IMG/VR virus record: IMGVR_UViG_3300009158_000128
Location: 1 to 33,503 of that record
Direction: 5' to 3' (one strand)
Length of the DNA: 33,503 nucleotides
Source: a virus
Shown: positions 1 to 33,503 of the stretch, in pieces
Layout of the letters: every line of letters begins with the position of its first letter
Position numbering within the stretch: the first letter of the stretch is position 1
Made by a program: the position numbers and the translations under genes
Notes under the pieces: generated by a model
Seen by the model: the letters and a program-made list of their open reading frames with translations, nothing else
What the model was told of the DNA's origin: nothing
The model's database searches: none

Positions 1-3000
1 ATCCGCAATTACTTTTTCAAGTGGTGAATAAAATCCATTAACTACATCTGGCTGAGTTTCTTTAACCTCAACATCTTTTCCATTAATATTTAATGAAGTG
101 ATTTCTTGTCTTGGCTTTTGCATATGAAGACTAGGTTCACCTTTTGATATTGCTTTATATTTTCCTAACTCGCTAGTTAAATCTTTTGAAGAAACATGAT
201 TAAGATCTGTATCGCTTTTAAATTTATATGATGGTTTTGTTGTAGTGGTAACTCCAAATCCTTTTGTTTCTGTTTCCCCAATCTTTGCACTTCTTCCTTC
301 TATAGCTTGATTTTTACCAAATGTTTTAAATGTTTTATTGAAAATATCTACGCCAACAGGTGATTTGTCTATTGTTTTTATAGCAAACGGATATGATGGA
401 TGGTTTAAATCTTTTTCAAAAAATACAGGGCTTGTTATTTTTAATGCTGAATACGCATCTCCTGTTTCTAATCCTTTTAAAAAATCTTCCTGACCTAAAT
501 CCATAAACATCTTGTCGACTCCAGCTCCTGATGCTTTATATTCCCCTTTCTTTAATTTTGTTTTATCAAATACAAATTGCTTTTCTCCATTAGGGTTTAA
601 TATAAATGAATTTTCATTATACCCCATATCAATCAACATTTTTGTTATGATTGGATTTGCATTTTTAATTAATGATGCTCTAAAAGAATCATAAGAAGAA
701 TTTGCTTCAGACATAGTTTGTCCATCTTCCATTCTTCCTCCTTTTAAATAATTATCAAATAATCCAATAACAGAATCAACATTTCTTACATTTCCTATTT
801 TATAAGTTGATTTTATAGCATCGATTAATCCATTATAACCCTCTTTATTTTTAGCATAAGCCAATAAAGTTTTTACAAATCCAACTTTTGCAGATAAAGA
901 TGTTTTATGTTTTAAGTCACTACCTTTCCCAAGAACCACAGCACCAGGCTTAGGGTTTTCAGGCAATGATAAATTAAATATTTCTCCTTTTTTATTTTTT
1001 AATATCCAATCATTTTTCCCTTTACCTTTTTCAACTTCAAACGAACCTTCATTAAAAGATTCTGGTAATTTAATTCCATTATTTATAAATAACGATCTGT
1101 TAAATTGAGTAGAAAAAGAACCAGCAGAATCAGCACTTACTGATGCTCCAGCTTTCCCTGTTTCGCCTCCATTTAATGGATAAAAAACACCTCCATCAAA
1201 ACTTGCTATTTTTTTACCATCATGTAAAATATCTCCTACAAACAAATCATCCCAATGAGTAAGAGCAAATGTTAGATCTTTAAGCGAATCTTTTGGACTT
1301 ATTACTTTTACTCTTCCACTTTCTACAGCTTTTTCACTTTCTTTTGCATCCAATGCTGGTTTTTTAGTTATCCCAGATTCCCCATAATTAGTAATCTGTT
1401 TTTGAATTGCAAAAATAGTATTTTTAGCTTTTTTCTTATTTTCTATTTTAACATCAATAGCCTCACCTTTTTCAAATCCTGTAGATATTTTATCTGCAAG
1501 TGCCTTTAATTCTCCTACAGTCTTTATTTTTCCAGACAAATCAACTCCTACAGCCTTCATCATATTAACAAAGATCTGTTTAATCTTATCGAAGTTACTC
1601 TCTGTAATTTTAACTTTACCGTCTGCAACGTCAGCAATAAATTCTGTTACAGCTTCCATCTTTTGTTGAGCCTCATCATAAGCTGAAGCAAACTCTTTTG
1701 AATAGAAACCTTCTTTACCTGCACGCTTCTCAGCCGAAACAACTTGATTAAATAATCTATCAACAGCTTTCGGATCAACAGCATGTATAGCATTTAATAT
1801 AGGATGAACTCCTTCGTGAAACAAGGTGTTGCTTTGAATTTTCTCAAGGTTCAGATGAATAGTTTTTGTTTCTGAATCGTAAAATCCTCCTGCTACTATG
1901 CTTTCTTGTGCTTTACCACCTGCCTTTTCAGCAGCTTTCGCAAAAGCTTCTGGAGTTTCATGTGTTTCTACTTTTAAATCAGGACTAACATCTTTCAATG
2001 CAGCTACAACGTTATCAACCTGTGCCTTTGTCTTCTCTATTACTTCCTTTTGCCCTGCCTTAGCCTTAAGCTCTTCTAGTTGAGCCTTTTCGTTTTCTTT
2101 TAAAGTACCGTGTGATTCTTTTAGTTTAAGCGTGTTGTACTTACTTTTTTCTGCAGGAGTAATCTTTTCAGCTTTAACTTCTTCAGGTAATTTAGATGCC
2201 CATTCAGGAAGTAATCCTATTTTTTGTTCTGCAAAAGGTTTTTCTTTTGCAGAAACTTTTTTGATATTACCATTCTCATCTCTTAAATGCTCACCAAAGT
2301 TAACCCAAGAGTTTTGTCCGCGAGTCTCAGTAGTCATAGCTCTTCTTGCTAATGGACTAAACATACGAGCGTGAACATCCCATGCATTCTCTTCTCCCTT
2401 TGCTCCAAAAGAATTACCTCTTTCACCGTGACCAAATGCATCATGAACAAAACGGAACACATCGTTTACAAGCAATGGTTTTCCGTTAATGTCTTTCTGC
2501 CCACTATCTTTTAATAATGGATTCTCTGACCTTTGTTTTTCTGTTATCTCTTTACCACCAAATTCTTTTTCTGTTGAAAGAACAAAAAGATGTTTATTAT
2601 CTCTAAGGTCTTTAAGCATTTCAGTAGAATTCTTATATGGCTCTCCTTCCCCTTCATATATTTCAACCTTGTAACCATTGTCAACTAAATGTTTATGTTG
2701 ATCAACACTTTCTTTTGCTAAAGCTTCATAAGAGGCTTTAGTCTCAGGGTCATTAGGGTTATTCTTCATCTCTTGAAAAGCATCGGCACGTTTCTTTGCC
2801 TCCTCTTCACTGATATCGAAAATCTTTTCTCCCTTAGGTGTTTCTATCCCAACGTTCTTTTTGTAACTATCAGCTACATTAGAAATTTCAGGAACAGGTT
2901 CTGAAAATAATTTACCTCCAGCTTTTACTTCTTTAACTTCAATTTGTTTACCTTCTTCGGTAGGCGCAGTCCCTTGCTCGCCTTGTCCCATTCCGACACG

Positions 3001-4389
3001 TTCACCCCCTGTGACTCCAGCTTCGTTTTGTTCGCGTGGAAGAATCCCTGTTGTGCTTTGCTTTTGTACGGCATCTTTTTGTTGTGTTAGTTCGTTAATT
3101 TGTGTGTCTAAAATATCGTGAACGGATTTATATACAACAGGGACATTTTTTTTGTCTTCCTGTAAACGTTCAATCCTTGCCGTTAAATCTTCTGCTGTTA
3201 CTGCATTATCTGCATTTAGTTTTGCTTCAACCAATTGTATATCAGCATCTGTTCTATTTGCCTCAGCAATCTCTTGTTCCTTGAAATCGATTTGTTGATA
3301 AAGCATATCCTTTGCCTCGCCTTCAGGAAGATTCTCGAAAGCACTCTGCATCTCAGCAAGCTCTGTTTGCAGCTTGTCATTATTTGGAGCTGTCTTTTCT
3401 TCTACAGTGTTTATCTTATTAAGAATTTCTTTTGATGCAGGTGTATCAGATTTCTCTGCCTCGTTCTTAATGTCAGTAATGTTTACCTTCTTTAATCCTT
3501 CCTGTAAATTTTCAAATGATTGTTTTTCTTCAGGTGTAGCTTTGTTTTCTGCAACCTTCTGAGAAATATCTTTTAAATCTTTTATTGATTTTATTTGTGA
3601 TTTTATTTCTCCTGCACCGCGCATAGCTCCTGCAACTGCTGCAAAGTCTAATAGCTCTAAAACCATAGCACTATTGCTTCCTTCTTCAGGTTTTATGCCC
3701 ATAGCATTTGTTAGCTTAGATACCATAGTAAATGGAGTATCTAAAACATTCTCTACAGTTTTAGCTGTCTCAGGAGAAAGATTTTTATTTGCTGCTGTTT
3801 TTATTGCATCGATAGCTATGTTGAATTCTACTGCTGCAGGAATTAAATTGAATGCTGTTTGAGTGCCTCCTGTTAATGTCGTTAATGTTCCTTTTACAAT
3901 ATCTTGTTTCTGAACAGGTGTTCCAAAAAGCAAATTAGCTCCCTCTCCCATCTTCTCAACACCGCCCTTTATCGCTTCACCTGTTTTAACAGCAAACTCA
4001 TTAGACCAATCGGCTATAGGTTGTAACGCTCCCCATGTTTGAGACATAGGAGTTTTAATGATAGGTTCTTCGTGTGGTTGATTGTTCTCTACTGCTGCAG
4101 CAAAAGACTCTAATTGATCCTTGTCATACCCTTTATCAACAAGGGTTTTGATGTAATGCTCTTTATATATTGGTGATGGATTAGAAACTAAATCTTTAGC
4201 CATACCTTGCTTTAACAAGTCTGACTTAGCAAGATCGTGCTTAACGATGTTATCCTGTTTTATCTGATTGACATAAGGAACCTTAATCTTCTCCTCTGAA
4301 GTAGAAGGGGCTTCGAATCCCACAGCCTCTGCCATTGATTTTGAAGTACCACCTACCGATTTCGATGGTGAGGTGGGCGGATTTTTTTT
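1..4389 (-). CDS. Giant polyvalent-type phage protein, partial at window edge (C-terminal part missing)
   Basis: One minus-strand frame stays open from the left edge to about 4399, giving over 1,450 codons with neither its start nor its stop inside this frame. From the N-terminal side it shows a low-complexity P/S/T/G segment, an alanine- and glycine-rich amphipathic helical stretch, a long Glu/Lys/Gln-rich likely coiled coil, then a conserved-looking block with HDAFGH (2428-2445), GEENAW and ETRGQNSWVNFG (2293-2328). I recall such blocks from large phage polyvalent proteins. An HEGVH zinc-metallopeptidase-type motif follows at 1804-1818, then a beta-rich region (HWDDLFVGDIL). It is probably delivered with or packaged in the virion, since it ends the internal-protein gene cluster. 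The N-terminus is most likely the short reading frame at 4283-4498, joined by a one-base shift at the A10 run. An independent start at ATG 4335 is the alternative. The gene is real; the domain roles are inferred. Confidence 0.8.
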
Positions 4390-4498
4390 TTGCCACACCG
4401 TTCAAATCGTCAAGTGTGGGTAGTGTTTCAGATGTTGAATCGTTGTTTAATTCGTCTAATGTTGGCAGTTTGTCTTCCATTGTTATTGCATTACCCAT
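4283..4498 (-). CDS. Short N-terminal reading frame of the giant protein, out of frame at an A10 run
   Basis: This 71-codon frame starts at ATG 4498 and overlaps the stop of the preceding gene by 16 nt. A second in-frame ATG at 4480 sits just past that stop and fits translational coupling better. Its first 37 or so residues contain two copies of a short motif, LPTLDELN and LPTLDDLN, then GVAKKK encoded by a run of ten A. After the run this frame soon stops, and the sequence looks non-coding-like (HLTIEIGRWYFKINGRG). The frame one base over reads NPPTSPSKSVGGTSKS and continues for over 1,400 codons. So only residues 1 to about 40 are likely authentic, as the head of the giant protein. Sequencing error, slippage or programmed frameshift are all possible. 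Confidence 0.55.
   Translation of the reverse strand: MGNAITMEDKLPTLDELNNDSTSETLPTLDDLNGVAKKKSAHLTIEIGRWYFKINGRGCGIRSPFYFRGED
4382..4391 (-). other. A10 homopolymer (coding strand) at a frame change
   Basis: Ten T on the plus strand read as ten A on the coding strand, within GGT GTG GCA AAA AAA AAA TCC. With nine A the upstream frame would enter the giant downstream frame directly (GCA AAA AAA AAT CCG). The required change is +1 (equivalently -2). Runs of nine or more A are known sites of transcriptional slippage and also of sequencing miscounts. Confidence 0.7.
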
Positions 4499-5736
4499 TT
4501 AGTACCATTATATACTGCAGTTCCGCCTTGGACAGCTTTAGTATCTCCTTTTTTAGGAGCTTTATTATTTGAATCCTTTGAATTGTATTTCTTTATAGTT
4601 ACATGCTCAGGAGCTTTACCGTTTAATAAATCAGTAGGGTTTTCTATACCGAAAGAATTTATCATAACATCCGCCACTGAATTGTAATCTAAAAGTTTTA
4701 TTCTTTGTACTGGATTTCCATCGTCATCTTTCTCTGTTACAGATCCCTTAAGCATTATCTTTCCGCCTTTTGTTTGAACAATAGCCATAGGTGTAATATC
4801 CATTGTCCCACCTTTAACGTCAGGGTTGTCAACCTTTAGCTTAGGATTCTCTGCTTTGTCAGTAAAGTTAAACGAAGCTGTCTTATCTCCATTAGGTTGC
4901 TCTGTTACTACAGCCGATACTCTTGGACGTTTTGTTGTTTCTCCTTGACCTGTAGCTTGAGGGCCTGCCTTTGTATCACTAACAACTAACTTTGGAGCAT
5001 AGATTTTTTTATAGTATTCTATAGGGTCTTTTGCTCCAAGCTTATCTGCTGCTCTATTAAAATCATATGCAGCCTGCTCAAATAATTGAGCGTCTTTCAA
5101 ATCATCTTCAATTGATTTTTCAGCTTGCGCTAATGTAAAAGTCTTACGATAAGGTGTATCTTGTGCCATCGCTTGAGCGTTTGGAGCTAACACCTTTAAA
5201 ACTCTATCGTTATAATTAATGTTTTGTTTATAAATAGATGGGTCATCATTCCAATTACCAGCATCTGCTGTAGAAGCTCTCTTTAAATGCTCATCCATTA
5301 CACCCTCTCTATAAGATGCAGGGTCTTTAGCAATCATTTGACCATTAGCCTCCCACTTCTCACGATAGTTCTTAGACAACTCTGCATTTGTGTTATAGTC
5401 ACCATAAAGTCTTTGAAACTCTAACGTAGCCCCTATATCTCCATTGCGTAACTTGTCGTGATTTTTATTAACGAAGTCTCTTATGCCTTGAGCTTTCTCA
5501 GCAAACATTTGTTGATCCTTAGGCATAATCTCAATAGAACCCATCTTAGATAGGTTGCTCATCACATCTGCTTCAGTATCTGCCGCTTCTTTTTCTTTCG
5601 CTTGCTTAGCAGCAAAATCCTCCTTCTTCTTTTGAAGAAGATTCTCCTGCGTTTGTTTAGTGTCTATTATTTGAGCTGCGCCTTTTCCAATATCATATAG
5701 ATCTGTACGGGCATCGGCTGTTGAGTTATTGTACAT
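4483..5736 (-). CDS. Putative internal virion or ejected protein, 417 aa
   Basis: I do not recognise a named family. The protein is highly charged and mostly helical. A Lys/Gln/Glu/Ala-rich likely coiled coil occupies residues 25-60 (around ENLLQKKKEDFAAKQAKEKE), helical segments follow to about residue 260, and a beta-rich Lys/Gly/Asp-rich C-terminal half ends GTKWVMQ. There is no signal peptide or membrane segment. It lies one base after the 243-aa Gln/Gly-rich gene and overlaps the next frame by 16 nt, so it belongs to the cluster downstream of the tail hub. In podoviruses that position commonly holds internal or cargo proteins ejected with DNA. The role rests on position and composition only. 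Confidence 0.75.
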   Translation of the reverse strand: MYNNSTADARTDLYDIGKGAAQIIDTKQTQENLLQKKKEDFAAKQAKEKEAADTEADVMSNLSKMGSIEIMPKDQQMFAEKAQGIRDFVNKNHDKLRNGDIGATLEFQRLYGDYNTNAELSKNYREKWEANGQMIAKDPASYREGVMDEHLKRASTADAGNWNDDPSIYKQNINYNDRVLKVLAPNAQAMAQDTPYRKTFTLAQAEKSIEDDLKDAQLFEQAAYDFNRAADKLGAKDPIEYYKKIYAPKLVVSDTKAGPQATGQGETTKRPRVSAVVTEQPNGDKTASFNFTDKAENPKLKVDNPDVKGGTMDITPMAIVQTKGGKIMLKGSVTEKDDDGNPVQRIKLLDYNSVADVMINSFGIENPTDLLNGKAPEHVTIKKYNSKDSNNKAPKKGDTKAVQGGTAVYNGTKWVMQ

Positions 5737-5737
5737 C

Positions 5738-6469
5738 TTATTGAGGATAATAAGGGTTTAAATTAGTCTGCTTAAACATATTAGTTGTGTCAGGAGCATT
5801 CCATTGACCCATATTATTTCCGTACTGATTTCCTGGCTGAACAAACATTCCCTTTGTATTAGGATTGTTATATGTACCAACGTTTGTGTTACCATAAGGA
5901 TTAACTTCACCACCTGTATCTGTTGATTCAGGAGCTTTAGCTTTAGGCTTCATGCCTGCAACTCCTCCGCCTGCCATTTGCAATCCTCCAGAAATATTCT
6001 GCATACCTGCACCAATCATTGCTTGGTTCTGAGCAGTTCTTTCGTAGTAAGGATTTTCCTTGTTAATTCCCCAAGCCTTGTCTTTGTAATCAGCCATGTT
6101 CTGTCTTTGAGCAGATAGAGTCTGTTGATTAGCTTGTCTTGCTGCTGCATCCATACCTAACAGATTACCATATGCCTGATTCTGGCTATCTGCTAACCCT
6201 GCAATACCTGCCAACCCACCTTTACGTGAACCTGCAGAAGCTAACGCTTGAGCAGAACCTCTTTGAAGGTTCGATAAATATTGTTGCTTTTGCTCCTCAG
6301 GAAGACCTTGCAGAGCTTGTTGTTGTGCTTGATTAAGATTTTGCTTTACCTCGTCAGGAATTTGGTATTCAGGACGTTTATTTTTCTTTTGGTCGTAATA
6401 GCCTTTAGCCATTTGAACACCACCCATTACAGCGGTAGCTCCGCCAACTCCAACAGCTATCCAAGTCAT
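5738..6469 (-). CDS. Gln/Gly/Ala-rich putative internal virion (ejection-type) protein, 243 aa
   Basis: The N-terminus is a short Gly/Ala/Val hydrophobic segment (WIAVGVGGATAVMGGVQMAK, residues 3-22). A Lys-rich turn follows, then a helical Gln/Ala-rich region (residues 40-130, around NLNQAQQQALQGLPEEQKQQ). A second Gly/Met-rich hydrophobic stretch (GAGMQNISGGLQMAGGGVAG) lies near residues 152-172, and the tail is disordered and Asn/Gly/Tyr/Pro-rich. This mix of glycine-zipper-like segments and Gln-rich helices is typical of small podoviral internal proteins such as the T7 gp14 class, which insert in the host envelope during DNA entry. The start overlaps the cupin gene's stop by 4 nt (ATGA). 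The assignment is by composition and context. Confidence 0.75.
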   Translation of the reverse strand: MTWIAVGVGGATAVMGGVQMAKGYYDQKKNKRPEYQIPDEVKQNLNQAQQQALQGLPEEQKQQYLSNLQRGSAQALASAGSRKGGLAGIAGLADSQNQAYGNLLGMDAAARQANQQTLSAQRQNMADYKDKAWGINKENPYYERTAQNQAMIGAGMQNISGGLQMAGGGVAGMKPKAKAPESTDTGGEVNPYGNTNVGTYNNPNTKGMFVQPGNQYGNNMGQWNAPDTTNMFKQTNLNPYYPQ

Positions 6470-6984
6470 CGTATTAATTTTTTAAAGAAAGAAATTAAAC
6501 GATTTTCTTTCTTGGTTGTTTTTATAAATCTTTCATAATCCTCGTAGCTATCAGCGATAACTTCTTTTTCTAACAACTCTAAATCTTGAGTGTTAGTTGG
6601 ATTAAGGTGTACTGTTATCCATACTGTGTCAGTGATAGCGTGAACAACTCTTTTAGTTCCTGCTGGAGATATCATAGACATTGGGCCTTGTAATTCTTCC
6701 ATCCCATTCTCCGTTACAACTAACACTTTCCCTGACATTAAAAAGTTTGGGTGATCATGTTTGTGAATCTTTCCAACTAACATAGTGTCAGCAGGAATAA
6801 ATATCTCTCTTACATAAATACCATCCGAAAAAGTATGATTCAATGGACAGTATGATGAGTCTCCTATAAAAGCACCTTCTACCCCTCTTAACTTATCCTC
6901 TACAGACATTATATCTTCTCTTATGTGCTGCTTAGATGCTGTTATTTCATTATCTATTGCTGCCAAAGCTGGGTCTAATGCCAT
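6466..6984 (-). CDS. Phage cupin-fold protein, 172 aa
   Basis: Residues 1-35 are a charged helix. Residues 55-130 have the beta-strand pattern of a small cupin barrel: YVREIFIPADTMLVGKIHKH, then DHPNFLMSGKVLVV, then SPAGTKRVVHAITDTVWITV. Histidines 74, 76 and 78 could bind a metal, but the canonical two-motif cupin signature is only partly present. The C-terminus is acidic then basic (FFKKLIR), with no membrane segment. Similar cupin-like proteins are common near phage tail and structural genes, usually without a proven function. It overlaps the membrane-protein gene by 1 nt upstream and the 243-aa gene by 4 nt downstream, so it is translated as part of a tight cluster. The fold call is fairly good; the function is open. 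Confidence 0.8.
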   Translation of the reverse strand: MALDPALAAIDNEITASKQHIREDIMSVEDKLRGVEGAFIGDSSYCPLNHTFSDGIYVREIFIPADTMLVGKIHKHDHPNFLMSGKVLVVTENGMEELQGPMSMISPAGTKRVVHAITDTVWITVHLNPTNTQDLELLEKEVIADSYEDYERFIKTTKKENRLISFFKKLIR

Positions 6985-7337
6985 TATCTTTTATTTAGAA
7001 ATTCATATAGAGCAATCACTAATAACGTACCCATCAAACCTATCAACCCTCCTACAAAAATATCAAAAATACTTGACATTCCAAACATTAGAACAAAATT
7101 TATTATACCACTCCAAAATGAGAAGCATTTGTGACAGTTAAATATCTCATCAAAGAACCAATATACCTTATACTTTATAGTTGTTATTACTCCTTTCATC
7201 TCAGGAGACTTCATAGCTATAGAAAAGCATTTACGTTTATGACTTAGCCACGACCTGAATGGTGTTAGTAGTGTAGAATACACAGCTATCCAAGATAACC
7301 CCGATGTTGCTAATATGAATTTCAGTAGTTCTAACAT
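6984..7337 (-). CDS. Small phage membrane protein with a CHKC motif, 117 aa
   Basis: Likely membrane segments are at residues 5-27 and in one or two spans within 73-114 (FWSGIINFVLMFGM, then FVGGLIGLMGTLLVIALYEF). Between them lies a basic loop and NCHKCFSFWSG at residues 67-77. A CxxC preceding a Trp-Gly membrane helix is seen in small phage and bacterial membrane proteins of the DUF1360 type, a resemblance I recall but cannot test. It lies 18 nt after the tail-hub gene and just before the cupin gene. A lysis (holin-like) role is possible, but the CxxC argues against a simple holin. A TATATTTG promoter-like element ends 4 nt before its ATG. Confidence 0.7.
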   Translation of the reverse strand: MLELLKFILATSGLSWIAVYSTLLTPFRSWLSHKRKCFSIAMKSPEMKGVITTIKYKVYWFFDEIFNCHKCFSFWSGIINFVLMFGMSSIFDIFVGGLIGLMGTLLVIALYEFLNKR

Positions 7338-7341
7338 AAGT

Positions 7342-7349
7342 CAAATATA
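7342..7349 (-). promoter_or_regulatory. Weak candidate -7 element (TATATTTG) before the membrane-protein gene
   Basis: The coding-strand TATATTTG matches the Bacteroidetes -7 element and lies in the 18-nt gap after the tail-hub stop. It ends only 4 nt before the ATG, so initiation would give an almost leaderless message. The upstream box seen at the other phage promoters is absent at the usual spacing, which lowers confidence. Confidence 0.25.
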
Positions 7350-7355
7350 ATAAAT

Positions 7356-10300
7356 TTATCGATTACTTAAGAACGATAATATGTAATCAAAGTTAACAGC
7401 GTTTATTTTATTGTAATTGTTTCCTGTGTAGCGGAACTTAGCCAACATTGTTCTATCTCTCATTACATCCCCTTCAAACAAAGGTAATGCAGGAGGAATA
7501 ATGTTAGGTGTGTTTGTGTCGCGCCATACTGCAGCATATTCATTGTTTTCTCTCTTCTCGAAATCAGACGCAATTAAATTAGTTAGCTGACCGTTAGGTG
7601 TTGTTATCTGATAAACTTCCCACGGACTGTTTGTTTCCTCAGAAATAGATTCAAGGATTTTAACGTTAGATGGAACTGCGTTTAAGTAAACCCAAAACTC
7701 AGAGTTGTATAGAACACCGTAGAATTTATTGTAGATAGGGTTTACATTGTGTACATATAATCTTCCTTCTTTAAATGTTACAATACCACTATTGGCACTA
7801 CACATTCCTTCAGGATGATAGCTATAGAATGTACTCCATTGATTAAATCTTTCATTCCAAGCTAATGTTTCAGCAGGGATAATATTTTCAACACCAGCAA
7901 TAACTTGAGCAAAAGCTATAACATATTCATTAAACTTGGTGTCGAAAACGCCATAAATCTGAGATTTCTGACCTGTTGCTACAATAGCCTTACATTTATC
8001 TGTAAAATAATTATGCATTGACCCTGTGTCAGAAATGACAGTAATTCCATCGTTAGCCAATCTCCACACAACACCTCTTAAAACATCAATACCATAATCG
8101 TTATCTCCGAAAACAGCGTGACTCTCAGGATTACGTCCTATACCGAACTCTCCTGCATAAGGGACTGCTTGTGGACTAAGTACTGCGTTAGATGTTCCAA
8201 CGGCTGTGTTAAGCTGTAAATCGCCATAAATAATCCTATCTACAGGCACAAGACTTAGCTTTAACTCTTGCATCATTACAAGACCTGTATTCTTTACTCG
8301 GAATTTATAAATCCCTCCGTAACGTTGATCGTATGATTCGTAGTTTGAATCGTAAACAGAACTTAATCCGTTTATATTTGTTTCCGCAATAAACAATTCA
8401 GAATAATAAACAGTACTCTGTCTTGTTACTCTTTTTATCTGAACATCAACAGTGTTTGGTCTACCAAACCCATCAGCATTAGATTTAAACAAATTACTTG
8501 CAGAAGATGCCTCTATGTAAGAATAAACACGGCACACTTGAGATGCAGTACTAACAAAAGGCATATCGCAATATCTTCTAAAGCAATCTCCACTGTTAAA
8601 TATATCCTCTGCAGCTTTCACTATTTTACACGCAACACTTGAAGCATAAGTTCCAAACATTGTATATGTTGCAGTGCTTATTGTTATTGATGTTGTAGTA
8701 GTTCCTGTCACAACACCATAAATACTAAATGCTCCAGTATTAGCTTTTACTTTTACCTTGTCATTAGTATTAAATCCGTGACCAAGTGGAGCAGCTACCA
8801 CCATAACATTCGTCCCCGAATTATATGATGTACTTGTACAAGATGAAATTAATTGATTAGCAAGAGAACCATTATGAACCCAATTGCCATGAATGTCTGT
8901 ACCCAATGTTCCTTCTTCAGCAACCTCATAAATCAATTCGTTATCATTGATAACACTTGCAGCAGGATGATAAACTTCAAACAAGGCCCCACCTTTTAAT
9001 GTAGTAGGAGTTGTTGGACTCATTCTCATTAACAATATTCCTGTAGAAGAATCGTAAGCGATAACTTCTTGGTCGTTAAACGGGAAGAAGGTGTCTAATG
9101 TTGATATTGCAGCAGGACTATATGGCGGAAGTGGAGTTGGATATGTTGGAGATGTTGTCCATGCCGCATTAGCAATAAATCTTACTCTATCCCCTACAGC
9201 ATAATCGTAAACTAAAGTTGAGTTTGGATTTTCTGTTTTATATCTATCTGTAATATTTAATAGTGAAATCTCTATGTACTTTGCATTTGCAGGAACAGAC
9301 TCTAATGTTCTATCAGCATTAAGATAAGCAAAATCCTGTACAACAAATTGTATATAATTTGATATTGCTTCATCCTTACTTCTTACTATTTGATAATGTG
9401 TTGCCCATGTAGGAGGTTCATTATAAATTTCTACATTAACTTGTGGCACATATTGCATTTGATCACCTAAAATACCAAACACTACATTGAAAGCCGCTCC
9501 TGTACCAGCTCCTGAAGAAACATCTTGAGAAACAGGATTTGATGGAGTAGCAGTATATAATCCAGCTTGATTTATAGACGCAGATAATACACCAAATGAT
9601 AGAGAAGTCAATACAAAGCTAGCTCCTCCTGCTGGAGATACAGATGTTTGATAAAGAGCAGCAGGAACTGTACCTGAGTAACTTCCTCTTGAGGATACTG
9701 TATAAGAAACAACTTCTCCAAAACCACCAACAGAATTAACAGTTACAATAGTTCCGCCATCTAAAGTTATTACATCAGATGCACTATATCCAGCTCCTGA
9801 AAAAAAGAAAGACGAGGATGCAAATTGTACAGAATCAACATTTAAAATTGCAGGAGATGTAAATGTTCCTCCTGATAATGTTATTGTATCGCCTGGGAGA
9901 TATCCTGAGCCATATGAAGTGGCATTTACAACAGCCGATGTTGCGCCAGAGTTAGTATAATATGATGGATTATATAAAGGGTCTGTAAGGAATGGAACAT
10001 ATAATGTTGTTCCAAATCTATCCTCAACAATATCTGTAGTTTTACCAACAACAATATTACTTAATCCACTTCTATTTCCTGGATTATCATAATAAACAAT
10101 TCCATTTTTATAGATACCTCCCGACTTCAAATAAGAAGCGTTAGGGAACCATATATTTGATGGAGCTGTTGGCTTAACATAAGACAAAGGAAGTCGCATA
10201 TCAATAGCTACAGGGTCTTGATTCTCTGTAACCAATCCATCAACAATCCTTGTTCCTTCGATAAGCTCTTGTGCCTTAGAACGTAAAGGAACATTATCGT

Positions 10301-11276
10301 AAAGCTTATTGCTTTCCGTTGCTACTAAAGTTACATAATTCCCATCATTATAAAATGGAAATTGATATGTTGAATCATTTGTTAAACCTAATGCTTCCTT
10401 AGACAAGTCAGCTATCAAAGAAAAATCTATACTGCCTAACTGTTGTGCTGCAATACGAATCCTTGTAACGATACCACTTCCTGTTGGAACATCTATTGTA
10501 ATTTTATTATCAGCGTAAATTAAATCTTCTCCTGTTCCTCCAAGGTTTGTTGTTACAGGCCAAGCATAAGCACTAATAGGACTCCACGCACTTATCTCTT
10601 TGTCGTCATAAACAAACTGAACCTTAAACCTAAAAAATCTTTTATCAAGATGATTCACAAGCTGTGCAGGGTCATTGCTCCATACATAAGTAGGAGAAAA
10701 TAACGGAGGTTGTTTTATTCTTGTAATGAATCTTGGCTCAAACGGTGACGGGTAACCTAATGTATAGTTACCAGCAGAAAAGTATTTTGCCTTCTCTATG
10801 TTTAATTTCTTTGGCTCATTATAGTCATTACTATCATTTGGATTTTCGTAATTATCCGTCCAATATAATAAATGATTATCCGAATCAAGTTCGATAACAT
10901 TGATTCCTGTTATTAAATGATCAACGTCAAACTTTAAATAATAATCTGCAGGAATTGCAGACTCTTGCAATACTAATGTTATTGTGTCGTTTAAATAATT
11001 GTACTCTAGTATTGTATGGTTGTTGGATGAATTATAAACAAAATAATAAACCTTTGAATATTTTACGTACTCCTTAGAGCCTATAACAACGTTATCTCCA
11101 GCAGGTAAAGTATAAGACACAACTTCATTTCCAAGGACTGTTTCAATAGCCCCTATCTCATTGTTGTCTGATGCCAATACTCTTACATCAACACGCTTTG
11201 CAGCTTTCCCTTCACCGAACTTCTCCGCAGAAGTATCGCTATCCATACCACTCGTGAAAACAATTTTCTGTTGCAT
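7356..11276 (-). CDS. Tail hub/nozzle protein, P22 gp10-like (crAss-type muzzle), 1306 aa
   Basis: The largest complete protein here. Its N-terminus (FTSGMDSDT, then a block ending GAIETVLGN by residue 50) matches the opening of P22 gp10-like, T7 gp12-like and crAss-phage muzzle proteins, which form the beta-propeller nozzle closing the tail. Further typical segments are LLYWTDNYENP (residues 137-147), NEPKKLNIEKAKYF and RFFRFKVQFVYDDKEISAWSP (residues 213-233). Residues about 444-605 form a Gly/Ser/Thr-rich repeat module (GSGYLPGDTITLSGG, then GAGYSASDVITLDGG) that seems inserted into the hub fold. A second Thr/Ser-rich beta insert (about 810-890) contains HGFNTNDKVKVK. The start ATG lies 6 nt after the upstream collar gene. 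This is a virion component with low-ambiguity structural context. Confidence 0.85.
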   Translation of the reverse strand: MQQKIVFTSGMDSDTSAEKFGEGKAAKRVDVRVLASDNNEIGAIETVLGNEVVSYTLPAGDNVVIGSKEYVKYSKVYYFVYNSSNNHTILEYNYLNDTITLVLQESAIPADYYLKFDVDHLITGINVIELDSDNHLLYWTDNYENPNDSNDYNEPKKLNIEKAKYFSAGNYTLGYPSPFEPRFITRIKQPPLFSPTYVWSNDPAQLVNHLDKRFFRFKVQFVYDDKEISAWSPISAYAWPVTTNLGGTGEDLIYADNKITIDVPTGSGIVTRIRIAAQQLGSIDFSLIADLSKEALGLTNDSTYQFPFYNDGNYVTLVATESNKLYDNVPLRSKAQELIEGTRIVDGLVTENQDPVAIDMRLPLSYVKPTAPSNIWFPNASYLKSGGIYKNGIVYYDNPGNRSGLSNIVVGKTTDIVEDRFGTTLYVPFLTDPLYNPSYYTNSGATSAVVNATSYGSGYLPGDTITLSGGTFTSPAILNVDSVQFASSSFFFSGAGYSASDVITLDGGTIVTVNSVGGFGEVVSYTVSSRGSYSGTVPAALYQTSVSPAGGASFVLTSLSFGVLSASINQAGLYTATPSNPVSQDVSSGAGTGAAFNVVFGILGDQMQYVPQVNVEIYNEPPTWATHYQIVRSKDEAISNYIQFVVQDFAYLNADRTLESVPANAKYIEISLLNITDRYKTENPNSTLVYDYAVGDRVRFIANAAWTTSPTYPTPLPPYSPAAISTLDTFFPFNDQEVIAYDSSTGILLMRMSPTTPTTLKGGALFEVYHPAASVINDNELIYEVAEEGTLGTDIHGNWVHNGSLANQLISSCTSTSYNSGTNVMVVAAPLGHGFNTNDKVKVKANTGAFSIYGVVTGTTTTSITISTATYTMFGTYASSVACKIVKAAEDIFNSGDCFRRYCDMPFVSTASQVCRVYSYIEASSASNLFKSNADGFGRPNTVDVQIKRVTRQSTVYYSELFIAETNINGLSSVYDSNYESYDQRYGGIYKFRVKNTGLVMMQELKLSLVPVDRIIYGDLQLNTAVGTSNAVLSPQAVPYAGEFGIGRNPESHAVFGDNDYGIDVLRGVVWRLANDGITVISDTGSMHNYFTDKCKAIVATGQKSQIYGVFDTKFNEYVIAFAQVIAGVENIIPAETLAWNERFNQWSTFYSYHPEGMCSANSGIVTFKEGRLYVHNVNPIYNKFYGVLYNSEFWVYLNAVPSNVKILESISEETNSPWEVYQITTPNGQLTNLIASDFEKRENNEYAAVWRDTNTPNIIPPALPLFEGDVMRDRTMLAKFRYTGNNYNKINAVNFDYILSFLSNR
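9462..9947 (-). repeat. Gly/Ser-rich beta-repeat module inside the tail hub protein
   Basis: Codons for residues about 444-605 encode degenerate repeats built on G-x-G-Y-x2-x-D-x-I-T-L-x-G-G (GSGYLPGDTITLSGG and GAGYSASDVITLDGG), with related strands farther on. The flanking residues (YVPFLTDPLYNPSYYT and MQYVPQVNVEIYNEPP) look like continuous hub sequence, suggesting insertion of a fibre-type module. Confidence 0.5.
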
Positions 11277-11282
11277 ATTATT

Positions 11283-11870
11283 TTACCATTTAACGGATGC
11301 TTGATTACCTGTTCTAAATGCAGTTAACCATTCCTCTGAAGTTCTTGAATTAAATCTTATGCGTGATGTTCTTTCCGCCTTTTGGAAGTCTATCATTGCC
11401 ATTTGCTTTTCATTACCATTACGGTTTCTGTCTCTTGCAATAAGCTTCCAATAAATATAATTCTTTACAGTATCGATTAGAAAAGGATGAACAATAAAGT
11501 CTCCCTCTGCCGCATCAATATCTGCTAAATATTCTAATACTACTTCTTTTGTTCCGCTCGGTAAACTTCCGAATAATATCTGACCATTGTTAAGGTCGAA
11601 ACGATAATATCCATTAGCGTTGTTACCACCACCGATTCCGAAGAAACGTCCTAACATCTCACCGTTTCTGATGTTGTCATCAAGATAATCTGATGACCAC
11701 CAGATACCTGCGATTGTTGTCGCTTGTGATGTAACGTATCTTGTACCGCTATTATTTGTGTCTGCAGGATTTCCACAGGCATCATATGTTTTATCTAAAC
11801 ATAAATTGTCATTACGACCTAAGCTGTGAAGCTGTCCATCCTTACCACACAAAGCAATTCTTGTATAGTT
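11283..11870 (-). CDS. C-terminal part of collar/tail protein, separated by in-frame TAA
   Basis: The first internal ATG is at 11852, but the same frame is open back to the TAA at 11871-11873. The residues just after the stop (NYTRIALCGKDGQLHSLGR) continue naturally from the LPSDY that ends the N-terminal part, so this is the larger fragment of a protein of about 261 residues. It has a Gly/Asn-rich segment (FFGIGGGNNANGYYRFDLNN), beta strands (GQILFGSLPSGTKEVVLEYL) and a basic C-terminus ending SVKW. The type resembles neck or ring proteins placed before the tail hub in crAss-like phages, an inference from order and size. It ends 6 nt before the tail hub ATG. A functional product would need suppression of the stop or internal initiation. 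Confidence 0.65.
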   Translation of the reverse strand, partial: NYTRIALCGKDGQLHSLGRNDNLCLDKTYDACGNPADTNNSGTRYVTSQATTIAGIWWSSDYLDDNIRNGEMLGRFFGIGGGNNANGYYRFDLNNGQILFGSLPSGTKEVVLEYLADIDAAEGDFIVHPFLIDTVKNYIYWKLIARDRNRNGNEKQMAMIDFQKAERTSRIRFNSRTSEEWLTAFRTGNQASVKW

Positions 11871-12068
11871 TTAATAATCAGAAGGCAAATCTGCAGTATC
11901 ATTATCATTAACAGTTAAGTTAACAACCTTTGGAATACCCGATAAGTCCATATTTTGCTCACGTAAACAAGCTGTACCTAGCTGATAAAGTCTTGCAAAT
12001 TTATTAGCAGACCCTTCACCAACTTCTATTAGAAGCTCGTTTACAATATTTGATAGAGTGTAACTCAT
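11871..12068 (-). CDS. N-terminal part (65 aa) of the same collar/tail protein, ends at in-frame TAA
   Basis: It starts with ATG overlapping the previous gene's stop by 1 nt. The 65 residues begin with an amphipathic helix (SNIVNELLIEVGEGSANKFA) and end VNLTVNDNDTADLPSDY. After TAA AAC TAT ACA the frame continues unbroken for another 195 codons with matching composition. One substitution, for example from TAT, TTA, CAA, GAA or AAA, would restore a full gene. The following base is A, not the C favoured at known read-through sites, so mutation or sequence error seems likelier than recoding. Confidence 0.6.
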   Translation of the reverse strand: MSYTLSNIVNELLIEVGEGSANKFARLYQLGTACLREQNMDLSGIPKVVNLTVNDNDTADLPSDY

Positions 12069-12661
12069 TATACGATTACTTTTTCTTCTTGCGGTTTACG
12101 TGAAGCGAATTTCGCTACAACCATATTCACGATGTTGTCTACTGTAGATCGAGGAATGTTTAATTCTTCATCCACATCAGTGTTGTCTAAAGCTATTGCA
12201 AGCTTAAGCATTATGTTTCCGTTAGTAATTGATGTCATCTTCGGGAAATACATTTGTGTACCTTCCACGAAATATGTTTGTGAACCACCTAAGACACTTG
12301 ACTTAAGACCCGACCACATGCTGACACTTCCTGAACCTAACATTATAAATTCTTTTGTTTGTCCTAATAAAAACCCCACATAATTGATTCCTCTTTGAGA
12401 TGGTAATCGTAAGTATGAGCTTGGGATTTCTATGTAGTACATGTTTGTTGCTGTGTCTAAGACAGGAGACAAAGAACCATCTTTTCCCATTGTAGAGATA
12501 AATGCTCCGTCAACTTCATACGAGCCATCTTGAATGTTCTCGTACCATTCTTTTTTTACAGCAGATGAGTAAGCATCAATCACTGAAGCGAGGATAGGTT
12601 GAATATCTCCCGCGCCAAGTATGTACTTTATCTGTTCACTAATTTTATTTAATGATGTCAT
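12068..12661 (-). CDS. Putative collar/ring (head-tail connector) protein, 197 aa
   Basis: No family is recognised with certainty. The protein is helical at the N-terminus (LNKISEQIKYILGAGD), has a beta-rich middle with a membrane-independent pattern (YYIEIPSSYLRLPSQRGINY, then VGFLLGQTKEFIMLGSGSVS), and ends in a helix and basic tail (VVAKFASRKPQEEKVIV). It has 1-nt overlaps with both neighbours, which couple it to the 220-aa protein and the split 262-codon gene. Three to four short ring proteins encoded in a row just before the hub are characteristic of crAss-like virions, and this gene fits that slot. The structural role is inferred from order and from co-translation with virion genes. Confidence 0.75.
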   Translation of the reverse strand: MTSLNKISEQIKYILGAGDIQPILASVIDAYSSAVKKEWYENIQDGSYEVDGAFISTMGKDGSLSPVLDTATNMYYIEIPSSYLRLPSQRGINYVGFLLGQTKEFIMLGSGSVSMWSGLKSSVLGGSQTYFVEGTQMYFPKMTSITNGNIMLKLAIALDNTDVDEELNIPRSTVDNIVNMVVAKFASRKPQEEKVIV

Positions 12662-13323
12662 TATAATAATGAATTAGTTTGTTTCATATATTCCTGAGCG
12701 AATTGTTCTAACTCAGAGTCACGTAAGTTAACACCTTGAAGAGAAAGAAACACTGCAGCTACTGCATTAGTGCTATAATCTTGAAACTCAAAGTTAACTG
12801 ACGTTAATGGATCGTATACAGGTCTTCCACTAACAATAGTGTACCCCCAAATAGGTTGCACAGGAGTCTTAAAGTAATCTATCTCTATAATACCTATGTT
12901 ACGAGGAAGGAAGCGAACTGTGCTACTAAACTCGTTGTACTTAGGAAACCTTAATGTAGGCTCTCTTAAAGACGATGCTTGTATGAATCCCCACTCAACT
13001 TCTTTTATCTCTTCGATTTGTATCATACGTCCAACTCCTTTAGGGTTAACATAGTACTTCCTAAGGGCTGTTAAATGTTGATAGTCTGAAGGGTATGGCA
13101 ACACTCCTGTTAATGGAACAGCTGTTGTTTGTTGTTTAAGGTAAATCCTTAACAACTCACTAACCTCTTCTGTAGCCAAAAATGTTTGATAATCCTTTTC
13201 GTATACCTGCATCAATGATTGAAAACAAAGTTGATTAAATTGTGATGGGGATATTACTCCCCCAACTTGAACCTTGTTAGATAGAAATTCAGTGTAAGTC
13301 TTAAAGCTATTTATGTTTACCAT
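12661..13323 (-). CDS. Putative collar/ring (head-tail connector) protein, 220 aa
   Basis: The N-terminal helical segment contains YTEFLSNKVQVGGVISPSQF and FNQLCFQSLMQVYEKDYQTF. A predicted beta-rich region follows (GVLPYPSDYQHLTALRKYYV, residues about 75-95, and IGIIEIDYFKTPVQPIWGYT). The C-terminal helices include NAVAAVFLSLQGVNLRDSEL. This pattern, a short helical start with PxDYxHL and a YFKxP strand, recurs in Bacteroidetes phage proteins next to tail genes, and I take it as a neck or ring protein. It begins 15 nt after the fibre-like gene and overlaps the 197-aa gene by 1 nt, so it lies in the transcript started at the 14921 promoter motif. The exact ring cannot be assigned. Confidence 0.75.
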   Translation of the reverse strand: MVNINSFKTYTEFLSNKVQVGGVISPSQFNQLCFQSLMQVYEKDYQTFLATEEVSELLRIYLKQQTTAVPLTGVLPYPSDYQHLTALRKYYVNPKGVGRMIQIEEIKEVEWGFIQASSLREPTLRFPKYNEFSSTVRFLPRNIGIIEIDYFKTPVQPIWGYTIVSGRPVYDPLTSVNFEFQDYSTNAVAAVFLSLQGVNLRDSELEQFAQEYMKQTNSLL

Positions 13324-13338
13324 TTAATGTAATATTTA

Positions 13339-14895
13339 TTAACCAATTAACACTGCTCTCCATAAAATTGCAGTCTCTTGAGCTGGGAAATTAAAAGTCA
13401 TAGTTATATCACCAGTTACAGAGTCAACTACGATTTCAACAGTATCAGTGGTATTTAGTATCCACTCAGTATATGGCACTTTTTGACTCTCAGCCCACAA
13501 CTGTATATGAAAATCAGTTTTAGGTTGAGCAGAAGTTCCTGTTCCTAAATAACCATTAATAAATCCACTACCACAAGCAGCTACTATTTCTGCATAAGTA
13601 ATAATTTCAGATGTGGAATCACCAGAATTGTAAAATTGTTTAGTGTACTTAATTAAAGCAGGAGCAGGTGCATCTGCCGACACTACATAATTAGTAACTC
13701 CAGCAACAGTTGCTCCAGGAGTAACAGTAATGCCACTTCCAGCACTTACCGTTGTGCGTAATCCGTTTATAGTATATGTTCTAATAATCCCTATAATACC
13801 GCTGTCAGTAACTGTAATGTTGTTACCTGCTACAACTTCTGTATTGTAAAGACTATTTATTGCCGTAAGAATGGCAGAACTAAAAGATATTGTGTAGGTA
13901 GTTGTTGAACCAACTGTTACAGGGGTTACTGTAATTGGCTCTCCAGCACTATCAACAACAACATTGTTAATTAGTCCGCCTAATCCTGTCACTAATGAAG
14001 GAGTTGTTCCACAAGAACAATCATCCGTACAATGAGCTAAAGATTTTATTAAGTTTAAATATCCTGAGATATCAGCTCCTTTGTTGCAGCTTCTCGCTAA
14101 AGAAACAAGACCAACTAAGCTCATTATCTGAGTAAACAAGTGTGTCAACTCTTCGTAACGTGTAACGTTAGTAGTCATCGCTGCACTCATTTGTTGCTCG
14201 ATAGAACGGACACAACAGTAAATAGCGCAAGTGTCTGTACAATCAACTACAACCTCTTGTATTCCTGTAACAATATCGTAAACAATTAATCCATCAGGGA
14301 ATACATATGTAAGAGTAGACTCAATTTCTGTTGTTTGTGTCCCGTTAGCAAATTGTGCAAACCCAACTGATATTACAGAACTGCTTCCAGATATAGCATG
14401 CAATCCTGATCCTACTGGGAAACTTAAAGAATGAAATTCAGTTATAGTAGGGATTACATTGTTAACAGTGTAGTTTGTAATGTCTGTAGATGTAAACAAT
14501 GGAGATATACAATCAACTGTTTGAGAAATACAAACCAAAGGACGAGTGTATTCGTATGTGTAAGAGTTAGTTACAGAAGAATATGTTTCTAAATCGTTAT
14601 CATAAACAGTGTAAACGATAGTATAAACTCCTGGCTCAGGGAATCCATTAGTGCCTAATGGCAATTGAATTATAGATTGATTCTGAGTGTCTACACTTAC
14701 TTTAATATCACACCCAACATCTGAAAAGTCTGTGTTGTTATAAATAACTGTCCCACTTGGAGAAGTAATATTAAAACAACCATTAACATTGATTAATGCA
14801 ATACCTTGCCCTACATAATCTGATGTATCGATAAATAAAAATACCTTAGGGGTTGCTGTTAGGTTAAATTGTGTTGAAAAACTTATTGTTGCCAT
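13339..14895 (-). CDS. Cysteine-rich fibre-like virion protein, 518 aa
   Basis: Residues 1-120 look like an Ig-like beta domain (GVYTIVYTVYDNDLETYSS). A cysteine-rich helical part follows: CTDTCAIYCC at residues 219-228, Cys270, and CTDDCSC at residues 289-295. Next come three related beta repeats of the form G-x-x-ITVT-x(8,12)-YT/YV (near residues 321-335, 357-377 and 388-405), typical of trimeric phage fibres. The C-terminal domain (residues about 415-518) is globular and could be a head or receptor-facing tip. The N-terminus lacks a signal peptide. It is the first gene after a strong copy of the phage promoter motif, suggesting high late expression. It could be a head fibre or a tail fibre; the position before the collar genes does not decide. 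Thirteen cysteines are unusual for a phage fibre. Confidence 0.75.
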   Translation of the reverse strand: MATISFSTQFNLTATPKVFLFIDTSDYVGQGIALINVNGCFNITSPSGTVIYNNTDFSDVGCDIKVSVDTQNQSIIQLPLGTNGFPEPGVYTIVYTVYDNDLETYSSVTNSYTYEYTRPLVCISQTVDCISPLFTSTDITNYTVNNVIPTITEFHSLSFPVGSGLHAISGSSSVISVGFAQFANGTQTTEIESTLTYVFPDGLIVYDIVTGIQEVVVDCTDTCAIYCCVRSIEQQMSAAMTTNVTRYEELTHLFTQIMSLVGLVSLARSCNKGADISGYLNLIKSLAHCTDDCSCGTTPSLVTGLGGLINNVVVDSAGEPITVTPVTVGSTTTYTISFSSAILTAINSLYNTEVVAGNNITVTDSGIIGIIRTYTINGLRTTVSAGSGITVTPGATVAGVTNYVVSADAPAPALIKYTKQFYNSGDSTSEIITYAEIVAACGSGFINGYLGTGTSAQPKTDFHIQLWAESQKVPYTEWILNTTDTVEIVVDSVTGDITMTFNFPAQETAILWRAVLIG

Positions 14896-14920
14896 GTGGA
14901 AGTGGGGTGTATATTTTCAT

Positions 14921-14954
14921 CAAATATAATCACTTATTTAGAATGATTATAAAC
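14921..14954 (-). promoter_or_regulatory. Phage late promoter motif before the fibre-like gene
   Basis: The coding strand reads GTTTATAATCATTCT, 11 nt, TATATTTG. The -7 element matches Bacteroidetes TAnnTTTG, while the upstream box is shared with three other sites at identical spacing (18100, 26325, 28991). The -7 element ends 25 nt before the ATG at 14895. It starts just after the terminase stop at 14961, giving the tail genes their own start of transcription. Confidence 0.7.
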
Positions 14955-14960
14955 TACACA

Positions 14961-17015
14961 CTATTTTACCTCCTTACTCTCATTGCCTCTGTTGTCGTAT
15001 TTCTTAAAAAATGTTATCGGTGTAACCTCTCTCTTTATTACAGTATAGGATTTTGATGCAATGATTGCATACATAGCAGATACAGTTAAATCGTAGTCTG
15101 TCCAATCCTCAACATTAAACTTTGCAAGGTCGTTTAACGTATCATCAAACATGCAGTTACCCATCACATTTGTTGTGCTGCTTATCCCGATGTTCTGATA
15201 AACATATGACTGCATATGTTCTATAAGCATACGTCTGACACCGCTTTCAACAGACCCTGTGTTAGGAATCCACTTCTCCTTTTGATTCTTCTCGGAATAT
15301 TCAGAGTGAGTAAATGCAGGTCTATCCATTAGATAATGCTCGTATCCGCGATTACGGAAGTGATTAATACATCCAGGCTTATTGCTCTCACCTAATATTT
15401 CCCATCCATAGAATACACACTGCATCAACATATCCTCATAAAAGATAGCAGGGTCAGATGGTCTCGCCCAATACTGACAAACAAATATGTTAGACATCTC
15501 AGGCTTAACAATGCTTAGCTTACGGAATCCGTGAGACGCAGCCTTAGACTTCTTGTTAGATGTCGTGTACTTATGGTCAATAGGGTCGGTAGAGAACACT
15601 CCTTCGTGTGTGTTAGCAGGAGCTTTCTGTCCGTATTTTATTGTTTGTTTATTCCTATCGTCTCCCTGTGGCATCCAATACACAAGCCACTTACCCATCT
15701 TATCAGGCTCCCAAACAACTTCTGTGTCACGCTTACCATCTCTCCAAACAAAATTTCCTTGAACTAAATGATTGCCCGTTATCCCTGTGTTGTGATCTAG
15801 CTGCTGATAAATCTTGTCTATATCAAAAGATGTTTTCTCATTCGCTGGATCTCTGAACATCTCATCCTCCGTGAATGGTCGCTGACGTATCTCTTCAAAG
15901 TAACCAACAATATCGCCTGACATTTGTTTTGCCTTACGTTCACTTTCATAGTAAGGCTTTGCTCCGATGTTTATCCACTCACCATCAATTCCCATTACAG
16001 GAGTTTCAGGAGTATCTATAACAGACATTCCATACTCATCAATGAACCCCTCAATGCCATCGTATGCAGGGACAAAGTATCTCCACATCCCACTTCCTGT
16101 TCTTCCATTCTCTGTCATCTCTAAAATAGAAGACTTCTGCCATAAGGCATAAAAGTTTGCCCCTCCCTTTTTAGATTCATTGACCGTTGAACCAAAAAGT
16201 ATTTTACCTATAATCCTTCTTCCAAGCGTCACGCATGTCTTTGCAATGTTGTACCACTTCTCTACGTTAACCTCTTCCCACTTACCTGTTTCATCGGCTG
16301 CTAATATCTTAGTCTTGTAACCGTCATAGGAGTTTTCCTTTGTGTTCTTCCAATCGATGGTTGTCCCTAAACTCGTCTCCTTTACAGTGACACGATTTTT
16401 AAATGTAACCTTTTGCTGTGGAGTCTTAAACTCTAAAGATTTCTTTACATCCTCTGCAGACTTAACTACTGGCTTAAAGAATGAAGGGTACGAAAGGAAT
16501 CCGTGAATAAGCTTTTTAAACATCTCCTCGGCATCTCCCCCTGTTTTTGATACAATACCATAGTGAGAACTAAATGTCTTGCGAGCGCGGTTTAAAATGA
16601 TGCTGTCAACCCTAAAAGAATATCCATCCCTTCGAAGCTTACCGTAACACTGTCCTATACACTCTTTATCATTGTCACATAAAAACCAATGGTAAAACCA
16701 CCTTCTATCTCTATCTCTGTAGTCAGGATATCCTGAGTCAATCTTGAACCAATTAAGGTAATGATAGTGGTCTCCTGTTACGTAAGTAGGAATACCATTG
16801 TTAAAGAACCACATTCCTTCTGTACACTTCTTATCCTCCTCAAAGGCAAATGCCCCTTGGTCTTCCTCAGACATCTCATCCCAATTCTCAGGCAATATAG
16901 TACGCATCCACTTCTGACTCTTCTGAGGCAAATGATGCCCCATGATTTGTGTCTTAGGTGGTTGCTTAGGAAGAATAAATATCGACCCTTCGTATAACTC
17001 TACTTGGTTATCCAT
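14961..17015 (-). CDS. terL: Terminase large subunit (DNA-packaging ATPase/nuclease), 684 aa
   Basis: It packages phage DNA through the portal. The N-terminal ATPase has an atypical phosphate-binding region (YGKLRRDGYS, residues 124-133, without GK[ST]) and a clear Walker B (KILAADETGKW, residues 236-246, Asp241/Glu242). Residues about 300-460 contain further ATPase-type segments (GMWRYFVPAYDGIEGFID). The nuclease domain begins near GVFSTDPIDH (Asp477), continues through FYEDMLMQCVFYGWEILGES (residues 525-544) and ends near DWTDYDLTVSAMYAI. The overall pattern and length are like terminases of Bacteroidetes and crAss-like phages. The stop is TAG. It overlaps the 139-aa gene by 8 nt. A read-through terminator upstream of that gene probably keeps its level low. 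Its position after the capsid and chaperonin genes, not before the portal, is noteworthy. Confidence 0.9.
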   Translation of the reverse strand: MDNQVELYEGSIFILPKQPPKTQIMGHHLPQKSQKWMRTILPENWDEMSEEDQGAFAFEEDKKCTEGMWFFNNGIPTYVTGDHYHYLNWFKIDSGYPDYRDRDRRWFYHWFLCDNDKECIGQCYGKLRRDGYSFRVDSIILNRARKTFSSHYGIVSKTGGDAEEMFKKLIHGFLSYPSFFKPVVKSAEDVKKSLEFKTPQQKVTFKNRVTVKETSLGTTIDWKNTKENSYDGYKTKILAADETGKWEEVNVEKWYNIAKTCVTLGRRIIGKILFGSTVNESKKGGANFYALWQKSSILEMTENGRTGSGMWRYFVPAYDGIEGFIDEYGMSVIDTPETPVMGIDGEWINIGAKPYYESERKAKQMSGDIVGYFEEIRQRPFTEDEMFRDPANEKTSFDIDKIYQQLDHNTGITGNHLVQGNFVWRDGKRDTEVVWEPDKMGKWLVYWMPQGDDRNKQTIKYGQKAPANTHEGVFSTDPIDHKYTTSNKKSKAASHGFRKLSIVKPEMSNIFVCQYWARPSDPAIFYEDMLMQCVFYGWEILGESNKPGCINHFRNRGYEHYLMDRPAFTHSEYSEKNQKEKWIPNTGSVESGVRRMLIEHMQSYVYQNIGISSTTNVMGNCMFDDTLNDLAKFNVEDWTDYDLTVSAMYAIIASKSYTVIKREVTPITFFKKYDNRGNESKEVK

Positions 17016-17427
17016 TTGCGTTCTTCAATGCTATCTGTTCAGCAAGTCCAATGTTCTTGTCCTTCAGCAGTTTCTCTGCCTTCTTTGCCTCATCAGGAGT
17101 TAACAGCTTGCGTAATTCATCAAGCTTCTTGCTTAAGTCTACAGACTCTAATAGGTACTTCCATGCACGATCAAACTCTTTCGAATCCTTATCGGCAAAT
17201 AAGTCAATCTTTCCTGGGGTGATATTAACTTCCTCTAACACATCTCCCACAAAAACTTTCACCTTTGTAGGTTCCTTGATAGTAAGCTGTTCGTTGAAGC
17301 TATCGATTTGCCCCTTTATCGTAACGTAGGTGTTGTAATATGGGCTTGATAGTATATTGGAAAGCTGAAGTTCCAAATGCTCGACATAGGCTAAAATAGC
17401 CTTGTCCTTTATTGTAGGTTTTTCCAT
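17008..17427 (-). CDS. Small helical protein before terL; possible small terminase subunit, 139 aa
   Basis: The 139 residues are charged and almost wholly helical. They include KAILAYVEHLELQLSNILSS near the N-terminus, a short beta segment (KVKVFVGDVLEEVNITPGKI) and Lys/Glu/Leu-rich helices after residue 95 (SKKLDELRKLLTPDEAKKAE). No helix-turn-helix typical of small terminases is obvious. It overlaps terL by 8 nt, the usual arrangement for a small terminase subunit, but sequence support is lacking. The ATG lies 22 nt after an intrinsic terminator, so no promoter can fit between and transcription must read through. Confidence 0.65.
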   Translation of the reverse strand: MEKPTIKDKAILAYVEHLELQLSNILSSPYYNTYVTIKGQIDSFNEQLTIKEPTKVKVFVGDVLEEVNITPGKIDLFADKDSKEFDRAWKYLLESVDLSKKLDELRKLLTPDEAKKAEKLLKDKNIGLAEQIALKNANG

Positions 17428-17448
17428 TATTTTAAATTAAACTGTACT

Positions 17449-17479
17449 AAAAAAGGGAGGGCTTTTATCTCCTCCCTTT
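17449..17479 (-). terminator. Intrinsic terminator after the 186-aa gene
   Basis: On the coding strand AAAGGGAGG, a 10-nt loop and CCTCCCTTT form a perfect 9-bp stem followed by a T run. It lies 34 nt after the 186-aa stop and 22 nt before the next ATG. Confidence 0.85.
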
Positions 17480-17512
17480 AACCTTTAAAACCAAAACTAT
17501 AAACTATGAAAC

Positions 17513-18073
17513 TTATAGTGCGTTTATTGCTGTTTGCACAGCACTTGGAGTTTCTTCTGCGATAATGCTGAAGTTCTCTGTCCCTTTTGAATCGTACATA
17601 ATCTCTGATCCAGCAGTGTTGATTGTAACTGCGTTTACCAATAAATTATTTATATATCTTGTTGCTCCTGTAGCAGCTACTGTTACTGAGAATAAGTTAC
17701 CAGAAGCACTTTCAATAGCAGAACCGCCAGTAGATACTACCAATGAATCTGGATATGCTTTTTTAGAATCGTATGTAACAACAGTGTTTGTAGCAAAGTC
17801 ATCAACAAAGATAATTTTATCACCATGGATAAATAGTAATCCTCCTGTAGACTCTAAAGTAACAGCAAAAGTACGAGCAGCAGCAGTATTAATAGTAGCA
17901 GCTGATTGAGTAACAAGTCTAACAATAATGTTATCTCTGTTATCAGTGTATGTAAGCTCAACAACACCATCAGTGTTTGTCATAAAATAAATAATCTGAT
18001 TTGCAGATAATTTAAAAGCTTCGCCAGTTTTATAGTCTGTTAAAGATATAGATTTTGATACTTGAACTGCCAT
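17513..18073 (-). CDS. Beta-rich putative virion (decoration-type) protein, 186 aa
   Basis: A Ser/Thr/Val/Ile-rich protein made of short strands, with two related halves: an N-terminal unit around SANQIIYFMTNTDGVVELTY and a C-terminal unit around FSVTVAATGATRYINNLLVN. It ends SAVQTAINAL, a helix common at the end of small phage head or decoration domains. There is no cysteine, signal peptide or membrane segment. It has its own copy of the phage promoter motif and its own strong terminator, an arrangement expected for an abundant virion protein. Head decoration is my best guess; a fibre or adhesin-type role is possible. The ATG is 26 nt after the -7 element. Confidence 0.75.
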   Translation of the reverse strand: MAVQVSKSISLTDYKTGEAFKLSANQIIYFMTNTDGVVELTYTDNRDNIIVRLVTQSAATINTAAARTFAVTLESTGGLLFIHGDKIIFVDDFATNTVVTYDSKKAYPDSLVVSTGGSAIESASGNLFSVTVAATGATRYINNLLVNAVTINTAGSEIMYDSKGTENFSIIAEETPSAVQTAINAL

Positions 18074-18099
18074 GAGTTTTTTAGATTTAGATTATAATA

Positions 18100-18133
18100 C
18101 AAATCTATTCATTAATTCAGTGTGATTATAAAT
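18100..18133 (-). promoter_or_regulatory. Phage late promoter motif before the 186-aa gene
   Basis: The coding strand reads ATTTATAATCACACT, 11 nt, TAGATTTG. Spacing is the same as in the other three strong copies, with two changes in the upstream box and one in the variable bases of the -7 element. It sits directly after the chaperonin operon terminator. Confidence 0.65.
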
Positions 18134-18139
18134 AAAGAT

Positions 18140-18169
18140 AAAAAAAAGCTAAAAAATTAATTTAGGCTT
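18140..18169 (-). terminator. Intrinsic terminator after groEL
   Basis: On the coding strand AAGCCTAAA and TTTAGCTT pair over 8 bp with one bulged C, followed by a run of T. It lies within 40 nt of the groEL stop and closes the chaperonin operon. Confidence 0.65.
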
Positions 18170-18176
18170 CTTTATT

Positions 18177-19763
18177 TTACATTGTTGGCCCTTTTCTATG
18201 AACCTCAGCAATTAAGCATTCACTCGTTATAAGCATTCCTGCAACACTGCAAGCGTTCTCCAATGCTACTCGGACAACCTTAGCAGGGTCAATAACACCT
18301 GACACAAATAAATCCTCGTGCTTCATTGTCTTAGCATTGTACCCGATAAACTCACCAGACTTAATCTTAGCAAGGATAGTATCATCTACAACACCACAGT
18401 TAACAAGGATTTGTCTCAATGGAGCTTCCATAGACTTAACTATGATGCTTCCACCAATCTTCTCATCATCATTCAAGTATTCAACGTTTTTAGTAGCCTC
18501 GATACATGACAACAAACAAGAACCTCCCCCAGCAACGATACCTTCCTCAATAGCAGACTTAGTCGCTCTGATAGCATCGTCAACACGGTCTTTCTTCTCA
18601 TCCATCTCCACATCAGAAGATGCACCTACAGACATAATCGCTACACCACCTGTTAATCTTGCAAGACGTTTCTTTAAACGTTCTGTATCAAAGTCAATCT
18701 TAGCGTTAGCAATAAGAGCCTTAACCTCTGTTTGTCTCAACTCTAAAGCTCCGTCCTTAGACTTTCCACCAATAAAAGATGTAGTGCTGTCAGATGATAC
18801 AACCTTAGCGCATGATCCTAAGTGAGAAAGTTGTGCGTTCTCAAGCTTTGTTCCAAGCGTGTCAGAGACAACAGTTGCTCCCGTCATAGTTGCGATGTCA
18901 GACAAGAATTCAATTCTGTAAGCAGATGGTGGCTTAATAGCAGAGAACTTAATTCCGCCCTTAACCTTATTCATAATAGCGAAAGATAAAGCTTCTCCCG
19001 ATAAGTCACCACATACAATAACAAAAGGCTTACCTGATGGTAAAGCTTTCTCCAAGACAGGTTGTAATTGTTTCACTGTAGTGATGTCCTCATCTGTAAC
19101 AAGAACAGTAACGTCCTCGTAAGATGCTTCCATTTTCTCAGCATCGGTTACAAAGTACTTAGAGATATAACCTTTGTCAATCTGCATCCCATCAACAACA
19201 CGAATACTTGTCTCTGCTGTGTTAGAACTTTCTACATCAATAATACCATACTCACCAATCTTAGCAAACGCTGAAGCGATAAGCTCTCCGATGAATGGGT
19301 CGTTGTTAGCAGAAATGGTTGCTACATTTTTAATCTTTTCTACATCACCATCAATCTTTTGAGAGATAGTTTTAATGTGTGACACAACTGCATTTACAGC
19401 CTTATCCATACCGCGTTTTACATCGATAGGCTTAGCTCCACTTGCAATCATCTTTAACCCTTCAGAAGCCATAGCTTGTGCAAGAACTGTTGCAGTAGTT
19501 GTTCCGTCACCAGCATCATTAACTGTTTTACGGGCAACACCTTTTATCATCTCAACACCTACATTCTCAATAGCGTCTTCAACTTGTATTGACTCAGCTA
19601 CAGACACACCGTCTTTTGTTACAGATGGGTCAGCTCCGTGATAGTTGCTAATGATTACGTTTCGTCCTGATGGCCCAAGGGTTACCTTTACGGCATCCGC
19701 CACAGTGTCAAAACCTTTCTTTACTCCACTCTTTGCTTCTTCTTTTGATAGAATCTTTTTCAT
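18177..19763 (-). CDS. groEL: Phage-encoded GroEL chaperonin (60-kDa type I), 528 aa
   Basis: A full-length type I chaperonin that should form an ATP-driven folding chamber. The equatorial domain keeps TLGPSGRNV (residues 28-36), TKDGVSVA (49-56, Asp51 as GroEL Asp52), GDGTTTATVLA (85-95, Asp86 as Asp87), RVDDAI (catalytic Asp396 as Asp398) and IVAGGGS. The apical domain keeps GMQIDKGYISKYFV and the hydrophobic pattern of the two GroES/substrate helices (KQLQPVLEKAL and GEALSFAIMNKVKGG). Two features differ. The usual KAPGFGDRR loop reads KPPSAYRIEF (residues 277-286). The flexible Gly-Gly-Met tail is missing, the protein ending EVHRKGPTM. The gene follows groES by 15 nt and ends at a terminator. 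It lies between capsid and terminase genes, so virion proteins are the likely clients. The identity is secure; the client specificity is inferred. Confidence 0.97.
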   Translation of the reverse strand: MKKILSKEEAKSGVKKGFDTVADAVKVTLGPSGRNVIISNYHGADPSVTKDGVSVAESIQVEDAIENVGVEMIKGVARKTVNDAGDGTTTATVLAQAMASEGLKMIASGAKPIDVKRGMDKAVNAVVSHIKTISQKIDGDVEKIKNVATISANNDPFIGELIASAFAKIGEYGIIDVESSNTAETSIRVVDGMQIDKGYISKYFVTDAEKMEASYEDVTVLVTDEDITTVKQLQPVLEKALPSGKPFVIVCGDLSGEALSFAIMNKVKGGIKFSAIKPPSAYRIEFLSDIATMTGATVVSDTLGTKLENAQLSHLGSCAKVVSSDSTTSFIGGKSKDGALELRQTEVKALIANAKIDFDTERLKKRLARLTGGVAIMSVGASSDVEMDEKKDRVDDAIRATKSAIEEGIVAGGGSCLLSCIEATKNVEYLNDDEKIGGSIIVKSMEAPLRQILVNCGVVDDTILAKIKSGEFIGYNAKTMKHEDLFVSGVIDPAKVVRVALENACSVAGMLITSECLIAEVHRKGPTM

Positions 19764-19778
19764 AGTTGTTTTTTGTTT

Positions 19779-20036
19779 TTAATTTATTGCTAAAATATCT
19801 TCTTGTTGCATTATCATATAATCCTTACCATCAATGGTAATATCTGTTCCTCTATACTTTTGATACAATACTGAATCTCCTACCTCTACAAGAGTTGCTT
19901 TCTCTCCCTTTGCTACAATGATTCCCGACAAAGGTTTCTCTTGTGCTGAGTCAGGAAGTATTAATCCTCCAAAGGTTGTTGTCTGAGCCAAGTCCTGCTC
20001 TATTACTACGCGATTTAATAATGGTTTTATTTTCAT
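19779..20036 (-). CDS. groES: Phage-encoded GroES co-chaperonin, 85 aa
   Basis: A compact single-domain co-chaperonin that would cap the GroEL ring. It begins IKPLLNRVVIEQ, as in GroES. The mobile loop lies at about residues 13-35 and carries the hydrophobic contact GGLILP (GGIVLT in E. coli). The core strands GIIVAKGE, VEVGDSVLYQKYRGT and the C-terminal YMIMQQEDILAI are all in place. At 85 residues it is about ten shorter than E. coli GroES, mostly in the roof and loop regions. The ATG overlaps the stop of the three-module GroES-like gene by 4 nt, so the two are translationally coupled and probably made together. Confidence 0.95.
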   Translation of the reverse strand: MKIKPLLNRVVIEQDLAQTTTFGGLILPDSAQEKPLSGIIVAKGEKATLVEVGDSVLYQKYRGTDITIDGKDYMIMQQEDILAIN

Positions 20037-20875
20037 AAGAATTTATAGTTTATATCTTGTTCTGTTAAAAAGGAACACTCTTGCCCCCCGTAATTTAATC
20101 TGCTTGACACACCGTTAAAATAGCTAACCTTATCGCGTATTGCAACACCCTTTATGTTCTCCCCTATATTATACACAATACCTATTCTTTCTCTTTCATT
20201 CTTTCTTTGTATAAGACCTCCGCGAGTTTCGTCTCCTGTAATGTCTATCACAAATAATTTATTGTTAAGACACACCAATCTACTATTACGCTCTACAGCG
20301 ATAATGTTTCTTAGCTGCATCCTGTATAAGTCTGTACCCAACAATTTAATGTCGTAGTCAGCATCGTTCGTGAAGAATACTGTGTCGCCCATTCTAAGAC
20401 CACTCTCCTTAGCTTTCTTTGATAATGCAAACACTTTACCCGTGTTCCTTAGATATGCTCTCTCGGTGCGTAAAATAAGCCCTCCTTCGGTCTTTGTGTG
20501 ACTCTCAGGTTCTAACACTGGCTCAACGAATATATAATCCTCTAATGGTTCCAACTTTGAATTAACAATCTTTGCCCATATGTGATAGTATTCACACTGA
20601 AACAAGGTCTCATCATTATATTTAACTTTATTGTCATCCTGACAAACGAAATGGTGCATCACAACGATGTCTCCCACGTTTACAGGATTGTCATAACTAT
20701 GCTCTGAATCTATGATTTGTGGACTAAGGATGACCTCCCCAATCTGTTCTGCGTGACGGTACTTATCAAAGTCAGTATCTATAACTAACTTCTCCCCGTT
20801 AATTCCTGTGATAGACGACACCCTTTTAGAGTCCACGTCTGCACGGATCAAGAATAAATCTTTGATTAATTTCAC
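20033..20875 (-). CDS. Tandem (three-module) GroES-like co-chaperonin, 280 aa
   Basis: The protein reads as three successive GroES-like units. Module 2 (about residues 106-197) is clearest: LEPLEDYIFVEPV, mobile-loop-like TEGGLILRTERA, NTGKVFAL, RMGDTVFFTNDADYDIKLLG, YRMQLRNIIAV. Module 3 (198-280) has LNNKLFVIDIT, TRGGLIQRKNE, RIGIVYNIGE, IRDKVSYFNG and a final SFLTEQDINYKF. Module 1 (1-105) has MKLIKDLFLIRAD, GEKLVIDTDFDK, QIGEVILSPQ, NVGDIVVMHH and YYHIWAKI, with a diverged loop. Start is GTG (20875). It overlaps groES by 4 nt. Chloroplast Cpn20 shows that fused GroES modules can cap chaperonins. Whether this one caps GroEL alone, mixes with the 85-aa GroES or guides specific clients cannot be told. 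The domain reading is by eye. Confidence 0.8.
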   Translation of the reverse strand: MKLIKDLFLIRADVDSKRVSSITGINGEKLVIDTDFDKYRHAEQIGEVILSPQIIDSEHSYDNPVNVGDIVVMHHFVCQDDNKVKYNDETLFQCEYYHIWAKIVNSKLEPLEDYIFVEPVLEPESHTKTEGGLILRTERAYLRNTGKVFALSKKAKESGLRMGDTVFFTNDADYDIKLLGTDLYRMQLRNIIAVERNSRLVCLNNKLFVIDITGDETRGGLIQRKNERERIGIVYNIGENIKGVAIRDKVSYFNGVSSRLNYGGQECSFLTEQDINYKFL

Positions 20876-20908
20876 GACTGTTTAATTTAACTATACTTAA
20901 CTTAACTA

Positions 20909-21184
20909 TTATCTTACAATAACAACTGACTGACTTAAGTCATACTCTATCGTTACAGGAACTCCATCCAAACCTTTCCACAATATCTTCTCTCCTTCTC
21001 CGTTAATCTGAACGTATATTAAAAATCTTACTTTGCCAAAGATATGAAATTGATTGATATCCTCAACAATATCTGTGATTAAATTTTTACCTATTCTATT
21101 CCCTACAACAAAGGCTAATCCCTCGTCCTTAGGATTGTGCCCAACGACAAGCTTTCTGATTATTCCTGCAGGTGTAGTTTCCAT
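20909..21184 (-). CDS. Unknown small protein in the chaperonin operon, 91 aa
   Basis: I do not recognise it. The chain is mixed alpha/beta with strands IIRKLVVGHNP, FHIFGKVRFLIYVQ and VPVTIEYDLSQSVVIVR, and no membrane segment or cysteine. It begins with METTPAG 16 nt after the 128-aa gene and ends 33 nt before the GTG of the three-module GroES-like gene. Constant operon position next to co-chaperonins makes a virion client or folding-related role conceivable, but nothing in the sequence shows it. Confidence 0.7.
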   Translation of the reverse strand: METTPAGIIRKLVVGHNPKDEGLAFVVGNRIGKNLITDIVEDINQFHIFGKVRFLIYVQINGEGEKILWKGLDGVPVTIEYDLSQSVVIVR

Positions 21185-21200
21185 TATTAAAATAGTTTAT

Positions 21201-21587
21201 TTAATCCCAAGTATATGTACCTGAATCCCGATCCAATTTTGGAAGCCTTCCTCCTGTTTGCTTTCCTTTATCGTATTCATCCTTTTCAATTTCACGTACG
21301 CTTTTAGTCCCACGAATATCATAAGTTCTGCTTTTTAGTGAACCATCGCCTCCAGGCAAGGTAGCTCTATAATATTTAGACACTCCACCACTAGACACTT
21401 CTTGGTAATGCTCAAATGGCTCGTCATCTTTTACACTCTTTGACCTAGCACCTGAAGCAGAAACGCCAGACAAAACAATTTTTGTACTGTCTACTTTAGG
21501 AGTAACAGTTTGTTTCATCATTAATTTGTTTCCAGAAGCAGCTTTTTTATTTTTCTCGGGGTCTCCGTTTAATGTTAACATTGCCAT
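21201..21587 (-). CDS. Unknown basic, low-complexity protein, 128 aa
   Basis: A Lys/Ser/Gly-rich, probably mostly disordered protein. The first 45 residues are basic and Ala/Ser/Val-rich (KNKKAASGNKLMMKQTVTPK). The remainder has short polar strands (VSKYYRATLPGGDGSLKSRT) and a Gly/Asp-rich tail ending DSGTYTWD. No known domain is seen. It starts 22 nt after the 90-aa gene and precedes the 91-aa gene by 16 nt. Its composition suits a nucleic-acid-binding or virion-packaged protein, but that is a guess. Confidence 0.7.
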   Translation of the reverse strand: MAMLTLNGDPEKNKKAASGNKLMMKQTVTPKVDSTKIVLSGVSASGARSKSVKDDEPFEHYQEVSSGGVSKYYRATLPGGDGSLKSRTYDIRGTKSVREIEKDEYDKGKQTGGRLPKLDRDSGTYTWD

Positions 21588-21609
21588 GATTATTTATTTT
21601 TAGTGTTAT

Positions 21610-21882
21610 TTAACAATTCCATTTTTTTAAAGAAAGAGCTTTTCTTGTAGGTCTTCCTTTCTCATCTTTCATTGGCCCTGAAACTCCAGACATTCTTGCA
21701 CAAAAAGATTTTCTTCTTTTAGCATCTTTGCTGTTGGGATCAAGCTTAGATGGCTTAGTTGTAACAGCCATTTTAAGCTTACTGCCAGGATGTTCTTTTC
21801 TATAAGAGGCAACACCCTTAGCATTTAATCCTCCTGTTTTATTTTTACCTTCCTTGCGAGTCCAAGCAGCTGTTTTTGACAT
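21610..21882 (-). CDS. Conserved small basic phage protein (DUF6321-like), 90 aa
   Basis: Very basic, with the motifs SKTAAWTRKEGKNKTGGLNA (residues 2-21), KDAKRRKSFCARMSG and GPMKDEKGRPTRKALSLKKW, ending NC. The pattern AWTRKEGKN-x-GGLN, then RR-x-SF-x-ARM, then GPMKDEKG-x-PTR-x-AL is one I recall from many phage genomes as a small domain of unknown function (DUF6321, from memory). It probably binds DNA, given its charge and the two cysteines, but no function is established. It is the first gene of the chaperonin operon, 19 nt after a TATATTTG element. Confidence 0.8.
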   Translation of the reverse strand: MSKTAAWTRKEGKNKTGGLNAKGVASYRKEHPGSKLKMAVTTKPSKLDPNSKDAKRRKSFCARMSGVSGPMKDEKGRPTRKALSLKKWNC

Positions 21883-21901
21883 TATTGCTGTTTTATTTAG
21901 A

Positions 21902-21935
21902 CAAATATAATGAATTATTATTATTGATTGTCATC
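21902..21935 (-). promoter_or_regulatory. Promoter candidate for the chaperonin operon (weaker copy of phage motif)
   Basis: The coding strand has an exact TATATTTG at 21902-21909. In the upstream box only the AATCA core (21925-21929) is kept, but at the same spacing as in the four strong copies. Upstream, the gene for the secreted protein ends at 21921, within the motif. Confidence 0.5.
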
Positions 21936-22301
21936 CACAACAATATATTTATGAGAAAACTTTCCTACTCTGCAAGGCACAGGGTTATTCCCAATAATCT
22001 TCATATATGTTGAATCTACATCAATAGATAAAACAGTAAGCGTTCTGTAATCAGGAATATCATTTCCATTTTTATCAATAGTTACATACGTTACAGAGTC
22101 AACGATAGTAAAACTTCTTCTGATTATAGAATCAACAGTTATTACTGGATTTCCTGGAAGAATCTTTTGGTAATACAAAACAGGTTTTCCATTTAAACTG
22201 CCTGCATGAAAGCTGTACCCGTTTTTATCTACTTGAGATACTGCTTTGTTAGTAAAAATTGTAGTCAATGCTACTGCTAAAATTAAGATTGAAGTTTTCA
22301 T
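21921..22301 (-). CDS. Secreted or periplasmic moron-like protein, 126 aa
   Basis: The N-terminus is a classic signal peptide: MKTS, a hydrophobic core (ILILAVALTTIF, residues 5-16), then TNKAVS with a likely cut after Ser22 (Ala20-Val-Ser22). The mature part is about 104 residues, beta-rich and polar, with RSFTIVDSVTYVTIDKNGND and DVDSTYMKIIGNNPVPCRVG, and one cysteine. No lipobox or membrane anchor is seen. It sits alone between a terminator (22404-22441) with its own host-type promoter and the chaperonin operon promoter, the arrangement of a moron that could be expressed from a resident genome and act on the host envelope. No family is recognised. Confidence 0.75.
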   Translation of the reverse strand: MKTSILILAVALTTIFTNKAVSQVDKNGYSFHAGSLNGKPVLYYQKILPGNPVITVDSIIRRSFTIVDSVTYVTIDKNGNDIPDYRTLTVLSIDVDSTYMKIIGNNPVPCRVGKFSHKYIVVDDNQ

Positions 22302-22369
22302 AGTTTCTAAGTTTTAAGTGGTTATTTGATTAGTTTAACGCAGGAGTTACGATAAAGTTACAATAATCG

Positions 22370-22402
22370 CAAAAATAATTATAACTCACTGATTATCACA
22401 AA
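22370..22402 (-). promoter_or_regulatory. Host-type promoter before the secreted protein gene
   Basis: The coding strand reads TTTG (22399-22402), 21 nt, TATTTTTG (22370-22377), fitting the Bacteroidetes -33/-7 pattern. A TGATTAT stretch resembles the phage box but is 3 nt closer than in the other copies. It lies immediately after a terminator. Confidence 0.5.
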
Positions 22403-22403
22403 G

Positions 22404-22441
22404 AAAAAATCCTCCCGAAATTAATCAGGAGGACTTTTTTT
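22404..22441 (-). terminator. Intrinsic terminator after the 380-aa gene (symmetric, T run on both strands)
   Basis: TCCTCC and GGAGGA pair over 6 bp around a 12-nt loop, with six A on one side and seven T on the other (one mismatch in extended pairing). It lies 11 nt after the 380-aa stop. It could act in both directions, but only minus-strand genes are near. Confidence 0.75.
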
Positions 22442-22451
22442 GTAAATTATA

Positions 22452-23594
22452 TTACTTATTCAAGTCAGCTTTTAACTGTGCCAACACTGTTGGTGTTGTC
22501 TTTAAAATCTCAATCCAATCCTTTTTCGATTTGTTTTGATCTTTGTAAGTATACCACATTGGCTTCTTAAACGTGATACAGCCCTTCTCTACACCTTTTT
22601 CAAGGTAAGCTAAAGCTTCATCGTTAGTAATGTCAGTTAACACAACCTGTGGAATTACAGGCATAGTCTCTAACTTAATCTTAGCTAACTCCTCAGCAGA
22701 TGGTGTATTAACAAGCTCTGTAGGAACCTTTACAATCTTTTCTTCAGGTCTCATTATTCCCATAAGTGCTTGGAATACTTTCTCCCCGTTAACTGTAAAT
22801 GATGCATCTACGAAATCATCAACCATATCTTTACCGATAGGTGCTTGTGTAATTACTCCTCCATCTCTCCAAGAGATAGTATTTGTTTGCGAGTTCTTCT
22901 TCAAGATACCTTGATTGATAGCCTCCATAACGAAGTATTTACGCTTCATGTTCTTGCTATTTAATCCATCCAAGAATGCTTTAGGATTCTCTTTTGCACG
23001 CATTCTTAAAGAATAACGAATCTCTGCAGGGTCTTTATCTAAAGACATACCTAATACCATTGCATAAGCTGCAACTTCATCCCATGCTCCTTTGTAGCAG
23101 AAGTGTTGTGCTTCAGATGCTAACTCATCGCTTTCCATTACTGACTTCAAGCTCTCACCTGGATCAACTGTAAAGAATGCTGCACGTACTGCTTTATCTC
23201 TGTTCGGGTTGCTACCATTCTTGTTGGTAAGCATTAAAAATTTAATCAACAATGTCTCACGACCTCCGATTAATTTATCTCCGTTAATAAATTCTAAGTG
23301 AAAATTTTGTTTCGGTACTTTATCGTCAGGCGTTTGCTCATCTTTAAAGATAGACATTTCTCCTGGTATGTAACGGATTGTTCTCATCATATTCTTTTCT
23401 GTATCATAAATATTGTCTTCCAACAATAAACGATAAGATGGTGGATAGTGAGCAGCAACTCCTCTTCCTGATGAATAAGATGGTCTTTGATTGATGTGGT
23501 TCAATACGAATATAAATTGTTTCGTATCGTAACGGCCTGATTTAAAATCGGCATAGGAACCCAACTTATGTTGAGCAATTGTGGATGTTTCCAT
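22452..23594 (-). CDS. Unknown virion-region protein, 380 aa
   Basis: I do not recognise its family. It is soluble, charged and mixed alpha/beta, with no signal peptide or membrane segment. Notable segments are HINQRPSYSSGRGVAAHYPP (residues 33-52), the beta-like EKNMMRTIRYIPGEMSIFKD and FHLEFINGDKLIGGRETLLI, a helical region around ESDELASEAQHFCYKGAW, and a Lys-rich C-terminal domain (KKPMWYTYKDQNKSKKDWIE). It starts 32 nt after the U-run of the major capsid terminator. No promoter motif is visible, so it probably depends on read-through. Position between capsid and chaperonin genes fits a minor capsid or assembly protein, without proof. Confidence 0.75.
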   Translation of the reverse strand: METSTIAQHKLGSYADFKSGRYDTKQFIFVLNHINQRPSYSSGRGVAAHYPPSYRLLLEDNIYDTEKNMMRTIRYIPGEMSIFKDEQTPDDKVPKQNFHLEFINGDKLIGGRETLLIKFLMLTNKNGSNPNRDKAVRAAFFTVDPGESLKSVMESDELASEAQHFCYKGAWDEVAAYAMVLGMSLDKDPAEIRYSLRMRAKENPKAFLDGLNSKNMKRKYFVMEAINQGILKKNSQTNTISWRDGGVITQAPIGKDMVDDFVDASFTVNGEKVFQALMGIMRPEEKIVKVPTELVNTPSAEELAKIKLETMPVIPQVVLTDITNDEALAYLEKGVEKGCITFKKPMWYTYKDQNKSKKDWIEILKTTPTVLAQLKADLNK

Positions 23595-23625
23595 TTTGTT
23601 TAATTTAATTTAATTGTTAAATAAT

Positions 23626-23670
23626 AAAAAAAAAGAATTAGCGAAACAACCGAAGTCATTTCGCTAATTC
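23626..23670 (-). terminator. Strong intrinsic terminator after the major capsid gene
   Basis: On the coding strand GAATTAGCGAAA, a 12-nt loop and TTTCGCTAATTC form a perfect 12-bp stem followed by nine T (A9 at 23626-23634 on the plus strand). It begins 9 nt after the capsid stop. Confidence 0.9.
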
Positions 23671-23678
23671 CTTTAGAA

Positions 23679-25103
23679 CTATGCAGGAGTAACCCAAACA
23701 AAACGTCCTGGTGCGAATCCTTCGAATCCGAAGTGACTTCTCCAGTTGATTTGTAAGCTATCTTCGCTATTAGTGTAAACACCGTTAGCACCACCTGTTG
23801 GCCATTCTTCCCAATCGCGTGAGTATGTTCCGCCAGCTTTAGACTGAGACACATAATTCATACGAATAGATGGCACTGTTTCTTTTTTATCATCAGGCCC
23901 AAATGAATGAACTGATTTATCCATTGGAATAACTACTGCTGATTGAACGTAAGTTTGACCTGCAGCACCTAACATATTTTTGTAGTTGAATACATCATAT
24001 GTTTTCAAGTGATAAGTGTAACCTTGAACTAAGAAAGAATCAAAAGAGAAATTCACGAATTGATCTTTTCCGCCTGAGAAAGCACCGTATTGAACACCGC
24101 CATTTTTCATTTCGATAGAAACGAAGTTATCGATACCTACGCGCAATTGAATACCTGAATAAACAGCGTTTTCTTTAGCACCACGATATTTATCGATTTG
24201 GTCAGTAGTCATTGTTTGCCAATCAGCTTTAGTAATACCTGTTACAGCATTGTAAGTAGTTGTGTTACCGTAGTTTTGAACGAAAGGAATCATACCTTCA
24301 GTCTTAGTCAACGTTGGTTGAGCAGTAGCAAGAGTTGTGTTTGTCACTTTTTTACCAGTGATTAACGCTACCTCACGTAAGTTACGAGAAGCTCTGTATG
24401 CATCATGTTGACCTTTGTAGTAATACAAGTAACCCATTTGTCCGTTAAGACCTTCTACTTCAACCCAGATTTCTTCACCTAAAGAAGTACCTGTTGACTT
24501 GTTACTTTCTTTCAAGATTTGCATGTTGTTAACGTAACGGTTAACTCTACGTGCTTGAGAAAGTGGTTGGTCAGTACCCTCTTGATGAGCGTTACCTGTG
24601 ATGATGATAGTGTCAGTTGTTAATACTGCAGGAATTGCTTCTCCTAAAACAACAGGAGTTACATCAAATGTAGAACCTGAAATTGCTGTTACTTGAGCCT
24701 CAACACCGTTAGGAAATTTAACAGTATCTTGTAAACGAACAGGATTTGTTGTGCCACCCATTGGTGCTGTACCTACTACTAAGTAAGGAGATACTGCAGA
24801 TGAAGGCCAAGTGTAAGTGTAGCCTGTAGAAACAGTTAACGTAACTGTTGCATTAGCTGCTCCAGCATCTTCTGCATCACACTTAAGAACTTCATGCAAC
24901 CAATCTTCTTCAGAGTGCATGTACTCAATCCCTGAAATTGGATTCCATCCGCCAAGCTCATTCATTAAGCCTGTCATGTTTTGGTCTCCTAATGCCTTGT
25001 ACAATTTAGAATCGTACTGAGGTTTTAATAAATTGTACAATTGTGCTGAACCTACCCAGTTGTGGGAAGTTACTGCTTGTACCATACTTGGAACGCTTGC
25101 CAT
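23679..25103 (-). CDS. Major capsid protein candidate, 474 aa
   Basis: The placement directly after the scaffold-like gene, length and composition point to the HK97-fold major capsid protein. The N-terminal arm (residues 1-70) is helical and amphipathic (SAQLYNLLKPQYDSKLYKAL). Residues about 85-185 form a Thr/Val/Gly/Pro-rich beta region (VTLTVSTGYTYTWPSSAVSP) that looks like an inserted surface domain. A long helix-like segment follows (ARRVNRYVNNMQILKESNK, then GEEIWVEVEGLNGQMGYLYY). The C-terminal half ends in a beta-rich domain (INWRSHFGFEGFAPGRFVWV). No sequence motif proves it, but a perfect terminator directly after it and an upstream phage promoter fit the most abundant virion protein. 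It is a likely client of the phage GroEL. The stop is TAG. Confidence 0.8.
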   Translation of the reverse strand: MASVPSMVQAVTSHNWVGSAQLYNLLKPQYDSKLYKALGDQNMTGLMNELGGWNPISGIEYMHSEEDWLHEVLKCDAEDAGAANATVTLTVSTGYTYTWPSSAVSPYLVVGTAPMGGTTNPVRLQDTVKFPNGVEAQVTAISGSTFDVTPVVLGEAIPAVLTTDTIIITGNAHQEGTDQPLSQARRVNRYVNNMQILKESNKSTGTSLGEEIWVEVEGLNGQMGYLYYYKGQHDAYRASRNLREVALITGKKVTNTTLATAQPTLTKTEGMIPFVQNYGNTTTYNAVTGITKADWQTMTTDQIDKYRGAKENAVYSGIQLRVGIDNFVSIEMKNGGVQYGAFSGGKDQFVNFSFDSFLVQGYTYHLKTYDVFNYKNMLGAAGQTYVQSAVVIPMDKSVHSFGPDDKKETVPSIRMNYVSQSKAGGTYSRDWEEWPTGGANGVYTNSEDSLQINWRSHFGFEGFAPGRFVWVTPA

Positions 25104-25141
25104 AATTTTTATCGGGTTTCTTAAACCCTCTTTTTAGTTGT

Positions 25142-26293
25142 TTATAAATTTTTTTCTACCTGTTGTCTAGCTTTCTCTCTCCAGTCAACTGTTGTTACAG
25201 TAGGTTGAGAGTTAGCTTCGAAATGCGTATTCTTAATCGTTTTTACTTCTTGTTCTCTTCCTTTCGCAAGAGCATTGTTGTGTGCTGTTTTAGTAATTGC
25301 TTCTCTGTTTTTCAAATACACAATCGCCTCAAACACTTTCTTTTGATCGATGTTTCCCTTTTCATCTGCAAACTGATTCCAAAATACGTTGATGTTTTTA
25401 GGCATCTCCTTCAACATGTCTGCAGCATATTTCCTATCTGCGTCTGACACTTCGAATTCTACGGCATCTTTGTCGTCAATCTTTGTAGATAATTTGATTA
25501 CATCTTTCGATAACCCCTCAACATAATTCTCCCAATTTTCTTGAGCTTGTCTGTCTGACTCAGCTCGCTGATTTATCTCGTTAGGATCAGATTGTTTGGT
25601 TAATAATCTTTCATTCTTATAATTAATAAGGAAATCCTTATCTAATTCTGCTTTTTGTAATAACATTTCAAGGGATGCATTGTCCTCGTCTGTCATATCA
25701 TAATCTTCTTTCGTTACCCACTTGCCATCTATCTTCTCTGCCCACGATTCAAGGTCATATTCATTCTTTAACTTTAGCTCTAATGTTCTATCAGATAACC
25801 CTTTAAATTCAGGCTGAAGCTTCATTGCCTCAAGTCTAACTTGAATAGGGTCTTCCATAGACTCATAATCTTTAGATTGTAGTTCAAAGAATTCTCTGCT
25901 TGTTACATCGACTCCTTTTTCTGCCAATTCATTAAGATACTCTATCTGTTCGTTAGCAAACTTTTTAGAGGCAGGTGTATTAGCTAATGCTTCTACTTCT
26001 TCCCACGACTTGAATTTACCTGCTGAACGCTCAGCTAATGTCTCTTCAAAAGACTTTGTTACAGAATCTCCTGACGGAGTAGTTTCTGTTTTTGTTGTAT
26101 CGATAGGCTCAGCCTTAATCGGTTCAACTGTTTCGTTTGTCAAAGAACTTGCTGTAGTATCCACCGCTGGGGCTTTTACTTCAGGTGTTATATCATTTGT
26201 GACGTTCATAAATTCGCTTCCTTCAGTGTTGACGGTAGCTCCCTTCATTGCGTCTCTTAATCCTGCTTGGATTTCTTCTTCTAATGTTGCCAT
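25142..26293 (-). CDS. Putative capsid scaffolding protein, 383 aa
   Basis: Acidic and helical, with an extended Thr/Glu/Pro/Val-rich N-terminal region (residues 25-80, around TETTPSGDSVTKSFEETLAE). A helical core follows with segments LNELAEKGVDVTSREFFELQ and ASLEMLLQKAELDKDFLINY. The C-terminus is basic (WREKARQQVEKNL), as in scaffolds that bind the coat protein through a charged C-terminal helix. Position between portal and major capsid is the standard scaffold slot. It has its own copy of the phage promoter motif, 31 nt before the ATG, and the capsid gene follows after 38 nt in the same transcript. The role rests on position and composition, and is fairly safe. Confidence 0.8.
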   Translation of the reverse strand: MATLEEEIQAGLRDAMKGATVNTEGSEFMNVTNDITPEVKAPAVDTTASSLTNETVEPIKAEPIDTTKTETTPSGDSVTKSFEETLAERSAGKFKSWEEVEALANTPASKKFANEQIEYLNELAEKGVDVTSREFFELQSKDYESMEDPIQVRLEAMKLQPEFKGLSDRTLELKLKNEYDLESWAEKIDGKWVTKEDYDMTDEDNASLEMLLQKAELDKDFLINYKNERLLTKQSDPNEINQRAESDRQAQENWENYVEGLSKDVIKLSTKIDDKDAVEFEVSDADRKYAADMLKEMPKNINVFWNQFADEKGNIDQKKVFEAIVYLKNREAITKTAHNNALAKGREQEVKTIKNTHFEANSQPTVTTVDWREKARQQVEKNL

Positions 26294-26324
26294 GTTTATT
26301 TAAATTTAATTTAACTATTATTTA

Positions 26325-26358
26325 CAAATATATATTGTTATTTAGAATGATTATAAAT
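26325..26358 (-). promoter_or_regulatory. Phage late promoter motif before the scaffold gene
   Basis: The coding strand reads ATTTATAATCATTCT, 11 nt, TATATTTG, with upstream box and spacing identical to the portal copy. It lies between the portal stop and the scaffold start and would drive scaffold and major capsid. Confidence 0.75.
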
Positions 26359-26363
26359 TAGAG

Positions 26364-28973
26364 TTATTTTTTTGTTGATTTAGCAGTTGCTTTTGCTGCT
26401 AATTTTGCTTTCTCTAATTCGTGTTCGTGACCTATACCTTGCTTAATTTCTTCCGATAAATTAATAAGATGTCTGTCTGCAACCTTGCCTTCGTTAGCAA
26501 CGTGCTGAGCAGCAACCTTCCCTTGGTTAGCAGCTTCTTGAACATCTTTTTTACCACCAGTATTAATGTAGGCAACAGTATCTGCGCCTTGGTTTTTAAG
26601 TGATTGAAGTTGCATCTGCAGGCTATATTCAAACTCAATCTTCTTCATATCAATCTCAGCTTGAGCGTTGATGACAGCAATTTTGTTTGCTGTTATTGCC
26701 TGGTCTAATTGAGCCTGAGCTTGTGAAGCAGCTTGAGCTGATTGCATTTGAACAGCTCCATTATTCTGAATGTCGTTAGCCTTAGCTTGTTCTGCATTCT
26801 TGCGATTCTTATCTTCCAACAGAACCATCAATTGCGCTGCAGCCTTTACATCTTCCTTCAACACCATTCTTATTCTTACAACATCCGAAGGCATTAATAC
26901 ACCTTGCTGTATACCTAGATTGATAAGACCTTCTAATTGAGATTTCTCTTCATCATCAGGAAGCATTTCTATATCAATAGCAAATTGATTGAAAGCAATC
27001 TTTTTACCGTATGTTAATGTTTCAGTTGAATAAGCTCCAATAGCATTTGTGAAAGCTTCATTATCATAAACGATACAATCCTGTATCATTAATGCCAATC
27101 GTTTAGCTTGACGTACAATAAGGTTATTAGCGAACTGAGTCAATGGACGTAATGCATTATTAGATGCTTGTATCGCCATCTTTTGTGTTCCAACTAAAGC
27201 TTCTGTGTCAGGAGAGCTTGCATCTACTGCAGAGTTGTATCCAATAACATCGTTCATCTTTTGAAGCTCATTGTTATAAGCTGCGAACAATACATTGAAG
27301 TCTCTTCCAATACCATTATCTAATGGCTCTATTACTCGTCCATTAATTACGTTACCATTTTTATCGCGAGACCTGTAAGTGTAAGAACCTGTTTGTTCAT
27401 ACATTTTAGTAATCTCAATACCGTCCATCTTAGAGTTATTAGGATTACCCATACCTCCAACGATAGCGTCCATACCCTCAAGGTCAATAGCAACCCCTGG
27501 AGGTTTTGCCTTGATAAGTAATTGTTGTGTCTTTAAGTTGATAAGGTTGATTTGATCTTCGTGAGGAATCATTCTCTCCACCAAAGATTTATTCTCCATA
27601 TCATAAATACCTGGAGCAATTATCACAATAGGTAACTCAGCCTTTGGGCTATAGCTTCCTGCAATGTTATCGCGCTCGATATTCTCGGACATCTTGTAAT
27701 TGAAAAGGTATGATGTCCCAGGGATCCATTTACCTTCATATCTGTATTGACATTGCTTAGTGATTGTCTCAACTGAAGCATTTCTTTTGTCTGTCTTTAA
27801 CTTAGCAAAATATTTCTTTGCATCATCGATTGTCTTAGCAACTGCCTTACCTACTTCTAATGCTTCACCCTTAACTCCCCACTTAGAACCATTGTCGATA
27901 ATCACTATCGCATCAGCAGAAACTTCGCCTGTGTAGTTAGATGATTTTTTATCGAAGAAGAATCCGCCTTTAGGATTAATCTTTTTTGTTCTTACCTCTT
28001 TGTTGATAGTAAGAAAGAAGAACTCCATCACCGTGATGTTGAAGTTATAATAAGGACGAGATGCCGTTAGACCAGTGTTGTTATAATATCCCTCATAACT
28101 CAAGCTCCAACTCCAAAGGGGGTTGTTGTTCTTCCCCGCTTGTGTTTTAGCAATCTCGAATAGCTGTTCGTCCGTGAAGTCAGGATTCATTTGAGCAAGC
28201 TCATAAATCTGATATTGTTTCAACACCCCTTGATAGGAGATGTTTCGGAAGTCTTCATACTTAGAATAAGGGGTAATCAAATCTACAGGATCAACATATT
28301 CATAACGAATGTTTTTATCCTCATCATAATAACGGTAAGTAGCTGCTCTTTTAATAACAACTAAGTCACGTAATATCTTTCTTCTTGTTTCCTCAGCATC
28401 GTTATTGTCAAAGACAAACTTAAGTGCCTTCTCCATTGAAATCGATGCTGCTGGTTTATATTTTAGTTTCAAATCAAGCTCTGCTTCATCCGAAGACTCA
28501 GGAATTTTTCTTCCTTTGTTTACTAATGGTATACCTGTCTTAGCCTCAGACTCCGCAGAAAAATCCTTAAGGAACATATCCGCGTATAGGTTATTACGAT
28601 AGTCATCGTATTGAGTCTTTGATTCAGGGTCGATAGGATTACATTGAATCTTATAGTTCTGATTCATCATTCTACCAACGATGTTATCTACAATTGTAGC
28701 AATACGATTAACAGGAGAAAAATCTAAGTTAAGATACGATGTATCTCCGTTTAAATCTAATCGGTCTTTATACTTTTGAATTGACTCAAGACCCTCCGCA
28801 TATTTACGGTTCATAATATCTCGTTGTCTACGAGTATTAAAAAGGGTACTGTTCTTTGTGTATTCTGACCATATCGCTCTCGCGTATCTTAATCCATATG
28901 CATCTTTCGCCTTCTCTTCGCTTGATTCTAAAAATGATGGGAATGATGATATATTTTTTCCTTGGTCTGCCAT
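26364..28973 (-). CDS. Portal protein, 869 aa
   Basis: The portal forms the ring through which DNA enters and leaves. The N-terminal part has the familiar opening of large podoviral portals: a helix with ARAIWSEYTKNSTLFNTRRQ (residues 29-48), KYAEGLESIQKYKDRL, then the conserved-looking LNLDFSPVNRIATIVDNIVG. A wing region includes RYEYVDPVDLITPYSKYEDF (residues about 225-244) and NISYQGVLKQYQI. The stem/clip region lies near MIPHEDQINLINLKTQQLLI. Residues after about 720 are a Gln/Ala/Lys-rich coiled coil (ASQAQAQLDQAITANKIAVI), a barrel-like tail typical of crAss- and P22-type portals. It is the first gene of the minus-strand virion block, 17 nt after the phage promoter motif. Size and block order fit a crAss-like portal. 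Confidence 0.88.
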   Translation of the reverse strand: MADQGKNISSFPSFLESSEEKAKDAYGLRYARAIWSEYTKNSTLFNTRRQRDIMNRKYAEGLESIQKYKDRLDLNGDTSYLNLDFSPVNRIATIVDNIVGRMMNQNYKIQCNPIDPESKTQYDDYRNNLYADMFLKDFSAESEAKTGIPLVNKGRKIPESSDEAELDLKLKYKPAASISMEKALKFVFDNNDAEETRRKILRDLVVIKRAATYRYYDEDKNIRYEYVDPVDLITPYSKYEDFRNISYQGVLKQYQIYELAQMNPDFTDEQLFEIAKTQAGKNNNPLWSWSLSYEGYYNNTGLTASRPYYNFNITVMEFFFLTINKEVRTKKINPKGGFFFDKKSSNYTGEVSADAIVIIDNGSKWGVKGEALEVGKAVAKTIDDAKKYFAKLKTDKRNASVETITKQCQYRYEGKWIPGTSYLFNYKMSENIERDNIAGSYSPKAELPIVIIAPGIYDMENKSLVERMIPHEDQINLINLKTQQLLIKAKPPGVAIDLEGMDAIVGGMGNPNNSKMDGIEITKMYEQTGSYTYRSRDKNGNVINGRVIEPLDNGIGRDFNVLFAAYNNELQKMNDVIGYNSAVDASSPDTEALVGTQKMAIQASNNALRPLTQFANNLIVRQAKRLALMIQDCIVYDNEAFTNAIGAYSTETLTYGKKIAFNQFAIDIEMLPDDEEKSQLEGLINLGIQQGVLMPSDVVRIRMVLKEDVKAAAQLMVLLEDKNRKNAEQAKANDIQNNGAVQMQSAQAASQAQAQLDQAITANKIAVINAQAEIDMKKIEFEYSLQMQLQSLKNQGADTVAYINTGGKKDVQEAANQGKVAAQHVANEGKVADRHLINLSEEIKQGIGHEHELEKAKLAAKATAKSTKK

Positions 28974-28990
28974 TATGGGATAATTTAAAA

Positions 28991-29024
28991 CAAATATAAG
29001 TAGTTATTAAGAATGATTATAAAT
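28991..29024 (-). promoter_or_regulatory. Phage late promoter motif before the portal gene
   Basis: The coding strand reads ATTTATAATCATTCT, 11 nt, TATATTTG. The -7 element ends 17 nt before the portal ATG. It diverges from the plus-strand promoter at 29049. Confidence 0.75.
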
Positions 29025-29048
29025 AACAAACAAAAAGATGAAATGAGA

Positions 29049-29080
29049 TTTGCTATTGAGAAAACATATCTCTACATTTG
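29049..29080 (+). promoter_or_regulatory. Bacteroidetes-type promoter of the plus-strand operon
   Basis: TTTG (29049-29052), a 20-nt spacer and TACATTTG (29073-29080) match the -33 TTTG and -7 TAnnTTTG of Bacteroidetes housekeeping promoters. The -7 element ends 29 nt before the ATG at 29110. It lacks the phage-specific box of the minus-strand promoters, consistent with use of the host sigma factor, probably early in infection. Confidence 0.8.
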
Positions 29081-29109
29081 CATCACCATTTAATTAACCA
29101 AAACAATCT

Positions 29110-29478
29110 ATGTATCACCACATCAAAAAGGAACTATACCTTAAAGTAGAAGTTGAGCAAAAGATTTTCAACAAAGCTCTTCAGAATAAAATGGGAGAGA
29201 TATGCGTTCCCAATACTCCAGAATGGCAAGATAAAATAAAACTCGAAAACAAATTTATTCGTTTAACCACAAACGGGTCATATATAGACTTAAAGATTCA
29301 ACGCATATCTGTAAAGGATGATATCATCATCCGTCTTGGTGACATCATTGACTTTGACAGACAAAAGATGCACACATACACCAACACAAAGACAGGTGAA
29401 CAATGTCAAGCAACAACAGTTCAAGGAGCATCAGATATTTTTAAAGTAAACCTTCGCCACATAAAAAAAGCAAAATGA
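29110..29478 (+). CDS. Unknown protein at the head of the early-type operon, 122 aa
   Basis: I do not recognise it. It is basic, with a helical N-terminus (HHIKKELYLKVEVEQKIFNK), mixed beta segments (KFIRLTTNGSYIDLKIQRIS, DIIIRLGDIIDF) and a Lys-rich end (LRHIKKAK). No membrane segment, zinc cluster or signal peptide is present. The gene starts just after the promoter at 29049-29080 and overlaps the nuclease gene by the 4-nt ATGA, so the two are co-translated. That suggests a partner of the nuclease in DNA processing, perhaps binding single-stranded or branched DNA, which is speculation. Confidence 0.75.
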   Translation: MYHHIKKELYLKVEVEQKIFNKALQNKMGEICVPNTPEWQDKIKLENKFIRLTTNGSYIDLKIQRISVKDDIIIRLGDIIDFDRQKMHTYTNTKTGEQCQATTVQGASDIFKVNLRHIKKAK

Positions 29479-30281
29479 TAAAAGGAGTTGATAACTACGT
29501 TACCCTTGAGCCAATAACTCACACATACAAAGATACCGACAATCGATCATACGAGTCAGTGTCTAAGTTTCGTTCTCATTTCAAGAAACCTTTCGATAAA
29601 GAAATGATTGCCTATCAAGTAGCTAAGGCTGAAGGTAGAACAAAGCAATCAGTAATTGATGAGTGGGATGGCAGAACAGAGGAAGGAACTAGAATACACA
29701 ACGCATTAGAACGATACAATAAAACAGCAGCAATACTTCCATCAGACGAAGACTTAACGCTTGTTATAAAAGATATCGCAAAACAGTATTCAGGATACCA
29801 CAGAGTATACAATGAGGTTGTTGTGTATGACACAGAAGAGATGATTGCTGGGACGATGGATCAACCTATGCAAGTTACATCATCAAGCAAGTCGGTAATA
29901 GACATCGTTGATTTTAAAACAAACTACCAAGGCATAAAACAAAAGGAAGTAGATAAGAATGGTAAATTTAGAAATGATTATATGCTTGGCGCATTATCTC
30001 ACCTTCAGAATTCGAAGTACAACGATTATGCTATACAGCTTTCTATCTACGCATACATGCTTGAGAAGAAAGGCAATAAGATAGGCTCATTAGCTATTCA
30101 TTGGATTAATCCTGCAGACCCTATGGACAACTTCATTATTCCTGTACCATATATGAAGCACGATGTCATCGCTATGATTAATTGGAAAAAAGAAAATGCT
30201 GTTCCTGTAGAACACATCGAAATAAAAGAAGAATCAAAAAAACAACCTTTATTACCTAACCTTGAAAACTGGGATTTATAA
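29475..30281 (+). CDS. PD-(D/E)XK (RecB/Cas4-like) exonuclease, 268 aa
   Basis: A DNA nuclease of the RecB-like PD-(D/E)XK superfamily. The order of motifs is right: GTRIHNALE (residues 71-79, His75), Glu114 in YNEVVVYD, GTMD (126-129, Asp129), DIVDFKT (Asp143/Asp146 and Lys148 as the D-x-K core) and QLSIYAYML (188-196, with the Gln and Tyr of motif IV). The N-terminal LEPITHTYKDTD and SVSKFRSHFKKPF resemble the opening of phage members of this family. It overlaps both neighbours (ATGA and TAATG). Likely roles are processing of DNA ends for recombination or replication. The catalytic set looks complete. Confidence 0.85.
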   Translation: MIKGVDNYVTLEPITHTYKDTDNRSYESVSKFRSHFKKPFDKEMIAYQVAKAEGRTKQSVIDEWDGRTEEGTRIHNALERYNKTAAILPSDEDLTLVIKDIAKQYSGYHRVYNEVVVYDTEEMIAGTMDQPMQVTSSSKSVIDIVDFKTNYQGIKQKEVDKNGKFRNDYMLGALSHLQNSKYNDYAIQLSIYAYMLEKKGNKIGSLAIHWINPADPMDNFIIPVPYMKHDVIAMINWKKENAVPVEHIEIKEESKKQPLLPNLENWDL

Positions 30282-30667
30282 TGACGTACTTCAGAACCTT
30301 CCAAAAACTAAACAATGCAGACCCTAAACCTGAAAAGGTTGTAAAGCCTAAGAAAGGGTTAACCTACAAACGTAAGGCAACAGGCGAAAAAGAAATATTT
30401 GAGCAGATATGGAATGAACGACCCCACTTCTGCCAGATATGTTTCACTCCAATAGGAGAGGCAACACCATCGAACTTTCCACACATCCTTCCAAAGGGAC
30501 AAAATAAGTACCCTAAGATGAAGCTTGACAAACAAAATATTCTTCTTGGATGCGAAGATTGTCATGTTTTATGGGACAACAAACGCAAATCTATTCTTAA
30601 ACACCCTGATTGGCAATGGGTTTTCGAACTTGAAGAATGTCTTAAAGAAAAATACAAATTATTGTAA
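30281..30667 (+). CDS. HNH-type endonuclease-like zinc protein, 128 aa
   Basis: Residues 1-45 are basic and likely unstructured (PKPEKVVKPKKGLTYKRK). A compact domain follows with CQIC (51-54), FPHILPKG (His68), NILLGCEDCHVLWDN (Cys91, Cys94, His95). Two CxxC pairs around a central histidine followed by a CH-containing helix is the treble-clef ββα layout of HNH nucleases with a structural zinc, of the kind seen in phage NinG-like or HNH proteins. The final residues form an acidic/basic helix (ELEECLKEKYKLL). It starts inside the nuclease stop (TAATG), so both are co-translated. A recombination or DNA-processing role is plausible; whether it still cuts is unknown. Confidence 0.75.
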   Translation: MTYFRTFQKLNNADPKPEKVVKPKKGLTYKRKATGEKEIFEQIWNERPHFCQICFTPIGEATPSNFPHILPKGQNKYPKMKLDKQNILLGCEDCHVLWDNKRKSILKHPDWQWVFELEECLKEKYKLL

Positions 30668-30697
30668 CCTTTCTATTTATTACCCGTATAACACACT

Positions 30698-31381
30698 ATG
30701 GAAAAAGCAATCGGATACATTAGGGTAAGTACCTCTGACCAAGAAAATTCTCTTGAAGTTCAGGAATCACAGATCAGAAACTACGCTCAATTCAAAGGAT
30801 TAGAGATAGTAGAAATATTCGTAGATGAAAACATCTCAGGAGGAACAGAGTTCAACAAACGTCCTGCAGGGAAACGTCTTAACGAATCATTGTCAACAAT
30901 AAAAAATGTCATAGCAATAAAGCCTGACAGATTATTTCGTAATCTAAAGGATGCGCTTATTACTACTGACGAATGGAACTCGGAAGACATCGCTCTTCAT
31001 ATCGTTGACCTTGGAGGAGCATCTCTATCAACACAGACTGCTCTTGGAAGACTTATGTTCTCAATGATTATATCTTACGCTGAGTTTGAAAAGAATATAG
31101 TTGGAGAAAGAACTAAGGCTGTCCTTACACATAAAAAGAAATCTAAAAAGGTTTACTGCGGCAAGGTGTTAGGGTTTGATAATGTTAACGGAGAACTTGT
31201 TCCGAATGAAGCAGAGCAGGAGATTGTAACCCTTATCAAGAATCTATCATTAAAATATACAGACGTGCGCGTTGCACGAATACTTAACAACGTTGGATAT
31301 AGAACAGTAACTGGAGTAGAATTCAGACCAACAACAATAAAGTACATCAAAGAAAATAAATTATACACCTTAAACCAATAA
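30698..31381 (+). CDS. Serine recombinase (resolvase/invertase family), 227 aa
   Basis: The N-terminal catalytic domain begins GYIRVSTSDQ with the nucleophile Ser11. It carries FNKRPAGKRL (residues 52-61), PDRLFRNLKD (76-85, with the conserved Arg78 and Arg81) and the long E-helix GRLMFSMIISYAEFEKNIVG (117-136) followed by ERT. A short C-terminal DNA-binding part lies at about 155-220 (KVLGFDNVNGELVPNEAEQE, then ARILNNVGYRTVTG). At 227 aa it is bigger than simple resolvases and much smaller than large serine integrases, with a mini 'Recombinase'-type C-terminus. It begins 30 nt after the HNH gene in the same operon. Possible jobs are resolving genome multimers, inverting a segment or integration. 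No site for it was recognised. Confidence 0.9.
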   Translation: MEKAIGYIRVSTSDQENSLEVQESQIRNYAQFKGLEIVEIFVDENISGGTEFNKRPAGKRLNESLSTIKNVIAIKPDRLFRNLKDALITTDEWNSEDIALHIVDLGGASLSTQTALGRLMFSMIISYAEFEKNIVGERTKAVLTHKKKSKKVYCGKVLGFDNVNGELVPNEAEQEIVTLIKNLSLKYTDVRVARILNNVGYRTVTGVEFRPTTIKYIKENKLYTLNQ

Positions 31382-31383
31382 AA

Positions 31384-31632
31384 ATGGAAAAACATAAATA
31401 TGATCTAAAGATTTATAATGGACGAGTAAAAGTTTATGTGGATGGATATGTGATGTTCACCTTTAATCAAATAGACTTTAAAGGCTATTACGCATACAAG
31501 GATGACACTAACCTGTACGGTCTTGATGTTTATCTTATGAATGATAAAGGAGGAGCAACTACAATGGAAGTTTATTTTAAAACCAAGGACAATTGGTTGA
31601 ATATTTTAAAACTTTTAGATACACACTTATAA
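31384..31632 (+). CDS. Unknown small protein, 82 aa
   Basis: Not recognised. It is beta-rich and hydrophilic, with KYDLKIYNGRVKVYVDGYVM, FNQIDFKGYYAYKDDTNLYG and MEVYFKTKDNWLNILKLLDT. There is no cysteine or membrane segment. It follows the recombinase after 2 nt and precedes the 88-aa gene by 10 nt, so it is transcribed with them. Small proteins like this are common in phage early operons as host-takeover or anti-defence factors, but nothing here shows a target. Confidence 0.65.
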   Translation: MEKHKYDLKIYNGRVKVYVDGYVMFTFNQIDFKGYYAYKDDTNLYGLDVYLMNDKGGATTMEVYFKTKDNWLNILKLLDTHL

Positions 31633-31642
31633 ATCAATCACT

Positions 31643-31909
31643 ATGAAAACACAAGAAGAAATAGAACAGTTAGCAACAGAACACGCTAATTTAAAACCAA
31701 ATTTTGATAGAGTAGAAGAAGAATATTATAATTCAGGTGCAATAAATGCCTACGAAAGTTTTATTAAAGGCTACACTAAATGTCAAGAAGATATGGCTGA
31801 TAAGAAGTACACAGAAGAAGATATGATTAAATCATTTATGGCAGGAGTAAATTGTGAATCAAGAAATGGTAAAAACTTTGAGCAATTTATAAACCAATTA
31901 AACAAATAA
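31643..31909 (+). CDS. Unknown small acidic helical protein, 88 aa
   Basis: Acidic and fully helical, beginning KTQEEIEQLATEHANLKP. The middle is INAYESFIKGYTKCQEDMAD and the end EDMIKSFMAGVNCESRNG. I recall similar short Tyr/Lys/Glu-rich repeats (GY-x-K-CQEDMADKKYTEEDM) from Bacteroidetes phage genomes, with no assigned function. It is the last gene of the plus-strand operon, ending 6 nt before the stop of the convergent 138-aa gene; no terminator hairpin is visible between them. Confidence 0.7.
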   Translation: MKTQEEIEQLATEHANLKPNFDRVEEEYYNSGAINAYESFIKGYTKCQEDMADKKYTEEDMIKSFMAGVNCESRNGKNFEQFINQLNK

Positions 31910-31915
31910 AATTAA

Positions 31916-32332
31916 TTAGAACTTACTCAACAAATTAAAGAGATAACCTGTCAGATAAGCAATATGCTCGTTTGGCTCGTTATCTTCTCTCGTTAATCCG
32001 TGATGCACTGCTATCTGCTCGATCAAGTGATAGTTCTCATGAGCTAGTGTATTCGTATATTCCCTTACATACTCCTTACTCTTGTTTATCAATAAGAAAT
32101 GAACGCAGCCGTGGCTCGTTGTTTTCTCTTTGAATGTAAACCCGTATGCATTCTTCCACTCATCCTCGTTATACTCATCAGTAAAAAGACCCACCTTCTC
32201 GCAAAACTTTAAAGCCTTTGCGTAAGATGAGTCATTTTCATATCTAATGAAGCAGATTTTACTATCGTAAACAGGAATCTTAAACAAACATATAAATAAT
32301 CCCTTCCCTTTACTCTTAGTTATCACTTCCAT
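31916..32332 (-). CDS. Small HExxH (zincin-like) metallopeptidase-type protein, 138 aa
   Basis: The core motif LAHENYHLIEQ (residues 96-106, His98, Glu99, His102) is the HExxH signature on a helix, followed by EPNEHIAYLTGYL (119-131), where Glu122 is the likely third zinc ligand, as in gluzincin-type folds. The N-terminal half (residues 1-95) has beta strands (GLFICLFKIPVYDSKICFIR) and SHGCVHFLLIN. No signal peptide. Similar short phage and mobile-element proteins are predicted zinc proteases that may cut regulatory or host proteins, as ImmA-type peptidases do; substrate unknown. It converges on the plus-strand operon and lies 66 nt after the phosphoesterase gene. Confidence 0.75.
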   Translation of the reverse strand: MEVITKSKGKGLFICLFKIPVYDSKICFIRYENDSSYAKALKFCEKVGLFTDEYNEDEWKNAYGFTFKEKTTSHGCVHFLLINKSKEYVREYTNTLAHENYHLIEQIAVHHGLTREDNEPNEHIAYLTGYLFNLLSKF

Positions 32333-32334
32333 AT

Positions 32335-32381
32335 TTCCTAAATTTTAATAAAGATACTCAAAATATACCTCGATTTAGGAA
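32335..32381. repeat. 9-bp inverted repeat between the phosphoesterase and HExxH genes
   Basis: TTCCTAAAT (32335-32343) and ATTTAGGAA (32373-32381) are perfect inverted arms separated by 29 nt, immediately upstream of the 138-aa ATG. It could be an operator or a weak hairpin. There is no U tract suited to termination. Its meaning is unknown. Confidence 0.4.
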
Positions 32382-32398
32382 TCAAAAACTAAAAAACC

Positions 32399-33460
32399 TT
32401 ACATATCAAATATGTGGGTAAAGCGTGCAATTTGCCCCTGCTTAGGATGGTGTAAATACCCCTCAATCGCCTTGGGTACGCCCTTATAGCCGTTCCTGTC
32501 GTGCCATCCATCGCTGCCACTCGCTGAACGTGAACTTTCTATTGTCACACCGATCATATCCTTCGCCACCTTGTGGTGAATATGGTGCGTGTAGAAGTAA
32601 CGATGCACAGACTTGCTCCAATTCTTACACTCTATAGCCATCAGCTGAGGTAAGTCATTGTTTTTAGCCCCGTCACCGTGAGTCGTCCCTATAAGGTTGT
32701 CCCCGTATATGAAATACTTCCTGTGCTTCATGTCCGTGTCAAAAGTAATGTTGCTACACGTTCTAAACCAGCTCTTTAACGCTTCAGCTAGGAACCATCC
32801 CGTCATATAGTCGTGATTACTAACGTTATGCACCACGTGAACGTCCGCAACACCCGTCAACTTCTCCACAATCTCCACGTAAAGGTTCTTAGCCAACAGA
32901 AAGTTATCGTACCACATACCATCCGTGTCCTGAGGAGTGCCACTTGTCGTTGTTCTCTTAGCGTTATCCGTGTGAAGGATGTCGTTTCCAATAATTAACA
33001 CAATCTTGTCGATATTAAACCCCTGGCTCTTCTGCAATAAACCCTCAACACCCTCTCTTACCCTTCTAATAGCGATGCTATTGTTGTAAGTGTCACCCGT
33101 TTCGTACTCGCTGCCCAACTTCCCTATATGAATATCCGCAGGATCGACCACCAAACAGTGTGCATCCTTTAGCTTCACCCTCTTAATAGAAGGGTACTTA
33201 GGGCTGTGCTTGTCCATGTCCTTCAACAGCTGAATCTTCAAGTCACCCAAAGACTTTGAGTTAGGCTTGGCAAACATACTAAAAACCTTACTCTTGTACC
33301 AATAATGCTTAACAGTACTCGGATCAATCCCAGCAGTTTCACATTCAGCTTCAAGTAATGACATCTGTATTCGGTAATTCTTTACTAAATCAACCTCATC
33401 CTCACTTAAACGCTTTCTGTTCATGCTGTCGGCTTCACCGAGATTTCTTTTGTTTGGCAT
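32399..33460 (-). CDS. Calcineurin-like metallophosphoesterase with N-terminal helical domain, 353 aa
   Basis: The five metallophosphoesterase blocks are present in order: DPADIHIGK (residues 106-114, Asp109, His111), GNDILHTD (158-165, Asn159, Asp160, His163), NVSNHDYM (His216), GTTHGDG (His261) and YTHHIHHK (290-297). It is therefore a two-metal phosphodiesterase, as in phage-type nucleases and SbcD/Mre11 relatives, likely acting on nucleic acid or nucleotides. Residues 17-66 (RLSEDEVDLVKNYRIQMSLL, then AECETAGIDPSTVKHYWYKS) look like a helix-turn-helix DNA-binding module. The gene appears clearly richer in G+C than its neighbours by eye, with more C-ending codons, which hints at a different origin. 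It is the last gene on the right, so its upstream partners are outside the window. Confidence 0.85.
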   Translation of the reverse strand: MPNKRNLGEADSMNRKRLSEDEVDLVKNYRIQMSLLEAECETAGIDPSTVKHYWYKSKVFSMFAKPNSKSLGDLKIQLLKDMDKHSPKYPSIKRVKLKDAHCLVVDPADIHIGKLGSEYETGDTYNNSIAIRRVREGVEGLLQKSQGFNIDKIVLIIGNDILHTDNAKRTTTSGTPQDTDGMWYDNFLLAKNLYVEIVEKLTGVADVHVVHNVSNHDYMTGWFLAEALKSWFRTCSNITFDTDMKHRKYFIYGDNLIGTTHGDGAKNNDLPQLMAIECKNWSKSVHRYFYTHHIHHKVAKDMIGVTIESSRSASGSDGWHDRNGYKGVPKAIEGYLHHPKQGQIARFTHIFDM

Positions 33461-33503
33461 ATTTTCTTTTTTTAGAGTTTATACTACTTAAACATGTTTC
33501 TTA

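Follow-up and report, generated by a model that had tools for sequence, protein, structure and literature searches.

Tandem GroES proteins pose a puzzle: how can a co-chaperonin whose module number is wrong for it fit a seven-fold GroEL? To our knowledge, the natural tandem cases are two-module proteins of plastids. In the virus record analyzed here (33.5 kb; "the window" denotes its full length of 33,503 nt), a 280-aa open reading frame with a GTG start overlaps an ordinary 85-aa groES by 4 nt, and a 528-aa groEL lies downstream of that groES. A first-pass annotation had read the 280-aa frame as three tandem GroES-like modules (approximately residues 1-105, 106-197, and 198-280), and had given its coordinates, strand, length, and 4-nt overlap correctly. 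The GTG start is supported by the homolog of contig L007 (74% identity), which starts with ATG at the equivalent residue. The source is a virus of Bacteroidetes-type bacteria, and its portal, TerL (terminase large subunit), and capsid sequence matches place it near the Flavobacterium elemo and Cellulophaga podovirus-like phages. The gene order in the window was 91-aa gene, triple, groES, groEL, two open reading frames, and TerL, with the following features.

20033-20875, minus strand: triple-GroES protein, 280 aa (Pfam Cpn10, 57.4 bits; PHROG 13932 and PHROG 3188, both named co-chaperonin GroES)
20564-20875, minus strand: module 1, residues 1-104 (about 1-105; VIA-align and double-family module-1 profile)
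20744-20839, minus strand: loop of module 1, residues 13-44, probably flexible (low pLDDT; aligned loops)
20651-20656, minus strand: His74-His75 of module 1, after GDxVxx (invariant alignment columns)
20288-20563, minus strand: module 2, residues 105-196 (Pfam Cpn10; VIA-align)
20441-20512, minus strand: mobile-loop position of module 2, residues 122-145, ...TEGGLILRTE... (sequence)
20036-20287, minus strand: module 3, residues 197-280, found in the triple clade only (VIA-align; profile score)
20192-20242, minus strand: mobile-loop position of module 3, residues 212-228, ...ETRGGLIQRKN... (sequence)
19779-20036, minus strand: ordinary single GroES, 85 aa (Pfam Cpn10, 85.3 bits)
18177-19763, minus strand: phage GroEL, 528 aa (Pfam Cpn60_TCP1, 224.5 bits; PHROG 5725, E 2.6e-138)
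20909-21184, minus strand: 91-aa protein upstream of the triple (upstream homolog in 79/100 loci)
17513-18073 and 17008-17427, minus strand: two open reading frames, 186 and 139 aa, between groEL and TerL
14961-17015, minus strand: TerL, downstream of the cassette (PHROG 6681, E 4e-121)
23679-25103, minus strand: probable major capsid protein (Pfam SU10_MCP, 29.5 bits, cut-off 24.1; PHROG 13704)
26364-28973, minus strand: portal protein (PHROG 6547, E 1.2e-81)

The 91-aa protein had no Pfam or PHROG match. The 186-aa and 139-aa frames were kept in the triple clade and were rare in loci with a double (7 and 10 members overall). Unlike the remaining window, positions 1-4483 were nearly devoid of open reading frames of at least 80 aa (a single one, 80 aa, at 2132-2374).

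The 280-aa chain almost certainly comprises three GroES-like barrels. The AlphaFold2 model, for which the family alignment (97 rows) served as input, had three barrels, a mean pLDDT of 87.2, and a pTM of 0.83; the part that covers module 3 rests on a shallow alignment, because this module was present in only six rows. In the loop of module 1, pLDDT was 61-65 in the residue blocks spanning 11-40. Each barrel separately matched solved GroES/Cpn10 chains in VIA-align with Z of 9-10: residues 1-105 matched GroES 4pko_O (Z 9.5, rmsd 3.8, 89 aligned), residues 107-196 matched 1wnr_G (Z 9.0, rmsd 2.0, 77 aligned), and residues 196-280 matched both 1p3h_A (Z 10.1, rmsd 3.4, 77 aligned) and 1hx5_A (Z 9.8, rmsd 1.9, 72 aligned). 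The annotation had named the absence of a barrel, or a single one, as the result that would speak against its reading; three were predicted.

Without recourse to the model, each module was compared by hhalign with a profile built from the single GroES proteins of these phages, with 60 column-shuffles as control. Module 2 scored 61.8 (shuffle maximum 18.8), module 3 scored 62.0 (14.3), module 1 of the doubles scored 37.6 (15.8), and module 1 of the triples scored 19.8 (18.8). Module 3 is thus GroES-like, safely so by sequence and predicted structure alike. Module 1 of the triple is weak by sequence, and therefore its assignment rests on the model together with module 1 of the doubles, to which it is clearly orthologous. 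The whole triple reached 57.4 bits with Pfam Cpn10 (cut-off 21.1); when the modules were cut apart, module 2 passed with 38.6 bits, and modules 3 and 1 (15.2 and 12.8 bits) fell below the cut-off. Two other origins of the similarity were considered. Chance or low complexity was ruled out by the column shuffles, and the "GroES-like" domain of zinc-dependent dehydrogenases was rejected as closest kin, with Z of at most 7.4, under the Cpn10 chains.

The annotation had named no other triple, but the window protein is not unique. Relatives were reached by TerL and portal scans, via gene neighborhood, followed by an iterative profile search of the loci, and further full-length triples (272-288 aa, 37-74% identity to the window protein) were found in five virus contigs: L007/G001 (74%), and L009/G003, L065, L054/G008, and L008/G002 (37-41%). 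In BFVD, the 304-aa viral protein A0A516L046 matched over 312 alignment columns (TMq 0.71, TMt 0.66, 20% identity) and, judged from its predicted fold, is probably another triple. The multi-GroES family had 101 members, six of them triple and the rest (approximately 95) double. All 97 aligned members matched PHROG 13932; the window triple did so with E 2.3e-13 over residues 23-195, that is, modules 1 and 2. The triple as query gave no match in a protein-only scan of viral contigs, and a DNA-level search of phage records was likewise without a match. A pattern scan of bacterial and archaeal genomes, which reaches only fairly close relatives, found no triple there, and there is therefore no evidence for the triple as a captured host gene.

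In the TerL tree (100 rows; a short search, with some long branches), the five triples that had a TerL formed one side of a branch (SH-aLRT 100). Because the triples form one clade and doubles are near-universal upstream of TerL, the triple is best seen as a derived extension of the widespread double. In the best tree, module 3 grouped with single GroES proteins (97/88), which suggests that it came from the fusion of a groES. The AU test did not reject an origin by duplication of module 2 (P = 0.125), nor did it reject the grouping of module 3 with the single GroES of the triple clade itself (P = 0.302). Module 3 was the fastest-evolving module: its identity to L007 was 65%, compared with 84% for module 2. 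Synonymous sites were saturated in most pairs, so that dN/dS per module was usable for L009-L065 only, where it was 0.16, 0.18, and 0.28 for modules 1, 2, and 3.

The position of the gene was highly constant. Among loci with a TerL and at least 3.5 kb of upstream sequence, the multi-GroES gene was upstream of TerL in 60 of 61, including 15 of 15 that were reached by portal only. A homolog of the small gene (75-91 aa, with an IRKI...G...VGQ motif) directly preceded it in 79 of 100 loci; the 91-aa protein of the window is likely a functional partner of the multi-GroES protein. Doubles were mostly 0.2-0.5 kb ahead of TerL, and the groES-groEL of double-bearing phages, when seen, was located elsewhere. 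In all six triples, the order was small gene, triple, (0-1 open reading frame), groES, (open reading frames), and groEL, and in the five with a visible TerL this gene followed after two or more conserved open reading frames.

The phage groEL was patchy among double-bearing records. A search of whole records found groEL in phi38:1, Calle_1, elemoF, ctfjg026, G017, G019, G020, and G024, and a single groES was also present in 7/7 records that combined a double with groEL (phi38:1, Calle_1, elemoF, ctfjg026, G017, G019, and G020). This patchiness agrees with Nishimura et al. (PMC5332604), who report that 36 of the 78 complete environmental genomes in the phi38:1 group have GroEL homologs. In G014, G015, G016, and G018, which carry a double (57-68 kb; the records may be incomplete), the search detected no groEL and no single groES, and the ancestral task of the double would therefore be independent of a phage GroEL. 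Without a phage groEL, the double would depend on the GroEL of the host. In Cellulophaga phage phi38:1, a methylated form of GroEL (gp054) has been found inside infected cells as well as in free virions (PMC13288928); the phage chaperonin is therefore expressed and co-purifies with particles.

In the window, the mobile loop of the single GroES (TTFGGLILPDS) has similar counterparts in module 2 (TEGGLILRTE) and module 3 (TRGGLIQRKN), and all three are of the GG-[IL]-[VI]-L type. The loop motifs TEGGLILR and TRGGLIQR that the annotation had pointed out are thus present, but the family does not keep them, and they decay even among triples: their equivalents in the nearest relative are TESGLLLR and VRSGLYYQ, and other relatives have SGLLL, CGLIK, or HGMFA or drop the GGLIL motif. 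The motif of the module 3 loop was not conserved in the other triples. In the doubles, no measured part varied more than the module 2 loop (mean column entropy 2.71 bits vs. approximately 1.6 for strands), which was 18 aa or shorter in 34 of 91. The module 1 loop of the doubles was longer and had a semi-conserved G-x-x-L-[YI]-[LIV] segment. Module 1 had been called diverged, which holds with respect to GroES; within the phage family, however, it was the most conserved part, and its His-His pair (His74-His75 in the window), right after the GD-V strand, was present in 97/97 members. These residues are a candidate metal, interface, or substrate contact. An invariant His-His for which no counterpart is named in GroES suggests another constraint.

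We estimate with a probability of roughly 0.45 that the triple is part of a mixed GroEL lid together with the co-encoded single GroES. The ancestor was a two-barrel phage protein kept upstream of TerL in the podovirus-like group; trees and gene order indicate that a third barrel was added C-terminally in one clade, in which the gene lies beside groES and groEL. Each triple chain would contribute three neighboring wedges to a GroES-like ring, and two triples plus one single GroES, made from overlapping genes, would give seven modules by count. The sum 3+3+1 is a candidate answer to the puzzle of seven-fold symmetry, as arithmetic and not as evidence. Such a ring would cap the GroEL of the phage or of the host by way of those loops that are still competent and could assist the folding of late phage proteins, much as T4 gp31 assists that of the T4 capsid protein.

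The reading is favored by the three barrels, by a Cpn20-like arrangement, by the placement of 6/6 triples beside groES and groEL, by the co-occurrence of single groES in the 7/7 double records with groEL, and by the Cpn20/Cpn10 precedent. The model of a double aligned as a unit (residues 1-193) to chloroplast Cpn20 7ekq_R (Z 10.8, rmsd 3.7, 167 residues), and 7ekq_R was also the best solved match of the triple (Z 10.2, rmsd 4.6, 171 residues; VIA-align); the predicted structures thus suggest that linked modules are neighbors in a GroES-type ring. Algal Cpn20 or Cpn23 forms functional hetero-oligomers with Cpn10 that have seven GroES-like domains, and concatemers of six to eight GroES-like domains function with GroEL (PMC5780408). 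GroEL binding needs at least about four competent loops of the seven (PMC4242682). Against the mixed lid are the loop motifs of modules 2 and 3, which are poorly conserved within the triples themselves, the occurrence of doubles in the 57-68-kb contigs with no detected groEL or single groES, and the invariant His-His of module 1 with the other constraint that it suggests.

Under the main rival, which we consider somewhat unlikely, the double or triple would use its GroES fold in head assembly or packaging and would no longer be mainly a GroEL lid. Phage GroEL and the single GroES would then be the ordinary chaperonin, and the multi-GroES protein would act on the portal, terminase, or capsid, perhaps together with its 75-91-aa neighbor. 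The site upstream of TerL, the small gene before it, the persistence of the protein where no phage groEL was detected, the universal His-His, and the shortened module 2 loop of a third of the doubles (34/91) all fit this role. So does the appearance of chaperonin cpn10 among the core proteins of the Pervagoviridae: in Bartlau et al. (PMC8776804), it is one of eight core proteins, the others being structural or hypothetical, and one of three proteins used for the phylogeny; the phage has two cpn10 genes, and the text consulted does not specify which one is meant. The retention of the GroES fold and of the Cpn20-like domain arrangement speaks against the rival, as does the entry of the gene into a groES-groEL cassette in the six triples, and detection of the multi-GroES protein in virions was not found in the literature searched. 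A composite account is unlikely: the tandem GroES protein would be a near-universal assembly factor (for capsid, portal, or packaging) with an invariant His-His and no dependence on phage GroEL, and the triple would be a branch that recombined with a groES-groEL cassette and so led to a 3+3+1 lid.

That the triple caps GroEL by itself is improbable. Homo-oligomers of six or nine modules would bind asymmetrically, with one GroEL subunit uncapped or the surplus modules excluded, and the single GroES would be a separate general lid; the overlap and co-linearity with the single groES in the triple clade would be left unexplained, and the rapid evolution of module 3 is a further point against it. 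Least probable is a decoy or regulator, that is, a tethered triple in which few loops are competent and which would bind the host GroEL or GroES to redirect or inhibit the host chaperonin. The partly degenerate loops would suit such a protein, and where phage groEL is missing the only partner of a GroES-fold protein is the host GroEL, but the very high retention of the gene and its site among packaging and structural genes fit a role in assembly better.

Much of the setting of the triple is already known: tandem GroES (Cpn20), phage GroES (gp31), and the phage double, which is in databases under the plain name GroES. Like the triple, chloroplast and apicoplast Cpn20 has head-to-tail GroES barrels in one chain and occurs alongside a single-domain Cpn10, but it has two modules and a plastid or apicoplast origin; its alignments with the phage models had 14-17% identity, and its loop motifs are not common to the phage family. 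With three barrels and not exactly two, the triple was therefore not filed as Cpn20. PHROG 13932 (200 aa; including Cellulophaga phi38:1 gp089, Calle_1, and elemo gp30) is the family of modules 1 and 2 of the triple and also lies upstream of TerL, but it lacks the third module and its gene is outside the groES-groEL cassette. T4 gp31 (1g31) is likewise a phage-encoded co-chaperonin with a GroES fold, and module 3 matched 1g31_A with Z 8.0; it differs in being a single-domain homo-heptamer whose partner is the host GroEL. Bacterial GroES/Cpn10 (PF00166) has the barrel seen in each module, with module 2 above the Pfam cut-off, whereas the triple is three fused copies of which modules 1 and 3 alone score below it, and the mobile-loop motif is not conserved in the phage family. 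In the literature searched (without most subscription journals), no description was found of a third module, of its confinement to one clade, or of its gene lying within a groES-groEL cassette, and for tandem GroES the matches listed there were plastid cases, with no phage case among them.

These phages offer a natural series of one, two, and three GroES modules per chain, with a single GroES adjoining the triple, so that a small bacterial system allows a direct test of 3+3+1 or 2+2+2+1 rings. In a large group of environmental phages, moreover, the near-universal "cpn10" gene encodes a protein of two domains, which persists where no phage groEL is detectable. The cassette itself varied in one triple contig: in L065, additional open reading frames of 323, 79, and 251 aa (4793-6691) were located between groES and groEL, and their first residues resemble a transposase and a DNA methylase, consistent with a putative insertion in the cassette.
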